From positions 1-64,000 of the forward strand of contig NZ_JAQUHV010000011.1 of NCBI RefSeq assembly GCF_028681615.1: 64,000 nucleotides of DNA. The letters run 5' to 3'. The stretch is from Sulfuricurvum sp. (GTDB taxonomy: Bacteria > Campylobacterota > Campylobacteria > Campylobacterales > Sulfurimonadaceae). A program made the translations under genes and the position numbers. Positions within the stretch are counted from its first letter, which is position 1. Each line of letters starts with the position of its first letter. Positions 1 through 64,000 of the stretch are shown one piece after another. Under the pieces are notes generated by a model, which saw only the letters and a list, made by a program, of their open reading frames with translations, searched no databases and was not told the DNA's origin.

Positions 1-2
1 GA

Positions 3-221
3 GAAGCAATTCATATTTTTGGCCGTATCGTAGCATTTGCAGATGTACTCGATGCTATCAGTAGTACACGAGCTTATAAAAAAGGATGGCCACTAAATGA
101 TATATTTGCCCATATTAAATCTGAACGTGGAAAACATTTTGATCCTAAAATCGTTGATCTTTTTTTCGATAACTTTTCCCTCTTTCTGGATATCAAAGAA
201 AAGCACGAAAATCCCCTTTAA
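3..221 (+). CDS. HD-GYP domain c-di-GMP phosphodiesterase, 3' end only
   Basis: Only the last 72 codons lie in the window; the open frame runs in from the left edge. The segment FADVLDAISSTRAYK followed by GKHFDPKIVDLF matches the C-terminal part of HD-GYP domains (a DxxDALTS-RPYK-like stretch, then G-x-FDP). These domains hydrolyse c-di-GMP and often follow receiver or PAS domains. The catalytic HD and GYP residues would lie upstream and cannot be checked, so activity is unknown. It is the first of five c-di-GMP-related proteins in the window. It ends 46 bases before the Rrf2 gene, which has its own promoter. Confidence 0.8.
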   Translation, partial: EAIHIFGRIVAFADVLDAISSTRAYKKGWPLNDIFAHIKSERGKHFDPKIVDLFFDNFSLFLDIKEKHENPL

Positions 222-233
222 TGTAGATTTGGC

Positions 234-239
234 TATAAT
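234..239 (+). promoter_or_regulatory. -10 box upstream of the rrf2-flhA operon
   Basis: A perfect TATAAT preceded by TTTGGC lies about 30 bases before the Rrf2 start. This fits the sigma70 pattern of Campylobacterota, where the -10 box is strong and the -35 poorly conserved. No good -35 hexamer is seen. A GAAGGAG ribosome-binding site follows at about 255-261. Confidence 0.6.
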
Positions 240-267
240 ATTTTCCAATGTAGAGAAGGAGTAAACC

Positions 268-672
268 ATGTTGATGACCCGTGCCAGCGAATATGCCTTA
301 TTATCGCTCATCGTTTTGGCAAAAGCGGGTCATGCTCTCGATGCAGATACCCTCTCCAAAGAGCTCAACATTTCCAAAAGCTTTTTAGCCAAAATTCTCC
401 AGTCCCTCGCACGTCAGGGAATCCTCAACTCCTATAAAGGGGTCAACGGGGGATTTGAACTCGCCCGTAAAAGCAGCGAAATCACCGTCCTCGAAGTGAT
501 GGAGGCCGCAGAGGGAAAAAGTCCCGCCGTATTCAGCTGTTCCCCGTCTCAGGATGACTGCCCCTCCAATAAAGCGATGAGTTGCGGACTCTGGCCGTTT
601 TTAAACCGATTACAGGGAAAAGTGGATGCGTTTTTAGGCATTCTTACCCTTGAAGCCATTTTAGAAGAGTGA
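268..672 (+). CDS. Rrf2 family transcriptional regulator
   Basis: A 134-residue winged-helix protein of the Rrf2 family, which includes IscR, NsrR and CymR. The N-terminus (residues about 1-60) carries the family pattern TRASEYALLSL, then an HTH region around LSKELNISKSFLAKILQSL and the wing GVNGGFELAR. Three cysteines around residues 91-107 (CSPSQDDC and MSC) match the spacing used by members that bind an iron-sulfur cluster, so sensing of NO, redox or Fe-S status is plausible but not shown. ATG at 268 is preceded by GAAGGAG at 6 bases; a second in-frame ATG at 274 is less well placed. FlhA begins 3 bases after the stop, so the two are co-transcribed. An Rrf2-flhA pair is, from memory, also found in Campylobacter. 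Confidence 0.9.
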   Translation: MLMTRASEYALLSLIVLAKAGHALDADTLSKELNISKSFLAKILQSLARQGILNSYKGVNGGFELARKSSEITVLEVMEAAEGKSPAVFSCSPSQDDCPSNKAMSCGLWPFLNRLQGKVDAFLGILTLEAILEE

Positions 673-675
673 TGC

Positions 676-2862
676 TTGGCAAAAGCAAAAAATAAAACAC
701 CCGATGTAAAATCGGTATTATCGGCTATTTTCGCCTCACGTGACCTCAGTGTCGTCTTTTTTGTTATGGCGATTTTGGCCATCATTATCGTCCCGTTGCC
801 CAGCGCCCTGCTCGACCTGCTTCTCGCGGTCGTTATCGCCCTTTCGGTCCTCATCTTACTGATTTCTCTTTATATCCCGAAACCGACCGATTTGACGACG
901 TTTCCGACACTGCTACTGGTCATCACCCTCTTTAGGCTCTCGCTGAACATCGCGACAACGCGTATGATTCTCAGCCACGGGCACGAAGGGCCTCAGGCCG
1001 TCAGTGACATCATCACCAGTTTCGGAAATTTCGTCGTCGGAGGGAACTACGTTATCGGGGTGATCGTCTTTAGTATCTTGGTTTTAATCAACTTTATGGT
1101 TGTAACCAAAGGGTCAAACCGCGTCGCCGAAGTCGCGGCACGTTTTACGCTCGATGCGATGCCCGGAAAACAGATGGCCATCGATGCCGATCTCAACAGC
1201 GGTCTGATCGATGAAAAACAGGCTAAATCACGCCGTGCCGAAATTTTGCAGGATGCCAATTTCTACGGAGCGATGGACGGGTCGGGAAAATTCATCAAAG
1301 GGGATGCGATTGCAGGGATCATCATTACGATGATCAATATTATCGGCGGATTTTTAATCGGGATTTTTCAGTTCAATCTCGATGTTTCCGCAAGTGCACA
1401 GACCTATACGATTCTGACCATCGGGGACGGTCTCGTCTCCCAAATCCCGGCTCTCATAATCTCTACCGCTACCGGTATTATGATTACCCGCGCATCCAAT
1501 GATGAAGGAAACTTTGCCGAAGGAAGTATCAAGCAGCTGATGGGGAATGCCCGTATCATGATTATCGTCGGATTTATCATGATCATGTTTGCGGCGGTTC
1601 CCGGTCTTCCTACCATTTCGATGGGATTTGTCGGATTGGTATTTGCCGGATTGGGATACGCTCTTCACAAATACGAAAAAGGGGACCTCGTCCTCACCTC
1701 TGCCCCTCTTGTTAAGAAAAAAGGGATACCGGGGGCCGAGGCAGACACCGAAGAGGGTGCCGCACAGAGTGCACCGCGTAAAAAATCCAACGAAGAGATC
1801 GCCAAAGAGGAAGAAGCCGCACTCGAAGATATCCTCAAAATCGAGATGCTCGAACTCACCCTCGGCTATCAGCTTATCCGTCTCGCCGACAGCGCACAGG
1901 GGGGAGATTTATTGGAACGTATCCGCAGTATGCGCCGCAAAATCGCCTCCGATTTCGGATTTTTAATGCCTCAGGTACGTATCCGTGACAATCTCCATCT
2001 CAAACCTACCCAATACGAAATCCTCTTGAAGGGAGTCAATATCGGAGACGGCATGATCCAGCCCGACCGATATCTGGCAATGGACAGCGGGATGGCCATC
2101 GGAGAGATTCAGGGAGAGCCGACGAAAGAGCCTGCCTTCGGGTTGGATGCTTTCTGGATCGCACCGGAGCTAAAAGACGATGCGATTATCAACGGGTACA
2201 CCGTCGTCGACCCGGCAACGGTTATCTCGACGCATATGAGCGAACTGGTCAAAAAACACGCCGAAGAGCTCCTCACAAGGCAAGAGACTCAAACCCTTAT
2301 CGAAAAGATCAAAGGAGACTATCCGGTTGTCGTGGACGACCTGCTCAAAGTCGCCAATATCGGTTTGATTCAACGGGTGTTCAAAGCATTGCTGCATGAG
2401 CGGATCCCTCTTAAGGATATGATTACGATTTTAGAGACGATGGCCGATGTCGCCGAATACACGAAAAGCGTCGATATCATCACAGAACACGTCCGTGCCA
2501 AACTTTCACGTATTATCACGCAGCTTTACACCAGTCCCGACGGGTCGATAAAACTCTTGACCTTTGATACGATGAGCGAACAGCGCATGCTGGAAAAATC
2601 CCAAGAGCGCGACGGAGTACGTCAGCTTTTACTGAATGTAGGCGAGATCAACGGACTTATCCAAGCCACCAGCTTAAAAGCAACCGAAATTCTCCAAAAA
2701 GGGATATCTCCGATCATTATTATCGTCGATCCGAAACTTCGCCGCCCGTTAGCCGAAATTTACGAGCGGTTCAGCCTCGATATCGTCACCCTCTCCCATG
2801 CCGAAATCGATTCGAACGCCAAATTCGAAGTTCTCGGTTCCATCACTTTAGACACCAAATAG
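676..2862 (+). CDS. flhA: Flagellar biosynthesis protein FlhA
   Basis: A 728-residue inner-membrane component of the flagellar type III export gate. The N-terminal half has about eight membrane segments (residues about 20-330). The conserved FHIPEP cytoplasmic-loop signature is present as RVAEVAARFTLDAMPGKQMA. The C-terminal half (about 380-728) is the cytosolic ring domain that docks export chaperones. Length is normal for the family. The start is TTG at 676 with GAAGAG 6 bases upstream; the frame has no nearer ATG. It follows the Rrf2 gene by 3 bases and precedes the DHH gene by 7, so all three probably share a transcript. Confidence 0.97.
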   Translation: MAKAKNKTPDVKSVLSAIFASRDLSVVFFVMAILAIIIVPLPSALLDLLLAVVIALSVLILLISLYIPKPTDLTTFPTLLLVITLFRLSLNIATTRMILSHGHEGPQAVSDIITSFGNFVVGGNYVIGVIVFSILVLINFMVVTKGSNRVAEVAARFTLDAMPGKQMAIDADLNSGLIDEKQAKSRRAEILQDANFYGAMDGSGKFIKGDAIAGIIITMINIIGGFLIGIFQFNLDVSASAQTYTILTIGDGLVSQIPALIISTATGIMITRASNDEGNFAEGSIKQLMGNARIMIIVGFIMIMFAAVPGLPTISMGFVGLVFAGLGYALHKYEKGDLVLTSAPLVKKKGIPGAEADTEEGAAQSAPRKKSNEEIAKEEEAALEDILKIEMLELTLGYQLIRLADSAQGGDLLERIRSMRRKIASDFGFLMPQVRIRDNLHLKPTQYEILLKGVNIGDGMIQPDRYLAMDSGMAIGEIQGEPTKEPAFGLDAFWIAPELKDDAIINGYTVVDPATVISTHMSELVKKHAEELLTRQETQTLIEKIKGDYPVVVDDLLKVANIGLIQRVFKALLHERIPLKDMITILETMADVAEYTKSVDIITEHVRAKLSRIITQLYTSPDGSIKLLTFDTMSEQRMLEKSQERDGVRQLLLNVGEINGLIQATSLKATEILQKGISPIIIIVDPKLRRPLAEIYERFSLDIVTLSHAEIDSNAKFEVLGSITLDTK

Positions 2863-2869
2863 GATAGAC

Positions 2870-3946
2870 ATGAAAAAAACCATTTACCACCTCTCGCATA
2901 TCGATCTAGACGGCTACAGCTGTCAGCTTGTCATGGCGCAAACGCAACACACGATGATCAGCTACAACGCTAACTACGGTGCCGAAGTGATGGATCGTCT
3001 CGAAGAGATAATCGATGCCCTCAAAAAAACAAAGCAAACGGCAACCATCCTCATCAGCGACCTTAACCTCTATCCTGATGAAGCACGATGGCTTAACAAT
3101 GAGGTCAACCGCCTCAATGAAGGGGGTTGGAATATCACGATCACCCTTCTCGATCATCACGGCAGCGGAAAGGATACGGCGGCACAGTATCCGTGGTATT
3201 ATCTGGATACCGAGCGATGTGCGACGAAAATCGTTTACGAATACGCGATGGAGCATTACGGGTTGAGCGGCGGCGGGTGGCTTGAGGCATTCGTCAAAGT
3301 CGTCAATGCCGTCGATCTGTGGCATCAGGACGAAAAAGATGATTTTGAGTACGGAAAAGTATGTATGCGCCTCATTTCTGACGCCAAAGAGCTCAGCCGC
3401 GTTATGTTCGCGGATGAAGACCGTGCCTACAAACTCGCCATGCTCGAACATGCCGCTACCATGCGATATCTACCCAATGCCAACATCGTTCTCGATGAAG
3501 CACTCCATAAAATGAAAAAAGATTTTTTCAAAGACGGCGTAGACGACACCCTCGACAACCTCTCGACCAAATACATCGTTGAGCTGCTGGGAACCAAACG
3601 TTCTCAAATGACGATCTATTACAAAGGATGGCGCGGATTTTTGAGCTACGGCCTGGGCAATACTTCGATCATCGGAAACGGCTTTGTCACCGCATACCCG
3701 GATTATGATTTTATCGTCGATGTCGGTACGCGAGGGACCATGAGCCTTCGCGGACACGATCAGGTCGATGTTGCGATGATGGCGGGCGAATGGGTCGGCG
3801 GCGGTGGACATCCCAATGCGGCCGGAGGACGTATCAACGGCTTTAAAGAGCAGTTTCGTTACGACAAAGTAAAACGTCAAATGGAAGATTTGCTCGCAAA
3901 CAAAGAGGCAATGCCCGGTAAACTTCCTCATAAAATAGAGGAATAA
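2870..3946 (+). CDS. DHH family phosphoesterase (NrnB / oligoribonuclease-like)
   Basis: A 358-residue DHH/DHHA1 phosphoesterase. Metal-binding motifs are visible: HIDLDGYSC near residue 8, ISDLN near 60, LLDHHGSGKD near 93 (the DHH motif) and NAVDLWH near 140. The DHHA1 glycine-rich motif GGGGHPNAAGGR is near residue 310. Relatives degrade nanoRNAs, pAp or cyclic (di)nucleotides with manganese. A similar gene follows flhA in Helicobacter and Campylobacter, so the linkage is old. With so many c-di-GMP proteins in the window, removal of pGpG or other short oligonucleotides is a reasonable guess, but the substrate is not shown. ATG at 2870 lies 7 bases after the flhA stop. Confidence 0.85.
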   Translation: MKKTIYHLSHIDLDGYSCQLVMAQTQHTMISYNANYGAEVMDRLEEIIDALKKTKQTATILISDLNLYPDEARWLNNEVNRLNEGGWNITITLLDHHGSGKDTAAQYPWYYLDTERCATKIVYEYAMEHYGLSGGGWLEAFVKVVNAVDLWHQDEKDDFEYGKVCMRLISDAKELSRVMFADEDRAYKLAMLEHAATMRYLPNANIVLDEALHKMKKDFFKDGVDDTLDNLSTKYIVELLGTKRSQMTIYYKGWRGFLSYGLGNTSIIGNGFVTAYPDYDFIVDVGTRGTMSLRGHDQVDVAMMAGEWVGGGGHPNAAGGRINGFKEQFRYDKVKRQMEDLLANKEAMPGKLPHKIEE

Positions 3947-3957
3947 GCACCACTCTC

Positions 3958-5790
3958 ATGATTCAAATCAACAATCTCACCAAAAGCTACGGGACACGTG
4001 TCCTGTTTGAAAACCTCTCGCTTAAACTGAATGCCGGAAATAAAGTCGGATTCGTCGGACGCAACGGGACGGGAAAATCGACCCTTTTTAAAATCATCCT
4101 CGGCGAAGAGCCTTATGACAGCGGCGAAATCATCATCCCGAAAAACTACCGTATCGGAACGCTGCGCCAGCACCTCCACTTCACCCATAAAACCGTCCGT
4201 GAAGAGTGTGCCTCCGTTCTCACAGGGGATATGGAGCATGAGGTCTATCGGGTCGAAAAGATCCTCTTCGGTCTGGGATTTACGCAAGACGATTTGGAAA
4301 AAGATCCTCTCAGTTTTTCGGGAGGATATCAGATACGCCTCAACCTCGTCAAACTCCTCGTCACCGAGCCAAATCTGCTCCTCCTCGATGAACCGACCAA
4401 CTACCTCGATATCGTCTCTCTGCGCTGGCTGGCGTCGTTTATCCGATCTTTCGAGGGGGAGGTCATCCTCATCACCCATGATCGCGATTTCATGGACTCG
4501 GTCACGACCCATACGATGGGATTGCGCCGACGATGTGTCAGTATTATCAAAGGGGATACCCGCAAGTATTACGCCAATCAGGCGCTGGAAGATGAACTTT
4601 ACGTCAAGACCAAGATCAACCACGACAAGAAACGTGCCGAGCTGGAAGATTTCGTCGCCCGCAACAAAGCCCGTGCATCCACAGCAACCCTCGCACAATC
4701 CAAGCAAAAAGAGCTGGATAAAATGGGTATCATGGAAGATTTGGAGGGGGAGAAAGACCTCTCCTTTTCATTCTCCTACAAACCCACCCCCGCCAAAGTC
4801 ATCATGCAGGTCAAAGATTTATCTTTCGGATATACACCGGACGAGCTACTCTTTCGTAATATCTCCTTTGCGCTGGAGGCGAAAAAATGCCTCGCCATCA
4901 TCGGGAAAAACGGTAAGGGTAAATCAACCCTTCTCAACACCCTTGCAGGGGTTTTGACACCGAGCGGCGAGATCATTTCTCACCCCTCTACCGCTATCGC
5001 CCATTTCGGTCAAACGAACATCGACCGTCTCGACAAAAACCGCACGATCACCGAAGAGATTCAAAGTGCCGACAATACCCTGCAAAATGTCCGTATCCGC
5101 GGTATCTGCGGAACGATGATGTTCAGTGGCGACGATGCCGACAAAAAGATCAGCATCCTCTCAGGGGGAGAACGCAGCCGTGTCATGCTGGGCAAAATCA
5201 TCGCTACCCCTGCCAACCTCCTCTTCCTCGATGAGCCGACCAACCACCTTGATATGCAATCGATCGATTCGCTCTGCGACGCGCTGAAGCGGTTTGAGGG
5301 TTCCGTCGTCATCGTCACCCACTCCGAGATGCTGCTTCGCGAGCTTGCCGATCAGCTCATCATCTTCCGTGAGGGGAACGCGGAGTTTTTCGACGGCGGA
5401 TACGATGAGTTTTTGGAGAAAATCGGATGGGACGAAGAGATCACCGACGCCCCTAAACCCGCCAAAGTGACCCAAAACGTCAATAAAAAAGAGAACAAAC
5501 AGCAGCGTTCCGCATTGATTCAGGAGCGCTCCAAACTCCTCAGCCCGCTTAAAAAAGAGGTGGATCATTGTGAGGGGACGATCATGAAGCTCGAAGAGAA
5601 GCTCAAAGCCTCTCATGAACTTCTAACGACCTATTCGAATCAGGGAGAGACCTCCAAACTCCTCGAACTCTCCAAGCAGGTAGGCGAGGATGAGAAGATG
5701 ATCGAAGAGCTGTTCGAGCGGCTCGAGATCGCGAGTGATGAGATCACACGGATCGAAGCCGAATATGAGGAAAAGTTGAGTGAGTTCTAA
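3958..5790 (+). CDS. ABC-F family ATP-binding cassette protein
   Basis: A 610-residue soluble protein with two ABC ATPase domains and no membrane segment, the hallmark of ABC-F translation factors such as Uup, YheS and EttA. Walker A motifs are GRNGTGKST (near residue 38) and GKNGKGKST (near 320). Signature motifs are LSFSGGYQ and LSGGERSR, and Walker B motifs are LLLLDEPTNYLD and LLFLDEPTNHLD. The inter-domain linker (about 190-260) is charged and helical. A predicted coiled coil fills the last 110 residues, as in Uup/YheS types. ABC-F proteins act on the ribosomal E site. The gene overlaps rsuA by 11 bases, so translational coupling with another ribosome-related gene is likely. Confidence 0.92.
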   Translation: MIQINNLTKSYGTRVLFENLSLKLNAGNKVGFVGRNGTGKSTLFKIILGEEPYDSGEIIIPKNYRIGTLRQHLHFTHKTVREECASVLTGDMEHEVYRVEKILFGLGFTQDDLEKDPLSFSGGYQIRLNLVKLLVTEPNLLLLDEPTNYLDIVSLRWLASFIRSFEGEVILITHDRDFMDSVTTHTMGLRRRCVSIIKGDTRKYYANQALEDELYVKTKINHDKKRAELEDFVARNKARASTATLAQSKQKELDKMGIMEDLEGEKDLSFSFSYKPTPAKVIMQVKDLSFGYTPDELLFRNISFALEAKKCLAIIGKNGKGKSTLLNTLAGVLTPSGEIISHPSTAIAHFGQTNIDRLDKNRTITEEIQSADNTLQNVRIRGICGTMMFSGDDADKKISILSGGERSRVMLGKIIATPANLLFLDEPTNHLDMQSIDSLCDALKRFEGSVVIVTHSEMLLRELADQLIIFREGNAEFFDGGYDEFLEKIGWDEEITDAPKPAKVTQNVNKKENKQQRSALIQERSKLLSPLKKEVDHCEGTIMKLEEKLKASHELLTTYSNQGETSKLLELSKQVGEDEKMIEELFERLEIASDEITRIEAEYEEKLSEF

Positions 5791-6484
5791 ACTCCGTCTG
5801 GACAAGCTCCTCTCCTCACTGGGCTACTGCACCCGCAAGGATGTTGCGATGCTGCTGCGGGAGGGGATCATCACCCATACCCTCAACCTCCCCCTTAAAA
5901 GCAATACCAAAGTTTCCCATGACGAAATCCTCTATGAGGGCGAACCTCTCGATCCCCCCTCAGGAATGGTGATTTTGATGCACAAGCCTATTGGATATGT
6001 CTGTAGCCATGACGATGGAGAGGGTCGCCTCGTCTATGATTTATTGCCGGAACGGTGGCGTCTGCGCGATCCGAAAATCTCCACCGTCGGACGGTTAGAT
6101 AAAGAGACGAGCGGTTTACTGCTCCTCACCGATGACGGCGCGCTGCTGCACCGCCTCACCTCCCCCAAACACAAAGTGCCCAAAGTCTACGAAGCCACAC
6201 TTGATCGCCCTCTCAAAGGGGACGAAGGCACAATCTTCGCTTCGGGGACGTTGATGCTTAACGGTGAAAAAACGCCGTGCCTTCCCGCAAAACTCGAAGT
6301 GATCGATCCAACCCATGTGAAGCTCGAAATCGTCGAGGGACGCTACCATCAGGTACGGCGTATGTTTGCCGCGGTCGGGAACCATGTCACCGCCCTGCAC
6401 CGCTCAAGCTTCGGCAACCTCACACTTGGGGATTTGAAGGCGGGAGAATACCGCCTTATCGACGCGCAATTGCTCTCAGACTAA
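5780..6484 (+). CDS. rsuA: 16S rRNA pseudouridine synthase, RsuA family
   Basis: A 234-residue RsuA-type pseudouridine synthase. An N-terminal S4 RNA-binding domain (residues about 3-55, starting KLRLDKLLSSLGYCTRKD) precedes the catalytic domain. The catalytic aspartate is D107 in GRLDKETSGLLLLTDDG, and RYHQVRRMFAAVGN is the conserved C-terminal motif. RsuA modifies U516 of 16S rRNA; the group also includes RluB, RluE and RluF. The start is GTG at 5780 inside the ABC-F gene. Its stop overlaps the convergent pentapeptide gene stop by 4 bases. Confidence 0.9.
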   Translation: MSSKLRLDKLLSSLGYCTRKDVAMLLREGIITHTLNLPLKSNTKVSHDEILYEGEPLDPPSGMVILMHKPIGYVCSHDDGEGRLVYDLLPERWRLRDPKISTVGRLDKETSGLLLLTDDGALLHRLTSPKHKVPKVYEATLDRPLKGDEGTIFASGTLMLNGEKTPCLPAKLEVIDPTHVKLEIVEGRYHQVRRMFAAVGNHVTALHRSSFGNLTLGDLKAGEYRLIDAQLLSD

Positions 6485-7080
6485 TCGACCAGCACGATCC
6501 CCATCGATTCGAGCAGAAAGAGCGCTTCGTAGCGGCTGAAAATCGCCCCTTTGAGATGGTTGGAGCGAAGATCGATAGAGGTATTGGAAGCATCGGTAAA
6601 GTTTGCCTCTTCCAGATGGGTATTGCCGAACAGCGCCCCTTTGAAATCGCTCAAGCTAAAGTCCGCTTTTTGAAACGACCCATTGCGAAAATCGACCTCT
6701 TTGGCTCGACATTCCCGCATCACTAAACCCTCCAGATTCAGACCGAAGAAATTGCTGTCATTTAGGATACATTCGCGAAAGCGGAGCGGATCGGCATTGA
6801 GAAGGCTCTTCCAATCCGCCATCGTCCAGTCTATCCCGATCATCTTGCACGAGACGAAATCGACATCGCTCATTTTGGTATTCGTCAGCTTCATGAGGCT
6901 CAGGTTGCAGTTTTCGAAACGGCATTCGGTGAATTTGCAGGAGGAGAAAAAGGTTTCGCTGAAATCGCAGGAGACGAAGGTGCAGTCGTCAAATTCGGCT
7001 TTGGTGATCTTTTTTCCGTGCAGATCGATACCCTCGAACTTCTCGGCGAATACATCCATGTTGTCGGTGATGGTGGTCAT
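6481..7080 (-). CDS. Pentapeptide repeat protein
   Basis: A 199-residue protein built almost entirely of pentapeptide repeats, pattern A(D/N)LxX with frequent F or C at the core (DDCTFVSCDFSETFF, CKFTECRFENCNLS). Such repeats form a right-handed quadrilateral beta-helix. Some members (Qnr, MfpA) mimic DNA and protect gyrase; most have no known role. A break in the repeat around residues 83-100 (IDWTMADWKSLLNADPLRF) resembles the loop region of Qnr-like proteins, but this is not enough to claim a gyrase function. There is no signal peptide, so it is probably cytosolic. It is a single gene, convergent with rsuA. Confidence 0.85.
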   Translation of the reverse strand: MTTITDNMDVFAEKFEGIDLHGKKITKAEFDDCTFVSCDFSETFFSSCKFTECRFENCNLSLMKLTNTKMSDVDFVSCKMIGIDWTMADWKSLLNADPLRFRECILNDSNFFGLNLEGLVMRECRAKEVDFRNGSFQKADFSLSDFKGALFGNTHLEEANFTDASNTSIDLRSNHLKGAIFSRYEALFLLESMGIVLVD

Positions 7081-7152
7081 GAGAAAACCTTACGAATAAA
7101 TATACTATAAATTAATTTGAATAGTTTACGCTAAGATATCCAAAAATACAAA

Positions 7153-7164
7153 AAGTATATACTT
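7153..7164 (+). promoter_or_regulatory. Palindrome overlapping the probable promoter of the AT-rich orphan gene
   Basis: A perfect 12-base palindrome, AAGTATATACTT, contains a TATACT -10-like box and lies 17 bases before the next gene's start. An AGGA ribosome-binding site follows. It could be an operator, or simply AT-rich promoter sequence. Confidence 0.4.
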
Positions 7165-7181
7165 CATTTAGGATTTAAACG

Positions 7182-8249
7182 ATGCAATCAATTGGTATAC
7201 TTGAAGAGCACCGCTTAGCATTAATTCCCTCTAAATACTGGGCTGCACACGAGTTTTGCTTTTTTCTTCATGATAAACTTGTACACCTTCTACTCGAATA
7301 TGAAAAAAGTGATGTTCATAATACCGTTATAAATGCATTTGAGAATGCAATTAATGAAAATGGAAAAGATTTTGAAGATTTTGAAATTTTAGATTTTATG
7401 AAAAAAAATGAACTTTTAGAACCTTATAAACATCATATTATAAGTCATTCTATTATGGGGCTTACATCAGATATGCTCAATTTTTTATACGAATCCTTTA
7501 GCTGTTTTGAAAAACGCAAATTTTCTGTTGCATTTTCTCTTTTACGTAAGCCATTAAAAGAACACTTACTATTTCTCTCATGGATACTTGCTGATGAAGA
7601 TGATTTTATCTCACGCTTTGAAGCTAACAACCATAATAGTTTTAGCGGTATATCCAAAGAATTCAGATTAGAACTCATAAATAAAGCTATTTCAAAACTT
7701 CATGTAAAGACAGCATTTGATCCCGATTTATTATGGAATATTATATATTCAAAAAATCATGAAAATGGATTTGAACCAACTTGGCAACGTGCGACACACT
7801 TAACAACTTCTCAAGGAGAGTTACTCAAAACAGAAGATTACTCACTAAATTTTATCTTTTCAAACCCATTAAATGATGATTTTTATGAATTTCTACATGC
7901 AAAACTACCCTATATAATGCTTTATATTTCACAAGTCACATTAGAGTGCTTCAATCGAATTCAAAGTGCAAACAAAAAAACAATTGATCATTTAATACTT
8001 ACTACAATGGGATGTTACGAAGCATTATTTTTAGATGGCCGATCACAAAATGTTAGTCGTATGCTTCAAAAAGAATTAGGAAATCTTCTAAATTGTATTC
8101 ATTGTAATTCAAAACTAAAAATTGGAAAACACAATGCTACAGAATTTTATCTGCATGAACGTATTTATTGCAAACACTGTGGACTTCTTTCTGAATTTCC
8201 TCTCTATTGGATATTAGCAAAATCAAATATGACATTTTCTGAAGAGTAA
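7182..8249 (+). CDS. Uncharacterised AT-rich accessory gene with C-terminal zinc-ribbon-like cysteines
   Basis: A 355-residue protein I do not recognise. It is mostly alpha-helical by composition, with no signal peptide or clear membrane segment. A central stretch near residues 120-145 (LLRKPLKEHLLFLSWILAD) recalls helical-bundle families such as DUF5677, but this is only a resemblance. Near the C-terminus two CxxC pairs, CIHC (about 304) and CKHC (about 330), could bind one zinc ion. The gene is much more AT-rich than its surroundings: the 60 bases from 7381 contain about 10 G+C, against about 34 in the 60 bases from 6001. This suggests recent acquisition. It stands alone between a pentapeptide gene and the copper operon. 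Confidence 0.7.
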   Translation: MQSIGILEEHRLALIPSKYWAAHEFCFFLHDKLVHLLLEYEKSDVHNTVINAFENAINENGKDFEDFEILDFMKKNELLEPYKHHIISHSIMGLTSDMLNFLYESFSCFEKRKFSVAFSLLRKPLKEHLLFLSWILADEDDFISRFEANNHNSFSGISKEFRLELINKAISKLHVKTAFDPDLLWNIIYSKNHENGFEPTWQRATHLTTSQGELLKTEDYSLNFIFSNPLNDDFYEFLHAKLPYIMLYISQVTLECFNRIQSANKKTIDHLILTTMGCYEALFLDGRSQNVSRMLQKELGNLLNCIHCNSKLKIGKHNATEFYLHERIYCKHCGLLSEFPLYWILAKSNMTFSEE

Positions 8250-8254
8250 AAATT

Positions 8255-10552
8255 TTATAATTTTTCACCCCTCAACCTCAATGCATTCGTAATAACCGAC
8301 ACCGAACTGAAACTCATCGCCGCGGCGGCGATCATCGGTGAGAGGAGTATCCCGAAATAGGGATAGAGCACTCCCGCCGCTATCGGCACCCCCAAGCTGT
8401 TATAGACAAAGGCGAAAAATAGGTTTTGGCGGATGTTGCGCATCGTGGCACGGCTGAGTCGGCGGGAGCGGACAATCCCCCGCAAATCCCCCTGAACGAG
8501 GGTGACCCCCGCACTCTCCATCGCCACATCGGTTCCGCTCCCCATCGCGATCCCTACATGCGCTTGAGCGAGGGCCGGAGCATCATTGATCCCATCCCCC
8601 GCCATCGCAACGATATGCCCCTCGCTTTGGAGCTGTTTTATGACGTCAGCTTTCTGCTGCGGAAGCACCTCTGCCTCCACCCGATCGATCCCGAGTTTGG
8701 CTCCGACCGCTTCGGCGGTAATACGGCTGTCTCCGCTGAGCATCACGACGGTGATCCCCTCTTCGTGTAAATCACGGATCGCCTGCGCGGTGGTTGCTTT
8801 GATCGGGTCGGCGACCCCGAGTATCCCGACAAGGGCGTTATCGACGGCGAGGAACATCACACTCATCCCCTCGCGGCGCAGAGTATCCGCCTCCGCAGAG
8901 AGACCTGAGCCATCAACCCCCAGCTCTTCCATAAGTCGGATATTTCCGAGGGCGACCTTCCGTCCCTCGATCACCCCCGTGACCCCTTTGCCGCTTAGGG
9001 AGGCAAACTGAGCCGTTTCGCTCAAATTCAGCCCCTGCTCCTGCGCGCCGTTCACGACCGCGCGTGCCAGAGGGTGTTCGCTCCCCCTATCCAGCGAGGC
9101 GGCGAATCGGATAACGTCACTCTCTTCCCACCCATCTATGGCAATGACCGTTGCGAGTTTGGGTTTCCCCTCGGTGAGAGTCCCCGTCTTGTCGACGACG
9201 AGGGTGTCGACCTTCTCCATCATCTCCAGCGCCTCGGCGTTTTTGATGAGGACGCCCATCGTCGCCCCTTTGCCCGTCCCCACCATGATCGATATCGGGG
9301 TGGCCAGCCCCAGAGCGCACGGACAGGCGATGATCAGCACCGCCACTGCATTGACCAGAGCATACCCCAGCGAGGGTTCGGGGCCGAAAAAGTACCAGAG
9401 GATAAAGGTGAGGAGACTGATAGCGATGACCGCGGGGACAAAATACCCCGATACCCGATCAGCTGTTTTCTGGATCGGGGCGCGGCTTCTCTGCGCCTGT
9501 GATACCATCGAGACGATCTGGGAGAGGAGCGTATCCTCACCTACCCTCTGCGCCTCCATGACGAGACCTCCGGTGGTGTTGATCGTCGCACCGACAAGGC
9601 GGTCACCCGATTTTTTGGAGAGCGGGATCGGCTCGCCGCTCACCATCGACTCGTCCACATGGCTCTCCCCCTCGATGACGATACCGTCCACCGGAATCTT
9701 CTCACCCGGTCGGATACGGAGGCGATCGCCGATCACGATCGACTCGATAGAAACCTCCTCTTCACTCCCATCAGCGTTGATACGATGGGCGCTTTTTGGG
9801 GAGAGGCCGAGGAGGAGTCGGATCGCGTCGTTGGTACGGCTGCGGGCGCGAAGCTCCAGCACCTGCCCCAGCAAGACCAATGCAGTAATGACCGATGAGG
9901 CTTCAAAATAGACGGGGATGACCCCATCCATGGATAGATTTTCCGGAAAAATCGCGGGGAATAAGACGGCAACGGCGCTGTAAAACCAGGCACTCCCCGT
10001 CCCCAGAGCGATAAGGGTGAACATGTTGAGACTGCGATTGCGGATCGACTCCCACGCGAGGACGTAAAAGATCGATCCCCCCCACCATACGACAGGAATA
10101 GAGAGGATCATCTCGACCCATTGGCGTATTTTGGGGCTGATGAATGCGGAAAACGTCTGCGGCAGGAACATTGAACCCATCGCGATGATAAAGACGGCAG
10201 AGGCGAAGAGCGTACTGAGCCAAAAACGGCGCAACATCGAATCGTATTCGGTGGTATCTTCTTCAACCTGCAGGGTTTTCGGTTCAAGCGCCATACCGCA
10301 CTTCGGACAGTTTCCCGGCCCTTTTTGCTCGATTTCGGGATGCATCGGGCAGGTATAGATTGCCGTATCGATCGCGCAGCTGCCAGTGGGGCACGATGGG
10401 ATGGAGGGTTCGGTGGTGAGGTAGTGTTCGGGATGTTCTTGGAATTTATGCTGACAATGCGCGGAGCAAAAAAGGTAGTGTCGGTTTTTGTAATCGCTTT
10501 TGTAGGGGGTAGAGGGTGAAACCTCCATCCCGCAGACAACGTCTTTTTCCAT
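8255..10552 (-). CDS. copA: Copper/silver-exporting P1B-type ATPase (CopA-like)
   Basis: A 765-residue heavy-metal P-type ATPase. It opens with a YHS/TRASH-type domain (CGM at residues 7-9, LFCSAHC near 28-33) and a heavy-metal-binding segment [10 protein letters not shown]...[10 protein letters not shown] (about 68-91) instead of the usual HMA domain. Catalytic motifs are [11 protein letters not shown] (the CPC metal site), [17 protein letters not shown] and [11 protein letters not shown], with a P1B-type helix layout. CPC points to Cu(I)/Ag(I). I place the start at ATG 10552 because AAGGGAG lies 6 bases upstream; an ATG at 10579 would overlap the CusA gene and has no such site. It is last in the export operon. 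Confidence 0.93.
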
Positions 10553-10562
10553 AGTATCTCCC

Positions 10563-13500
10563 TTATAAAAGCGGTTCACCTCGCTGCAGCTTTCGCTGCA
10601 TCACCATTTGATACAAAATCGGGATCAAAATGAGACTGACCACCGCCGAGGTGACGATACCGCCGATCATCGGAGCGGCGATCCGCTGCATCACTTCGCT
10701 CCCCACTCCGTGGTTGTACATGATCGGCAGCAACCCCGCAAGGATCGCGAAAACCGTCATCAGTTTCGGGCGTACCCGTTTGACTGCCCCCTCGTAAATC
10801 GCCTCATTGAGGGCTGTTTTATCCATAGCGACACCGCCTCGGATACGGGTTTCGATACTCTCGTGCAGATAGACGATCATCACAATCGCCGTCTCCGCCG
10901 CAACCCCGAGCAGTGCCAAGAATCCGACGATAACGGCAACGCTGATGTTGAAAGCCAGCCACTTGAGATAGAGGACACCGCCGAGCAGCGCAAATGGGAG
11001 CATCGAGAGGACGATCAACGTCGAAACCCACTCACGCAGTGCCAGATAGATGAGGACGATGATCAGGACGAGTACGGCAGGGACGATCCACATCAGGGTA
11101 TTGAGCGCCGATTCGAGATATTCGCTCTGCCCTGCCCACTCATAGGTGTACCCTTCCGGGAGTTTGAGCGATGCGAGCTGTTTTTGTGCCTCGGCTTTAT
11201 ACGCCGTGGCACTCACCCCCTCTTTTGGTGTGATGTAGACATAGGCGACGGGGCGCGCTTTTTCGCTCTTGATCATCGCGGCACTCTCGCGGTAATCGAT
11301 ACGGGCAAAGGTCGAGAGAGGTGCGTAACCCAGCGGCGTCTTGATCAGGATAGAGCGAATCGCATCCAAAGAGGTGCGCTCGTCCTCTTCGAGGCGGAGA
11401 CTGACGCTGTAGCGCTCGCGTCCCTTGTACATCGTGGATAATCCCATTCCGCCGATCGCGGCGGAGGTGTAATCGAGCAACGCCTCTTTGCGGAGGTTAT
11501 AGCGCGCCAATGCCGCTTCGTCGATGTCGATATCGATGTAGTACCCGCTGTCGCTGCGGTCGGCAAAAACGCTCTGGGTTGAGGGGAGCTTCTGCAGGCG
11601 GCTTTCGATCTCGCGCGCCGTTTTTTGCAAGGTCGGCAAATCATCCCCGTAGAGTTTGATCCCCAGCGGGGTGCGGATACCGCTGAGGAGCATATCGATC
11701 CGCCCACGGATCGGATAAGTCCAGGAGTTGACCAGCCCCGGAACCTGCAAGGCGCTATCAAGCTCCTGCTGCAATTTCTCGGTACCCATCCCCTCCCGCC
11801 ACTGATCTTTGGGTTTGAGGGTGATAATCGTCTCGATCATTCCCAGCGGAGCGGGATCGGTCGCACTGTCCGCCCGCCCCCCTTTACCGAATACGCTCTG
11901 CACTTCAGGGAAGCTTTTGATGACCGAATCGGTATACTGGGTCAGCTGTTTGCTCTGATCGATACTGACACCGCTTTGGGTGACGGGCATGTACATCAGC
12001 GTCTGCTCATCCATCATCGGCATAAACTCCCACCCCAACGTGCGATAGACAAACACCGTATACCCTAAGGCGACAATGACCATAACCAGGAGCAGATAGC
12101 GAAATTTCATCGACGCCAGAAGGATCGGATGATAAACCCAGATGAAGAAACGGCTCACCGGATTCGCCTGCTCCGAGAGGATGCGCCCCCGCACGATCAG
12201 ATAGATCAGTACCGGAACAAGGGTCACCGAGAGGAGCGCTCCGACCCCCATTGCAAAACTTTTGGTAAACGCCAGAGGGGTAAAGAGCAATCCCTCCTGC
12301 CCCTGAAGGGCAAAGATAGGCAAGAACGATACGACGACCAGCGCCAGTGCAAAAAAGATGGGACGCCCCACCATTTTCGACGAGTACAACACGGCATCAA
12401 GCCGCTGTGCCGTGGTAAGGGTCCCCGATTCACTTTCGCGCTGCAGCAGTACCTTATGGGCATTTTCGATCATGATGATCGACGCATCGACCATCGTCCC
12501 CACCGCGATAGCGATTCCCCCCAGCGACATAATGTTCGAGCCGATCCCGAAGAGTTTCATCAGCAAAAAGGTGATCGCAATGGTGAGCGGCAGGATAATC
12601 AACACGATCAGCGCGCTGCGCAGATGGAGCAAAAAGAGGGCAATAACAGCGATGACGATCAAGCTTTCATGCTCGAGCGTCGTCGTGAGGGTCGCGATAG
12701 CGGATTGGATCAGGTTGGAGCGGTCATATACGGGAACGACTTCGACCCCTGCGACATGGATTGTATCGAGTTTCTCCCGTATCCGCTGAATGACACGGTA
12801 GACGTCTTCGCCGTATCGGACGACGACGATCCCCCCGACGACTTCGCCCTGACCGTTCAGATCGACATAGCCGCGGCGGTTTTCGGGGACTTTCTCGACC
12901 CGTGCCACCTGCGAAAACAGTACAGGTACCCCGCCGCGCGTAGCGACGACGATATCCTTGATCGCGTCGATGTTTTGGAGATACCCTTTGGCCTGCACCA
13001 TCCATTCATACCCGTTTTGAACGACGATCCGCCCGCCGACGTCGTTGTTGTTCCCGCGGATCGCTGCGGCGACTTCGCCGACACTGAGGTTATAGCGCAC
13101 CAAAGCGTCGTTGTTCAGTGTCACCTGATAGGTCGGAACGAATCCCCCCACCGAAGCAACCTCGCTGACCCCCGAAACACCCTGCAGGGCATAGCGGTAG
13201 GTATAGTCCTGCAACGTACGCAGTTCGGCGAGATTTTTGGTTTTGGAGACCAGGGCGTACTCATACACCCACCCTACCCCCGACGCATCGGGTCCGAGGG
13301 AGACTTCAAGCGATCTTGGTAACTGCGACTGCAAGGTTGAGAGCTGCTCAAGCACCCGCGAGCGTGCCCAATACAGATCGACACCGTCTTTAAAAATGAT
13401 ATAAATCAGACCGTTTTCATATCCCGAAAACCCCCGAACCGTTTTGATCGCGGGGAGAGAGAGGAGTTGACGGACAATCGGATAGGTCCCCTGCGCTTCG

Positions 13501-13682
13501 ATGATCTCGGGGCTTTGCCCTTTCCATTTGAGCTGCAAAATTACCTGCGGAGGGGAGAGATCGGGGATAGCATCCAGCGGAGTGTGCCGTATCGCCCAGA
13601 CGGACAACAAGCTCAGCACGATGGCCGCCGCTATCACCCAGTAGCGAAACCGCAGACTCCACTCTATCAGACGCTCTACCAT
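10563..13682 (-). CDS. cusA: Heavy-metal RND efflux pump, CusA/CzcA family (Cu/Ag type)
   Basis: A 1039-residue inner-membrane RND transporter, normal length for the heavy-metal (HME) subfamily. One N-terminal helix (about 13-30) precedes a periplasmic porter domain, followed by the membrane block and a second repeat. The proton-relay region reads [20 protein letters not shown], as in CusA-type pumps, and [15 protein letters not shown] is typical of this subfamily. Methionine-rich spots such as [14 protein letters not shown] fit a Cu(I)/Ag(I) path. With the CusB- and CusC-like proteins it should form a tripartite pump across both membranes. CopA begins 10 bases after its stop. Confidence 0.93.
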
Positions 13683-13691
13683 GACATAATC

Positions 13692-14690
13692 CTAAAAGTT
13701 CCCGTTAATCTGGGCATCCGAATCGATCATAAAGAGGGCATTCGCGACCACTTCATCCCCTTCGGCTAATCCAGAACGGATCTCGTAGCGGTCATTTCCG
13801 ACCGGAACCACATTCACCTCTACCGGCTCATATTCCCCCTCGTACTCCCCTTTTTTGAAACAGAACCATTTCCCTTTTTTGCGGATTACGGCGGTGCTCG
13901 GAACGATCAAAGCAGCTTTTGAGTGCACGATCGGCGTGATCGCCGCATACATTCCCGGAAACAGTTTCCCGCTCGGGTTTGGGAGGTTGAGACGCATCGT
14001 CAATGTCGATTCGGAAGGGTTGGAATTTGGATAGATTTTTCCCCGTTTAGCATACAAAGGACGCTCGAATCCCGTCACACGGATTTCGTACGAGTCCACT
14101 TTTTGAAGCGCTTCGAGCGTTTCGGGAGGAAATTTCATCTCCAGCCAGATCGGATCGAGTCTGACAACCCGAAACAGCGGCTGCATTGCACTGAATGCCG
14201 AGCCTTTGTCTATCTTTTTCTCGAAAATATAGCCCGTAACGGGAGAGCGTACCGTCGTTGTAGAGCCTACCGTCCCCGTTTTTTCGATCGACGTTATCTC
14301 AGACATCGGGACACCCAGATAGATCAGCCGCTCTTTCGTACTCTCCACCATCCCCGGATTGGGACGGATGGCATTGTATTTGAGAGAACTGAGGTACTCA
14401 TCTTTGGCCTGCAGCACTTCGGGGCTGTAGACCTCGGCGATCACCTCCCCTTTGGAAATATGCTGATAGGTCTCCGTAGCTCGAAGCTTTTCGACGTATC
14501 CGCCAAAACGGAGTGCTATGATCGACTCTTGAGATTCATCCGCTCTGATATAGCCGAAGTTTTTCCCCACATTTGCCGTGGTATCGGCACGTTTCACTTT
14601 TACCGTCGTTACGTTGAACTGCTGGATAATCGGTGCAGGTTTTGCCCACAATACCGCTCCCACCATCACTACGCCTAAAAGATATCTCAT
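13692..14690 (-). CDS. cusB: RND efflux periplasmic adaptor (CusB-like membrane fusion protein)
   Basis: A 332-residue adaptor with an N-terminal signal or anchor segment (MRYLLGVVMVGAVLWA). The order is barrel-sandwich hybrid with a helical hairpin (about 60-130), the closing lipoyl half (RSPVTGYIFEKKIDKGSAF), a beta-barrel (RLDPIWLEMKFPPETLEAL) and a membrane-proximal domain near the end. It bridges the pump and the outer-membrane channel. It is shorter than many CusB proteins and lacks the N-terminal extension with metal-binding methionines, a role the separate Met-rich protein at 15897-16277 might fill. Its start overlaps the upstream TolC-family gene by 4 bases. Confidence 0.9.
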   Translation of the reverse strand: MRYLLGVVMVGAVLWAKPAPIIQQFNVTTVKVKRADTTANVGKNFGYIRADESQESIIALRFGGYVEKLRATETYQHISKGEVIAEVYSPEVLQAKDEYLSSLKYNAIRPNPGMVESTKERLIYLGVPMSEITSIEKTGTVGSTTTVRSPVTGYIFEKKIDKGSAFSAMQPLFRVVRLDPIWLEMKFPPETLEALQKVDSYEIRVTGFERPLYAKRGKIYPNSNPSESTLTMRLNLPNPSGKLFPGMYAAITPIVHSKAALIVPSTAVIRKKGKWFCFKKGEYEGEYEPVEVNVVPVGNDRYEIRSGLAEGDEVVANALFMIDSDAQINGNF

Positions 14691-15886
14691 GACTCTTTCC
14701 CTACCAATAGATCAAGTTCCGCCTGAGCGCGGTAGAATGCCGCAACGGAGCGTGAAAGTTGCAGTTCAAGCTGCAGTTTTTGTTTGAGCAACTCCGTAAA
14801 ACGGAACAGATCCTCGCCGTTGCGGATCGAGGCTTCGGAGAGTTCGAACATATGATTGAGCTGCGGAAGGCTCTCATCATGGATCACTTTCCATACTTCG
14901 GATGCCTTGCGCATCTCCGCATATTTTTGACGCAACGTGGATTTCAGCTGCAAATACGCCGCCTCTTTGTCACGGCTGCGCTCCAATACTTTTTCCCGAT
15001 TGATTTGCTCTTTCACCGACTCCGTACCGTATATGGGGAGGGGTATATTGATACCGACATTCCAGAAATCGTAAAACGATTCCCGGCGGCTGTATCCCGC
15101 CTGCACCGTTACATCGGGATAGGCATCGAGCTGTGACTGGCGCAGCTGTACCCCTGCCGATTTGAGCTGCGCATCTTTGGCACGGTAGCCGAAATTGTTT
15201 TCCAGAGATTTTTCATACGACTCGATCGGCTCAATCTGTCCCATGTTCAAATCCACGTCTACCTTTTCAACCCGTTTTGCACACAGCTGCGAGAGATTCG
15301 CATACGAGCGCTCTTTTTCCTGAGCCAAATCGGCCTGGATAATTTTGATCTGGGAAAGATCCATCTGAGACGACATGATCCCCATGTGCCGCCCTGCAGC
15401 GGCGGAGTTAAGTGCGGTATAGAGTTCACCGTTTTGACGGACGATCGTCTCGAAATTACGGTAAATCCGCTCCTCTTCGCCAATCTGCCACACACGATAA
15501 GCCTCTTTTTTGATCTCGCTAGAGAGGAGCGCACGAGATTGGCTCAGGGATAATCCCGCATACACTTCCTGCGCCTGCGCATCCTCATACCGCAGATCCC
15601 TTTTCCCGGCAAACGGGACTTTCTGCTGCAATGTGATTCCCTCGAACTGCATCGGTTCAATCGAGCGGTTGGTGATGTCCCGCGTCTGGATATCATTGAC
15701 CTGCAGCAACAAAGTGGGGTTGTCAAAATTTTTCGATATCTCTTTTTGATATCGGCTCTGCTGGAGCCGTGATTGCGCGCCGATAAGGGTGGGATTATTT
15801 TGCAATGCCTGCTGTATTAGGGCTTCTACACTCTCAGCGTAGCTTAGTGCCGCGATAACCGACAGTGCAAGTGCAACTTTGATCAT
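14687..15886 (-). CDS. cusC: TolC family outer membrane efflux channel (CusC-like)
   Basis: A 399-residue outer-membrane factor. A signal peptide (MIKVALALSVIAALSYA) is followed by two repeats of long helices typical of TolC/OEP channels, including ALQNNPTLIGAQSRLQQSRY near the start and DAYPDVTVQAGYSRRE in the second half. It provides the outer-membrane exit duct for the CusA-CusB pump. It lies 10 bases downstream of the FixH/YtkA-like gene and overlaps cusB by 4 bases, so it belongs to the same operon. Confidence 0.9.
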   Translation of the reverse strand: MIKVALALSVIAALSYAESVEALIQQALQNNPTLIGAQSRLQQSRYQKEISKNFDNPTLLLQVNDIQTRDITNRSIEPMQFEGITLQQKVPFAGKRDLRYEDAQAQEVYAGLSLSQSRALLSSEIKKEAYRVWQIGEEERIYRNFETIVRQNGELYTALNSAAAGRHMGIMSSQMDLSQIKIIQADLAQEKERSYANLSQLCAKRVEKVDVDLNMGQIEPIESYEKSLENNFGYRAKDAQLKSAGVQLRQSQLDAYPDVTVQAGYSRRESFYDFWNVGINIPLPIYGTESVKEQINREKVLERSRDKEAAYLQLKSTLRQKYAEMRKASEVWKVIHDESLPQLNHMFELSEASIRNGEDLFRFTELLKQKLQLELQLSRSVAAFYRAQAELDLLVGKES

Positions 15887-15896
15887 CGCCCTGTTC

Positions 15897-16277
15897 CTAG
15901 AGGCTCAACGAGGTTTTAAGACGGTATTTTTTTCCCTCTTTCGTAGTTACGAAGATATGAAACTGCCATGTTCCGCCCATATCCAGATTCACCGATGTTT
16001 TATAGACACCATGCCCTTGCGCAACCGCTTTGCCTTTGGATTCCATAGCCGGCATTCCCGGCATTGCCGGCATAAACGCTTTGACTTCTACTCCGGCATT
16101 ATCAAGCGGCATATTTTGCTGATTCAAGGTAATCATGACAGGATTGCTTCCGACGATCAGCGCCTTGTCGGAACTGACAACCGCTTTGATATTTTGCACT
16201 GAAGTACTTTGTTCCCACGCCGCACCGAATGCCAACGAAGCAAATAACATAGAGGTAAGAATTAATTTGAATTTCAT
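15897..16277 (-). CDS. FixH/YtkA-like periplasmic protein with Met-rich motif, first gene of the copper operon
   Basis: A 126-residue secreted protein: signal peptide (MKFKLILTSMLFASLAFGA), then an immunoglobulin-like fold resembling FixH/YtkA domains (ending DMGGTWQFHIFVTTKEGKKY). A methionine-rich run, MPAMPGMPAM, lies in the middle and could bind Cu(I) or Ag(I), like the methionines of CusF. That would make it a periplasmic metal carrier for the pump, which is inference from motif and position. The start is ATG 16277 because AAAGGAGT sits 7 bases upstream; longer readings of the frame overlap the divergent gene. It is the first gene of the operon. Confidence 0.8.
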   Translation of the reverse strand: MKFKLILTSMLFASLAFGAAWEQSTSVQNIKAVVSSDKALIVGSNPVMITLNQQNMPLDNAGVEVKAFMPAMPGMPAMESKGKAVAQGHGVYKTSVNLDMGGTWQFHIFVTTKEGKKYRLKTSLSL

Positions 16278-16304
16278 AAGAGACTCCTTTGATAACATTT
16301 TATT

Positions 16305-16310
16305 ATTGTA
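16305..16310 (-). promoter_or_regulatory. Possible -10 box of the copper export operon
   Basis: TACAAT on the minus strand lies about 28 bases before the first gene of the operon. No -35 hexamer and no clear CueR-type dyad is seen, so how metal induces the operon is not evident from the sequence. Confidence 0.4.
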
Positions 16311-16355
16311 GCGCTCTTTTTTAACAATGCGTGTAAACGCTATATTAATACTCGG

Positions 16356-16361
16356 TACAAT
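16356..16361 (+). promoter_or_regulatory. Possible -10 box of the RluA-family gene, inside an inverted repeat
   Basis: TACAAT lies 31 bases before the TTG start at 16393. It sits between the arms CTCGGTA (16351-16357) and TACCGAG (16377-16383). A start site near 16368 would exclude the upstream ATG at 16327 and supports the TTG. Confidence 0.4.
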
Positions 16362-16392
16362 TACAAACCTAATTTTTACCGAGAGAGTCTTT

Positions 16393-17067
16393 TTGGAAGC
16401 TATCCGCATTGTGTTTGACAACCCCGCATTCATCATCGCCCACAAAAGTGCAGGCGTAAACTTCCACTCCGAGGAAGAAGCGGGATTTGTCGTCCAAGTC
16501 AGCCAACAGCTCGGCATCCCTCTCTTCCCCGTCCATCGCCTCGACAAGATGACCTCAGGATTGGTGATCCTCGCCAAAACAAGCGAAACGGCGGCACAGT
16601 TTGGAAAGATGTTTGAAAACAGAGAGGTCGAAAAATACTATCTCGCGATCAGCATGCGCAAACCGAAGAAAAAAATGGGGTGGATCAAAGGGGATATGAG
16701 CAGTGCCAGACGGGGAGATTACAAACTCCTCACCACGATGGACAATCCCGCCATCACCCAGTTTATCAGTTGCGCTCTGCGAACCCATGAGCGGTTTTTC
16801 CTCATCAAACCGCATACAGGAAAGACCCATCAGATCCGTGTCGCCCTCAAATCCCTCGGTTCCCCTATCGCGGGGGATGAGCGTTACGCGGCATGCGACG
16901 ATGCGCGCAAAGAGGAACGGGGATATCTGCACGCTTATGCCCTACGCTTTACTCTAAATGGTGAAACATTTGAGTTTATTGCCCCGCCCGATGAGGGGGA
17001 ACGGTTCCTCAGCAATGAGTGCAAAAAACAGCTCGAATTCTGGAATCAACCACGGGAGCTATTTTGA
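16393..17067 (+). CDS. RluA family pseudouridine synthase
   Basis: A 224-residue RNA pseudouridine synthase of the RluA family, single domain without S4. The catalytic aspartate is D51 in HRLDKMTSGLVILAKT, and PHTGKTHQIRVALKSLGSPI is the conserved substrate-binding stretch. The short length resembles a small RluA-like subfamily whose RNA target is not established. I chose TTG 16393 as start: the protein then opens directly on the fold (EAIRIVFDNPAFIIAHKSAG), and a likely -10 box lies upstream. An in-frame ATG at 16327 would add 22 unconserved-looking residues. The next gene overlaps its stop. Confidence 0.85.
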   Translation: MEAIRIVFDNPAFIIAHKSAGVNFHSEEEAGFVVQVSQQLGIPLFPVHRLDKMTSGLVILAKTSETAAQFGKMFENREVEKYYLAISMRKPKKKMGWIKGDMSSARRGDYKLLTTMDNPAITQFISCALRTHERFFLIKPHTGKTHQIRVALKSLGSPIAGDERYAACDDARKEERGYLHAYALRFTLNGETFEFIAPPDEGERFLSNECKKQLEFWNQPRELF

Positions 17068-17987
17068 AAATATTTACAACCGAACCCATGACCGATATCC
17101 TCTCATGGGCACATAACACCCTCAAAGAAAACAATACGCTTACTTTTGAAGTCCTTAACCCCGACTTCGGCCGCGGACACTATGCGGGCGAAACTATAAC
17201 CATTGGTGGAACCGACTATCTCTATCGCAGCTATAAAGCATGGAGTGATTTAGGGGAACTGCTGTTTTGCCGGATGCTGACCCCCAAAACAGTTACCGAA
17301 CACACCGTCGCTATAACCTATGAGAAACTCGATCTCAGCGACTCGTTCCACGCAAGTGAAGCCAAAGAAGAAAAATACGGTACGGCATCCCGTTTCGCGG
17401 CGATCCATAAAAACGAAGAACCTGCATTTTTGAGCGCCTATTTGCGTGCCTTGCGAAGTGTCAAAGTCGGGGAGAGAAAACGGATTTTGAATCTGGGGAT
17501 CAACACGGGAGACGAGTTCGACCTCATCCGTACACTCCTGCCTCATGAAGAGTATATGAATCTCTCCCTCATCGGTATCGACCACTCCGACAGTGCGATC
17601 ACCGTTGCACGTGAACGGTTTAACGAGGGCAATGCCGCCTTTTATGTTCACGATATCAACGATCTCGCTTCACTGCATTTAGGACGTTTTGATCTCATCA
17701 TCACAATCGGGACGTTGCAAAGCAGTACGTTGGAATTTAAATCACTTTTTGCCTCTTTAGTACAAGAGTACTTGAATAAAGAAGGGGCAATAATATTGGG
17801 ATTTCCAAACTGCCGCTGGATGGGCGGAGAGATGATCTACGGTGCAAAAGCGCCGAACTACCCCTACTCGGAGATGTCGATACTGGTAAAAGACATTTAC
17901 TATTGTAAAAAATATTTGCAGCAAAAGAAGTTCCGGGTAACCGTTACAGGAAAAGATTACCTCTTTCTAACCGGTACAAAAATATAG
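17064..17987 (+). CDS. SAM-dependent methyltransferase, class I
   Basis: A 307-residue protein whose second half is a class I methyltransferase: RILNLGINTGDE (SAM-binding motif I, about residues 148-159), LIGIDHSDSAI (motif II) and FDLIITIGTLQ (motif IV region). The first 110 residues form a beta-rich domain I do not recognise (TLTFEVLNPDFGRGHYAGET). Start: TTG 17064 overlaps the previous stop as TTGA and has GGGAG 5 bases upstream; the longer frame from 17019 lies inside the neighbour. Coupling to a pseudouridine synthase hints at an RNA or tRNA substrate, which is speculative. It converges with the next gene, 2 bases between stops. Confidence 0.75.
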   Translation: MKIFTTEPMTDILSWAHNTLKENNTLTFEVLNPDFGRGHYAGETITIGGTDYLYRSYKAWSDLGELLFCRMLTPKTVTEHTVAITYEKLDLSDSFHASEAKEEKYGTASRFAAIHKNEEPAFLSAYLRALRSVKVGERKRILNLGINTGDEFDLIRTLLPHEEYMNLSLIGIDHSDSAITVARERFNEGNAAFYVHDINDLASLHLGRFDLIITIGTLQSSTLEFKSLFASLVQEYLNKEGAIILGFPNCRWMGGEMIYGAKAPNYPYSEMSILVKDIYYCKKYLQQKKFRVTVTGKDYLFLTGTKI

Positions 17988-17989
17988 AT

Positions 17990-18310
17990 TTATTTAAGTT
18001 TACTTCTATCCCATGGATCTACCGGATGTTCGCTATGAATCTCGTCGATAATCTCTTCAGTTTTTAAATGGTACACATCTTTATCAGGAGTAACACAAAA
18101 AACCTCAAATTGTTCCAAATGAGCATTTTGTTTGACAACTACTTCTTTTATCGATAAATCCATAGCAAATTTTCGGATAGCAACAACAGCCTTCATATCC
18201 TTGGTAGCGATTTTGACAATCAAGTCACCTTTATATCCAGAATACGTATTAATATCCTGAATATCATAGTCTAAAGCATATCGAATGATCTGTTTTCTTT
18301 CCGCTTGCAT
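17990..18310 (-). CDS. Conserved-looking hypothetical protein
   Basis: A 106-residue soluble protein I do not recognise. It has no signal peptide or membrane segment. The alternating pattern (DLIVKIATKDMKAVVAIRKFAMDLSIKEVVVK) suggests a small alpha/beta fold; the C-terminus is acidic and ends DPWDRSKLK. GGTGAGG before ATG 18310 is a plausible ribosome-binding site. It is divergent from the propeller protein and convergent with the methyltransferase, so it is probably transcribed alone. Confidence 0.6.
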   Translation of the reverse strand: MQAERKQIIRYALDYDIQDINTYSGYKGDLIVKIATKDMKAVVAIRKFAMDLSIKEVVVKQNAHLEQFEVFCVTPDKDVYHLKTEEIIDEIHSEHPVDPWDRSKLK

Positions 18311-18429
18311 TGCCTCACCCTTTTTAACATATACTTCTTAACACCATTGTAGCGAATCTTGATTCAAATGAATATTATATTGCGTTTATGATATACTCCT
18401 TAGATACTCTATGATAAAGAAATTGAATA

Positions 18430-20559
18430 ATGCCTCTCAAAACCCGCTTGGCGCAATTTGAATCATCTATCGCTTTCATGATGCCGTTACCATCCTCTAA
18501 GCTAGGGATCGTAACGGCCGAACATGAAATCTTTTTTTACAATATACTCACCGATACAAAAGAAAAGATACTCCATTTAAACGTCCCAAAACACTCCGAA
18601 TTCCTTTATGCCTTTGATTCCAAACATATGCGGCTGGTATTCGGTTCAAAGGAAAGTAATGTTCTGCATATTGTTGACCTGAACCAAAAAAAGCTCCTCA
18701 ACCGTTTTGAACTGGATCAACAATCCCCGACAGCCATCGCTTTTTCTCCCGACGGTTCTCATTTTGTGTGCGGTACGGATCAAGGCCGTGTTCTTTTATG
18801 GAGGTATGATACCAATACTCTGGTTTCCAGATTACACTCATTTCCCGAATACAGTTCGCTATACACAAAACCAAAAATAAACTTCGTTTCTGCCTTGGCA
18901 TTTCATAATAATTTGCTTGCCAGTTCAGGGTATGGGGGAAACATCGTCGTCACGAATTATCGAAGTCAAACGCATACCCAACGGTTTCATCCCGGTCCGA
19001 TGAAAAATCAGGCAATCGTCTTTTATAAAGATGCACTCATCAGTGGGAATCAAGACGGTGTTTTATTAAAGATTTCCCGAAATAAAAAATTTCCCAATCA
19101 AAGGGTTTCCACCTCTTTAGGCCCTATTGTCCACCTCTTGAACGTCGGGTCTACCCCCTATGTCCTGGCAGCATCTCAACAGCGTTCCCTAACCCTGATC
19201 AATATTGAAACGATGAAAGTTTTTAAAGAGCGCTATATTGAACTCGAATCTCCCATTACCTGGGTGTGTAAAGATGCCGACGAACATCTCTTTGTCGGAA
19301 CACAAAACGGAGAACTCTATGAGTTTGATCTTCAACCGATCACTCAGCTGGATGCACTCATCGATTCAAATGCCTATGTGGAAGCCTATCGTTTTTGTGA
19401 AGAAGAACCGTTATTGCGGGAGAGCGAATCGTACAGGGTATTAGAATCCATCTTTGATAATGCAATGGAAAAAGCCAAATACGCATTAGAAAAGGGAAAC
19501 ATCGATCAGGCAAAAGAGTTTTTAGAACCTTTTAAAAGTGTCAAGTCCAAAGATATCGCACCGTTACTCAATGCATTCACTTACATTGAACGGCTCAAAT
19601 TTCTGTTTGATAGCCGAAAGTTTTCCCCTTTTTACGGATTAGTTGAATCCACTCCGCTACTGCAAACAACTACCTTTTACAAACAAACGGAAAAAATTTG
19701 GACCGAGCGTTTTACAAAAGCACAAAAACTTGTTCTTCTCGGTAAAATAAAAGAGGCACAAAAGGAGCTTGAACCTTTCGCATCCGTAAACAGCAAACGC
19801 CCTATGATTCAACTTTTACTTCATCATTCAGATGTATTGAAAACCTATTCAAAAGCAATTCATGAGCGTGATTATCATCTTTTGAACCATTTGACCCAGC
19901 AGTATTCCATTTTGCGTAAACTCCCCTCATACACCCAACTGATCAACGAAGCGGGAGAGTTGGAAAACGCTATAATCGAAGCATTCAAAAATCAAGCTTT
20001 CGATCAGGCATCTTTATTGCTGCATGAACTGGGCAATATTGTCCAATACGAAGAAACATACACTCAGCTGAAAAAATTTTCAACTCAGGCATCCAATCTA
20101 AATCATGCCATTACCCATCAACAATGGCGTTCTGCCTATCATATACTCGATTCCTATCCTGAGCTGATGATTCTCCCTTGGGCACAGGAACTGGAATACA
20201 AATGGCAGGAAAAATTACTCTTGTGTGAAAAGTATGCCGTACGGGGTGATATTGTATCCATTAAAACAACGCTTGAAAATCTTATGAACCTTCCGGAGCG
20301 TTATGAGCGAATCGGAAATATTCTGCGAATGGCGTATCAAATACAGCTCAAAGTTTTGCAATCCAAAAAACAGACAACTTTTTCATCAGGAGTCGTCAAT
20401 TATTGCAAATTATTCGGGGTCGACACTGAAATCCGTCATCTCTTAAAAAAGGCAAAAAAAGAGAACTTGGCAACGGAACTTGACCCTTCACAGCTGCATC
20501 TGCAAAAACGGGACGAATGGCTCCATAATCTGCAAAGTCTACCCGATCATATTGTTTGA
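18430..20559 (+). CDS. Beta-propeller (WD40-like) protein with C-terminal helical-repeat region
   Basis: A 709-residue protein. The first 300 residues form a WD40-type beta-propeller: repeat units such as PTAIAFSPDGSHFVCGTDQGRVLLWRYD are visible, with weaker copies before and after. The remaining 400 residues are almost wholly helical with TPR-like pairs (ALEKGNIDQAKEFLEPF, LVLLGKIKEAQKELEPF, AIHERDYHLLNHL). There is no signal peptide, so a cytosolic scaffold is likely. No enzymatic motif is seen. The order propeller then helical solenoid is uncommon in bacteria and is discussed as a finding. It is followed by a lytic transglycosylase with its own promoter. Confidence 0.75.
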   Translation: MPLKTRLAQFESSIAFMMPLPSSKLGIVTAEHEIFFYNILTDTKEKILHLNVPKHSEFLYAFDSKHMRLVFGSKESNVLHIVDLNQKKLLNRFELDQQSPTAIAFSPDGSHFVCGTDQGRVLLWRYDTNTLVSRLHSFPEYSSLYTKPKINFVSALAFHNNLLASSGYGGNIVVTNYRSQTHTQRFHPGPMKNQAIVFYKDALISGNQDGVLLKISRNKKFPNQRVSTSLGPIVHLLNVGSTPYVLAASQQRSLTLINIETMKVFKERYIELESPITWVCKDADEHLFVGTQNGELYEFDLQPITQLDALIDSNAYVEAYRFCEEEPLLRESESYRVLESIFDNAMEKAKYALEKGNIDQAKEFLEPFKSVKSKDIAPLLNAFTYIERLKFLFDSRKFSPFYGLVESTPLLQTTTFYKQTEKIWTERFTKAQKLVLLGKIKEAQKELEPFASVNSKRPMIQLLLHHSDVLKTYSKAIHERDYHLLNHLTQQYSILRKLPSYTQLINEAGELENAIIEAFKNQAFDQASLLLHELGNIVQYEETYTQLKKFSTQASNLNHAITHQQWRSAYHILDSYPELMILPWAQELEYKWQEKLLLCEKYAVRGDIVSIKTTLENLMNLPERYERIGNILRMAYQIQLKVLQSKKQTTFSSGVVNYCKLFGVDTEIRHLLKKAKKENLATELDPSQLHLQKRDEWLHNLQSLPDHIV

Positions 20560-20602
20560 TTCATTTATTGTATACGGCAGGCAAATCTTCACTTTTTTTG
20601 GC

Positions 20603-20613
20603 TATTATAAAAT
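20603..20613 (+). promoter_or_regulatory. -10 region upstream of the lytic transglycosylase
   Basis: TATTATAAAAT preceded by a run of T and GGC fits the Campylobacterota sigma70 pattern. It lies about 29 bases before the ATG at 20642, which has a purine-rich AGAGGAGAAGAGG leader. Confidence 0.5.
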
Positions 20614-20641
20614 ATTCATATATTAGAGGAGAAGAGGAACA

Positions 20642-21301
20642 ATGAAAATACGCCTGGCGATCACTATCCTATTCTCGGCCCTATGTGCATTCGGAAGAAG
20701 CGATGTTGAATCGATTGATCTCTCGCTTCAGTCGTTAGAAAGTAATGAATCCATCCTCGATACGGCGGTTTTGGACACGACATTGGATCATTATCGCGGA
20801 ACCATAGCCTCTCTTTATAAACGCTATCAAGCAACACAAAATGATTTAAAGCCTATCGAAGCCAAATTCAGCGAAGCCGGAATTCCGCTCTTTTTTACAA
20901 TGATCCCCTACTCAGAATCAAAATTCAACCCTCATGCTAAAGGATACAATACTGCCGGTTTGTGGCAATTCAGTAAACAAAGTGCCAAAAACTTCGGGCT
21001 TTCGGTCAAAAAAGGCAATGACGGACGACTTGATATTAATCGCTCTACCGATGCGGTCATCCGTTATATCAGAAGTCTTAAAAAAGAGTTTGGAACGTGG
21101 TATCTGGCTGATTTTGCATACGCTATGGGAGAGGGCAATCTCAAAGAACTCATCGAAAAAAATAAGAGCAAGAAAATATCGGTACTACTAAAAGATCCCC
21201 ATTTTCCATCAGGGACAAAAGCCCATTTCGCGAAGACTCTTTTAATGGATGCAAAAATACATTATTCGAAAACGGATGAGGAAGTAAATAAGGATGAATA
21301 G
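20642..21301 (+). CDS. Lytic transglycosylase, SLT domain (MltD-like)
   Basis: A 219-residue exported protein. A signal peptide (MKIRLAITILFSALCAFG) precedes a short helical linker and an SLT transglycosylase domain (about 72-200). The catalytic glutamate is E92 in IPYSESKFNPHAK, followed by NTAGLWQFSKQSAKNFGL and a YAMGEGNL motif near the end. It would cleave the glycan strands of peptidoglycan in the periplasm. There is no LysM repeat, unlike full-length MltD. A hairpin follows the stop at 21307-21325. Confidence 0.88.
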   Translation: MKIRLAITILFSALCAFGRSDVESIDLSLQSLESNESILDTAVLDTTLDHYRGTIASLYKRYQATQNDLKPIEAKFSEAGIPLFFTMIPYSESKFNPHAKGYNTAGLWQFSKQSAKNFGLSVKKGNDGRLDINRSTDAVIRYIRSLKKEFGTWYLADFAYAMGEGNLKELIEKNKSKKISVLLKDPHFPSGTKAHFAKTLLMDAKIHYSKTDEEVNKDE

Positions 21302-21306
21302 ATTTC

Positions 21307-21325
21307 CCGCTCTTTGAACGAGCGG
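21307..21325. terminator. Hairpin between converging genes
   Basis: CCGCTC, a 7-base loop and GAGCGG form a six-pair GC stem between the transglycosylase stop and the convergent outer-membrane protein stop. No strong T-run follows on either strand, so termination efficiency is uncertain. Confidence 0.4.
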
Positions 21326-21339
21326 AAAAAATGAAGTGA

Positions 21340-21903
21340 TTAGAATCGATACCCGATTTTAACCTGTGCGCGATAATTATCAAGGTCTTCTTTATATCCG
21401 TCGGAGAGATCAGCTTTCTGAGTCCATTGATATCGAATATCGGCGCCCGTATACACCTCTTTGCTGATGTTATACTTCAAACCGGTTCCTGCCTGGAGAG
21501 TAAATACTGTATCGCTTTTTTGTGCTTTGGAAAAAATCACACCAAATCCCGGACCGAATCCCCACTCCACATTATTGCCTAAGCTAATGAGATAATAAGG
21601 GTTAAATTCGAGATTGGTCATCTCCAAACCGTCACTGTTAAAATGGTTCAACATGATTTGCTGTCGAAGGTTATCCCATGGAAGGGTGAACACGGGGCAG
21701 TCAAGAGAAATTTCTATCCCTACGGTAGCCCCCTCAGCATTTACATTTTTCAAGTTCATATATCCGGTAGAAAGCCCTACCTGTATGTTTGGACAAAAGT
21801 TATTGTCTAAAATCGGCAGAACCTTGAATTCTTTAGCAGTGACTGCCGATCCGAACATTAAAGACGTCATTAAAACGGCTTTTGTAACCATTGAAAACTT
21901 CAT
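21340..21903 (-). CDS. Small outer membrane beta-barrel protein
   Basis: A 187-residue exported protein with a signal peptide (MKFSMVTKAVLMTSLMFGSAVTA) and alternating amphipathic strands, ending in YRAQVKIGYRF, a C-terminal aromatic typical of outer-membrane barrels recognised by BamA. Its size fits an eight-stranded OmpA/OmpX-type barrel without a peptidoglycan domain. Function is unknown. GGAGAG precedes ATG 21903, and a TATAAT box lies upstream at 21923-21928 on the same strand. Confidence 0.7.
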   Translation of the reverse strand: MKFSMVTKAVLMTSLMFGSAVTAKEFKVLPILDNNFCPNIQVGLSTGYMNLKNVNAEGATVGIEISLDCPVFTLPWDNLRQQIMLNHFNSDGLEMTNLEFNPYYLISLGNNVEWGFGPGFGVIFSKAQKSDTVFTLQAGTGLKYNISKEVYTGADIRYQWTQKADLSDGYKEDLDNYRAQVKIGYRF

Positions 21904-21922
21904 TCTCTCTCCTACTGCGGTT

Positions 21923-21928
21923 ATTATA
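21923..21928 (-). promoter_or_regulatory. -10 box of the small outer membrane protein gene
   Basis: TATAAT on the minus strand lies about 20 bases before ATG 21903, with no clear -35. The rest of the 166-base gap to yebC holds only this and the yebC terminator. Confidence 0.45.
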
Positions 21929-22039
21929 AGGAATTACTATAACATATAATCCATACAATAGTGGTTAAGTATGTGATAAAAGTGTGATGAAGAGAATGTA
22001 GCGTAATGATTTTTTCTAAAAAAGACTGGGAATATAGAA

Positions 22040-22060
22040 AAAGAGGGTGTCCCCCTCTTT
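22040..22060 (-). terminator. Rho-independent terminator of yebC
   Basis: On the minus strand AAAGAGGG, a 5-base loop and CCCTCTTT form a perfect 8-pair stem running into TTTTTC-type sequence. It begins 9 bases after the yebC stop. Confidence 0.75.
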
Positions 22061-22069
22061 GAATTCATG

Positions 22070-22777
22070 TTATCCGATATTGGTATAAACCGCTTGGACG
22101 TCATCGTCTTCTTCAAGCTTATCGATCAGTTTTTCGATATCCGCCATTTGCTCATCACTAAACTCTACCGGAGAGTTTGCGATACGCTCCAAGGCTGCAC
22201 TATCGGGTGTGATCCCCATTTTTTCTAGTTCGGCGGATAAAGCTCCGAATGCGGTGTATTCACCGTAGACACTCACTTCGCCCTCTTCTTCTTCAATGCT
22301 TTCCAATCCAGCATCTATGAGTGCAAATTCGAGTTCTTCCAAATCCATAGCCGGTTTTGGAAATCGAAATACCGCTTTACGACTGAACATAAATTCCAAT
22401 GAACCATTGTTGAGTGTTTCCCCTTTGGCACGACCGAAAATCGTTCGAACATTGGAAATAGTACGTGCATTGTTATCTGTAGCACACTCTACAAAAAACA
22501 AAGCACCGTGCGGCCCTTTGCCTTCGATATTCATTTCAGCCAATGAAATAGCATCTTTACCTGATGCCCGTTTGATTGCCGCATCGATATTGTCTTTTGG
22601 CATATTTTGCGCTTTGGCTGTCAAAATAGCAGTACGAAGTTTCGGATTCATATCGGGGTCTTCCCCACCCTCTTTTGCTGCCATCGTAATGATTTTACCC
22701 AGTTTTGGAAATACTCTCGACATATTTCCCCATCGCTTCATTTTTGCCGCTTTGCGATATTCAAACGCTCTTCCCAT
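22070..22777 (-). CDS. YebC/PmpR family protein
   Basis: A 235-residue member of the YebC/PmpR family. It shows the N-terminal [11 protein letters not shown] and [20 protein letters not shown], then [32 protein letters not shown], and the acidic C-terminal block with [14 protein letters not shown]. Family members act as transcription regulators or, in some bacteria, as translation factors that relieve ribosome stalling. Length and three-domain layout are normal. GGAG precedes the ATG, and a strong terminator follows, so it is probably monocistronic. Confidence 0.93.
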
Positions 22778-22941
22778 CCGGTATTCTCCTCTCGAAATAA
22801 ACTCAAAAAATTATTGGAATTATATCTGCTTTAAATGATTAAGACAACGGCTGTTAATTACCATTATTTAACAAAACTATGTTATTCTTTCTTACTGAAT
22901 AGTTCAAAATCTCAATAATACAATCAAAAGGATGGTGATTT

Positions 22942-25900
22942 ATGAATTTGAAAAATCTGCTACGCCGTTTTTTTAAACATTTTTCATTAACACCTCTTTC
23001 ACTCTCATTGATTTATATAACGGTTGGTTCATTATGGATTGTAATTTCAGGGTATTTAGTCAAATTATTCACTCAAAACCCGACTCTTATCTATGAATTG
23101 GAGTTACTAAAAGGGTTTCTCTTTGTATTTGCAACCGGTGCCGTTTTATATGTTTTGCTGAGACGCTGGCTCAATGATCTTCTTTCCATCAACACTCTCC
23201 TTACCAAAATTATCGATACCGCCCCTGTAAGAATTTTTTGGAAAAACAAAGAGCTTGAGTATTTGGGATGCAACACTGCATTCGCGAAAGATGCCGGAAA
23301 GAACTCACCTGAAGAAATAATCGGAAAAAATGATTACCAACTCAGCTGGAAAGAACAAGCCGAATTGTACCGCGCCGATGATCGCCACGTCATTGATGCG
23401 AGGGAGTTGAAACTCTCTTTTGAAGAACCTCAAACAACACCGGATGGGGGAAGGATCTGGCTTAGCACGTCGAAAGTCCCTCTCGTCAACCAATATGATG
23501 AAGTTATCGGCGTATTAGGAATCTATGACGATATCACCGAACGAAAAAATATTGAACTGGCTTTGCTAAGAGAAAAAACTGCTACGCAAAACTATCTCGA
23601 TATAGTCGGCGTCATTATTCTGGTGCTCGACACCGATAAGAATGTCAAGCTTATCAACCAATACGGATGCGAAGTGATCGGATACTCAGCCGAAGAGATA
23701 ATAGGGAAGAACTGGGTCGAACATTTTCTTCCGAAACGGTTCCAGACAAAAGTCGATGAAGTAGCCGATTCTCTAACGCAAGAACATAAAGAAAGAATTA
23801 CCTATTTCGAAAATCCGATTCTCACCAAAAGCGGCGAAGAGAGGTTAATTGCTTGGCGTAACACATCACTTTTTGATGAGAAAGGAAATATCATCGGTCT
23901 TTTGACGTCGGGGGAAGACATTACCGAACGCAAAAAAGCCGAAATCAATCTGCGCGCAACCAAAGAACGTCTAAAATCCATTATCGCCAACGAACCTGAA
24001 TGCGTCAAACTGATTTCACGCGAGGGGAAACTGCTCGAGATGAATCCGGCGGGATTAGCAATACTCGAAGCCGATACTCTTCAAGAAGCACAAAAACTTT
24101 CTATTTCCGATTATCTCCTCCCCGAATATCGCGCTGATTTTATGGCCCTTCACAACCGTATCATGCAGGGAGAAAAAGATAAATTCGAATTTGAGATCAT
24201 CGGCCTCAAAGGGACACACAGATGGCTCGAAACCAATGCCGTTCCGATGCACGATTCCGAGGGGAATATCACCATGATGCTCGGAATTACCCGAGACATC
24301 ACCGAACGTAAACGTAACGAAAGCGAACTCATCAAATTATCCCAAGCATTGGAACAAAGCCCGACATCTATCATTATCACCGATCTTAATGCTAATATCG
24401 AGTACGTCAACAAAGCCTTCAGTGAAATGACCGGATATACTCAATCAGAAGTGCTTGGCAAAAACCCCCGCTTTTTACAGTCTGACAAAACATCACCCGG
24501 TATTTATGTCAACATGTGGTCGAACTTAATAAAAGGAGAAATATGGAATGGAGAATTGGTTAACCGTAATAAAGACGGAAGCGAATATCTTCATTCCTTT
24601 AAAATTTCCCCGATTTTCGGAAAGGACAATCAAATCACCCATTATATGTCTTTAGCTGAAGACATAACCAAAAAAAAAGAGATCGAAAATAAAATACACT
24701 ATCTGGCCAATTTTGATTCCCTAACAGGTTTACCAAATCGTGAACATATGAAAGAGCACTTTAACCACAATTTGAGTCTTTCTAAACGAAATAACCGGCA
24801 CTTTGCTATCATATTTCTCGATCTTGATCATTTTAAAGAGATCAACGATTCTCTCGGGCATAGCTATGGTGATATACTGCTCCGAGACGTGAGCAAACGG
24901 CTTAAAGCTTCTATTAGAGAAGAAGACACTCTCTCCCGCTTGGGCGGTGATGAATTTATTTTACTCCTGCCTGATACCGACAGCATCGGTGCTGCTCAAG
25001 TTACCCAGAAGATTTTAGAAATCATTAGACCTGCTTTTTCTATCGAAAGTCACGAACTCTCTGTCACGGCCTCTCTCGGTATCGCCATTTACCCTGTAGA
25101 CGGTACCAATATGGAACTGCTTCTGAAAAATGCCGACTCTGCTATGTATCGGGCAAAGCAAGAAGGGCGAGATACCTACTGCTTCTTTACAGAAGAAATG
25201 CAAAAGAGATCAACACGCAATCTTCTCTTGAACAATGCATTACGTCATGCTATCAATAACAACGAACTTTCTCTCGTCTATCAACCTCAATTTTCGTCTG
25301 CAAATCAAAAAATCATCGGGGCTGAAGCTCTCTTACGCTGGAATCATCCTGAATTTGGGATCATTTCCCCTATGGAATTTATCCCCATTGCCGAAAACAG
25401 CGGACTGATTTTATCGATAGGCGAATGGGTACTGCGCACTGCAATCAATCAAGCCAAACAATGGATGGATGAAGGATTGGAGCCGATTATAATGGCTGTC
25501 AATCTTTCGGCGATACAGTTTAAGTCGCCTAATTTGCCTTTTGTAATCGCCGAGATACTTCAAGATGTAGGATTAGCACCTGAATATCTCGAACTTGAAT
25601 TAACTGAAAGTGTCGCGATGCACGATCCGCACAGAGCTATTACCATCATGAATGAGTTACATGAAAAAGGGATCCGAATGTCTATCGATGATTTCGGTAC
25701 CGGATATTCATCCCTAAGCTATCTCAAAAAATTCAATATCTATAAACTGAAAATCGACCAATCCTTTGTTCGGGATATCAACGTCGATCCAGAAGACAAA
25801 GCAATCGTCGCAGCTATCATCAATATGGCAAAAAGTTTGGGACTTCTCACCATTGCCGAGGGAGTTGAGACGATTGCACAGCTGGAGTATCTAAGAGAGC

Positions 25901-26001
25901 AAGGATGCAATGAAATCCAAGGATACTATTTTTCAAAACCGCTTCCAAAAGAAGCGTTTGAACTATTTAGAGAGAAACACTCCGCATCCTCGATGATGTG
26001 A
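22942..26001 (+). CDS. Membrane PAS-GGDEF-EAL c-di-GMP signalling protein
   Basis: A 1019-residue sensor. Two membrane helices (about 20-45 and 53-75) are followed by four PAS-type domains with PAC motifs (GIYDDITERK, TSGEDITERKK, GITRDITERK, SLAEDITKKK). A GGDEF domain (about 590-745) follows with an intact RLGGDEF site and an RxxD inhibitory site (REED) five residues upstream. A complete EAL domain (about 765-1010) has EALLRW, NLSAIQF, ELTES, IDDFGTGYSS and AEGVE. It could therefore make and break c-di-GMP. AAGGATGG precedes the ATG. Its EAL region is clearly similar to the gene at the right edge of the window. Confidence 0.93.
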   Translation: MNLKNLLRRFFKHFSLTPLSLSLIYITVGSLWIVISGYLVKLFTQNPTLIYELELLKGFLFVFATGAVLYVLLRRWLNDLLSINTLLTKIIDTAPVRIFWKNKELEYLGCNTAFAKDAGKNSPEEIIGKNDYQLSWKEQAELYRADDRHVIDARELKLSFEEPQTTPDGGRIWLSTSKVPLVNQYDEVIGVLGIYDDITERKNIELALLREKTATQNYLDIVGVIILVLDTDKNVKLINQYGCEVIGYSAEEIIGKNWVEHFLPKRFQTKVDEVADSLTQEHKERITYFENPILTKSGEERLIAWRNTSLFDEKGNIIGLLTSGEDITERKKAEINLRATKERLKSIIANEPECVKLISREGKLLEMNPAGLAILEADTLQEAQKLSISDYLLPEYRADFMALHNRIMQGEKDKFEFEIIGLKGTHRWLETNAVPMHDSEGNITMMLGITRDITERKRNESELIKLSQALEQSPTSIIITDLNANIEYVNKAFSEMTGYTQSEVLGKNPRFLQSDKTSPGIYVNMWSNLIKGEIWNGELVNRNKDGSEYLHSFKISPIFGKDNQITHYMSLAEDITKKKEIENKIHYLANFDSLTGLPNREHMKEHFNHNLSLSKRNNRHFAIIFLDLDHFKEINDSLGHSYGDILLRDVSKRLKASIREEDTLSRLGGDEFILLLPDTDSIGAAQVTQKILEIIRPAFSIESHELSVTASLGIAIYPVDGTNMELLLKNADSAMYRAKQEGRDTYCFFTEEMQKRSTRNLLLNNALRHAINNNELSLVYQPQFSSANQKIIGAEALLRWNHPEFGIISPMEFIPIAENSGLILSIGEWVLRTAINQAKQWMDEGLEPIIMAVNLSAIQFKSPNLPFVIAEILQDVGLAPEYLELELTESVAMHDPHRAITIMNELHEKGIRMSIDDFGTGYSSLSYLKKFNIYKLKIDQSFVRDINVDPEDKAIVAAIINMAKSLGLLTIAEGVETIAQLEYLREQGCNEIQGYYFSKPLPKEAFELFREKHSASSMM

Positions 26002-26019
26002 GTGATGCCAAAGAAACAA

Positions 26020-26742
26020 CTAATCGTCGATAAAAACGATGTCGCTTTGGATATTGTTAAAGAGAAGCGAACGGTTATCGACTCGGTGCTGATACAAAAA
26101 AGTATGCGGTTTCATGTTACGCAATACGGTTGTATTGTAGTAATAGGCGTTTGAGCATCGTCCGATATACAAGAATGAAAAGAGCAGTTTAATACGCGGA
26201 TTTTCGAAAATCTCATGCGGCTGAGTCAAGAAGGTAAGGCCGAATTTTTTGAGATTGACAAGGTCGAAAATATAGAAAATAAAGTCTTCGAATTTGGTAT
26301 AGAACCCTTCCAAACTCGCGATTTCCTGCATGAAATAATAATAGTTTTCAAGTAACTCCCGTTTTTGCATCATTTGGGAAAGTTTACTTTTGATATCCCG
26401 TTTGCTGGCAAAAAAAGTTGGGCTTACCGCCATATAGATATTTTTACGCTCTGCAATGGCAATATCCAAAGCAGCATTGAACTCATTGCTCTCATCAAAA
26501 CGCATGTAGTGAAAATCACTCCCGTGTTTAAAGCGCTCTTCAATCTGGTCGATGTCAGGATTTGAGAAATCAAGATACAGCGTCGGTAAACCGCTCGCTA
26601 TGACAAACTCACGGATTTTATTGGCTAAATGCGTTTTACCCGAACCCGGTTCTGCCAAGATAAGAGTATTTTCACGCAATACGCGATCATGCAGCTCTAA
26701 TTTTGCGATAGAACTTTTAAATTTTCCAATTATTCGTTTCAT
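26020..26742 (-). CDS. P-loop ATPase of unknown function
   Basis: A 240-residue protein with a clear Walker A motif, AEPGSGKTHLA (residues 30-40). A segment LTFLTQPHEIFENPRIKLLFSFLYIGR resembles the sensor region of HerA/VirB4-type ATPases, where a T/SQ follows the hydrolysis strand. A canonical Walker B is not obvious, although SDIVFIDD ends the protein. Without the helicase or membrane parts of those families, its role cannot be assigned. It has no strong ribosome-binding site and no obvious operon partner; it converges with the PAS-GGDEF-EAL gene. Confidence 0.6.
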   Translation of the reverse strand: MKRIIGKFKSSIAKLELHDRVLRENTLILAEPGSGKTHLANKIREFVIASGLPTLYLDFSNPDIDQIEERFKHGSDFHYMRFDESNEFNAALDIAIAERKNIYMAVSPTFFASKRDIKSKLSQMMQKRELLENYYYFMQEIASLEGFYTKFEDFIFYIFDLVNLKKFGLTFLTQPHEIFENPRIKLLFSFLYIGRCSNAYYYNTTVLRNMKPHTFLYQHRVDNRSLLFNNIQSDIVFIDD

Positions 26743-26841
26743 TGTCTAATCCAATCGTGATGTAAATCTAAGGGTCTAAGTATAGCCAATGCAAACAGAT
26801 TTAGCCATAAAGCCAGAGAGTGTGTAGAGAATAGTGACGTA

Positions 26842-27369
26842 TTATTGCCACTCTTCTTGCGTTATTGTAACATCTCCGCAATCACTGTGGATAGAGAGTT
26901 CTCCATCGCTGATATTGCACTGCAGCCGCATGGAGCGCTCGCATAGAGTCTCTATCCCCTCAGCATGCAGATGGATTACACGAAGATTTTTAAACCGCGC
27001 AAACGTAGAGCCGTATTGTTTCCACCATGCAACGGCACTTTTGGTGTTGTAGGTGTAGACGATCACCCTCTCGCTTCGTCCACATGCTTTGCGCAGCCGT
27101 TTCTCGTCCATCTGTCCCAGATCTATCCACAGCTCGATCTCACCTGCATAGTTTTTCTCCCATAATTCTGGTTCATCGTCTCCCCCGATCCCTTTGGTAA
27201 TGACCATCCTATCACTCGCGTTGAGAGCAAATGCCGCAAGGCGGATCATGAGACGCTGATCGGTTTCTGAGGGGTGCTGGGCGATCGTAATTTCATGGGT
27301 TTCATAGTAGTTGCGATCCATATCGGCAATACTGAGTTGTGCTTTGTAGATCGTGGAACCTGCGGCCAT
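26842..27369 (-). CDS. yaeQ: YaeQ family protein
   Basis: A 175-residue member of the YaeQ family. It opens ATIYKAQLSIADMDRNYYE-like (STIYKAQLSIADMDRN), then HPSETDQRLMIRLAAFALNA, and has the nuclease-like stretch EIELWIDLGQMDEKRLRKACGR. YaeQ has a PD-(D/E)xK-type fold; the E-I-E-L-W-I-D-L segment holds the expected acidic residues. A suggested link to RfaH suppression in enterics is not well established. Length is normal. It is transcribed alone on the minus strand. Confidence 0.9.
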   Translation of the reverse strand: MAAGSTIYKAQLSIADMDRNYYETHEITIAQHPSETDQRLMIRLAAFALNASDRMVITKGIGGDDEPELWEKNYAGEIELWIDLGQMDEKRLRKACGRSERVIVYTYNTKSAVAWWKQYGSTFARFKNLRVIHLHAEGIETLCERSMRLQCNISDGELSIHSDCGDVTITQEEWQ

Positions 27370-27444
27370 AAGAACTCCCTTGTAAATGTGTGATTATGGC
27401 ATAAGGGGACTTAGTTCATGGAAATGAGTGATTAAAGAAGGTTT

Positions 27445-27458
27445 CCCGCCGAAGCGGG
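27445..27458 (-). terminator. Hairpin after acs
   Basis: On the minus strand CCCGC-TTCG-GCGGG forms a five-pair stem closed by a very stable cUUCGg tetraloop, 23 bases past the acs stop. The following sequence (AAACCTTCTTT) is only moderately T-rich. Confidence 0.5.
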
Positions 27459-27480
27459 GAAGAAAGGAAAAATAAGGTAA

Positions 27481-29439
27481 TTACCCTTTGACTTTTGCTT
27501 CGATAGTAGCTACGATACTTGGATCTTCAAGCGTCGATATATCCTGAGTGATCGCATCACCTTTCGCGATTGAGCGAAGAATACGGCGCATGATTTTTCC
27601 TGAACGTGTTTTCGGCAAGCCCGGAACAAAAACGATGTCATCACAGATAGCGATGTTACCGATCTCTTTCATGATCACTTTATTGATCTCTTTGACCATC
27701 TCCATCTCTTCACCGACGGTGTCATCGCTTTTGAGGACGATGTAGGCGAAGATCCCCTCACCTTTGATATCGTGCGGTTTACCGACAACGGCAACTTCGG
27801 CGACGTTAGGGTGTTTTTTACATGCCGCTTCTACTTCTGCGGTTCCCATACGGTGACCGGAAACGTTGATAACGTCATCGGTACGTCCCGTTATCGTGAT
27901 GTATCCCTCTTCGTCGTAGATCGCACCGTCACCGGTGAAGTAAACTGGTTTTCCGTCTTTTTTCACATCACCGAAGTACGATTTCACGAAACGCTCAGGA
28001 TCGCCCCAGATACCGCGGATCATTGACGGCCAAGGACGGGTTACACACATATAACCGCCCTCTCCTGCCGGTACTTTCACACCCGTTTGAGGATCAAGGA
28101 TCTCAGCGATGATCCCCGGTAACGGGAATGTTGCACACGCAGGTTTGATCGGAGTCGCACCCGGTAACGGAGATACGATATGTCCCCCCGTCTCAGTTTG
28201 CCAGTAGGTATCGACGATCGCACATTTACTTCCGCCGACTGCTTCGTAGTACCATTTCCACGCCGGAGGATCGATCGGTTCACCGACGGTTCCGAGGACT
28301 TTTAGGCTGCTAAGATCGTATTTTGCCGGCTCATCTTCACCCATTTTGTGCAATACGCGGATCGCAGTCGGAGCGGTGTAGAATTGGTTGATTTTGTATT
28401 CTTCGACCATTTTCCACGGACGTCCCGCGTCAGGGTACGTAGGCACCCCTTCAAACATTACCGTCGTCGCACCCATCGCCAACGGTCCGTAGACAATATA
28501 AGTATGTCCGGTAATCCAGCCGACGTCTGCCGTACACCAGTAGGTGTCGTTTTCTTTGACATCGAATACCCATTCCATCGTCATTTGTGCCCAAAGGATA
28601 TATCCCGCAGAGTTATGTTGAACCCCTTTCGGTTTTCCGGTAGAACCTGATGTGTAGAGAAGGAAAAGAGGATCTTCCGCATCCATCACTTCCGCTTCAC
28701 AAATGCTCGATTGTGACTTGATCAGTTCGTTGTAAGAGTAATCGCGTCCCGCTACCCATGTGATATCTTCGTTGTTTCTCTCGACTACGAGAACTTTCTC
28801 AACCGGAGATTTTTCATCGATTGCTTGATCAACAACCGGTTTGAGCATATACGGTTTATCTTTACGGAAAGCACCGTCTGCGGTGATAACCAATTTCGCT
28901 TCCGCATCTTCGATACGATCTTTTAACGCTTCAGATGAGAATCCGCCGAATACGATCGAGTGGATCGCACCGATACGGGCACATGCGAGCATTGCATACG
29001 CCGCTTCAGGGATCATCGGCATGTAGATAACAACGCGGTCACCTTTTTTGACATCGAACTCATTTTTGAGGAGATTTGCAAATTTATTAACATTGTAATA
29101 GAGCTCTAGATACGTAATGATTTGTTTATCACCACGGTCACCTTCGAAAATAATCGCCGCTTTGTTTTTACGGCTTGAGAGGTGACGGTCGATACATTGG
29201 TGAGCGACATTGAGTTTACCGTTCACAAACCATTTGTAAAACGGTGCGTTGCTTTCATCGAGAACTTGGGTATACGGTGAAAACCAGTCAATTTTTTCAT
29301 TGGCAAAATGCCCCCAGAATCCTTCATAATCTTCATGTGCCCATGTTTGCAGATCATGATATTCACACATATTTTTGATACGGGCTTGCTTTGCAAACTC
29401 TCGGTTCGGGTGAAAAGTAGGTTTTACGGTATCGCTCAT
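27481..29439 (-). CDS. acs: Acetyl-CoA synthetase
   Basis: A 652-residue AMP-forming acetyl-CoA synthetase that activates acetate with ATP and CoA. The phosphate loop [12 protein letters not shown] is near residue 265, [10 protein letters not shown] carries the conserved A5-type motif, and the hinge and CoA region ([29 protein letters not shown]) follows. The C-terminal [11 protein letters not shown] holds the lysine usually controlled by acetylation. It is the last gene of the acetate module, 12 bases after the exonuclease gene. The length and all motifs are typical. Confidence 0.97.
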
Positions 29440-29451
29440 AGTTAAGGCTCC

Positions 29452-30069
29452 TTAGTGTAGTTTGTGTGTATGTTTTAGTTTTATATAGACCATTGCAGTC
29501 ATAATTGCATCATTTAACGCATTGTGCTGACCCATTCTCGGGATATTTAAATCACGTAAGATTGTATCAAACCGTAAATCAATATTTCCTTGTGGGATAA
29601 GCTCAATTTTCTTATCGAAATAGAGTCCTGAAACTTCAATCTGTTTATTCGGCAAAGTTATGCCCAGCCACGGCTTGATGAGACGATTCATCATCGCCAC
29701 GTCAAACTCCAGATAATAGCCCACCAGCGGGCGGTTTCCGATGAATTTCAAAAATTTTTCCACCCCTTCCAACGGCTCAATGGCATTCTCCAAATCGCAC
29801 GGTCGGATATGGTGGATTTTTATACTTTCAGCACTGATTTCTCGTGAAGGTTTCATAAAAATTTCAAAACTCTCCGAGGTAAGGATGCGGTCACCTTTTA
29901 TTTTAACCGCACCGATACTCAGTACTGCATCTTTTTTCGTATTAAGTCCTGTTGTTTCGGTATCAAATACCACCACTTCGTCCCCGTTATACGGGTCAAA
30001 CATCCATTCATAGTTCGCATCTTTTAAAGAGCGTCGGTTCCATGAACGCTTGAGACTCTCGAACATCAC
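29452..30069 (-). CDS. DEDDh 3'-5' exonuclease (DnaQ-like)
   Basis: A 205-residue exonuclease of the DnaQ superfamily. Metal-binding residues appear in order: VVFDTETTGL (D and E), YYLEFDVAMMNRL (D) and HNALNDAIMT (H and D, the DEDDh variant). It lacks polymerase-clamp or polymerase domains, so it is not a replicative subunit as such. It overlaps the CBS/DUF294 gene by 4 bases and precedes acs. The same partners recur, from memory, beside acetate symporter genes in many proteobacteria, yet why a nuclease sits in an acetate operon is unknown. Confidence 0.88.
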   Translation of the reverse strand: MMFESLKRSWNRRSLKDANYEWMFDPYNGDEVVVFDTETTGLNTKKDAVLSIGAVKIKGDRILTSESFEIFMKPSREISAESIKIHHIRPCDLENAIEPLEGVEKFLKFIGNRPLVGYYLEFDVAMMNRLIKPWLGITLPNKQIEVSGLYFDKKIELIPQGNIDLRFDTILRDLNIPRMGQHNALNDAIMTAMVYIKLKHTHKLH

Positions 30070-31889
30070 ACGACCATTCCCAAATGAAAATGATACGTAA
30101 GAAATTTTTTGAAGGTATTGACGATTTTAAACGAATCTTTGAGTAAATCCCGGTCTGCTTTCGTAAGCAATTTAGGATTGACGTAATTTTGAACGTCGCT
30201 AATCTGTTTTTGCGACAGAATAGAACGCAAGCGGATACTGAGCAGAGTATCATACGCTTCGATCAATTCACTGGCAAAGCGTTTATCGAACAAACCGATA
30301 TTATTCAGTTCTTTGATCCGCTCAATCGTGTTAGTGGACTCAATTTTATGTTCAAGTGCCAACACACGAATACCGTGGACGATCGCAAAAATACCCCCTT
30401 TTTTGATATCGAGTTCACTTTCGTGTTCCGCTCGACCCAATACAAATCCGCCGATTAGGCTCAGAGGTGTTTCAAATGCCAAAACCACTTTTGCCAAATG
30501 AGCCATTACATCGTTACGCCCCTCAAATGAGTCAAATAGATACTCTCGACACTCGTGAAGCAATGCGGCATCTCCAGCCACACACTGAGCATCTACAAAG
30601 ATCGATAAGCCCATCAAGCTCTCTTCGTTAAACGTTTCGACCCATTCGGAAATCATTTTTTTAAAGCCCGTAATAGAATGACGCCAATATGGGTTGGAAA
30701 CCATAACATTACCGCTGCATTTAGGGAACCCCAACTCAAGCAGATAACGGTTTAGCTCCATCATATAAGGGATAAATAACGATTCGTCTACCCCGTCTCG
30801 GATAATCAGACCGTTATCCTGATCCGTTCGAAGCACCTGTTCACCGCGTCCTTCACTTCCCATAACGATCAAAGCACAATCGTTTTGCATCGACACGGGA
30901 ACCACCATCTCAAAAACTTTTCGGTACAGCTTTGCATTAAGCTCGCTCACCAGTTTGGATACATAGCGTACGCGTACCCCCTTGGATGTCAATGACCGTA
31001 CCAGATGGGTGAGCGAACGTTGTGCACTTTGAAGTTCATCGAGTGTGTTGGCACGCTCGATAGACGCTGCGATCAGATGGGTATGGTTGGCAAAATGGCT
31101 CAACAGATCGAGCTGTTCCAAAATCCCGACAATTTGATTCCCTTCCGTGACAACAAGCCGTTTTACTCCGTGCTTGGTAAAAAGGAGCAGTGCATTAAAC
31201 AAAAAATCGCTTCGTTCGATCGTAAACAATCCGTACGTCGCAATTTCACCGATTGCATCTGCAGTGCTTTTCCCGCTCAAAAGGACACGTTCACGCAAAT
31301 TGGTATCGGTTACGATACCGATCACTTCGTCATCACGAACCAAAATCACCTGTGCACCCTGATGGGCCATTTTCTGCAATGCCGCTATGATGCTCTCGGA
31401 TGCATCTACAAAACACGGTGCATGCAGATAGATCTCATCGACACGGGAAACCATAAAGGGGGTAAGCTCATTTTGATGCTGACGCTCTTTTAGATTTTGG
31501 TGTTTGGTAATGAAATCTTGCATGAAGTAATTTTGGAACGGTTCGACGTCTTGAAGGAGGTTTAGAAAAGTTTCTTTCGGGAGTTCATAGCAGATAAGAT
31601 CTTCGTCTACGATAAAGGTACTTTGAGTATTGCCGTAAATCAGGGAGTTCGCGTCAAAGCTGTCGCGCTCCCCATAAACGTTTTGGAGTTCACCATCCAC
31701 GGTTTCATTGACAATACCTTTGATGATTATGTAGAGTGATTCCGCCCGTACCCTCGGAGCGATCAATACCGTCTCTTTGGGGTAATAGGCAATATCCATC
31801 TGGGTCATCAGTTTTTCGATCATCCTCTCACCTAAAAGGTCGAAAGGATGAATCGACATCAATAGTGCTTTTTGGTCAAATAGACTCAA
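30066..31889 (-). CDS. cNMP-binding/CBS/DUF294 nucleotidyltransferase-like protein
   Basis: A 607-residue cytosolic multidomain protein. The order is cyclic-nucleotide-binding-like domain (about 20-130), CBS pair (about 150-270, with VSRVDEIYLHAPCFVD and two IVGI-type segments), a DUF294 nucleotidyltransferase core (GSEGRGEQVLRTDQDNG near 345) and the DUF294 C-terminal helical domain. GlnD-like nucleotidyltransferase folds suggest it modifies or senses something in response to adenine nucleotides. Start: TTG 31889, because GGAG lies 6 bases upstream; an upstream ATG at 31934 would read through a GC-rich hairpin. It overlaps the exonuclease gene by 4 bases. Confidence 0.85.
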   Translation of the reverse strand: MSLFDQKALLMSIHPFDLLGERMIEKLMTQMDIAYYPKETVLIAPRVRAESLYIIIKGIVNETVDGELQNVYGERDSFDANSLIYGNTQSTFIVDEDLICYELPKETFLNLLQDVEPFQNYFMQDFITKHQNLKERQHQNELTPFMVSRVDEIYLHAPCFVDASESIIAALQKMAHQGAQVILVRDDEVIGIVTDTNLRERVLLSGKSTADAIGEIATYGLFTIERSDFLFNALLLFTKHGVKRLVVTEGNQIVGILEQLDLLSHFANHTHLIAASIERANTLDELQSAQRSLTHLVRSLTSKGVRVRYVSKLVSELNAKLYRKVFEMVVPVSMQNDCALIVMGSEGRGEQVLRTDQDNGLIIRDGVDESLFIPYMMELNRYLLELGFPKCSGNVMVSNPYWRHSITGFKKMISEWVETFNEESLMGLSIFVDAQCVAGDAALLHECREYLFDSFEGRNDVMAHLAKVVLAFETPLSLIGGFVLGRAEHESELDIKKGGIFAIVHGIRVLALEHKIESTNTIERIKELNNIGLFDKRFASELIEAYDTLLSIRLRSILSQKQISDVQNYVNPKLLTKADRDLLKDSFKIVNTFKKFLTYHFHLGMVV

Positions 31890-31917
31890 AAGTAACTCCT
31901 GCAAAATAAGAAAACTC

Positions 31918-31933
31918 TGCCCCGAACGGGGCA
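31918..31933 (-). terminator. Terminator-like hairpin between actP and the CBS/DUF294 gene
   Basis: On the minus strand TGCCCC-GTTC-GGGGCA is a perfect six-pair stem followed by GAGTTTTCTTATTTT, a T-rich tail. It lies inside the operon, so it is more likely an attenuator that lowers downstream expression than a full stop. Confidence 0.6.
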
Positions 31934-31960
31934 AGCTTCAGTGCCATAGCGGCTAGCGCA

Positions 31961-31984
31961 GCACAAGGGATGTATTCCTTGTGC
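31961..31984 (-). other. Second stem-loop after the actP stop
   Basis: GCACAAGG and CCTTGTGC form a perfect 8-pair inverted repeat with an 8-base loop, 7 bases after the actP stop. There is no T-run, so it may stabilise the 3' end of the upstream transcript. Confidence 0.5.
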
Positions 31985-31991
31985 GTTCCAT

Positions 31992-33653
31992 TTAGTGTTC
32001 AACAGCACCTTCAGCACCGATACCGGTTTGACTTCGGATGTATTGCGCTTCATATGCCTCAATTTCTCTGCGTGAATTATCACTTTTATCCGTAATCGAG
32101 AAGAACCAGATTCCGATAAATGCCGCACTTACTGAGAAGAGAGCCGGATATTTGTAAGGGAAAATAGCTTCCGCATTCCCTAAAAAGTCAACCCATACGG
32201 TCGGTCCGAGGATAACCAAAATTGCTGCTGTCAACAATCCGATTGATCCACCCAGCAATGCACCGCGAGTGGTAAGTTTTGACCAATACATAGAGAGGAA
32301 CAAAATCGGGAAGTTTGCACTTGCAGCAACTGCAAACGCCAATCCGACCATGAACGCAATATTTTGCTTTTCAAATGCGATACCGAGATAGATCGCAACG
32401 ATTCCCAAAACAATTGTAGCGATTTTAGAAACTTTCATTTCCATCAACCCATCTGTTTTACCTTTTTTGATAACACTTGCATAAAGGTCATGCGAAATCG
32501 CTGATGCCCCTGCCAATGTAAGACCGGAAACAACCGCAAGAATTGTTGCAAACGCTACCGCAGAGATAAATCCGAGGAAGAAGTCGCCGCCAACTGCATG
32601 CGATAGGTGAATCGCCGCCATATTATCACCGCCGAGGATTGGGAAACCGCCGTCTGTCGCTTGTTTAGCAAGATCAAGATATTGTGGATTTTTGAATACC
32701 ATAACGATCGCACCGAAACCGATGATGAACGTCAAGATATAGAAATACCCGATAAATCCTGTCGCATAGAAAACCGATTTACGTGCTTCTTTTGCATCAC
32801 TTACGGTGAAAAAGCGCATAAGGATATGCGGAAGTCCAGCCGTACCGAACATCAACGCAATACCGAGTGAAATCGCCGAAATCGGATCACTGACAAGTTT
32901 ACCAGGAGCCATAATAGTCTGATCTTTCATACTGACCGCAGTCGAGAACAAGGTTTCAAAGTTGAAGTTATAGTGCGCCATAACCGCAACCGCCATAAAC
33001 GTCGCACCTGAGAGGAGCAAGAACGCTTTGATGATTTGAACCCATGTCGTCGCCAACATCCCACCGAATGTTACGTAGAGGATCATCAATACACCGACAA
33101 GGATAACCGCCACTTCATAATCCAAACCGAAAAGAAGCTGAATCAATTTTCCTGCCCCAACCATTTGAGCGATCAAATACAAAATAACCGTTAAGATCGA
33201 CCCGAATGCCGCCAAAGTACGGATAGGGGTTTGTTGGAGACGGTATGACGCAACGTCTGCAAAGGTGTATTTACCAAGGTTACGGAGCTGTTCAGCCACC
33301 ATAAACAAGATAATCGGCCATCCGACCAAGAATCCGATAGAGTAGATCAAACCATCATACCCTTTACCGTAAACGAGAGCCGAAATCCCCAAAAACGATG
33401 CCGCAGACATATAGTCTCCCGCAATCGCCATACCGTTTTGAAAACCGGTAATACCGCCGCCGGCAGTATAGAAATCTTTTGCTGTTTTGGTACGTTTTGC
33501 CGCCCAATAAGTGATCCCCAATGTCGCTCCGACAAAGATAACGAACATGATAATGGCAGACATGTTAAGTGGTTGTTTTTCAACCGCGCCCGTTAATGCC
33601 TCACCGGCAAACGCAGCGACAGAGAAAAGAGCTAATAATAACGCTTTCATCAC
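31992..33653 (-). CDS. actP: Cation/acetate symporter ActP
   Basis: A 553-residue sodium:solute symporter of the SSS family, with a signal-like first helix and about 13 membrane segments. Diagnostic stretches include [20 protein letters not shown] near residue 70, [19 protein letters not shown], and [23 protein letters not shown]. ActP takes up acetate and other short monocarboxylates using sodium or protons. Its ATG overlaps the DUF485 stop by 4 bases, the standard yjcH-actP pairing. The adjacent Acs gives the acetate assignment independent support. Two hairpins follow the gene. Confidence 0.95.
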
Positions 33654-33964
33654 TCTCCCTTTGCTTTAGCTTTAATTTTAGCGGTCAATTCATCGAACTC
33701 ACCGTTAGCACGTCGTACATAAATTCCTGTCAATACAAATGCGATAACGATTACAGCCACCCCTACCGGAATTCCGACTGTAGTGACAGCACCTGCTGAG
33801 AGCTGCGCACCCAAGATTGACGGATCAAACGCAATCGTCAATACAAAGCCAAAATAAATAACCAACATCACGATTGTCAATGTCCACGCAAATGAAGTGC
33901 GTGTTTTGACAAGATGTAAAAAATCAGGATCGTTTTTAATACGATCGACCATCTCTTGTTTCAT
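33650..33964 (-). CDS. DUF485 family membrane protein (YjcH-like)
   Basis: A 104-residue protein of the DUF485/YjcH family, which nearly always precedes actP. Two membrane helices (about 28-50 and 65-88) flank a short periplasmic loop. The N-terminal [22 protein letters not shown] matches the family pattern, and the C-terminus is charged ([21 protein letters not shown]). Its role is not settled; a helper function for the symporter is usually assumed. It begins 13 bases after the porin stop. Confidence 0.9.
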
Positions 33965-33977
33965 AATTCAACCTCCT

Positions 33978-35300
33978 TTAAAAGTTATAGTTTGCAATAA
34001 AGCGGTATTCATCCCAACCGGTGCCGACAGTCGCAGTCTCTTTGAAATCACGCGGGAAATTTCCACGGAAACGAAGCTGAAGGTTTTTAACGGCTTCAGG
34101 AGAATAGATAAAATCAAATCCTGCTTCAGTAGCTGTCCATGCATGTCCAACTGAATAGCCGTTTAGCGCATCCATATCAAATGAGGTGTAATAAACACCT
34201 GTATTCAGATTCACGCCCATATCTTTCCAGTTATAGCTTCCTGCAACTTTCCAAGCATCGGTTCCCGCCATAAATTGATGACGTGTTACCATCCCCTGCG
34301 TATATGCCGGCATACCGCCCCATGGAGTGATGGTTCCGCCGTTGATAGCAGCTGATGAGTCCTTGCTATTTTGTGAAACCGCTGCATAAAGGTCAAAATT
34401 AGCTACTTTTACCCCTGCTTTTGCAGCTATAAAATCACTATTTACTTTAGTAGCGTAACTGCTGCCGACATCATCTTCTTTGATGTATTGAGCCGCTACA
34501 TACGGTGCTACACCGCTTTTATATGACCATCCATAGTTTGCTTCAGCATAGATCGCATTAAGAATATCATGAGCATAATAATCCCAAAGCTGAAGTTTCA
34601 ATCCCGGAATACCTGAATAGATTGCCGCTGCAACACTTACGCCGTCTGTATTTTTACCGATAGCATATTCACCCATATTCGTAAATGTGCCAACCATGCT
34701 GGTTGCGCCTGCTAAACCGCTGTAACCAGAAGTCAGAGACAATGCTGCCGGTTGATTATTATATGCATTAGCAAAGGTTCCCGCTGCAAATTTTGTCACA
34801 TGCGCTGCGATCAAAGTGGTGTCTTTCACATCCGTGTTGCTCAACACATACGCTTCAAAAAGGTTTGGAAGCATACGAGCATCATCCGATCCCGCAAGAG
34901 GGGTATCAAGTTTTTGACGTCCGGCTTTAAATGCAGTATTGCCGTTTTTATATTGAAGATATGCTTCACCCAAATAGGTTTCATTATCTCCGTTTGAACC
35001 GAATAAAGTAGTATCGTTTTCACCCGCAACTGAACTTTTACTATCTAATTTATTGGTCGTATAAAATGCTGCTCCAGCACTGAGACCGTAGAATGAACCG
35101 GTTTCGTATTTTAAATAACCGCCAAGAGAAAGACCATCCCGATGAACACCAGGGGAATAGTCGCGATCAATATAAAAAGCACGGATTTGTCCGCTTGCTT
35201 TTCCTTCTTTAAACATTCCTGCCAAATCATCGGCTGCAAAAGCGTTCACCACCAAAGCTGACGCTAAAAGCGATAGAGATACTGTACCTCTCATTCTCAC
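33978..35300 (-). CDS. OprD-family outer membrane porin
   Basis: A 440-residue exported porin, signal peptide MRMRGTVSLSLLASALVVNAFA. The mature part begins GMFKEGKASGQIRAFYIDRDY, an OprD-type opening, and contains repeated amphipathic strands (AYLQYKNGNTAFKAGRQKLDTPL is the typical OprD segment near residue 115). It ends WDEYRFIANYNF with a terminal phenylalanine. OprD-like porins pass small organic acids and amino acids, so it is the likely outer-membrane entry route for acetate here. It is the first gene of the operon, with AAGGAG before the ATG and a regulator-type repeat upstream. Confidence 0.88.
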   Translation of the reverse strand: MRMRGTVSLSLLASALVVNAFAADDLAGMFKEGKASGQIRAFYIDRDYSPGVHRDGLSLGGYLKYETGSFYGLSAGAAFYTTNKLDSKSSVAGENDTTLFGSNGDNETYLGEAYLQYKNGNTAFKAGRQKLDTPLAGSDDARMLPNLFEAYVLSNTDVKDTTLIAAHVTKFAAGTFANAYNNQPAALSLTSGYSGLAGATSMVGTFTNMGEYAIGKNTDGVSVAAAIYSGIPGLKLQLWDYYAHDILNAIYAEANYGWSYKSGVAPYVAAQYIKEDDVGSSYATKVNSDFIAAKAGVKVANFDLYAAVSQNSKDSSAAINGGTITPWGGMPAYTQGMVTRHQFMAGTDAWKVAGSYNWKDMGVNLNTGVYYTSFDMDALNGYSVGHAWTATEAGFDFIYSPEAVKNLQLRFRGNFPRDFKETATVGTGWDEYRFIANYNF

Positions 35301-35325
35301 TCCTTCATAAGTTTTTCACACTGCC

Positions 35326-35358
35326 ATTATGTAAACGAAACGTAGCAAGAACGTAGCA
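35326..35358 (-). promoter_or_regulatory. Promoter of the acetate operon with an OmpR-type direct repeat
   Basis: On the minus strand the 9-base word TGCTACGTT occurs twice (35350-35358 and 35339-35347) at an exact 11-base period. A CATAAT -10 box follows at 35326-35331. The repeat covers the -35 position, the layout of PhoB/OmpR-type activated promoters, and the adjacent gene encodes such a regulator. Binding is inferred, not shown. Confidence 0.65.
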
Positions 35359-35427
35359 TTTGTAAAATTAGAAAAATTTATCCGAATGAATTGCCTGAAA
35401 AAGGAGATTGTGTGTAAAAAAGTAACT

Positions 35428-36093
35428 TCAATAGTTACGTGGGATATCGATCATGTAACCTAACGCGCGAATATTTTGAATGAAATCTTCTTTGAGGATT
35501 TTTTTTAAACGGCTCACTTCAGCGCGGATTGTCGGGTTATCCACGTACTCTTCGTCCCATACATAGGAGCGGAATTGATCAAAATCGACCACTCTGCCGC
35601 GATTGCGTGCGAGAAGATCGATAATTTGAAGTTGACGCTTTGTTAGAGTCTGTGTTACGTTATCACACATCAATGTCGAAGTGGAAACATCGTATCCGTA
35701 ACTTTTCGAAAGGCGCAAATGATTCTGAGGAGTTGCACAGCTTTGCATCACTTTATCGATACGAAGCGACAGTTCTTTAAGGTGAAACGGTTTTTTCAGA
35801 TAATCGTAGCATCCTAAATCATACGCGCGGCTGATCCCCTCGATATCGACCAGTGCACTGATATAGATTGCGGGAGGGCGGATTTTAAGCATATGCAGCT
35901 GTTCGAGTAGATCTAGTCCGTCTATTCCGGGGACATTAATATCCAAAATCAGCAGATCGAATGTCTCCTGTTTGAGCGTCTCAAGGGCTTCATATCCATC
36001 AAAAAAGAGTGTGACACGATGACCCAATGCCAACAAATATTCATGAATCGCTTCACTGAGCATTTGTTCGTCTTCAAGCAGAAGTATTTTCAC
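35428..36093 (-). CDS. OmpR/PhoB family response regulator
   Basis: A 221-residue response regulator. The receiver domain has acidic residues E7-D8, the phosphoacceptor D51 in LLILDINVPGIDG, and K in YDYLKKPF. A winged-helix DNA-binding domain follows (about 125-220, with TLTKRQLQIIDLLARNRGRVV and NPTIRAEVSRLKKIL). It overlaps the sensor kinase gene by 20 bases, so the two are coupled. It lies directly upstream of the porin-acetate operon on the same strand, where a matching direct repeat is found, so it is the probable activator of acetate uptake. Confidence 0.93.
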   Translation of the reverse strand: MKILLLEDEQMLSEAIHEYLLALGHRVTLFFDGYEALETLKQETFDLLILDINVPGIDGLDLLEQLHMLKIRPPAIYISALVDIEGISRAYDLGCYDYLKKPFHLKELSLRIDKVMQSCATPQNHLRLSKSYGYDVSTSTLMCDNVTQTLTKRQLQIIDLLARNRGRVVDFDQFRSYVWDEEYVDNPTIRAEVSRLKKILKEDFIQNIRALGYMIDIPRNY

Positions 36094-37309
36094 CGTTCCC
36101 CTTTTTAAAATGATACTCGAAACGGGTCAACTCATTGTCGGAAACAATTCTGATCTCCACTCCGTCTTCATCGCAGATCGATTTCACCAGACTCAGCCCC
36201 AACCCGAAACCGTCTGTTTTTTTACGTTCCCTATAGTATGCCTCAAAAATCTTTTGGGAATCATGAATTTTTTGGGACCGGCTCTCCACCCAAAAAAGGC
36301 ACTTTGACGTATCGCATTCTACACCTACTCGAATTTCTTCACCGTTTTTAGTGTATTTGATTGCATTGGTAATATTATTATCGATAACACGCTGCAATTT
36401 GGTTTCATTAAACATGATCCAAGCCGAAAACTCAGGCCTATTGTATACGAATGTAAGGTTTGAGAAATGGGCAACCTCATCGAAAAATTCAAGCCGTTTT
36501 TCAACATATTCACCCAAATCGACAGGACGTGCAGGATAATCGATCTGATCTTTTTTGACCAAATAGCTCAAATCATCGTAAATACTGAAAATGTTTTTAA
36601 CCGCGGCCTCAATCTTGGCCAAATAACGGTTACGCCCCTCGTTCATCGAAAACAGCTCGATATTTGCCATAATAACAGAGAGAGGCGTATGGGTCTCATG
36701 AATGGCATAACGGATAAACTGTTTGTGCGAATCGAGCAATCCTTGTGAAAATTTTTGCTCCGCTTCGAGGGCATCGTTTTTAATCTGCAATGCCTGAGTC
36801 TTTAGCCGTACCCGCTCTTCCAAACTGGTATTGAGCTGCTGTAAGGACTCTTTTTGCTCTTGCATGGTCGATGCCATCTCATTGGCATAACCCGCCATTT
36901 TTTTGAACTCGCTGAAATAGAGATCATTGGGATCTATCGGTTCCGTTCGATCCCGAACCGATTCAAAAAACTCTAAAAAGCGTTCCATATCCCGTGCAAT
37001 CATACTGTTGACGATTTTTGAGATACCGACGATAAAACCAAACAGTATCAATGCCAGAGTCGAAATCTCCAGCACTATTTTGATCAAACGCCCTTTAATC
37101 GCACTGTGGCTTAACGCATGCGGCTTAGTAATATTCATCTCATTATTTGAATACGTTTCTAAATGAACGGTTTTTTCAAATCCCTTGTATTCATCATAAA
37201 TCAGCAGTGAAGAAAAAATTACGGTGAAAAGCAAAATAAAAACGATGGTATAAAAATGAAATTCACGTAATGAAATACGTGATAAACGCCGTTGCAACCA
37301 AGATTCCAC
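36074..37309 (-). CDS. Sensor histidine kinase
   Basis: A 411-residue membrane histidine kinase. Two helices (about 20-40 and 76-100) enclose a short periplasmic loop of about 35 residues, too small for a large ligand domain. A coiled coil follows, then the H-box IHETHTPLSV with phosphorylated H204. The ATP-binding domain shows the N-box region (NNITNAIKYTKNGEEI) and a G-box (GFGLGLSLVKSI). The start is GTG 37309. It pairs with the OmpR-type regulator. The signal may be a short carboxylate or a membrane-related cue; this is inference. Confidence 0.9.
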   Translation of the reverse strand: MESWLQRRLSRISLREFHFYTIVFILLFTVIFSSLLIYDEYKGFEKTVHLETYSNNEMNITKPHALSHSAIKGRLIKIVLEISTLALILFGFIVGISKIVNSMIARDMERFLEFFESVRDRTEPIDPNDLYFSEFKKMAGYANEMASTMQEQKESLQQLNTSLEERVRLKTQALQIKNDALEAEQKFSQGLLDSHKQFIRYAIHETHTPLSVIMANIELFSMNEGRNRYLAKIEAAVKNIFSIYDDLSYLVKKDQIDYPARPVDLGEYVEKRLEFFDEVAHFSNLTFVYNRPEFSAWIMFNETKLQRVIDNNITNAIKYTKNGEEIRVGVECDTSKCLFWVESRSQKIHDSQKIFEAYYRERKKTDGFGLGLSLVKSICDEDGVEIRIVSDNELTRFEYHFKKGNGENTSA

Positions 37310-37338
37310 TCTGCATACACCCCAAATTAAAATGAGCT

Positions 37339-37344
37339 ATTATA
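37339..37344 (-). promoter_or_regulatory. -10 box of the sensor kinase operon
   Basis: TATAAT on the minus strand lies about 30 bases before the GTG start of the kinase. No -35 match is seen. The 104-base gap between kinase and cyclophilin holds this and the divergent box at 37379. Confidence 0.5.
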
Positions 37345-37378
37345 ACCCATTACCATTTTATAGTTAAGATTGTTCCAC

Positions 37379-37384
37379 TATAAT
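37379..37384 (+). promoter_or_regulatory. -10 box of the cyclophilin-queH operon
   Basis: TATAAT lies 29 bases before ATG 37414. AAGGA at 37401-37405 is the ribosome-binding site. The -35 is weak, as elsewhere in this genome. Confidence 0.55.
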
Positions 37385-37413
37385 TTCAAAAAATTCCCTC
37401 AAGGATCATATTC

Positions 37414-37920
37414 ATGTTCGGACGCAAAGAACTTAAAACCTACACCCCTACAGCCGAAGAATTGGCAAGCTACCAATGGGCAAAAATGACCACTGCAAAA
37501 GGGGTTATGTGGATCAAATTGTATAACGATGAGACTCCAAACACCGTTGCAAACTTCGCTGCACTTGTAAACGACGGGTACTACAACGGCCTTAACTTTC
37601 ACCGTGTAATCCCTGGATTCATGGCTCAGGGCGGATGTCCTCACGGTACAGGTACAGGCGGTCCGGGTTGGGCTATTCCGTGTGAAACATCACTCAATAA
37701 ACACCGTCACGTCAAAGGAACTCTTTCTATGGCGCATGCAGGACCAAACACCGGCGGAAGCCAATTCTTCATCTGTTTCGTAAACTGCCCTCACCTTGAC
37801 GGCGTGCACACCGTATTCGGCGGAATCGAAGCAGACGATGCAGAATCAATGGCAGTTCTTGACAGTATCCAAATGCGCGACATCATTGAAAAAGTCGAAA
37901 TTTTGGCTGAGAAAAACTAA
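37414..37920 (+). CDS. Peptidyl-prolyl cis-trans isomerase, cyclophilin type
   Basis: A 168-residue cytosolic cyclophilin, no signal peptide. Family motifs are complete: NFAALVNDGYYNGLNFHRVI, FMAQGGCPHGTGTGGPGW, GTLSMAHAGPNTGGSQFFI and LDGVHTVFGGI. The catalytic arginine is in FHRVIPGF. It speeds proline isomerisation during protein folding. Three bases separate it from queH, so the two share a transcript, though no functional link is evident. Confidence 0.95.
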   Translation: MFGRKELKTYTPTAEELASYQWAKMTTAKGVMWIKLYNDETPNTVANFAALVNDGYYNGLNFHRVIPGFMAQGGCPHGTGTGGPGWAIPCETSLNKHRHVKGTLSMAHAGPNTGGSQFFICFVNCPHLDGVHTVFGGIEADDAESMAVLDSIQMRDIIEKVEILAEKN

Positions 37921-37923
37921 ATT

Positions 37924-39003
37924 ATGCTCGTACACATCTGCTGTAGCGTTGATTCCCATTTCTTTATGGAGAAACTGCAGCAGGAATTCCCCGACGAAAA
38001 ACTCGTCGGGTTCTTCTATGACCCCAATATCCACCCTTACAGCGAATACAAGCTCCGTCTTCTCGATGTAGAGCGCAGCTGCAAAAAACTGGGCATTGAG
38101 CTGATAGAAGGCGAATACGACTACGAGAACTGGATGGATGCCGTCCGCGGTTTGGAAAAAGAACCTGAGAAGGGTGCACGCTGTGAAGTCTGTTTCGACA
38201 AACGTTTCGAAGTGAGTGCGCACAAAGCACTCGAGCTGGGCGAGAAATCGATGACCACCACCTTGCTGGTCAGCCCTCTCAAATCTCAAGAACAGCTCAA
38301 AAAATCCGGCGATGCATTTCACGCAACGCATGGCGTCGAGTTCATCGCGTTTGACTACCGTAAAAACGGCGGAACCAACGATCAGGGCAGAGTTAGCAAA
38401 GATCAGCAGCTTTATCGTCAAGACTATTGCGGCTGTATCTACGGGCTCACTATGCAGCGTGACCAGCAGCACCGCTTGATGGATGAGATGTTTTCCCCAA
38501 TTTCGCGCCAGATCCTCCCTGCTTCGATCGAAGAGCGTTTGGAACTCTACACCCGCCGCATGGAACTCGAAGAACAATCTATCCCGTACCGTATTATTAA
38601 AGAGCGGTTTTTAAACTACCGTCTCCTACGTTCTTCGCTCAAAGTCGGTTCCGAAATCATCCCTTCTTATCCCCTCTTCTATTCAACGATTAACCGCACA
38701 CAGGCGCAGGGAAATATCGATTTTGAAATCGACGGACAGTTTTTTATGAATCGTGAAGAGGTGCGATTCATTACCCTTGAAACCTTTAATACCCTCACCT
38801 CATCCGCATATAAAAATACAAAAGAATTGATGTTTTATGCACCGTCTGTTGAAACTGAAATCAACCTTCGCTCTCGTCTTACGGGAAGCCCGTTTAACAC
38901 TTCGGCAATTATCGTCGTTGATCAGATACCGAGCGCTAAAATTTCTATTGTCTTAGAAACAAAAAAATATGATGATACGAGAGAGAAACTTATTACTCTA
39001 TAG
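37924..39003 (+). CDS. queH: Epoxyqueuosine reductase QueH
   Basis: A 359-residue protein of the QueH (DUF208) family, which carries out the last step of queuosine synthesis by reducing epoxyqueuosine in tRNA. The N-terminus has the cysteine pair HICCSVDS (residues 4-8 region), with ARCEVCFDKR near 82 and QDYCGCIYGL near 165, supplying the cluster-binding and redox cysteines. The family core ends near residue 210; the remaining 150 residues form an extension I cannot assign. QueH replaces QueG in organisms lacking it. Confidence 0.9.
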   Translation: MLVHICCSVDSHFFMEKLQQEFPDEKLVGFFYDPNIHPYSEYKLRLLDVERSCKKLGIELIEGEYDYENWMDAVRGLEKEPEKGARCEVCFDKRFEVSAHKALELGEKSMTTTLLVSPLKSQEQLKKSGDAFHATHGVEFIAFDYRKNGGTNDQGRVSKDQQLYRQDYCGCIYGLTMQRDQQHRLMDEMFSPISRQILPASIEERLELYTRRMELEEQSIPYRIIKERFLNYRLLRSSLKVGSEIIPSYPLFYSTINRTQAQGNIDFEIDGQFFMNREEVRFITLETFNTLTSSAYKNTKELMFYAPSVETEINLRSRLTGSPFNTSAIIVVDQIPSAKISIVLETKKYDDTREKLITL

Positions 39004-39071
39004 AATTGAATTCATCTGCTTCGCTTACTTTTTAACCACCCATAGCACAGACCTTGCACTATAATGTCTCT

Positions 39072-40670
39072 ATGGAAAACTTACTCTTAACAATCTTTTT
39101 AACCATTGCCATTTCAACGGTATTGAACATCATCCTCAAACGGTTCGGTGTTTCCCATATATTGGGTTATATTGCCACCGGAACCATCATCAGCTATCTT
39201 TTCGGATTCAATGGAGACGGAATCGATTCGCTCAATCTTATCGGCGAATTCGGGATCGTATTTTTGATGTTCACCATCGGGCTGGAACTGAGTCTGGATA
39301 AAATCAAAAAAATGAAAGAGATTCTCCTGACCAACGGTCTGCTGCAGGTCGTCTTTAGCGTCGGAGTGATCTTTTTACTCTCTTTTTATCTTTTTCATCT
39401 CAATTTCAATACTTCGCTCATTATCTCGTTGGCATTTTCGCTCTCATCTACGGCTATCGTCCTGACATACCTCAAAGAGTCCAAGGATATCCATACGCCA
39501 TATGGGCAAAAATCGATGGGGATTTTGATCTTTCAGGATTTGGCAGTTATCCCTATATTGCTCCTCATCACCTTTTTGTCCAATGATGGCGCATCGATCG
39601 GTGAAATCCTTTTAAAAACCGTTATATCCGCCATATTTGTTGTCGTATTCATGTTTACGGTCGGAGAAAAAATCGTCAATGCCCTGTTGCAATTTTCCGC
39701 AAAAACTGAGTTGGAAGAGCTCTTTTTGGGTTCGGTCTTTTCTATCCTCATCGGGGCATCGCTGCTTGCCCATTCGATGGGCTTTACCTATTCGCTGGGA
39801 GCGTTTATTGCCGGAATGATCATTGCCGATACCCGCTACAACGTTAAAGTCGAATCGGATATCGCCAGCTACAAAGACCTGCTTCTTGGAACCTTTTTCT
39901 TCGGTGTCGGGACGAAAATCGATATGGTCTACTTTATGTCCAATATCCATATCATTATTTTTGTTTTCGTCTTCGCCATGCTTTTCAAAGCACTCGTCAT
40001 TTACGCTATCATCCGACGCAATTCGGATAAAAACACCTCAGCAAAAACGGCGCTTTCTCTGGCACAAATCGGAGAATTTTCGTTTGCTGTTTTTGCCCTT
40101 GCAGGCTCACAAAAACTGATCAGCGACGAGATGGCGAGTTTTTTGATTCTGGTAAGTGTTATTTCGATGATTCTTACCCCGTTTATCATCGGAAACATCT
40201 ATAAACTCTCCTCCTATTTTGAGAAAGAGTTTTATGAGTCCGACGTCATTACCCCTATCGAACGCCAAGATCATATTATCGTTGCCGGGTTTGCAATGCT
40301 GGGGAAAATCGTTGCCGCTTCATTGCAATCCAAAGGGGCTAACTTTATTATCATCTCCGACAATCTCAAGCACGTTTTACATGCCAGAAAACTGGGATAT
40401 ATGGCCTATTTCGGGCACTTAAACAAACTCCCCGTTTTAGAGTCTCTGATGGTCAAAGAAGCCAAAGCGATCATCATTACAATGAGCAGCGAACAAAACA
40501 GACGTCTCATCAGCGAAGCCGTTTTAAATTACGATAAAGATGCCAATGTTATTATCAAAATCGACAGTGTCGATGAACGTAAAAGTATGCGGGATCTACC
40601 GGAATTAGAGTTCGTGGATGCAAGCTTTGAAGTGGCGAATCTGCTGGTCAATCATGCCCTTAAAAATTGA
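39072..40670 (+). CDS. CPA2-family monovalent cation:proton antiporter (KefB-like) with RCK domain
   Basis: A 532-residue membrane protein. About 12 helices (residues 1-375) form a CPA2 antiporter: GYIATGTIISYLFG, FTIGLELSLDKIKK and LSLSSTAIVLTYL with the family's conserved acidic and TA residues. A cytosolic TrkA-N/RCK Rossmann domain follows from about 395 (DHIIVAGFAMLGKIVAA). Such proteins exchange potassium or sodium for protons. I prefer ATG 39072 to an in-frame TTG at 39054. Neither has a clear ribosome-binding site. A TATAAT at 39060-39065 lies only 6 bases before the ATG. Confidence 0.88.
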   Translation: MENLLLTIFLTIAISTVLNIILKRFGVSHILGYIATGTIISYLFGFNGDGIDSLNLIGEFGIVFLMFTIGLELSLDKIKKMKEILLTNGLLQVVFSVGVIFLLSFYLFHLNFNTSLIISLAFSLSSTAIVLTYLKESKDIHTPYGQKSMGILIFQDLAVIPILLLITFLSNDGASIGEILLKTVISAIFVVVFMFTVGEKIVNALLQFSAKTELEELFLGSVFSILIGASLLAHSMGFTYSLGAFIAGMIIADTRYNVKVESDIASYKDLLLGTFFFGVGTKIDMVYFMSNIHIIIFVFVFAMLFKALVIYAIIRRNSDKNTSAKTALSLAQIGEFSFAVFALAGSQKLISDEMASFLILVSVISMILTPFIIGNIYKLSSYFEKEFYESDVITPIERQDHIIVAGFAMLGKIVAASLQSKGANFIIISDNLKHVLHARKLGYMAYFGHLNKLPVLESLMVKEAKAIIITMSSEQNRRLISEAVLNYDKDANVIIKIDSVDERKSMRDLPELEFVDASFEVANLLVNHALKN

Positions 40671-40697
40671 TTTGACACCCTACTCCCTTTTTTCTGC

Positions 40698-42011
40698 TTA
40701 GAGAAGTTTGATAGACGCATTCACCCTGTTTTTGCCACTCTCTTTTGCACCGTACAATGCATCATCCGCATCTTTGAAAACCTGATTCAAATCTTCATAA
40801 TCACTCACCTGAGCCACGCCGAAACTGCAGGTGACACGGCCGACTTTATCTATGGGCTCAGAGTCGAAAATGGTACGAATCTCTTCCGCTTTGAGTATGG
40901 CTAAATTCAAATCGGCATGCGGTAAGAGGATGATAAACTCTTCACCTCCCCATCGTGCAAAAATATCGGAATTTCTCAAACACAGTTTCGTCCGGTTGGA
41001 TATGTTCACCAATACCGTGTCTCCGACATCATGTCCATACGTATCATTAATACGTTTAAAATCGTCGATATCAAATAGGATAATGGAAAGGGGATGATTG
41101 TATCGTTGTGCCCGCTTGGATTCAGAGTGAAACAGCGTATCAAAATTTTGCCGGTTGTTACTGTTGGTCAAATAATCGTGGGTTGCCATTTGATAATAAC
41201 TTTCTTTCTCTTTGATGGCCTGAACCCGCTTCGTAATATCGTTGATGATTGCAACGAAACTTTCCCGCCCGCCAAAATTCATCAACTGCAAACGAATGTC
41301 CACATGATACGAAGAACCGTCTTTACGTTCATGCACGGTTTCAAAGACGATCTGCTCCTGTTCGTACTGCAAAAGAGGCGTAATCAACTCCTGAAACTGC
41401 TCTTTTGTGTAATACGGCTTAATCTCTAACGGAGTCATCTGTTTGAATTCAGCAGCAGTGTATCCGCTGTTTAGGAGCGCCCCCCGGTTGACATACGAAA
41501 AGCGCAAACTCTCTTTATCAAAAATATAGATTTCATTCAGAGAATTTTCGATGAGATTTTGAAACTCGTTTTTTTCTTCTCTCGCCTTCATAATCGTATC
41601 GGTATGCATTTGCAGCACCCCTTTGAAATTCGCATTAAAAAGATAGCAGATAGCACTGTGCAAAGTTTCTGTGAAGAGATTCTGCCGGATCATTTCATTT
41701 ATCATAGACTCTCGAAAATGAATACAGATTAAATAGAGTTCAGATACCGTGATATTTTTTGCCTCAAAAAACAGAAGAAGATTATTAATCGTCGGGCAAT
41801 TGCCTATTTGCTGTTTTCCTTTGATGACATCAATAAAATATTCCATAACATTACGGGCATAGTGTTCTCTAAATTCATTTATATCGATATCTTTGGACGA
41901 CAATACTTGCGATACTTCAGTATTATTGACCCATTTTGTAATAATTGAATGTTTAAACGTTTCTATACTATTCAGATGTTCGTATAAAACAACTATTTCT
42001 GGCTGTATCAT
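40698..42011 (-). CDS. PAS-GGDEF diguanylate cyclase with N-terminal helical sensor domain
   Basis: A 437-residue cytosolic protein. The first 150 residues are helical and recall RsbRD-type N-terminal sensor bundles. A PAS domain (about 150-265, ending FVAIINDITKRVQ) and a GGDEF domain (about 280-435) follow. The active site is RWGGEEF, an accepted functional variant, and an RxxD inhibitory site (RNSD) lies five residues upstream, so it should be an active, product-inhibited diguanylate cyclase. There is no EAL domain. It is monocistronic and convergent with the antiporter gene. Confidence 0.9.
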   Translation of the reverse strand: MIQPEIVVLYEHLNSIETFKHSIITKWVNNTEVSQVLSSKDIDINEFREHYARNVMEYFIDVIKGKQQIGNCPTINNLLLFFEAKNITVSELYLICIHFRESMINEMIRQNLFTETLHSAICYLFNANFKGVLQMHTDTIMKAREEKNEFQNLIENSLNEIYIFDKESLRFSYVNRGALLNSGYTAAEFKQMTPLEIKPYYTKEQFQELITPLLQYEQEQIVFETVHERKDGSSYHVDIRLQLMNFGGRESFVAIINDITKRVQAIKEKESYYQMATHDYLTNSNNRQNFDTLFHSESKRAQRYNHPLSIILFDIDDFKRINDTYGHDVGDTVLVNISNRTKLCLRNSDIFARWGGEEFIILLPHADLNLAILKAEEIRTIFDSEPIDKVGRVTCSFGVAQVSDYEDLNQVFKDADDALYGAKESGKNRVNASIKLL

Positions 42012-42204
42012 GAGGTGCCCCCTCTTTGATATTTTGGAGTATTACTATAATTTTTTTCTATATCTCCCTTTTTCTACTGTTTACCATATTAGCACAGATT
42101 TAATCCATAGATATCAATTTTATATATTTCTTCCTATTTCATGAGCCAAAACACATGATAAAGCGAAAGAACTACATATAATCAATTATTAACACTTTTT
42201 GCGG

Positions 42205-42210
42205 TAAAAT
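42205..42210 (+). promoter_or_regulatory. -10 box upstream of fabZ
   Basis: TAAAAT preceded by TTTTTGCGG lies 34 bases before ATG 42244. It is the only promoter-like element recognised in the 220-base gap to the GGDEF gene, and probably drives fabZ-lpxA-clpX and beyond. The rest of the gap is AT-rich with nothing else recognisable. Confidence 0.55.
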
Positions 42211-42243
42211 TGGGCGATTTTTTACCCTAAGGTGTTCACAAAT

Positions 42244-42687
42244 ATGATAGATGTCGTTCAAATTCAAAAAATTTTACCCCACCGTTTCCCATTTCTCCTT
42301 GTAGATCGAGTAACTAATCTTACTCCCAACGAGTCACTTATCGGTTACAAAAACGTCACCATCGGTGAACAAATTTTTGAAGGCCACTTTCCGGGTCATC
42401 CGATCTATCCGGGGGTTATGATACTTGAAGGTATGGCCCAAGCCGGCGGTATCCTCGCATTTCAAAGTATGGATATGACTGAAGCCGAAGCGGCACAAAA
42501 AGTCGTCTACTTCATGAGTATCGACGGCGCAAAATTTCGCGCCCCCGTTCGCCCGGGAGATCGTTTGGAATACCGTATGAATGTAGTAAAACACAAAGGC
42601 GCTATCTGGGTACTCGAAGGTAAAGCGTATGTAGATGACGTGCTCGTATCTGAAGCCGAACTCAAAGCAATGATCGTGGATAAGTAG
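42244..42687 (+). CDS. fabZ: 3-hydroxyacyl-ACP dehydratase FabZ
   Basis: A 147-residue hot-dog-fold dehydratase that dehydrates 3-hydroxyacyl-ACP in fatty acid synthesis. It opens [17 protein letters not shown]. Catalytic H48 is in [12 protein letters not shown] and E62 in ILEGMAQ, matching the family pair. I start at ATG 42244, which gives the usual length and has AAGG upstream; a GTG at 42232 would add four residues. LpxA follows after 5 bases, the usual lipid A gene order, since both enzymes draw on 3-hydroxyacyl-ACP. Confidence 0.96.
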
Positions 42688-42692
42688 GCCGT

Positions 42693-43478
42693 ATGAGTCT
42701 TATTTCACCGCACGCGATCATAGAAGAAGGTGCCGTAATCGGCAAAGATGTCGAAATCGGACCGTTTTGCTTTATCTCCGGAAAAGCTAAAATCGGACGT
42801 GGGACAAAAATTGCCGCAAGTACCTGTATCTATGGCAATACTACGATCGGCGAATACAATGAGATCTTCTCGCATGCCGTATTGGGTTCGATTCCTCAGG
42901 ATTTAAAATATGCAGGGGAAGAAGTCGAACTGATCATAGGCGATTACAATAAAATCCGCGAGTTTACCCTCTTTAATCCCGGAACAGCCGGCGGCGGCGG
43001 TAAAACGATCGTGGGTTCCCATAATCTCTTTATGGGGTACGTCCATTTAGGACACGACGTTATTATCGGAGATTATTGTATACTGGCCAATGCCGCGACC
43101 TTAGCCGGGCATGTGGAAATGGGTAATTACGCCGTAATCGGCGGAATGACTCCGGTCCATCAGTTCGTCAAAATAGGCGATTATGCTATGATAGCCGGAG
43201 CTTCGGCACTTTCTCAAGATGTCCCTCCGTATTGTTTGGCCGAAGGCAATCGTGCAGTTCTACGCGGATTAAACCTCAACGGCCTGCGCCGCCATCTGGA
43301 GCGCAGCGATATCGATGCACTACGAAGTGCTTATCGCGAACTCTTCGAATCCGGTAAACCGCTCCAAGAACAAGCAGCTTCCTTACTGGAAGAAAGTGAA
43401 AGTCGATTCGTTAAAAACCTTTGTACTTTTATTGTTAACACCAAACGGGGAATCCCCTACGAAAGGAATCAATCATGA
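42693..43478 (+). CDS. lpxA: UDP-N-acetylglucosamine acyltransferase LpxA
   Basis: A 261-residue acyltransferase that adds a 3-hydroxyacyl chain to UDP-GlcNAc in the first step of lipid A synthesis. A left-handed beta-helix of hexapeptide repeats fills residues 1-190 ([18 protein letters not shown] and onward). The catalytic histidine lies in [11 protein letters not shown] near residue 120, and a helical C-terminus follows. The stop overlaps the clpX start by 4 bases (ATGA). Confidence 0.96.
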
Positions 43479-44707
43479 TTCATCGCCATTGCAGTTTCTG
43501 TGACGCAACAGAAAGCGATCATAATCCGCTTATCGCCGGAGCCAATGTCTACATATGCAAAAACTGTGTTTTTTCTGCCTATAAAATTATGTTCGGTGAT
43601 TCCGACGGTGAAAATGACACAACCCATGAACATATCAATACTGAGCTTATAACACCTAAAGAGCTTAATGCCTTTTTGGGACAGTACATTATCGGACAAC
43701 AACGGGCACGCAAACTCCTCTCCGTTGCCGTATATAATCACTATAAACGTATCTTCAAACATACTCATATCGAAGACGATACGGAAATTGCCAAATCCAA
43801 CGTTTTATTGATCGGACCGACCGGTAGCGGTAAAACATTGATGGCACAAACCATTGCACGCGTCCTCAATGTCCCTATCGCGATTGCGGACGCCACCAGC
43901 CTTACAGAAGCGGGATACGTCGGTGAAGATGTCGAAAACATCCTTACAAAACTCCTCCAAGCAGCTGACGGTGATGTAGAACGGGCACAGCAAGGGATCG
44001 TATTTATCGATGAGATTGATAAAATTTCCCGTATGAGCGAAAACCGCTCGATCACCCGTGACGTATCGGGTGAGGGAGTACAGCAGGCTCTTCTTAAAAT
44101 CATCGAAGGTGCCGTTGTCAACATCCCTCCTAAAGGGGGACGAAAACACCCGAATCAAGATTTCATCCAAATCGATACTTCCGGAATTCTCTTCATTTGC
44201 GGCGGAGCCTTTGACGGCCTCGGTCAAATTCTTGAGCGTAAAAAGGGCAATAATGTTATGGGATTCGGTCATGACAAACGCAGTACTACCGATATCGATG
44301 ACAGTTTCGAAAATGTTGAACCCGATGATCTGGTTAGTTACGGTTTGATTCCTGAATTGATCGGACGTCTTCCGATTATTGCATCGTTGAATAAAATCAC
44401 CGAAGAAGAGATGGTTCGCATCCTGACCGAACCGAAAAATTCATTGGTCAAACAATACACTAAACTTTTCGCTATTGATGATGTTGAACTCTCTTTTGAA
44501 AAAGAAGCGTTAAACGCAATTGCAGCCAAAGCTTTGGCACGTAAAACCGGAGCGCGTGGACTTCGTGCCATCATGGAAGAGACGATGGGAGACATTATGT
44601 ACGAGCTTCCCGAGTACAGCGGATATGAAGTGCTTATCACTAAAGACGTCGTAGACGAAAAAACACAACCTGTATACATTAAAAAACCCAATCAAAAAAG
44701 TGCATAG
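43475..44707 (+). CDS. clpX: ATP-dependent Clp protease ATPase subunit ClpX
   Basis: A 410-residue AAA+ unfoldase. The N-terminal zinc-binding domain has CSFC (about 6-9) and CKNC (about 28-31). Walker A is [12 protein letters not shown] (about 108) and Walker B is IVFIDEIDK. The sensor-2 and C-terminal regions are complete ([21 protein letters not shown]). It unfolds substrates and feeds them to ClpP. It is coupled to lpxA by a 4-base overlap and precedes mreB by 8 bases, an arrangement shared with Campylobacter. Confidence 0.97.
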
Positions 44708-44715
44708 GAGAGACA

Positions 44716-45753
44716 ATGCTATTTAATAAACTTATCGGAATGTTCTCAAACGATCTCTCTATCGACTTAGGAACGGCAAATACCATTGTAATTGCAAAAG
44801 GGAAAGGGATCATAATAAACGAACCTTCCGTTGTGGCGGTAAAAATGGAGAAATACGGTCAACAACGTGTTTTGGCTGTCGGTCGCGAGGCCAAAGAGAT
44901 GGTCGGTAAAACACCGGGAAATATCAAAGCGATCCGTCCTATGCGTGACGGTGTTATCGCCGACTTTGATATGACCGAAAAAATGATCCGCAAATTTATC
45001 GAAAAAGCACACGGGCGCAGCAGTCTTATAAGCCCCCGTATCATCATCTGTATCCCTTACGGATTGACACAAGTCGAACGAAAAGCGGTACGTGAATCGG
45101 CCATGAGCGCCGGAGCACGTGAAGTGTATCTGATCGATGAACCGATGGCGGCAGCTATCGGTGCAGGGATCGATATCCGCGAACCGAAAGGAAATATTGT
45201 CGTCGATATCGGCGGCGGTACGACTGAAATCGGTGTTGTCTCCTTGGGTGGATTGGTATTGTGCCGTTCTATCCGTGTGGCAGGGGACAAAATTGACCGT
45301 TCCATCATGGATTATGTCAAACGAAAATACAACCTTCTTATCGGTGAACGCATCTCTGAGGACATCAAAATCAACATCGGTACGGCAATGCCTTTGGCTC
45401 AAGAGCTTAAGATGATTATCAACGGCCGTGATCAGGTCGAAGGACTACTCACATCAATCGAGCTTTCCAGCGAAGATGCGCGTGAAGCAATGCGTGAACC
45501 TCTCAAAGAGATCCTTGAAGCGATTCGTGACGTACTTGAAAATATGCCGCCGGACCTTGCAGGTGACATCGTAAATAACGGACTTATCCTTACAGGCGGC
45601 GGTGCATTGATCCGCCAATTGGATAAATACCTCTCTGAAATCATCAAAATTCCCGTTTACGTTGCTGATGAGCCGCTTTTGTGTGTTGCACGCGGAACCG
45701 GCCGTGCACTAGAAGAGATCGATCAACTCCACGAACTTTTCGATAATGAATAA
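44716..45753 (+). CDS. mreB: Rod shape-determining protein MreB
   Basis: A 345-residue bacterial actin. It starts MLFNKLIGMFSNDLSIDLG, with the phosphate-1 motif IDLGTANTIV, phosphate-2 VVDIGGGTTEIGV and adenosine motif LTGGGALI. MreB filaments position cell-wall synthesis along the cylinder, so the organism is probably a rod or curved rod. The gene overlaps mreC by 8 bases. Confidence 0.97.
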   Translation: MLFNKLIGMFSNDLSIDLGTANTIVIAKGKGIIINEPSVVAVKMEKYGQQRVLAVGREAKEMVGKTPGNIKAIRPMRDGVIADFDMTEKMIRKFIEKAHGRSSLISPRIIICIPYGLTQVERKAVRESAMSAGAREVYLIDEPMAAAIGAGIDIREPKGNIVVDIGGGTTEIGVVSLGGLVLCRSIRVAGDKIDRSIMDYVKRKYNLLIGERISEDIKINIGTAMPLAQELKMIINGRDQVEGLLTSIELSSEDAREAMREPLKEILEAIRDVLENMPPDLAGDIVNNGLILTGGGALIRQLDKYLSEIIKIPVYVADEPLLCVARGTGRALEEIDQLHELFDNE

Positions 45754-46507
45754 ACAAGCGTTGAGTCTTGCACTCACACTTGCCCTTGTGGTGGGTGGAG
45801 CGCTTTATTTTACCAATCTCCTCCAATCCCCGATTGTCCGTTTAACCCTTCTGATAAAATCCAGCTACCATGATGGAATTGAAAACATTGAACATACTTT
45901 TGAAGAACATTTCAATCAGCAGGCCACCATCATCGATTTACGCGAAAAAAATCGTTATTATGAACAGCAGCTGCTCCATTTTCATCAAATAGCCGATGAT
46001 TACCAAAAACTGATTCAAGAAGAGAACAGCACGATTCAAACCGATGCAAAAGTAGAGTTGGTACGAACCCTCTCCTACGTCCGCTTCGGCGATCCGTACC
46101 GAGTATGGATCGAGATGGATAATTTTGACGTTAAAAAAGTATACGGGCTCCTTTATCGCGGTTATGCTTCAGGCATCGTCGTCTCTAACAACAACAAGGC
46201 CATGGCGCTCCTTAACGGAGATGTCAAAAGCTCATATGCCGTCAATATCGGTGCATCAATGGCACCGGGAATCGTGCGCGGCAATAATGAACGGCGGCTG
46301 ATTGTGGAATTTATTCCGACATGGATCCCTATTTCCGTCGGCGATGAAGTGGTCACATCCGGATTGGATCGTATCTTTTTAGCCGGATTAAAAGTGGGAA
46401 GAGTCGTCTCGATTACCAGAGCAAGCGGATATCAAAGTGCCGTTATCGAACCCTATTTTTACGGCAAAAATCCCGCCTATTTTCATGTCATAACACAGGT
46501 ACGATAG
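45746..46507 (+). CDS. mreC: Rod shape-determining protein MreC
   Basis: A 253-residue inner-membrane protein: one N-terminal helix (about 5-25), a periplasmic coiled coil (about 50-90), then the paired beta-barrels of MreC (RFGDPYRVWIEMDN through VTSGLDRIFLAGLKVGRVV). It links MreB to the wall-synthesis machinery. It starts inside the mreB stop region. No mreD follows; carB comes next under its own promoter. Confidence 0.93.
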   Translation: MNKQALSLALTLALVVGGALYFTNLLQSPIVRLTLLIKSSYHDGIENIEHTFEEHFNQQATIIDLREKNRYYEQQLLHFHQIADDYQKLIQEENSTIQTDAKVELVRTLSYVRFGDPYRVWIEMDNFDVKKVYGLLYRGYASGIVVSNNNKAMALLNGDVKSSYAVNIGASMAPGIVRGNNERRLIVEFIPTWIPISVGDEVVTSGLDRIFLAGLKVGRVVSITRASGYQSAVIEPYFYGKNPAYFHVITQVR

Positions 46508-46533
46508 ACTCTGTAATCGGATTTTAAGTGCTT

Positions 46534-46565
46534 CTCGTCTATAATAATAAAATTTTTATGACGAG
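46534..46565 (+). promoter_or_regulatory. carB promoter with flanking inverted repeat
   Basis: TATAAT at 46540-46545 is flanked by CTCGTC (46534-46539) and GACGAG (46560-46565). The second arm merges into the GAGGGG ribosome-binding site of carB. The -35 is weak. The repeat could be an operator; nothing proves it. Confidence 0.45.
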
Positions 46566-46573
46566 GGGTCTCA

Positions 46574-49500
46574 ATGCCAAAACGCGACGACATCAAAACG
46601 ATATTACTCATCGGATCAGGCCCGATCGTCATCGGTCAAGCCTGTGAATTTGACTATTCAGGAACACAAGCGGTTAAAACGCTCAAAGAGCTTGGCTACC
46701 GCGTAGTTTTGATCAACTCGAATCCGGCAACGATCATGACCGACCCCGAATTTGCCGATCGTACCTACATCGAACCTATCAAACCCGAAATCATCGCCGA
46801 AATCATCAAAAAAGAAAAAGTAGACGCTATCTTGCCTACAATGGGGGGACAAACCGCCCTTAATGCCGCGATGAAAATGCACGAACTCGGGATGCTTGAG
46901 GGGATCGAATTTCTCGGTGCCAATCCAAGCGCTATCAAAAAAGGGGAAGACCGCCAAGCGTTCAAAGAGTGTATGGTTAAAATCGGAATGGACTTACCGA
47001 TTTCCCGCTATGCTTACAATATGGACGAAGCGATGGCAGCAGCCGAAGCAATCGGTTTCCCGATCATCATTCGTGCTTCGTACACTCTTGCAGGGGGCGG
47101 AAGCGGTGTCGCTTACAATATCGATGAATTCAAACTTCTTGCCCAACGCGGGCTGGATGAGTCGCCGATTACCGAAATTTTGATCGAAGAATCACTTCTC
47201 GGGTGGAAAGAATACGAGATGGAAGTTATCCGCGACCGCAACGATAACTGTATCATCGTCTGTTCGATTGAAAACTTCGATCCGATGGGTGTCCATACAG
47301 GAGATTCGATCACCGTTGCCCCTGCCCTCACCCTCACCGACAAAGAGTATCAGCGTATGCGTGACGCATCGTTCGCTATTTTGCGTGAAATCGGTGTTGA
47401 TACGGGCGGATCTAACGTACAGTTCTCCGTTAACCCTAAAACGGGACGTATGATCGTTATCGAGATGAACCCGCGTGTATCGCGTTCATCGGCGTTGGCA
47501 TCAAAAGCGACCGGTTACCCGATCGCCAAAGTAGCAACGCTCCTTGCAGTCGGATTTACCCTCGATGAGATCACGAATGACATCACCGGAACTCCTGCGG
47601 CATTTGAACCGGTTATCGACTATATCGTGACCAAAGTTCCTCGCTTTACGTTCGAAAAGTTCCCTGAAGCGGAATCGACCCTTACCACCAGTATGAAATC
47701 GGTCGGTGAAGCGATGGCGATTGGCCGCACTTTCAAAGAATCAGTGCAAAAAGCGCTCTGTTCTCTTGAAACAGGTCTCAGCGGTTTTGATCCGATAGCA
47801 GGTGATGAAGAGTTTGTTAAACACGAAATCCGTCGTCCGAATGCGGAACGTATCCTCTATGTCGGACAAGGTTTCCGTATGGGGCTTTCCAAAGAGGAGA
47901 TTTTCGAACTCTCTAAAATCGATCCGTGGTTCTTGACCCAAATCGAAGAAATCATCGCTCAAGAAAAAACCATTACAGCGGCAACGCTTACCGATGAAAC
48001 ACAGCTTCGCCGTCTAAAAACCGAAGGGTTCTCCGATAAAAACATCGCTCGTCTAATCGGTGGCGGCACAAAAGAAAACGATGTCTATGATGCACGCAAA
48101 GCACTCGGAATCGCCTTCGAATACAATGAAGTCGATACTTGTGCGGCAGAATTCGGATCACTCACTCCATATCTCTATTCAACAACCAATATCACACGCC
48201 TTGGGCTTCAAGCACCGCGCCAAAGTGACAAGAAAAAAGTGATGATTCTCGGCGGAGGACCGAACCGTATCGGCCAAGGGATCGAGTTTGACTACTGCTG
48301 TGTCCACGCCTCATTCGCCCTTAAAGAGATGGGAATCGAGACAATCATGGTCAATTGTAACCCGGAAACCGTTTCAACCGACTACGATACCTCTGACGTC
48401 CTTTACTTTGAACCGATCGATTTCGAACATGTCCGCTCCATCGTCGAAGCGGAACAGCCTGATGGTATCATCGTCCACTTCGGAGGGCAAACACCTCTTA
48501 AATTGGCTAACGGCCTTCATGCCATCGGCGCTAAAATCGCCGGTACATCGGCAGAGGTAATCGACTTGGCGGAAAACCGTGAGAAATTTTCGGCATTCGT
48601 CATCGAACAAGGATTGAAACAACCTGAAAACGGTCTTTCAATGACCAAAGAGGGTGCATTCGAGATCGCTGAAAAACTCGGCTATCCGGTACTGGTTCGT
48701 CCGTCGTATGTTTTGGGTGGACGTGCAATGCGTATCGTTTATAACGAAGACGAACTCCGTACCTATATGGACGTCGCCGTATCGGTGAGCAACGATTCTC
48801 CGGTTCTCGTCGACAAATTCCTCGACCAAGCGGTTGAACTGGATGTTGATGCCATCAGTGACGGCACAGAAGTCTACATCGGTTCCGTTATGCAGCACAT
48901 CGAAGAGGCAGGTATTCATTCAGGAGACAGTGCATGTTCACTTCCTCCAGTAAGTCTCAGTGCCGAGATTCAAGCTCAAGTTGAACAACAAACGAAGAAA
49001 ATTGCATTAGGTTTAGGCGTTATCGGTCTTTTGAATATCCAATACGCAATCTATCAAAACGAAGTCTATTTGATTGAAGTTAACCCAAGAGCATCGCGTA
49101 CCGTTCCGTTTGTCTCCAAAGCGACCGGAATGCCGCTTGCAAAAGTTGCAACCCGCGTTATGCTTGGTGATACACTCCGTAATGCACTGAAATTCTACGA
49201 TAACTATAATATCGTGATGGAAGCGGACGGACTTCTCAAACCGCGTCTCAAAGGACACGTAGCGATTAAAGAAGCGGTATTCCCGTTCAACAAACTCTAC
49301 GGAGCCGATTTGGTTCTCTCCCCTGAAATGAAATCAACCGGAGAAGTAATGGGTATCAGTCAAAACTTCGGCGTCAGTTTCGCGAAAAGTCAGCTGGCGG
49401 CAGGTAATAAAATCCCGACATCCGGAACGTGTTTCCTCTCTTTCATCGAATCCGATAAAGTCCATGCTCCTGAAATCGCACGCGGATTGCACAATCAAGG

Positions 49501-49822
49501 ATTCAAACTTGTAGCTACACGCGGTACCCAAAAAGCCATTGAAGCTGCCGGGATTCCGTGTGAAGCGGTTTTGAAAATCAGTGAAGGCCGTCCGAATATC
49601 GAAGACGTCATGAAAAACGGAGAAATCTCTTTGGCTATCAACACCTCCGATAACAAAACATCCAAAAAAGATGCCGAACAAATCCGCCAAATCGTATTGC
49701 GTATGGGAACCCCGTATTTCACAACCCTTAGTGCCGCGCGTGCTGCTATCGAAGCGATGGGGCATATGCACGATGACAGCTGGATGGAACCGCACGCGAT
49801 CCAAGACTACCTCATTCCCTAA
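46574..49822 (+). CDS. carB: Carbamoyl phosphate synthase large subunit
   Basis: A 1082-residue large subunit of carbamoyl phosphate synthetase, which makes carbamoyl phosphate for pyrimidine and arginine synthesis. Two homologous ATP-grasp halves are visible: [20 protein letters not shown] at the start and [20 protein letters not shown] at about residue 555. An allosteric MGS-like domain follows at the end (about 935-1075). The small subunit CarA is not in the window, as in other Campylobacterota where the genes are apart. Length is normal. Confidence 0.97.
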
Positions 49823-49825
49823 CCC

Positions 49826-50254
49826 ATGAAAGTTTTCCTCGCGCAAACCGACACTACCGTCGGTTTTCTATCCCAAGACTCTAAACGGTTAGAAACCATC
49901 AAAATGCGCGCCGACAATAAACCTTTTCTCAAAGTTTATTCCGATTTTAAAAATCTGAAACGCGATATTCGTATTCCAAATACCCATAAACGTCTTGTTC
50001 GACATGCCTGTAAAACGACATTCGTTGTTAAAAACCAAGCCTTTCGCCATGTTTGTGATCCATATCACGCCAGACTGATCCAACCTTTCGGTTGGCTCTA
50101 TTCTACCTCAGCGAATGAAAGCGGACAATCGTATGTGAGAGAGTTTTGTCAATCCGTTAGTGACATTATTGTTGAAGATTTCAGAGGCCTCAGTGAACAG
50201 AGTGCCTCTCAAATCTTTTTGCTCACCACAAGCCAAATTAAACAGTTACGTTAG
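49826..50254 (+). CDS. Short Sua5/YciO/YrdC/YwlC family protein
   Basis: A 142-residue member of the YrdC-like family, shorter than functional TsaC/Sua5 proteins (about 180 or more residues). Conserved landmarks remain: QTDTTVGFLSQD near the start, KMRADNKPFLKVY and the end motif YSTSANESGQSY. The family binds RNA, ATP and threonine in tRNA t6A synthesis. The truncated middle makes full enzyme activity doubtful, so another full-length TsaC is expected elsewhere in the genome. It starts 3 bases after carB, an order I recall from Campylobacter. Confidence 0.75.
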   Translation: MKVFLAQTDTTVGFLSQDSKRLETIKMRADNKPFLKVYSDFKNLKRDIRIPNTHKRLVRHACKTTFVVKNQAFRHVCDPYHARLIQPFGWLYSTSANESGQSYVREFCQSVSDIIVEDFRGLSEQSASQIFLLTTSQIKQLR

Positions 50255-50266
50255 GAATCTCTATCT

Positions 50267-50842
50267 ATGAAACATTTCAACTCTGCCAAGCATATCATGA
50301 TGGGAAGCATGGGACTCATCGTCCTCAGTGCCCTCAGCGGATGCCAAAGCACACAAGAACAACAAGCTGAAGGACAAAATAAATTTCTCGTTGTTGAGCA
50401 GCAGCCTAACGGAAAATATGTTGTTATCGAAGAGGCCCCAACCACTGGCCCAAGTCATGCCATCATCCGTTCAACCGATGAAAACGGCACGGTGCATGAG
50501 CGTGTTATGAGTGAAGCAGAGATGAAAGAACTCGCCGATCAAGAATACAAAAAAATGCAAGAGGGAAAATCGGAACTCAATGCAGAACCCCAAGGTGAAG
50601 GGATGGGATTAGGCGGTACTATCCTCGCGGCGGCAGGGGGCGCATTATTAGGTAACGTCATAGGAAACATGCTGATGAACAACTCCACATTCCGTAAAAA
50701 TCAAGACGCGTCAAACCGATCTGCCTATCACCGTTCGGCATCCGGCATGGGTTCTTCCGCCGTTTCCACCTCTCAGAAAAAAAGTTTCTTCGGTAATTCT
50801 GGGTCAAAAAGCACCGGTTCCGGTGGATTCTTCGGAGGATAA
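50267..50842 (+). CDS. UPF0323 family lipoprotein
   Basis: A 191-residue lipoprotein. The signal peptide ends in the lipobox LSGC (cysteine near residue 26). A soluble region (KFLVVEQQPNGKYVVIEEAP) is followed by a glycine-rich hydrophobic stretch (GGTILAAAGGALLGNVIGNM) and a low-complexity Ser/Gly tail ending GSGGFFGG. This matches the UPF0323 family typical of Campylobacterota, of unknown role. It is followed after 2 bases by the GSP-synthase-like gene, a pairing also remembered from Campylobacter (Cj0371/Cj0372). Confidence 0.85.
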   Translation: MKHFNSAKHIMMGSMGLIVLSALSGCQSTQEQQAEGQNKFLVVEQQPNGKYVVIEEAPTTGPSHAIIRSTDENGTVHERVMSEAEMKELADQEYKKMQEGKSELNAEPQGEGMGLGGTILAAAGGALLGNVIGNMLMNNSTFRKNQDASNRSAYHRSASGMGSSAVSTSQKKSFFGNSGSKSTGSGGFFGG

Positions 50843-50844
50843 CT

Positions 50845-52023
50845 ATGATTAAATTACAAAAAATAAACCCGATTAGCGATGCCATTTTAGAAGAAATCGG
50901 ATTCAATTGGCATACCGACAGCGACAACACCAAATACGTTGCGGATGAGCTGGTCATCGTCACGGATAAAGAGGCAGAAGCCTATTATGATGCAGTCAAC
51001 GAGCTGTATGATATGTATGCGACAGCAGCCCAATATGTCATCGATAATAACCTCTTTTTTGAATTGGGTATCCCGTTTAATCTTGTAGAAATGATTAAAA
51101 AAAGCTGGGAAAACGATGTACACTGGCACCTCTACGGTCGATTTGACCTCTCGGGAGGAATCGGTGGTGCTCCGATCAAACTGATTGAGTTCAATGCAGA
51201 CACCCCTACGGCACTTTTCGAAACTGTGATTTTGCAATGGGCACTCTTAAAATACAACGAAATGGATGAAGAGCGTCAATTTAATACTATTTATGAAGCG
51301 ATCACTGAAAACTTTCGCCGTCTCATCACGCTCTTCGATGATACCGAGAAATTTGATTCACTGTATGAGGGGTGGAAAATTCTTTTCAGTGCGGTAAGCG
51401 GCAATGTCGAAGAGGAACAAACGGTTCGATTGCTACAACAAATGGCATCCGATGCAGGTTTTAATACAGGATTCGAACCCTTAGGGGGAGTCACATTTGA
51501 TGGTGAGGGGATTTATGATAGTGAAGAATCCCCGTATGAATATTGGTTTAAACTCTTTCCGTGGGAAGATATCGCAATCGAAGAGCCTGAACTGGCCACC
51601 TTACTCACAAACATCATGAACAATCAAAAGGCCATTATTTTAAATCCGGCCTACACTCTTTTGTTTCAATCAAAAGGGATGATGAAAATACTGTGCGACC
51701 TCTTCCCGGATTCACCTTATCTTCTAAAAACGTCATTTGAGCCGCTCCAAGGGGTTCAGCAGGTCGAAAAACGGATGTTTGGACGTGAAGGTGCCAATGT
51801 ACGTATTGTGGATGCTTCTCTCAACACCATTGAAGCCAATGACGGACCTTACGGTAATTTCAAACCGATCTATCAAGAGTATGTCGAGTTTCCGAAAGAT
51901 ACAAAAGGTAATAGATATCAGGCAGGTGTCTTTTTCGCCTATGAAGCATGCGGTTTAGGATTCCGAAGAGGCGGTAAAATTTTGGGCAATATGTCCAAAT
52001 TTGTCGGGCATGTATTACAGTAG
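50845..52023 (+). CDS. Glutathionylspermidine synthase-like ATP-grasp ligase
   Basis: A 392-residue protein of the GSP_synth family (YgiC/YjfC-like), an ATP-grasp ligase. Recognisable segments are WHLYGRFDLSGG, LIEFNADTPTALFE, PWEDIAIEEPEL, and a C-terminal YEACGLGFRRGGKIL. Relatives lack the amidase half of true glutathionylspermidine synthetase and their substrates are unknown. GGAGG immediately before ATG 50845 lies in the end of the lipoprotein gene. Its last 9 bases overlap the convergent GGDEF-EAL gene. Confidence 0.88.
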   Translation: MIKLQKINPISDAILEEIGFNWHTDSDNTKYVADELVIVTDKEAEAYYDAVNELYDMYATAAQYVIDNNLFFELGIPFNLVEMIKKSWENDVHWHLYGRFDLSGGIGGAPIKLIEFNADTPTALFETVILQWALLKYNEMDEERQFNTIYEAITENFRRLITLFDDTEKFDSLYEGWKILFSAVSGNVEEEQTVRLLQQMASDAGFNTGFEPLGGVTFDGEGIYDSEESPYEYWFKLFPWEDIAIEEPELATLLTNIMNNQKAIILNPAYTLLFQSKGMMKILCDLFPDSPYLLKTSFEPLQGVQQVEKRMFGREGANVRIVDASLNTIEANDGPYGNFKPIYQEYVEFPKDTKGNRYQAGVFFAYEACGLGFRRGGKILGNMSKFVGHVLQ

Positions 52024-53937
52024 TGATGTCGGTTTACCGGTAAAATAACCCTGTGAATAATCGACGCCGATTGCCTTGATCGTGTTGTAAATTTCCTCAT
52101 CCGATACAAATTCTGCAATTGTTTTCGCATCAATTTTCTTGGCGAAATCAATAATCGTTTCAACAATAATATGATGACGTGAGTTCCCTGCGATCTCCCG
52201 TATCAATGAACCGTCAATCTTGATGTAATCCACACCCAGTTTGAGTATGTTTTCAAAATTAGAATACCCCGTTCCAAAATCATCAATCGCTATTTTTGCC
52301 CCCAAAACTTTTACCTGTGAAATAAACCGTGTCACTTCTTCGTAACTTTCAATCCCCTCAGATTCTAAAATCTCAAAAACGATCCGGTCTGCCGTACCGG
52401 TTTCGGTGATCGTTTTAATAATTTCACTGACCGTATGAGGATTACGAATATCACTGTCTGATAGATTAATTGAAAATTCCTCTTTGCGTGAAGCGAAGAG
52501 TGTACAAGCCTGATAAACCACTTCAAGGGTAATACGGGGATAAAGTTTCGTTTGTTTTGCAATCGATAAAAACTTGATCGGAGGAATGATATTTCCTTCG
52601 TCATCTATCATCCGTACCAATGTTTCATATTTATGAACCATCCCCGTATTTAGATTCACTATAGGCTGATAGTGACAAATAATACGATTATCAAATAATG
52701 CTCTACGGACATTAGAAGCCATTGTCAGATTCGATCGATATTGTTCTTCAATTCCTTCTTCATGATTGTAAAAGGCTATCTGTTTTCGATTCGCTTTCGC
52801 ATGATGCAAAGCAATATCAGCCCGGGTCAGTACTTTCTCATTTCCCATAGCGACACCGATACTTATTCGGATATTGAAGCTCTCTTCTTTGACCACAAAT
52901 GTTTTTTCATCTAATAATTTTGCAAGTATATTTAACCGATGTTCCAATTCATTTTGGTTATATAAATTGCTAAATACCAAAGCAAATTCGTCACCTCCTA
53001 AACGGTAAGATGCACTCGATAACTCCTTGAGCCATAACGCGAATTGCTTGAGTATTTCATCACCGATTGAAATTCCGAAGAAATCATTTACTTCTTTGAA
53101 ATCATCTATATTGACGATTGCCAAAGCTAAGAGATCCCCTTGTAACAATATTTCTTGAAGCTTGTATCGATTGGGTAAATTTGTCAGTTGATCCGTATAA
53201 AACTGAGTTTCCAACTCACGGGTTTTTTCATTGACCTTCATTTCAAGAGAGCTGTTCATCGTTTCCATTTGTTCCAGATAGTGTTGGGTCGTTTTTTGCA
53301 TCGTATTAAATGCGGTAACTATCTGCTCGATCTCAACACTGCCGTCTTCCTCAAACATCATTTGATCACCCGGCTTGTAATAACGGACTTTTTTAGCGAT
53401 CTTAGTAAGAGGAGAGAGAAGATAACGAACCCACCAGACTGCGGCAAAAAAAATCACGGCGATACTTACCCATACACCATATACGATTTTATGAATGGAT
53501 TTACGCGTCTCTTCATAGGCTAAATCACTGTAACGCAATGTGACGGAACCCATCAATTCTCCGCTTGTAGGTTCTTTCAATATATGCGTGACGCTCATCG
53601 CTTCATGTCGGGATTTCAAATGTTCTTTACTGTGCGTATAAAAATAAAGTCTCTTTCCGCTCTGATCACGAATCTCCAATTCCGTTACATCGGGTACCGA
53701 TACGGCAGGAGCAACTTTTTGTGAAATTTGATCGTAAAACTTTAAATAAAGAGCAATTTGAAGCGGTTTTTCAATGGTTTCCAGCAATAAATTCGCTTTT
53801 TGTTTTTCTGAAACCAAGATCGTGTTTTCAAAAACAATACTGACTATGGTTCCAATTGACATCAAAATCAAAAGGAATATTAAAATCAAAGATCCTACGA
53901 TTTTATATGAAAGACGAGTCTTAGAGAGAAACATCAT
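52015..53937 (-). CDS. Membrane-bound HAMP-GGDEF-EAL c-di-GMP protein
   Basis: A 640-residue inner-membrane protein. Two helices (about 12-35 and 150-170) flank a periplasmic domain of about 115 residues, followed by a HAMP-like linker, coiled coil, GGDEF domain (about 245-395; YRLGGDEF intact, no RxxD inhibitory site) and EAL domain (about 405-640). The EAL motif reads ETL, but N, E, DD, K, E and Q positions (NLSDSD, IDDFGTGYSN, IKIDGS, AEFVS) look kept, so phosphodiesterase activity is possible. The layout resembles YfiN/LapD-type proteins. It is divergent from the acyltransferase-TonB-YfiR operon and shares its promoter region. Confidence 0.9.
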   Translation of the reverse strand: MMFLSKTRLSYKIVGSLILIFLLILMSIGTIVSIVFENTILVSEKQKANLLLETIEKPLQIALYLKFYDQISQKVAPAVSVPDVTELEIRDQSGKRLYFYTHSKEHLKSRHEAMSVTHILKEPTSGELMGSVTLRYSDLAYEETRKSIHKIVYGVWVSIAVIFFAAVWWVRYLLSPLTKIAKKVRYYKPGDQMMFEEDGSVEIEQIVTAFNTMQKTTQHYLEQMETMNSSLEMKVNEKTRELETQFYTDQLTNLPNRYKLQEILLQGDLLALAIVNIDDFKEVNDFFGISIGDEILKQFALWLKELSSASYRLGGDEFALVFSNLYNQNELEHRLNILAKLLDEKTFVVKEESFNIRISIGVAMGNEKVLTRADIALHHAKANRKQIAFYNHEEGIEEQYRSNLTMASNVRRALFDNRIICHYQPIVNLNTGMVHKYETLVRMIDDEGNIIPPIKFLSIAKQTKLYPRITLEVVYQACTLFASRKEEFSINLSDSDIRNPHTVSEIIKTITETGTADRIVFEILESEGIESYEEVTRFISQVKVLGAKIAIDDFGTGYSNFENILKLGVDYIKIDGSLIREIAGNSRHHIIVETIIDFAKKIDAKTIAEFVSDEEIYNTIKAIGVDYSQGYFTGKPTSLL

Positions 53938-53998
53938 AGATGCACCTTAATGTATTTCAAAATTACCGCATGTTAAGTAAAGCTGAAAATTTATTCGT

Positions 53999-54023
53999 AA
54001 ATTACGTAATTTTATCCTATAAT
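53999..54023 (+). promoter_or_regulatory. Operator-like palindrome and -10 box of the acyltransferase operon
   Basis: AAATTACGTAATTT at 53999-54012 is a perfect 14-base palindrome. A TATAAT -10 box follows at 54018-54023. The palindrome occupies the -35 to -10 spacer, a classic repressor position. It lies in the 173 bases between the divergent GGDEF-EAL gene and the GTG start at 54111. Confidence 0.55.
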
Positions 54024-54110
54024 ATACCGAATAAATCATTTACTTTATTTAGCGTTGATGAATTGTTAAATATCTATCTTTCAACCAATATAGAAACGAA
54101 GGTAAAAATA

Positions 54111-54653
54111 GTGAAATGCACAGTAGCATCAACGGAAATGGAACGGACTGCTATATTGCGGCAACGGTATGATATTTTTGTAAAAGAGTCCGGTTATTTT
54201 GTCCCGAAAGAGAAAGATGATCGACTTGAATACGATTCATATGACGACCACTCCCTTTTATTCGGGGTGTGGGAGAACGGATCTTTGATTGCATCGTGCC
54301 GACTTGTTCTTCCAAACTCTTCATTGGGATTACCGACACTTAAAGCAATGGAAATCGATGCGGACAGAATCCAACGTGATCAGCCTACAGCCGAGATTTC
54401 ACGTATTACTATTGCCCCGGAGCACAGAGTTTTTAGAAAAACGATCAAAATTTTGCAAACGATGCAAGAAGAGATAAATCGGGTCTCTTCCACGTGTGGA
54501 ATAAAACAATTTATAGGAGCGGTTGAACCCAGTTTTTTACGACTTCTTAACTGTTCTAGACTCTCTTATCAGCCGATCGGTCCATTGCAACACCTTATCG
54601 GCGCAGAGCGATATCCGGTTATATTAACACATAAAAATTTGACTATACCCTGA
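54111..54653 (+). CDS. LuxI/FeeM-like N-acyltransferase (autoinducer-synthase superfamily)
   Basis: A 180-residue GNAT-fold protein. The residues invariant in acyl-homoserine-lactone synthases are present in order: R19 and F23 (RYDIF), E40, D42 and D45 (EYDSYD), R64 (SCRL), E95 and R98 (EISR). Spacings within each cluster match LuxI proteins exactly. The same pattern occurs in FeeM-type N-acyl amino acid synthases and PEP-CTERM/exosortase-linked acyltransferases, so the product is uncertain. Start: GTG 54111 with GAAGG 8 bases upstream, downstream of a good -10 box. An open frame extends back to ATG 53940 across the promoter and is rejected. The TonB receptor gene follows after 13 bases. Confidence 0.75.
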   Translation: MKCTVASTEMERTAILRQRYDIFVKESGYFVPKEKDDRLEYDSYDDHSLLFGVWENGSLIASCRLVLPNSSLGLPTLKAMEIDADRIQRDQPTAEISRITIAPEHRVFRKTIKILQTMQEEINRVSSTCGIKQFIGAVEPSFLRLLNCSRLSYQPIGPLQHLIGAERYPVILTHKNLTIP

Positions 54654-54666
54654 AAGAACCCAGACT

Positions 54667-56727
54667 ATGAATTACTCCTCACTCGCTTTATTGTTAATCC
54701 CTTTCTCTCTCTTTGCCGCTGAGTCAGAAGTAAACTCCAATCTCTTTCATAATCTCACTGATGATATGAGTACTATTGCACAAACGGCAAAAGATCAACG
54801 GGCGAATATCGATTATCTTCCGTTTATCATGACGGTATTTGACGGTGAAGAACTTGCCCATGCAGGGGCTTCATCGTTAAAAGAAGCTCTGAGTCTTGCA
54901 GCAGGTGTCAATATCGCCAGTGACAATCTCTCTTTATTTAACCCTGTTTTCCGCGGTTCCAATCCTGTCGCATACGGACAAAGCAAGCTGATCGTTGACG
55001 GCATCGAAGTCAATGACCTTTTTTTCGACGGTTATACCGCCTATCTAAGTATGCCGATTGACATGATCAAACGGATCGAAATCGTCCGTGGCCCGGGCAG
55101 CTACAGTGACGGTCATTCAGGCTATGCGGGATCCATCGTCGTCACCACCTATAAAGGGGAAGCTCCAGCTGATGGAGTCAGTCGTTGGTTTGCCTCTGCA
55201 GGTACGTACGGTACTAAAAAAGCCGGAGTTTCCTATGCAACAAGAGATGATGATTTTTCTTTTGCGGCAGATCTGTATACCGTCCATGATAGTCTCTCCC
55301 TAACATATGGGTTGGATGGCCTTTCGAATAATCTTCTCGGCGCTCCTAATGCCCACCTCGCACGCTCAGGCGATGCCCCGGCAGCTACCGATGCAACTAT
55401 GCTTTCTGCATCGCTCTCCAAGGGAGCCTTTTTTGCTGACGGCCGTCTCTCTACCTATCGCCACGGTTCCGGAGGCGGTATAAACTATGCATTAGCTTCT
55501 GAAGGAGACCACTACAATATCGACCAGTGGCAAATCAGAGCAGGTGCCCACTATAACATAAATAGTTTTTCCGGAACCCTCCAAGCCGCGGTGATTCAAG
55601 ACAGCTTCACGAGTCACCAGCTCCTTGCACCTGCAGGACTGAGACTTCCCTCTCTTACACCGCCTACAACAATCGTAACCTATCCGGACGGTTTTTATGG
55701 GATTCATGAAGCATTTATACGGACATATCGAATTAACAATACCCTTGCAGGAAGTTTACTAGGTGGTGACACCACTTTTGGGATCAGCGGTTCATGGAGC
55801 AATGTTACCTCAGAAAAAACCATCACTACCGACCGAGACAGCGGAACGGGAATGACCGATTATTCGACGACGCTTCCTTTTTTCAATCCAAAAGGCTCCA
55901 TCAATAATCTGACAGCCTATATGACCTATGAAAAGGTCATCTCCCCCTCTCTCACCGGGTATGGCTCACTTACGATCGATCGAAGAAATGGCATTAGCCC
56001 CCAGGTTGATCCGAGGATTGCAGCTGTCTATGCGATCGATCCTGCAAACCTGATCAAATTTTCAATCTCCCGTGCCCACAGAAATCCTTCATGGCAGGAG
56101 ATGTTTACCCTTAATAATAAAGCACGTTGGGGAAATCCGGATTTGTTGCCTGAAACCGTCATGGCATATGAAACGCAATTTATTCATCAATTCGAAACAG
56201 ATCATACCCTTTCGGTTAACCTCTTTCACCTAAACAATAACAATCAGATTTATCTGCAATACAATACTTCATTGGCTCGTTATGAGTACGTTAACGGGTC
56301 TAAAAGTACAATTCAGGGGATCGAAGGGGAGTGGCGGAAACGATATGATGCAACCACGTTCTATGCCGCATATACACATATATGGGCTGAAGACGGCAAT
56401 GGTGTGACATTGGCAAATGCTCCGTCTGATACAGCACGAGGATTTATTACACACAGTTTGAACGAAAACTGGTTCGGTTCTTTAGCCGGTCGATGGCAAA
56501 ATAAAATCCCAAGAGCAGCAACCGATACTCGCAATGATATGAAAGCAATCGGAATCGTCGATACTTCTATCGGATATAAACTTCCATACCTCAACAGCGA
56601 AATTCAATTTACGCTCAAAAATATATTTGATGAGAAAGAACTTTATCCAAGCCCTCCAAATACATATGACGGGGATTATCCGTCAACCGGACGCGCGTTT
56701 ATGGCAACACTACGGGGTACATTTTGA
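54667..56727 (+). CDS. TonB-dependent outer membrane receptor
   Basis: A 686-residue receptor, signal peptide MNYSSLALLLIPFSLFAA. The plug domain (about 45-165) has LKEALSLAAGVNIASD, VFRGSNPVAYGQSKLIVDGI and IKRIEIVRGPGSYSDG. A 22-stranded barrel fills the rest, ending STGRAFMATLRGTF with a terminal phenylalanine. No clear TonB box can be named. The ligand is unknown; catecholate or vitamin-like molecules are usual, and an acylated molecule is conceivable given the upstream acyltransferase. Its stop overlaps the YfiR-like gene by 4 bases. Confidence 0.93.
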   Translation: MNYSSLALLLIPFSLFAAESEVNSNLFHNLTDDMSTIAQTAKDQRANIDYLPFIMTVFDGEELAHAGASSLKEALSLAAGVNIASDNLSLFNPVFRGSNPVAYGQSKLIVDGIEVNDLFFDGYTAYLSMPIDMIKRIEIVRGPGSYSDGHSGYAGSIVVTTYKGEAPADGVSRWFASAGTYGTKKAGVSYATRDDDFSFAADLYTVHDSLSLTYGLDGLSNNLLGAPNAHLARSGDAPAATDATMLSASLSKGAFFADGRLSTYRHGSGGGINYALASEGDHYNIDQWQIRAGAHYNINSFSGTLQAAVIQDSFTSHQLLAPAGLRLPSLTPPTTIVTYPDGFYGIHEAFIRTYRINNTLAGSLLGGDTTFGISGSWSNVTSEKTITTDRDSGTGMTDYSTTLPFFNPKGSINNLTAYMTYEKVISPSLTGYGSLTIDRRNGISPQVDPRIAAVYAIDPANLIKFSISRAHRNPSWQEMFTLNNKARWGNPDLLPETVMAYETQFIHQFETDHTLSVNLFHLNNNNQIYLQYNTSLARYEYVNGSKSTIQGIEGEWRKRYDATTFYAAYTHIWAEDGNGVTLANAPSDTARGFITHSLNENWFGSLAGRWQNKIPRAATDTRNDMKAIGIVDTSIGYKLPYLNSEIQFTLKNIFDEKELYPSPPNTYDGDYPSTGRAFMATLRGTF

Positions 56728-57257
56728 AACGAATATTTTTGTTCCTTACCCTAAGCATAGCCGGATGGTGTGCATCGTATGATCCATTTTTATTGGATAC
56801 ACAGCTCACATTGCTGCCAAAAATTGCAATGCTCGATAAAAATATTGCTTTTGCACACAATAAATCTCCGATAAAAATTTTGATCGCCTATGAATCCGAT
56901 GATGAAGATACTGCCCTCAACTGCAGTAAAATTTTGATGAATAAATTCAATGGAATACTAAACGGACATCCGATTATTGTCACGACCCTCTCTTTCGATA
57001 AGCTCGATAATGCCGCATCGTATCATCTTGTTTATGCACTAAAAACGAATACGGCACAGCTTAAAAAGGTCCGTAATGCCATCGCTTCAACCGGTACACT
57101 TACCGCTCTTTATGATGCGGATAAACTCAGCGACGGCGGTATCTTACTCTCCATTCGTATGGAACGAGCTCCGGTCATTTTGATCAATGCAAAAATCTTA
57201 CGGGAAAATCGAATCTCTTTTCCCGACAGCCTGCTCGAGATTGCTAGAATTATCTAA
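56724..57257 (+). CDS. YfiR/DUF4154-like periplasmic protein
   Basis: A 177-residue exported protein, signal peptide MKRIFLFLTLSIAGWCASY. The C-terminal pattern, GILLSIRMERAPVILINAKILRENRISFPDSLLEIARII, follows the YfiR/DUF4154 template (a ligand or partner strand, INxxxxxxxxI, then LLxxAR). YfiR is the periplasmic repressor of the diguanylate cyclase YfiN. The usual paired cysteines of YfiR are not evident, so this is a divergent member. It is coupled to the TonB receptor and faces a membrane GGDEF-EAL protein across the operon promoter, which supports a signalling role. Confidence 0.65.
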   Translation: MKRIFLFLTLSIAGWCASYDPFLLDTQLTLLPKIAMLDKNIAFAHNKSPIKILIAYESDDEDTALNCSKILMNKFNGILNGHPIIVTTLSFDKLDNAASYHLVYALKTNTAQLKKVRNAIASTGTLTALYDADKLSDGGILLSIRMERAPVILINAKILRENRISFPDSLLEIARII

Positions 57258-57260
57258 TTC

Positions 57261-58055
57261 TCAGCGAATCTCTTTTTGATTCATACGCGCCTGTAATGCA
57301 TTGGATATATTCATCAATGCAAAGGTGACGATAAAGATCATTAACCCAGGAAAAAAACTCACCCACCACGCGATATCAATCACCTCTTTACCGCCGCTGA
57401 GGATACTCCCCCAGCTCATTTGCGGAGCAACAATCCCAAGCCCTAAAAAGGAGAGTCCGGATTCCGCTAAAATAGCGCCCCCTACCCCAAATGTGAAACT
57501 CACCAACACAATCGGGGCCAACAATGGAGCATAATATTTGAGCATAATTTTTAGAGGATGGACATGCCCAATATGCAGTATCCGGATAAACGGCTTAGAG
57601 GCAATGGCAAAGCTCTCTGATCGAATCAAGCGGGCTGTCCCCATCCATCCTGTCACGGAGATTATGAAGATCAAAACCCAAACGGAAGCATTGACATAGC
57701 TCACGAGTGTCAAAAGTAAAAAAAGAGTCGGGAAAGTTAAAAACAGATCCACAATAATGATAAATACTTTATCAAACCCTCCACGCAGCAATGCGGCACT
57801 TATGCCATAGAGTAGCCCTATCATCGTGGAGATAAAAGCACTCATGAAGCCGATAATGAGAGAGATTTGGCCCCCTTCCATTAAGCGGGCCAACAAATCA
57901 CGTCCCAATCTGTCTGTTCCGAACCAATTGGACATACAAGGAGAGACTAAAATAGCATGAGAATCTAAAAACAGAGGATCCACGGAATATAGATAGGGAC
58001 CGATAAAAGAGAAAAGAATTACCGCGACCAGCGCAGCAATACTAAATAGAGGCAT
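57261..58055 (-). CDS. ABC transporter permease, DppC/OppC/NikC family
   Basis: A 264-residue inner-membrane permease with about six helices. GTDRLGRDLLARLMEGGQISLIIGF is the diagnostic opening of DppC/OppC-type permeases, and the coupling-helix region reads GAILAESGLSFLGLGIVAPQMSWGSIL. These act in dipeptide, oligopeptide or nickel uptake. No partner permease, ATPase or binding protein is nearby. The start overlaps the flgK stop by one base (TAATG), so it is translated from the flagellar operon transcript, which is unexpected. Confidence 0.88.
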   Translation of the reverse strand: MPLFSIAALVAVILFSFIGPYLYSVDPLFLDSHAILVSPCMSNWFGTDRLGRDLLARLMEGGQISLIIGFMSAFISTMIGLLYGISAALLRGGFDKVFIIIVDLFLTFPTLFLLLTLVSYVNASVWVLIFIISVTGWMGTARLIRSESFAIASKPFIRILHIGHVHPLKIMLKYYAPLLAPIVLVSFTFGVGGAILAESGLSFLGLGIVAPQMSWGSILSGGKEVIDIAWWVSFFPGLMIFIVTFALMNISNALQARMNQKEIR

Positions 58056-59923
58056 TAAGCTTTAATACCCAATAAAGTAGTCATCATTTGATCTATGGTC
58101 GTAATGATCTTTGCAGCCGCTCCATAGGATGTTTGATAACGGATCAGATTAGCCATCTCTTCATCTATGTTGACAGAACTGATTGAATCTTGCTCTTGTT
58201 TGATCGAATTATACTGCGCCGTAACGGTATCGTTATTTGTAATAGCTGCATTAGTTTTGGTTCCGACTTTCGTCACCATCGAATCATAATAGTTATAGAT
58301 GGTATCACTTGTAGTCGATAAACCGTTGGTGAAATCAACCGATGAAAACTGTAAATTTACCATTCCTAAAGCCGTTTGATTGTCTCCGCTGCTCGGCATT
58401 TTAAAGGCATTGATTTGAGATGAATCGGATTTGAAATCGCTTTTAAGACTTATGTTTTTTGCATTGTTCCCATCTAAAAATCGGTTTACGCCCGTTACTC
58501 CGGCAAAATTAGTTCCGTTATCTTCTATCGAAAATGTATATCCCTGTGAACCGAATGAAGCAGATAAATCGATGCTAAGTGTATTTGCAGGTGTAGTGAA
58601 CACAGGGTTCAGGATACTGTTAATATCGTTCAATGCATTGTTATCCGCATTATCATCTTTTTGCGCTTTAAGCTGGGCGATAATACTGTTTGGGGTACCA
58701 TCCGGCAGAAGATTGGTAGCCGAGGCATTGTCCATTACCGTTTGTTCATTGATTGTTATCGAACGGCGGGCAACTTCTTTTCCGTCAATATCGTATGCTA
58801 CGACATCAAATGTCCCCGCTTTAAAATTCTCACCGGTACTGAGCAATGATGACGTATCTGAAAATGAAAGTGCATTTGAACGCATTTGTGAAGTTGCACT
58901 TTGAGCATATACGCTGTTGGTCGATTCAATGAGCCCTTTTGCAAAGTTGTCCATACTCGTTTTCGTTTCTTGCAAAAATCCGTCTTCAAATTCTCCGTCT
59001 GAACCGATTGTAGAGCCTCTTAACTCTAACAATGCTCCTACTTTACCGGAAGTAATTTTTTCGGCAAAAGGGATTTTCACTCCGTCTTGACGTTGATAAT
59101 AGAGGTCATTGTACCCATTCTTATTTCCGGTTTTATCAATCCCTATCGGATGAAAACTGCTGCCGTCAACCAGATTAAATCCGCCAACCTGTATCGTATA
59201 GCTTCCATTCCCTTCAGAAATATTGCTATCAACTACATTATTACTCGTAATCTGCCCTTCCGTTACTTTTGCACCGATCAGATTGGACAATGTCAATTCA
59301 AGCTTCCCGCGCTGATCGCGCAAATCATTTGCATTATTGATCCCGTCTGATTCTGCCAAATTAATCGACTTGTTCAAATTGGCGATCTGTTCCGCAATAC
59401 GATTTACTTCATCAATATTTACCGCTACTTGATCATTCAACGAACTTTGAAGATCTGTAATCTTTGCACGCGTCTGATTGATATTTTGTGTAAGTGTCTG
59501 TGTTTGTTGTGCCAAAGAGACTTTTAGTGCACTGTTACTCGGGTTGTCTGCCAAAGATTGCCATGTATCGAAATAACTTTGCAAATCAGCTTTAATACCA
59601 TTATTTTGTATATCCGGAAAATAGGTAGAGAGTTCTTGAAGATTTTTTTTCATCTCGTCCGAATACGACTTATTTTGGGAAGCGGATTTATAACGGTTAT
59701 AAACGAAGCTGTCAAAAACCCGGGTAATCTCAGTAATCTGTACCCCGTTTCCGCGCTGACCCGGATCAATACTGATCGGTGTTGCCGCTGCAGTGACTAC
59801 TCGTTGACGGGTATACCCTGGTGTTTCCGCATTGGAAATATTGTGCCCGGTCGTATCAATACCGATTTGTGCCGCGTTAAGACCGCTATACCCGATGTGT
59901 AATGCATTAAAAATTGATGCCAT
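58055..59923 (-). CDS. flgK: Flagellar hook-associated protein 1 FlgK
   Basis: A 622-residue hook-filament junction protein. The N-terminal ALHIGYSGLNAAQIGIDTTGHNISNAETPGYTRQRV-type start (first 40 residues) is the FlgK signature, and the C-terminal helix with INIDEEMANLIRYQTSYGAAAKIITTI-like sequence (SVNIDEEMANLIRYQ) matches the family. The middle is variable. It is exported by the flagellar secretion system. It follows flgN by 1 base and is followed by the ABC permease. Expected control is sigma28 or sigma54 through the upstream promoters. Confidence 0.95.
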   Translation of the reverse strand: MASIFNALHIGYSGLNAAQIGIDTTGHNISNAETPGYTRQRVVTAAATPISIDPGQRGNGVQITEITRVFDSFVYNRYKSASQNKSYSDEMKKNLQELSTYFPDIQNNGIKADLQSYFDTWQSLADNPSNSALKVSLAQQTQTLTQNINQTRAKITDLQSSLNDQVAVNIDEVNRIAEQIANLNKSINLAESDGINNANDLRDQRGKLELTLSNLIGAKVTEGQITSNNVVDSNISEGNGSYTIQVGGFNLVDGSSFHPIGIDKTGNKNGYNDLYYQRQDGVKIPFAEKITSGKVGALLELRGSTIGSDGEFEDGFLQETKTSMDNFAKGLIESTNSVYAQSATSQMRSNALSFSDTSSLLSTGENFKAGTFDVVAYDIDGKEVARRSITINEQTVMDNASATNLLPDGTPNSIIAQLKAQKDDNADNNALNDINSILNPVFTTPANTLSIDLSASFGSQGYTFSIEDNGTNFAGVTGVNRFLDGNNAKNISLKSDFKSDSSQINAFKMPSSGDNQTALGMVNLQFSSVDFTNGLSTTSDTIYNYYDSMVTKVGTKTNAAITNNDTVTAQYNSIKQEQDSISSVNIDEEMANLIRYQTSYGAAAKIITTIDQMMTTLLGIKA

Positions 59924-59924
59924 A

Positions 59925-60356
59925 TTATGCCCGCACTTCCAAAAATGAGGCTTCGGATGATGCTACTTTTTGGTAGCCCTCCATTTGTGTCGGGACAACC
60001 CGTTCAAGCAGCGTATTGTAAAACGCTCCGACACTTAAAACCATTTTTGCATATTGTTGATTGATCTCGCGCAGTGCACTAAGATGTTCTTTGAGAGAAT
60101 CAAGCTGTTGATGTTGTTCATTATCTAGAAGTTCAGAGAGTGCTTTCGAAGGTTGTGCCGTCATCAGTTTTGAAATTTCGCGATCGATCATCGCTTTTTT
60201 CTGCTCGAAACTTTTAATTTTCTCTTCTTTTATGGCTAAGCGTTCAAATTGCGGATTGTGTTTTGCTTCTCTGATATCCATGATATCTTCTTGCGATAAA
60301 GAGATAAGAGATTCAAGATCTTTGATAGCACTCTGTAATTGATAAGACAACATCAT
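59925..60356 (-). CDS. flgN: FlgN-like flagellar export chaperone
   Basis: A 143-residue helical protein between flgM and flgK. Long amphipathic helices (residues 5-55 and 75-120) and small size fit FlgN, the export chaperone of FlgK and FlgL. Sequence conservation in this family is low, so the assignment rests mainly on position and composition. It ends VASSEASFLEVRA, 1 base before flgK. Confidence 0.75.
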   Translation of the reverse strand: MMLSYQLQSAIKDLESLISLSQEDIMDIREAKHNPQFERLAIKEEKIKSFEQKKAMIDREISKLMTAQPSKALSELLDNEQHQQLDSLKEHLSALREINQQYAKMVLSVGAFYNTLLERVVPTQMEGYQKVASSEASFLEVRA

Positions 60357-60369
60357 AAACTCCTATGCT

Positions 60370-60576
60370 TTAGGTTAGCTCTTTAGCAATACGCTTGGCT
60401 AACGCTTCGATATCGACACGGTATTCCCCTTTTTCGATAGACGCTTTCAGTTCATCGATTCGGCTTGTGTCACCTTGTTTTGTAATAGATTGCACGGATT
60501 TCTCCTGCTCTTTGGTTTTTAATGAGGGTTCTTGGTATGCCGCTTTCACGAGCGAGCCGTTCACACTTGAGATCAT
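60370..60576 (-). CDS. flgM: Anti-sigma28 factor FlgM
   Basis: A 68-residue protein. The C-terminal half (SRIDELKASIEKGEYRVD...ALAKRIAKEL) is the conserved sigma28-binding region of FlgM; the N-terminal half is disordered-looking, as expected of a secreted anti-sigma factor. It holds FliA inactive until the hook is complete and FlgM is exported. AAGGA precedes ATG 60576, and a sigma28-type promoter lies at 60615-60641, giving autoregulation. Confidence 0.9.
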   Translation of the reverse strand: MISSVNGSLVKAAYQEPSLKTKEQEKSVQSITKQGDTSRIDELKASIEKGEYRVDIEALAKRIAKELT

Positions 60577-60614
60577 GGTGAATCCTTGTTATCCGTTTAT
60601 GATGTATATACACC

Positions 60615-60641
60615 ATATCGGCAAAAACCTTTAAAAATTTA
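60615..60641 (-). promoter_or_regulatory. Sigma28 (FliA) promoter of flgM
   Basis: On the minus strand TAAATTTT, 11 bases, then GCCGATAT closely matches the sigma28 consensus TAAAGTTT-N11-GCCGATAA (7 of 8 in each element). It lies between the flgJ stop and flgM, as in Campylobacter. Confidence 0.85.
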
Positions 60642-60643
60642 GT

Positions 60644-60934
60644 CTATTGCTCTGTTTTTATCCCTTTTTGACTCAGATTATCAAATAACATTTGTGAAAA
60701 TCCAAACCCTCCGGCACTGGCATTGGAGAGTTCGTCACGGTACATCGATTTGAATATCTTATCTCCGGGATCATTAGCGTTGAAAAGATTTTTTTCATCT
60801 TTCATCGCTTCATCCAGCATCATCTTGATAATAATAGCCTCAAATTGATCGGTTTTTTCGCGTAAAGCTTTATCCCCTTCTTTGGTTCCCACCGTCGGGA
60901 GTCGCTTTTGATACTGTACTGTTGAGATGTCCAT
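60644..60934 (-). CDS. flgJ: Flagellar rod assembly protein FlgJ, short form
   Basis: A 96-residue protein matching the N-terminal rod-binding domain of FlgJ (EKTDQFEAIIIKMMLDEAMKDE and FKSMYRDELSNASAGGFGFSQML). It lacks the muramidase domain of enterobacterial FlgJ, as is usual in Campylobacterota, so a separate hydrolase must open the wall for the rod. The start overlaps the flgI stop by one base. Confidence 0.9.
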   Translation of the reverse strand: MDISTVQYQKRLPTVGTKEGDKALREKTDQFEAIIIKMMLDEAMKDEKNLFNANDPGDKIFKSMYRDELSNASAGGFGFSQMLFDNLSQKGIKTEQ

Positions 60935-61980
60935 CAGATGACCTCCAGATCCACTGAAATCGCTCCGGCACTTTTCATCGCTTGAAAGATTGAAATCATC
61001 TCTTTAGGAGTAGCCCCGAGCTTTTGGAGCGAACGGGCGATATTAGCAACCGTAGTCGTCCCTTTTTCGGTGTAAACTTCATTTTCATTCAGCCCGATAA
61101 CAAGACTTTTGTCCATAGCAACACTTCCGGCAGGTTTTGAAACGGCATTTTGAGAAAGAATCTTAACCGTCATATCCCCTTGTGTCACAACCACCGGCTG
61201 AACCTCAACATCGACTCCGGCTACAATCGTTCCAGTACGCTCGTTGATAATAATTTTTTGATCCTGTGCATAATTGATATCCAGATTTTGGACTTCGGCC
61301 AAGAACTCAACCATTGTTTTATTCGCCGGAAGTTCCAAATTAATCGTGCGTGGGTCAATTGCGGTTGCGATTGACGCATGATATTTTGAATTGATCACAT
61401 TCTGGATCGCTACGGCATTGTTAAAATTAGAAGATTTAAGCGATAGGGTCGCATTGTGCATATGAATCATATCCTGGTTAATTTCACGCTCAACCAAACC
61501 GCCTCCGTATACCAGACCTACAGTCGGATGCGATTCTGCACCCGCCCCTTTTTCATTTTTACCGCCGATACTGATAGGCCCTTGTGCCAAAGCATAGATT
61601 TTACCGTCCACCCCTTTGAGCGGCGTCATGAGCAATGTACCGCCTTCAAGTGATTTCGCATCACCGATGGATGAGACGGTGACGTCAAGGGAGTCCCCCT
61701 GACGGGCAAAAGGGGCAAATTTTGCCGTAACAACAACCGCTGCAACGTTTTTGGATTTAATATCGACAGGGTTCATATCAATGTTCATCGCTTTAAGCAT
61801 GTTAGCGATCGATTGGAGGGTAAATTTTGAGGTTGTACCGTCACCGGTCTTTTTCAAACCGACAACAAGGGAATAACCGATAATCTGATTGTCACGAACA
61901 CCGACGACATTCGCAACTTCGCTGATGCGTGCGGCTTGCAAAAAAGTTAAAAGGGAAAAAAGCAGTACAAAAAATCTCAT
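60934..61980 (-). CDS. flgI: Flagellar P-ring protein FlgI
   Basis: A 348-residue exported protein, signal peptide MRFFVLLFSLLTFLQAA, then RISEVANVVGVRDNQIIGYSLVVGL, the FlgI opening. It forms the P-ring in the peptidoglycan layer around the rod. Characteristic segments include AAVVVTAKFAPFARQGDSLDVTVSSIGDA and the C-terminal LQKLGATPKEMISIFQAMKSAGAI. It is the first gene of the operon, with an AAAGGAT ribosome-binding site and a sigma54-type promoter upstream. Confidence 0.95.
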   Translation of the reverse strand: MRFFVLLFSLLTFLQAARISEVANVVGVRDNQIIGYSLVVGLKKTGDGTTSKFTLQSIANMLKAMNIDMNPVDIKSKNVAAVVVTAKFAPFARQGDSLDVTVSSIGDAKSLEGGTLLMTPLKGVDGKIYALAQGPISIGGKNEKGAGAESHPTVGLVYGGGLVEREINQDMIHMHNATLSLKSSNFNNAVAIQNVINSKYHASIATAIDPRTINLELPANKTMVEFLAEVQNLDINYAQDQKIIINERTGTIVAGVDVEVQPVVVTQGDMTVKILSQNAVSKPAGSVAMDKSLVIGLNENEVYTEKGTTTVANIARSLQKLGATPKEMISIFQAMKSAGAISVDLEVI

Positions 61981-61981
61981 G

Positions 61982-62007
61982 TTTATCCTTTATTTCAGAA
62001 GGATAAA
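61982..62007 (-). other. Inverted repeat covering the flgI ribosome-binding site
   Basis: TTTATCCTT (61982-61990) and AAGGATAAA (61999-62007) form a perfect 9-base inverted repeat with an 8-base loop. On the flgI strand the 3' arm contains the AAGGA ribosome-binding site, 1 base before the ATG region. A transcript that includes both arms would hide the site. Confidence 0.6.
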
Positions 62008-62022
62008 GCAAAGTTTATTCCA
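62007..62022 (-). promoter_or_regulatory. Sigma54 (RpoN) promoter of flgI
   Basis: TGGAATAAACTTTGCT on the minus strand matches TGGCAC-N5-TTGCW with exact GG-to-GC spacing. Transcription would begin near 61996, about 16 bases before the ATG. Confidence 0.7.
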
Positions 62023-62030
62023 TAATGGAA

Positions 62031-62618
62031 TTATGCGTAATAGGTGAGAGAGGTTTTCCCGAAGCGTTTGGATTTGATACGGTTAAAATGACCGATTGCG
62101 TCCGGTAATTCCAATGTGCTCATATGTTCGATAACGATCAATGTCGCCATTTCCAGTGGAAACGAAGCAATCATATCGATCGTTTTATCGTATATCTCTT
62201 CCATCCCCTCACGAAACGCAAACGGAGGATCAACGTAGATAAAAGCGCTCTCACCTAATGATGAAAGCCGTTTTTTTACCTGATTGATGGTGCTAAAACT
62301 GTCCCCTTCAAATACTTCACAACTGCTTGGATCGGTTTGAGCAATATTTTCACGTAAGGTACGAATCGCATCGCGGTCTTTTTCCATAAAGATCACTCTT
62401 TTAGCCCCTCGGCTAAGCGCTTCGAGTCCGATGGATCCGCTTCCTGAGAAAACTTCGACCAAGACAGCATCGATAATATCAAATTGAAGTGTATTGAAAA
62501 AAGACTCCAAAACAATCGATTTTGAACTGCGTGTCGTCTCTTTTGAAGGGAGTTTTAACGTTTTACCTTTGTATTTTCCTGCAATAATTTTTTTCGTAAT
62601 GGTTGGACTATTTTTCAT
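62031..62618 (-). CDS. rsmD: 16S rRNA (guanine966-N2)-methyltransferase RsmD
   Basis: A 195-residue SAM-dependent methyltransferase of the RsmD family, which methylates G966 of 16S rRNA. It opens KIIAGKYKGKTLKLPS. Motif I is VEVFSGSGSIGLEALSRGAKR and the catalytic DPPF appears as YVDPPFAFR. The N-terminal RSSKSIVLESFFNTL is family-typical. Length is normal. It overlaps the upstream small gene by 11 bases. Confidence 0.93.
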   Translation of the reverse strand: MKNSPTITKKIIAGKYKGKTLKLPSKETTRSSKSIVLESFFNTLQFDIIDAVLVEVFSGSGSIGLEALSRGAKRVIFMEKDRDAIRTLRENIAQTDPSSCEVFEGDSFSTINQVKKRLSSLGESAFIYVDPPFAFREGMEEIYDKTIDMIASFPLEMATLIVIEHMSTLELPDAIGHFNRIKSKRFGKTSLTYYA

Positions 62619-62991
62619 AAAATGCTCGAATCGCCTTTATAATGTTTGCTTGATACTCACGGGTCAATTTATCGATATGGCGTTCCAATATTTCAAAACT
62701 GACCGCCTCTTCAGGTGCAGGGAGCGGTTCTTCTTCTATTGATGCACAGGATTGTTGTTTGCACGATTCAAACTTTTGCGTTAATGCATGAAGCAGCTGT
62801 GCTTTGGAAAAAGGTTTAACCAAATCACAAGATCCATTGACCCCGATGACAAAAGTCGGGTGTACATCATCTCGAATATCTTTATCCCGAATCAATATAT
62901 CGCATTGTCGGATAGAACTCAAATGTCCATCCAGAAAAAGTTCCAAGGAACGCTGCAGTAATGGAGAATCGCACTGGATAGCTACTTTCAC
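62608..62991 (-). CDS. Miniature receiver-like protein
   Basis: A 127-residue protein without a firm family assignment. The start (MKVAIQCDSPLLQRSLELFLDG), a DILIRD strand near residues 31-36 and VKPFSKAQLLHALTQKF near 58-74 follow the order of a response-regulator receiver (first strand and helix, phosphoacceptor strand, KPF motif) but compressed to about 75 residues. The expected acidic pair after strand 1 is replaced by QCD. The C-terminal 50 residues are acidic then helical. The start is GTG 62991 with AAGGT upstream. It is coupled to rsmD by overlap. Confidence 0.6.
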   Translation of the reverse strand: MKVAIQCDSPLLQRSLELFLDGHLSSIRQCDILIRDKDIRDDVHPTFVIGVNGSCDLVKPFSKAQLLHALTQKFESCKQQSCASIEEEPLPAPEEAVSFEILERHIDKLTREYQANIIKAIRAFYEK

Positions 62992-63070
62992 GACGTTTAC
63001 CTTGTAAAAAATTATCTTATTTTAGCATACTAAGATCATGTGAAAGATAAAATGGCTTGAAAACACACCT

Positions 63071-64000
63071 TTAGGATAGCTCTGATGTTAAGAGTAATCG
63101 TACTTCTTCTGCCGGAAGCGGTTTGAAATAATAATATCCTTGTGCGACGCGACACCCCTCTTTCAATATGAATTGACCTTGTTTTTTGGTTTCTATCCCT
63201 TCGGCTACAATATTAAGTTTCAACCCTTTGGCTAAGTGAATAATCGATTTTACAATTTCACAGTCTGCTTGATCTTCAGGAAGATTATCGACAAATGATT
63301 TATCAATTTTAAGTTTATTTATGGGCAAATTTTTTAAATAGGCTAATGACGAATACCCCGTTCCAAAATCATCTATTGCCAACTTAAATCCGCTTTCAGC
63401 CAGTTGTGCCAGAATATTTTTTGAATACTCAGGATTATTCATAATAATGCTCTCCGTCAATTCAAGTTCAATCAAAGCAGGAGGGCATGAATTCCTTTTT
63501 AAAATATTTGGGATAATTTTTTCAAGATTGCCGTGTATTAACTGTTTTCCCGAAATATTTACTGCGATGTACCCGGGGTTGAATCCTTCATTTTTCCATT
63601 CCATCATTTGTCTGCTGGCTTCTTCGATCACCCATTCGCCGATTTCGATAATCAGACCGGTGTCTTCCGCAATCGGTATAAACTTGATGGGTGAAATAAT
63701 TCCAAATTCCGGATTATTCCACCGTATCAGGGCCTCAAAACCGATAATTTTTTCATTTGACATATCTACTTGAGGCTGATAATAAAGGACGAATTCATTG
63801 CTGGAGAGCGCTTTACGCAGGCTATTTTCTAAGGTTATACGTTCCAAGACCCGTTTCGTCATCTCTTCCGTATAAAACTGATACGTATTTTTTCCCTCAT
63901 TTTTGGCTTGATACATTGCTGAATCGGCATTTCTGAGTAATTCTTCAGCACTTTGTGCCTCATTCGGAAAAAAACTCGCACCGGCACTGCACGTGATAAA
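63071..64000 (-). CDS. GGDEF-EAL c-di-GMP protein, 3' part
   Basis: A partial gene that runs off the right edge: the frame stays open from the stop at 63071 to 64000. The first visible residues (ITCSAGASFFP, then LLRNADSAMYQAK) are the end of a GGDEF domain. A full EAL domain follows with FEALIRW, NISGKQL, ELTES, IDDFGTGYSS, KIDKSF, AEGIE and QGYYYFKPLP, so phosphodiesterase activity is likely. It resembles the C-terminal part of the protein encoded at 22942-26001. The GGDEF active site and sensor region lie outside the window. Confidence 0.9.
   Translation of the reverse strand, partial: FITCSAGASFFPNEAQSAEELLRNADSAMYQAKNEGKNTYQFYTEEMTKRVLERITLENSLRKALSSNEFVLYYQPQVDMSNEKIIGFEALIRWNNPEFGIISPIKFIPIAEDTGLIIEIGEWVIEEASRQMMEWKNEGFNPGYIAVNISGKQLIHGNLEKIIPNILKRNSCPPALIELELTESIIMNNPEYSKNILAQLAESGFKLAIDDFGTGYSSLAYLKNLPINKLKIDKSFVDNLPEDQADCEIVKSIIHLAKGLKLNIVAEGIETKKQGQFILKEGCRVAQGYYYFKPLPAEEVRLLLTSELS

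Follow-up and report, generated by a model that had tools for sequence, protein, structure and literature searches.

Architecture and conservation of the locus

The window analysed, a 64,000-nucleotide stretch of a Sulfuricurvum sp. contig, contains four adjacent genes, all of which had been placed in the preliminary description and were confirmed by their open frames and by domain searches. Three lie on the forward strand. The first (54111–54653, GTG start) encodes a 180-residue GNAT acyltransferase of the LuxI/FeeM superfamily, here called ACT, which is assigned by PF13444, PF21926, active-site residues and fold, and is the proposed signal synthase. It is followed by a 686-residue TonB-dependent receptor (54667–56727), found directly downstream of ACT across genera and proposed to be the surface receptor of the ACT product. 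The third gene (56724–57257), whose TTG start overlaps the receptor stop, encodes a 177-residue periplasmic protein of YfiR fold and is the proposed relay. On the reverse strand, a 640-residue membrane sensor-HAMP-GGDEF-EAL protein (52015–53937) is the predicted output.

The genes of the output protein and ACT diverge from an intergenic region at 53938–54110. The open frame of ACT extends back to 53940, but this longer reading was rejected because relatives carry in-frame stops in that stretch and their alignment begins at 54111; judging from the sequence comparison, the frame 5′ of 54111 is probably non-coding. A plasmid search gave no match.

The four genes were found side by side at 53 distinct loci, which come from several families of Campylobacterota and have differing surroundings; the co-occurrence asked for in advance is borne out. 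Gene order at these loci is almost always collinear, the divergent layout being that of the window's genus. Chance neighbourhood was rejected as an explanation, given that the four-gene operon recurs phylum-wide. Most of the 151 family genomes lack the module; within this set, the module YfiR is present in 35 of 36 genomes with ACT and in 12 of 115 without (p = 7e-23). The carriers include many environmental relatives of Campylobacter. Some nine acyltransferase loci outside Campylobacterota were inspected, and no TonB receptor or YfiR match adjoins the acyltransferase in these. No conserved dedicated exporter was found with the module.

The synthase has been lost repeatedly while receptor, YfiR and output were retained, and decayed copies of ACT remain. 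It is therefore probable that some strains listen without signalling. Synthase and receptor subtypes agree even in two genomes in which the genes are unlinked (G046 and G417), so that synthase and proposed cognate receptor are encoded together or matched when apart, as expected of quorum sensing at the level of genomic pairing. ACT distances track those of the receptor most closely, and YfiR distances track those of the output. The ACT tree has 13–14 of 50 splits in common with the other three genes, compared with 25–27 shared among those three; this lower congruence may be noise, the gene being short, or may mean that synthases have been exchanged.

The acyltransferase

ACT of the window matches Pfam PF13444 above the cut-off (43.7 bits) and also exceeds the cut-off of the FeeM model PF21926 (28.1/29.1 bits, cut-off 27), a score in keeping with a FeeM-type protein. 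The FeeM model matches 24 of 32 ACT homologues, and falls just below the cut-off in some relatives. The preliminary description had read ACT as carrying the residues of LuxI-type and FeeM-type synthases. Membership of the AHL synthase/FeeM superfamily stands, whereas the LuxI model Autoind_synth (PF00765) does not match the window protein, and an order-level homologue scores 23.6 against its cut-off of 24. An alignment of 32 homologues shows R19, E40, D42, D45, E95, and R98 to be invariant. Of the motifs R-x3-F, E-x-D-x2-D, and E-x2-R, the leading Arg of the first and the whole of the other two hold throughout, while the Phe position is occupied by Ile, Leu, Val, or Phe. With respect to the LuxI core (R, F, W, D, D, R, E, R), ACT keeps R, D, D, R, E, and R; the Phe is variable and the Trp was not seen.

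The ACT fold aligns with a Z of about 18 both to AHL synthases and to FeeM (Z 17.9 for the latter), the two families lying within 1 Z of each other. By these scores and the fold comparison, ACT matches FeeM-type N-acyl amino acid synthases at least as well as it matches LuxI. In some genomes a carboxyl-methyltransferase gene adjoins ACT. This points to an N-acyl amino acid as the product, as such an enzyme would suit a free carboxylate rather than a lactone. The same circuit built on a true LuxI-type ACT, with an acyl-homoserine lactone as signal, would agree with the top Foldseek match of ACT, the AHL synthase TofI, and with Autoind_synth matches in 23 of the 32 homologues (E < 0.01). It is nevertheless unlikely, given the lack of an Autoind_synth match in the window protein, the equal standing of FeeM by fold, the breadth of the FeeM model matches, the variable Phe, and the neighbouring methyltransferase. 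A LuxR-type circuit was rejected, since the Autoind_bind domain of LuxR-type receptors is absent from all 151 family genomes.

Two other roles for ACT were considered. TIGR03694, the acyltransferase model of PEP-CTERM/exosortase systems, is the best NCBIfam match of all 32 homologues. However, it scores only 60.6 bits against the window protein (cut-off 111.95), with half of the model covered, as compared with 185–199 in Desulfobacterales and Nitrospirota members, and no exosortase was found at the sensitivity used in the source genome or in any of the 36 genomes with ACT. The exosortase link named in advance as one of two threats to a signalling role did not materialize, and we assign this function a negligible probability. 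Alternatively, ACT could make a membrane aminolipid in the manner of OlsB, leaving the receptor, YfiR-like protein and c-di-GMP enzyme to sense an unrelated ligand. Ornithine acyltransferase models give weak matches in one or two ACT homologues, but each matches a single homologue of the 32 and far below its cut-off. An OlsA-type partner gene is missing from the conserved unit, and matched synthase and receptor subtypes would not be predicted. An aminolipid product is thus very unlikely.

The receptor and the YfiR-like protein

The receptor contains the Plug and barrel domains of a TonB receptor, as originally proposed. The YfiR/DUF4154-like assignment of the downstream protein likewise holds: DUF4154 (PF13689) scores 26.8 bits against a cut-off of 24.9, and the predicted structure has the YfiR fold, the first 15 Foldseek matches all being YfiR (Z 12.7). 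By sequence, DUF4154 is matched at E < 0.01 in only 8 of 32 homologues. A PDB sequence search with the YfiR profile gave no match, YfiR itself being found by the fold search alone. The homologues have no conserved cysteines. A TonB receptor and a YfiR-like protein are also paired in Thalassolituus oleivorans (TOL_0244/TOL_0243), and each has its own NCBIfam model; the window pair scores far below both (47 against a cut-off of 645, and 22 against 125).

TonB receptors are importers as a rule, and siderophore systems can lose synthesis while the receptor is kept. Both points would suit an ACT product that serves as a public good, namely a surfactant or metal-binding acyl compound that the receptor imports as a nutrient or metal complex, with the YfiR/c-di-GMP branch merely reporting uptake. 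N-acyltyrosines are surfactants (PMC4897644), and for TOL_0244-type receptors a hydrophobic ligand and a role in alkane uptake have been proposed (PMC6304351). Against this, the module has no conserved periplasmic binding protein, ABC importer, catabolic gene or further biosynthetic gene, a lone acyltransferase would yield a weak chelator, and signalling proteins are the only conserved partners. We regard such a public good as improbable.

The predicted membrane output protein

GGDEF and EAL domains were found in the output protein as the preliminary description had it; its HAMP domain falls below the cut-off, although 16 of the 29 homologues have a HAMP match at E < 0.01. No Pfam match supports CHASE8 as the periplasmic domain. 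The EAL catalytic residues are invariant in all 29 homologues, while the GGDEF metal-binding Asp is replaced by Asn (Asn276) in 29 of 29 and the signature is variable. With its intact EAL site and degenerate GGDEF site, the protein is probably a c-di-GMP phosphodiesterase. The earlier assignment to the YfiN/LapD type is therefore withdrawn: LapD has a degenerate EAL domain, and YfiBNR an active diguanylate cyclase output, which the Asn substitution argues against here. The outputs adjoining receptor–YfiR pairs vary, comprising GGDEF-EAL proteins, GGDEF proteins and histidine kinases, the last of which have the sensor-HAMP half in common with the membrane protein.

A proposed signalling circuit

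We favour, as rather probable, the reading that the locus is a self-contained synthase–receptor–transducer circuit that sets c-di-GMP through a TonB receptor. Judging from its family and active-site residues, ACT would take an acyl chain from acyl-ACP and attach it to an amino acid or a comparable amine, and the product would leave the cell. Operon structure and matched subtypes suggest that it is bound at the surface by the TonB receptor encoded next to ACT. Ligand binding may then alter the hold of the receptor on the periplasmic YfiR-like protein, much as YfiB acts in YfiBNR, and YfiR, either free or bound, would switch the membrane GGDEF-EAL protein. The most likely effect, given the composition of its sites, would be on c-di-GMP breakdown. 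In the favoured direction, accumulated signal would free the phosphodiesterase, c-di-GMP would drop, and cells would leave the attached state.

This circuit is argued for by the recurrence of the four-gene unit and the co-occurrence of YfiR with ACT, by repeated synthase loss with the receptor intact and subtypes that match when unlinked, by the paired distances of ACT with receptor and of YfiR with output, and by the YfiR fold. Also in its favour are the varied outputs, with kinases that share the sensor-HAMP half, the known modularity of the Yfi core (PMC3375315), and the methyltransferase adjoining some ACT genes. Comparative support for the relay from acylated molecule to c-di-GMP, as first put forward, is strong, with the LuxI assignment and the type of output revised. 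Counted against the circuit are the lack of a conserved exporter, the absence of the module from most family genomes, the lower congruence of the ACT tree, and the similar loss of synthesis with retained uptake in siderophore systems.

If the circuit is correct, N-acyl-type molecules would gain a defined receptor, and TonB receptors would have a way of signalling that needs no sigma factor. It would allow a direct test of the choice between attached and free life in vent, sediment and aquifer Campylobacterota, and receiver-only strains would make cheating and eavesdropping testable.

Comparison with known systems

YfiBNR of Pseudomonas aeruginosa resembles the module in that a YfiR-fold periplasmic protein is encoded with a membrane HAMP-GGDEF sensor. 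Here, however, a TonB receptor is found instead of the outer-membrane lipoprotein YfiB, the operon includes a synthase, EAL is intact and GGDEF degenerate, and YfiR lacks conserved cysteines. Divergent Yfi systems whose output is a GGDEF-EAL protein or a kinase have been described (PMC3375315). A literature search on YfiR with a TonB receptor or acyltransferase returned nothing relevant, preprints and most subscription journals being outside its scope.

Acyl-signal synthases normally pair with cytoplasmic LuxR-type receptors. The synthase fold and core residues are common to LuxI/LuxR quorum sensing and the module, which differs in lacking a LuxR-type receptor across the 151 genomes, in having its receptor in the outer membrane, and in its c-di-GMP output. 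The N-acyltyrosine synthases Nas343 and Nas354 also tie a FeeM-type synthase to c-di-GMP, being fused to PilZ (PMC4897644); unlike the module, this is a fusion with a c-di-GMP-binding domain, and neither receptor nor YfiR is involved. With FeeM-type synthases in general, ACT shares the PF21926 score, the fold and the conserved active-site Glu, but differs in its linkage to receptor and c-di-GMP enzyme genes. ACT of this module does not belong to the known exosortase-associated subset of these synthases (cited in PMC4897644). What N-acyl amino acid synthases do physiologically has been stated to be unclear (PMC4897644), and here a synthase of the N-acyl amino acid/AHL superfamily is tied, phylum-wide, to a receptor of the outer membrane and to a c-di-GMP enzyme. 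We see an even chance that the module represents a new class of cell–cell signalling across Campylobacterota, in which an N-acyl amino acid is perceived at the cell surface by a dedicated TonB receptor and relayed via a YfiR-type protein directly to c-di-GMP breakdown. In such a class the operon would carry its own synthase, synthases and receptors would fall into distinct subtypes, and listen-only strains would arise repeatedly.

Organization of the locus

The segment 52015-57257 comprises four genes, three on the plus strand and one divergent on the minus strand. The first plus-strand gene encodes the acyltransferase ACT (54111-54653, GTG start), which scores over the Pfam cut-offs for PF13444 and FeeM PF21926. 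It is followed after 13 bases by a TonB-dependent receptor (54667-56727; Pfam Plug and barrel), whose stop is overlapped by the gene of a small secreted YfiR-like protein (56724-57257; Pfam DUF4154, YfiR/HmsC-like, over cut-off). The minus-strand gene (52015-53937) encodes a 640-residue membrane HAMP-GGDEF-EAL protein. EAL and GGDEF are recognized by Pfam; the HAMP match is under cut-off in the window's protein and reaches E < 0.01 in 16 of 29 homologues. The ACT reading frame is open upstream as far as 53940. Since relatives carry stops upstream of 54111 and their alignment begins at that position, the start assigned in the preliminary description is right.

Conservation of the module

ACT is found in 36 of the 151 genomes of the family (Sulfurimonadaceae), in whose neighborhoods it is followed by the receptor and then YfiR. 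The GGDEF-EAL gene is divergent in the window's genus and the last of a four-gene run in other genera, and the genes flanking the module are unrelated between loci. At one locus of the window's genus (L038), the GGDEF-EAL gene sits between ACT and receptor, not outside both. Searching the phylum and scanning named genomes extended the identical collinear order to Nitratiruptor, Hydrogenimonas, Arcobacteraceae, and other Campylobacterales.

The preliminary description suggested that an acylated molecule, made here or taken up through the receptor, may be relayed by the YfiR-like protein to c-di-GMP, an idea to be abandoned if ACT were linked to exosortases or the four genes did not co-occur in relatives. 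It survives both tests: all four genes are present in 53 loci after removal of duplicates, and exosortase occurs in none of the 36 ACT genomes and in 14 others of the same 151. Using a YfiR profile cut (module class > 200 bits, paralogues < 176 bits), module-class YfiR is present in 35 of 36 ACT genomes versus 12 of 115 without ACT (p = 7e-23, a count that ignores shared ancestry). In the lone exception, G085, ACT borders the end of its contig, and a receptor was not found. No LuxR-type Autoind_bind domain was detected in the 151 genomes.

Acyltransferase

Alignment of 32 homologues shows R19, E40, D42, D45, E95, S97, and R98 of ACT to be invariant, including the E-x-D-x2-D and E-x2-R elements, which are common to LuxI and FeeM proteins. 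By our reading, the Arg of the strand between these elements is also retained, with the alignment shifted by one residue. Of the LuxI-type residues initially ascribed to ACT, the Phe varies among homologues; no LuxI Trp is seen in the alignment.

The AlphaFold model of ACT (mean pLDDT 91.6) aligns over 167-173 residues with the AHL synthases TofI, LasI, and BjaI (Z 18.1-18.5) and with FeeM (Z 17.9), and judged by this model the two similarities are a tie. Certain short GNAT enzymes equal these scores, yet over fewer residues. ACT scores 60.6 bits against TIGR03694 (cut-off 112); Desulfobacterales and Nitrospirota proteins reach 185-199 bits in the same kind of scan. Given the tie in fold and the score under cut-off, ACT forms a separate subfamily close to FeeM, TIGR03694, and LuxI.

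Acyltransferases of Nitrospirota and Desulfobacterota (L202-L205) have conserved peptides in common with ACT; the two tested, L202 and L204, are TIGR03694 proteins over cut-off. Separately, f7 and f4 genomes contain a second, more distant FeeM-type acyltransferase of about 253 aa (L157-L162; for example, L157:6792-7550, FeeM 63.9 bits). Its neighbors are response regulators and a histidine kinase of the 7TMR-DISM type, so this may be a further signaling locus that combines a synthase with a sensor.

In G417, L187, and G046, the gene immediately preceding ACT, in contact with it or nearly so, belongs to the PF04072 leucine carboxyl methyltransferase family. Another lies beside an acyltransferase more distantly related to ACT in L164, where the family is assigned by similarity to the others. 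As an N-acyl amino acid has a free carboxylate, a carboxyl-methylating enzyme would suit it better than a lactone as the ACT product. Two genomes of family f11 (L149 and L150:5946-9053) have an ORF of 1036 residues immediately preceding ACT. That of L150 is an AcrB-type RND efflux pump, not conserved elsewhere and a possible candidate exporter.

Matching of ACT and receptor subtypes

Five loci, L187, L189, L061 (G046), L152 (G417), and L064, form a fully supported ACT subclade with identities of 68-76%, and mostly 42-50% to other ACT. In G046 and G417, ACT is unlinked to the rest of the module, and a receptor-YfiR-GGDEF/EAL triplet lies on another contig (L108, L216). The receptors of these triplets cluster with those of L187 and L189 (73-79% identity versus 67-71% for most others); the L059 receptor, a neighbor, is equally close to that of L108 (76%). 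Among 29 loci, it is the receptor whose distances track those of ACT most closely (correlation 0.96, or 0.86 when the window's genus is left out), and the output protein whose distances track those of YfiR (0.98 and 0.94, respectively). Such a pattern would be expected of a synthase with its receptor and of a transducer with its output, although locus pairs are not independent.

Of 75 rows in the receptor tree, 15 lack an adjoining ACT, and the starred branches cannot be reconciled with fewer than 11 label changes. The tree alone is silent on the direction of change, but decayed copies point to loss of ACT with the receptor kept. In L099, an internal deletion has brought ACT residues 1-36 and 150-195 together; L097 retains two disrupted fragments, and in L107 a remnant of the C terminus is left (E = 0.006). 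In each case, an intact receptor follows immediately downstream. The L103 and L031 receptors are nearly identical (branch lengths 0.018 and 0.010); ACT is present in L031, and a histidine kinase occupies that place in L103. Whole-genome profile searches found no ACT in G074, G109, G110, G118, G126, G134, and G137.

YfiR-like and output proteins

The YfiR-like protein has slight sequence similarity to YfiR, and its profile matched no PDB sequence. In a Foldseek search, the first 15 matches of its model (mean pLDDT 74) are all structures of Pseudomonas aeruginosa YfiR, either by itself or as part of a complex; comparison with YfiR gives Z 12.7 and an rmsd of 3.3 over 143 residues. P. aeruginosa YfiR is under disulphide control. 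Such control is not expected here on sequence grounds, because the YfiR-like protein has no conserved cysteines (17 of 32 homologues have none in the mature part).

In all 29 homologues of the membrane protein, the EAL catalytic residues are invariant and the first metal-binding Asp of the GGDEF domain is replaced by Asn276 (alignment to PA0861). The GGDEF signature reads SGDEF in 14, GGDEF in six, and takes other forms in nine. Residues were mapped to metal and substrate sites after known PleD and EAL structures. The protein is predicted to act as a phosphodiesterase in which the GGDEF domain serves regulation. Histidine kinases adjoining the same receptor-YfiR pair (L103, L107, and L109) share the sensor-HAMP half of this output (profile positions 4-240, 63-72 bits). 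Elsewhere in the window's own genome, a plain GGDEF protein is encoded beside another receptor-YfiR pair, which has no acyltransferase (L110, G000:C4 about 166000-170000).

Proposed mechanism and comparison with known systems

The demonstrated part of the mechanism consists of the genes present, their conservation, the matching of subtypes, the conserved residues, and the predicted folds. The ACT product would leave the cell and bind the TonB receptor, which would then compete for the YfiR-like protein and thereby switch the predicted phosphodiesterase. We favor a direction in which the signal releases the enzyme and c-di-GMP falls; control of the opposite sign could also operate. Such competition by the receptor would parallel that of YfiB for YfiR. 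Malone et al. (PMC3375315) had already described YfiR-YfiN cores whose outputs are GGDEF-EAL proteins or kinases, as found here beside receptor-YfiR pairs; the text of that paper does not mention TonB. As in the module, a receptor and YfiR are paired in Thalassolituus (TOL_0244/TOL_0243, named in NCBIfam), where the TOL_0244 receptor is induced on long-chain alkane; the pairing of receptor and YfiR has therefore been seen before, and there is a precedent for a hydrophobic ligand.
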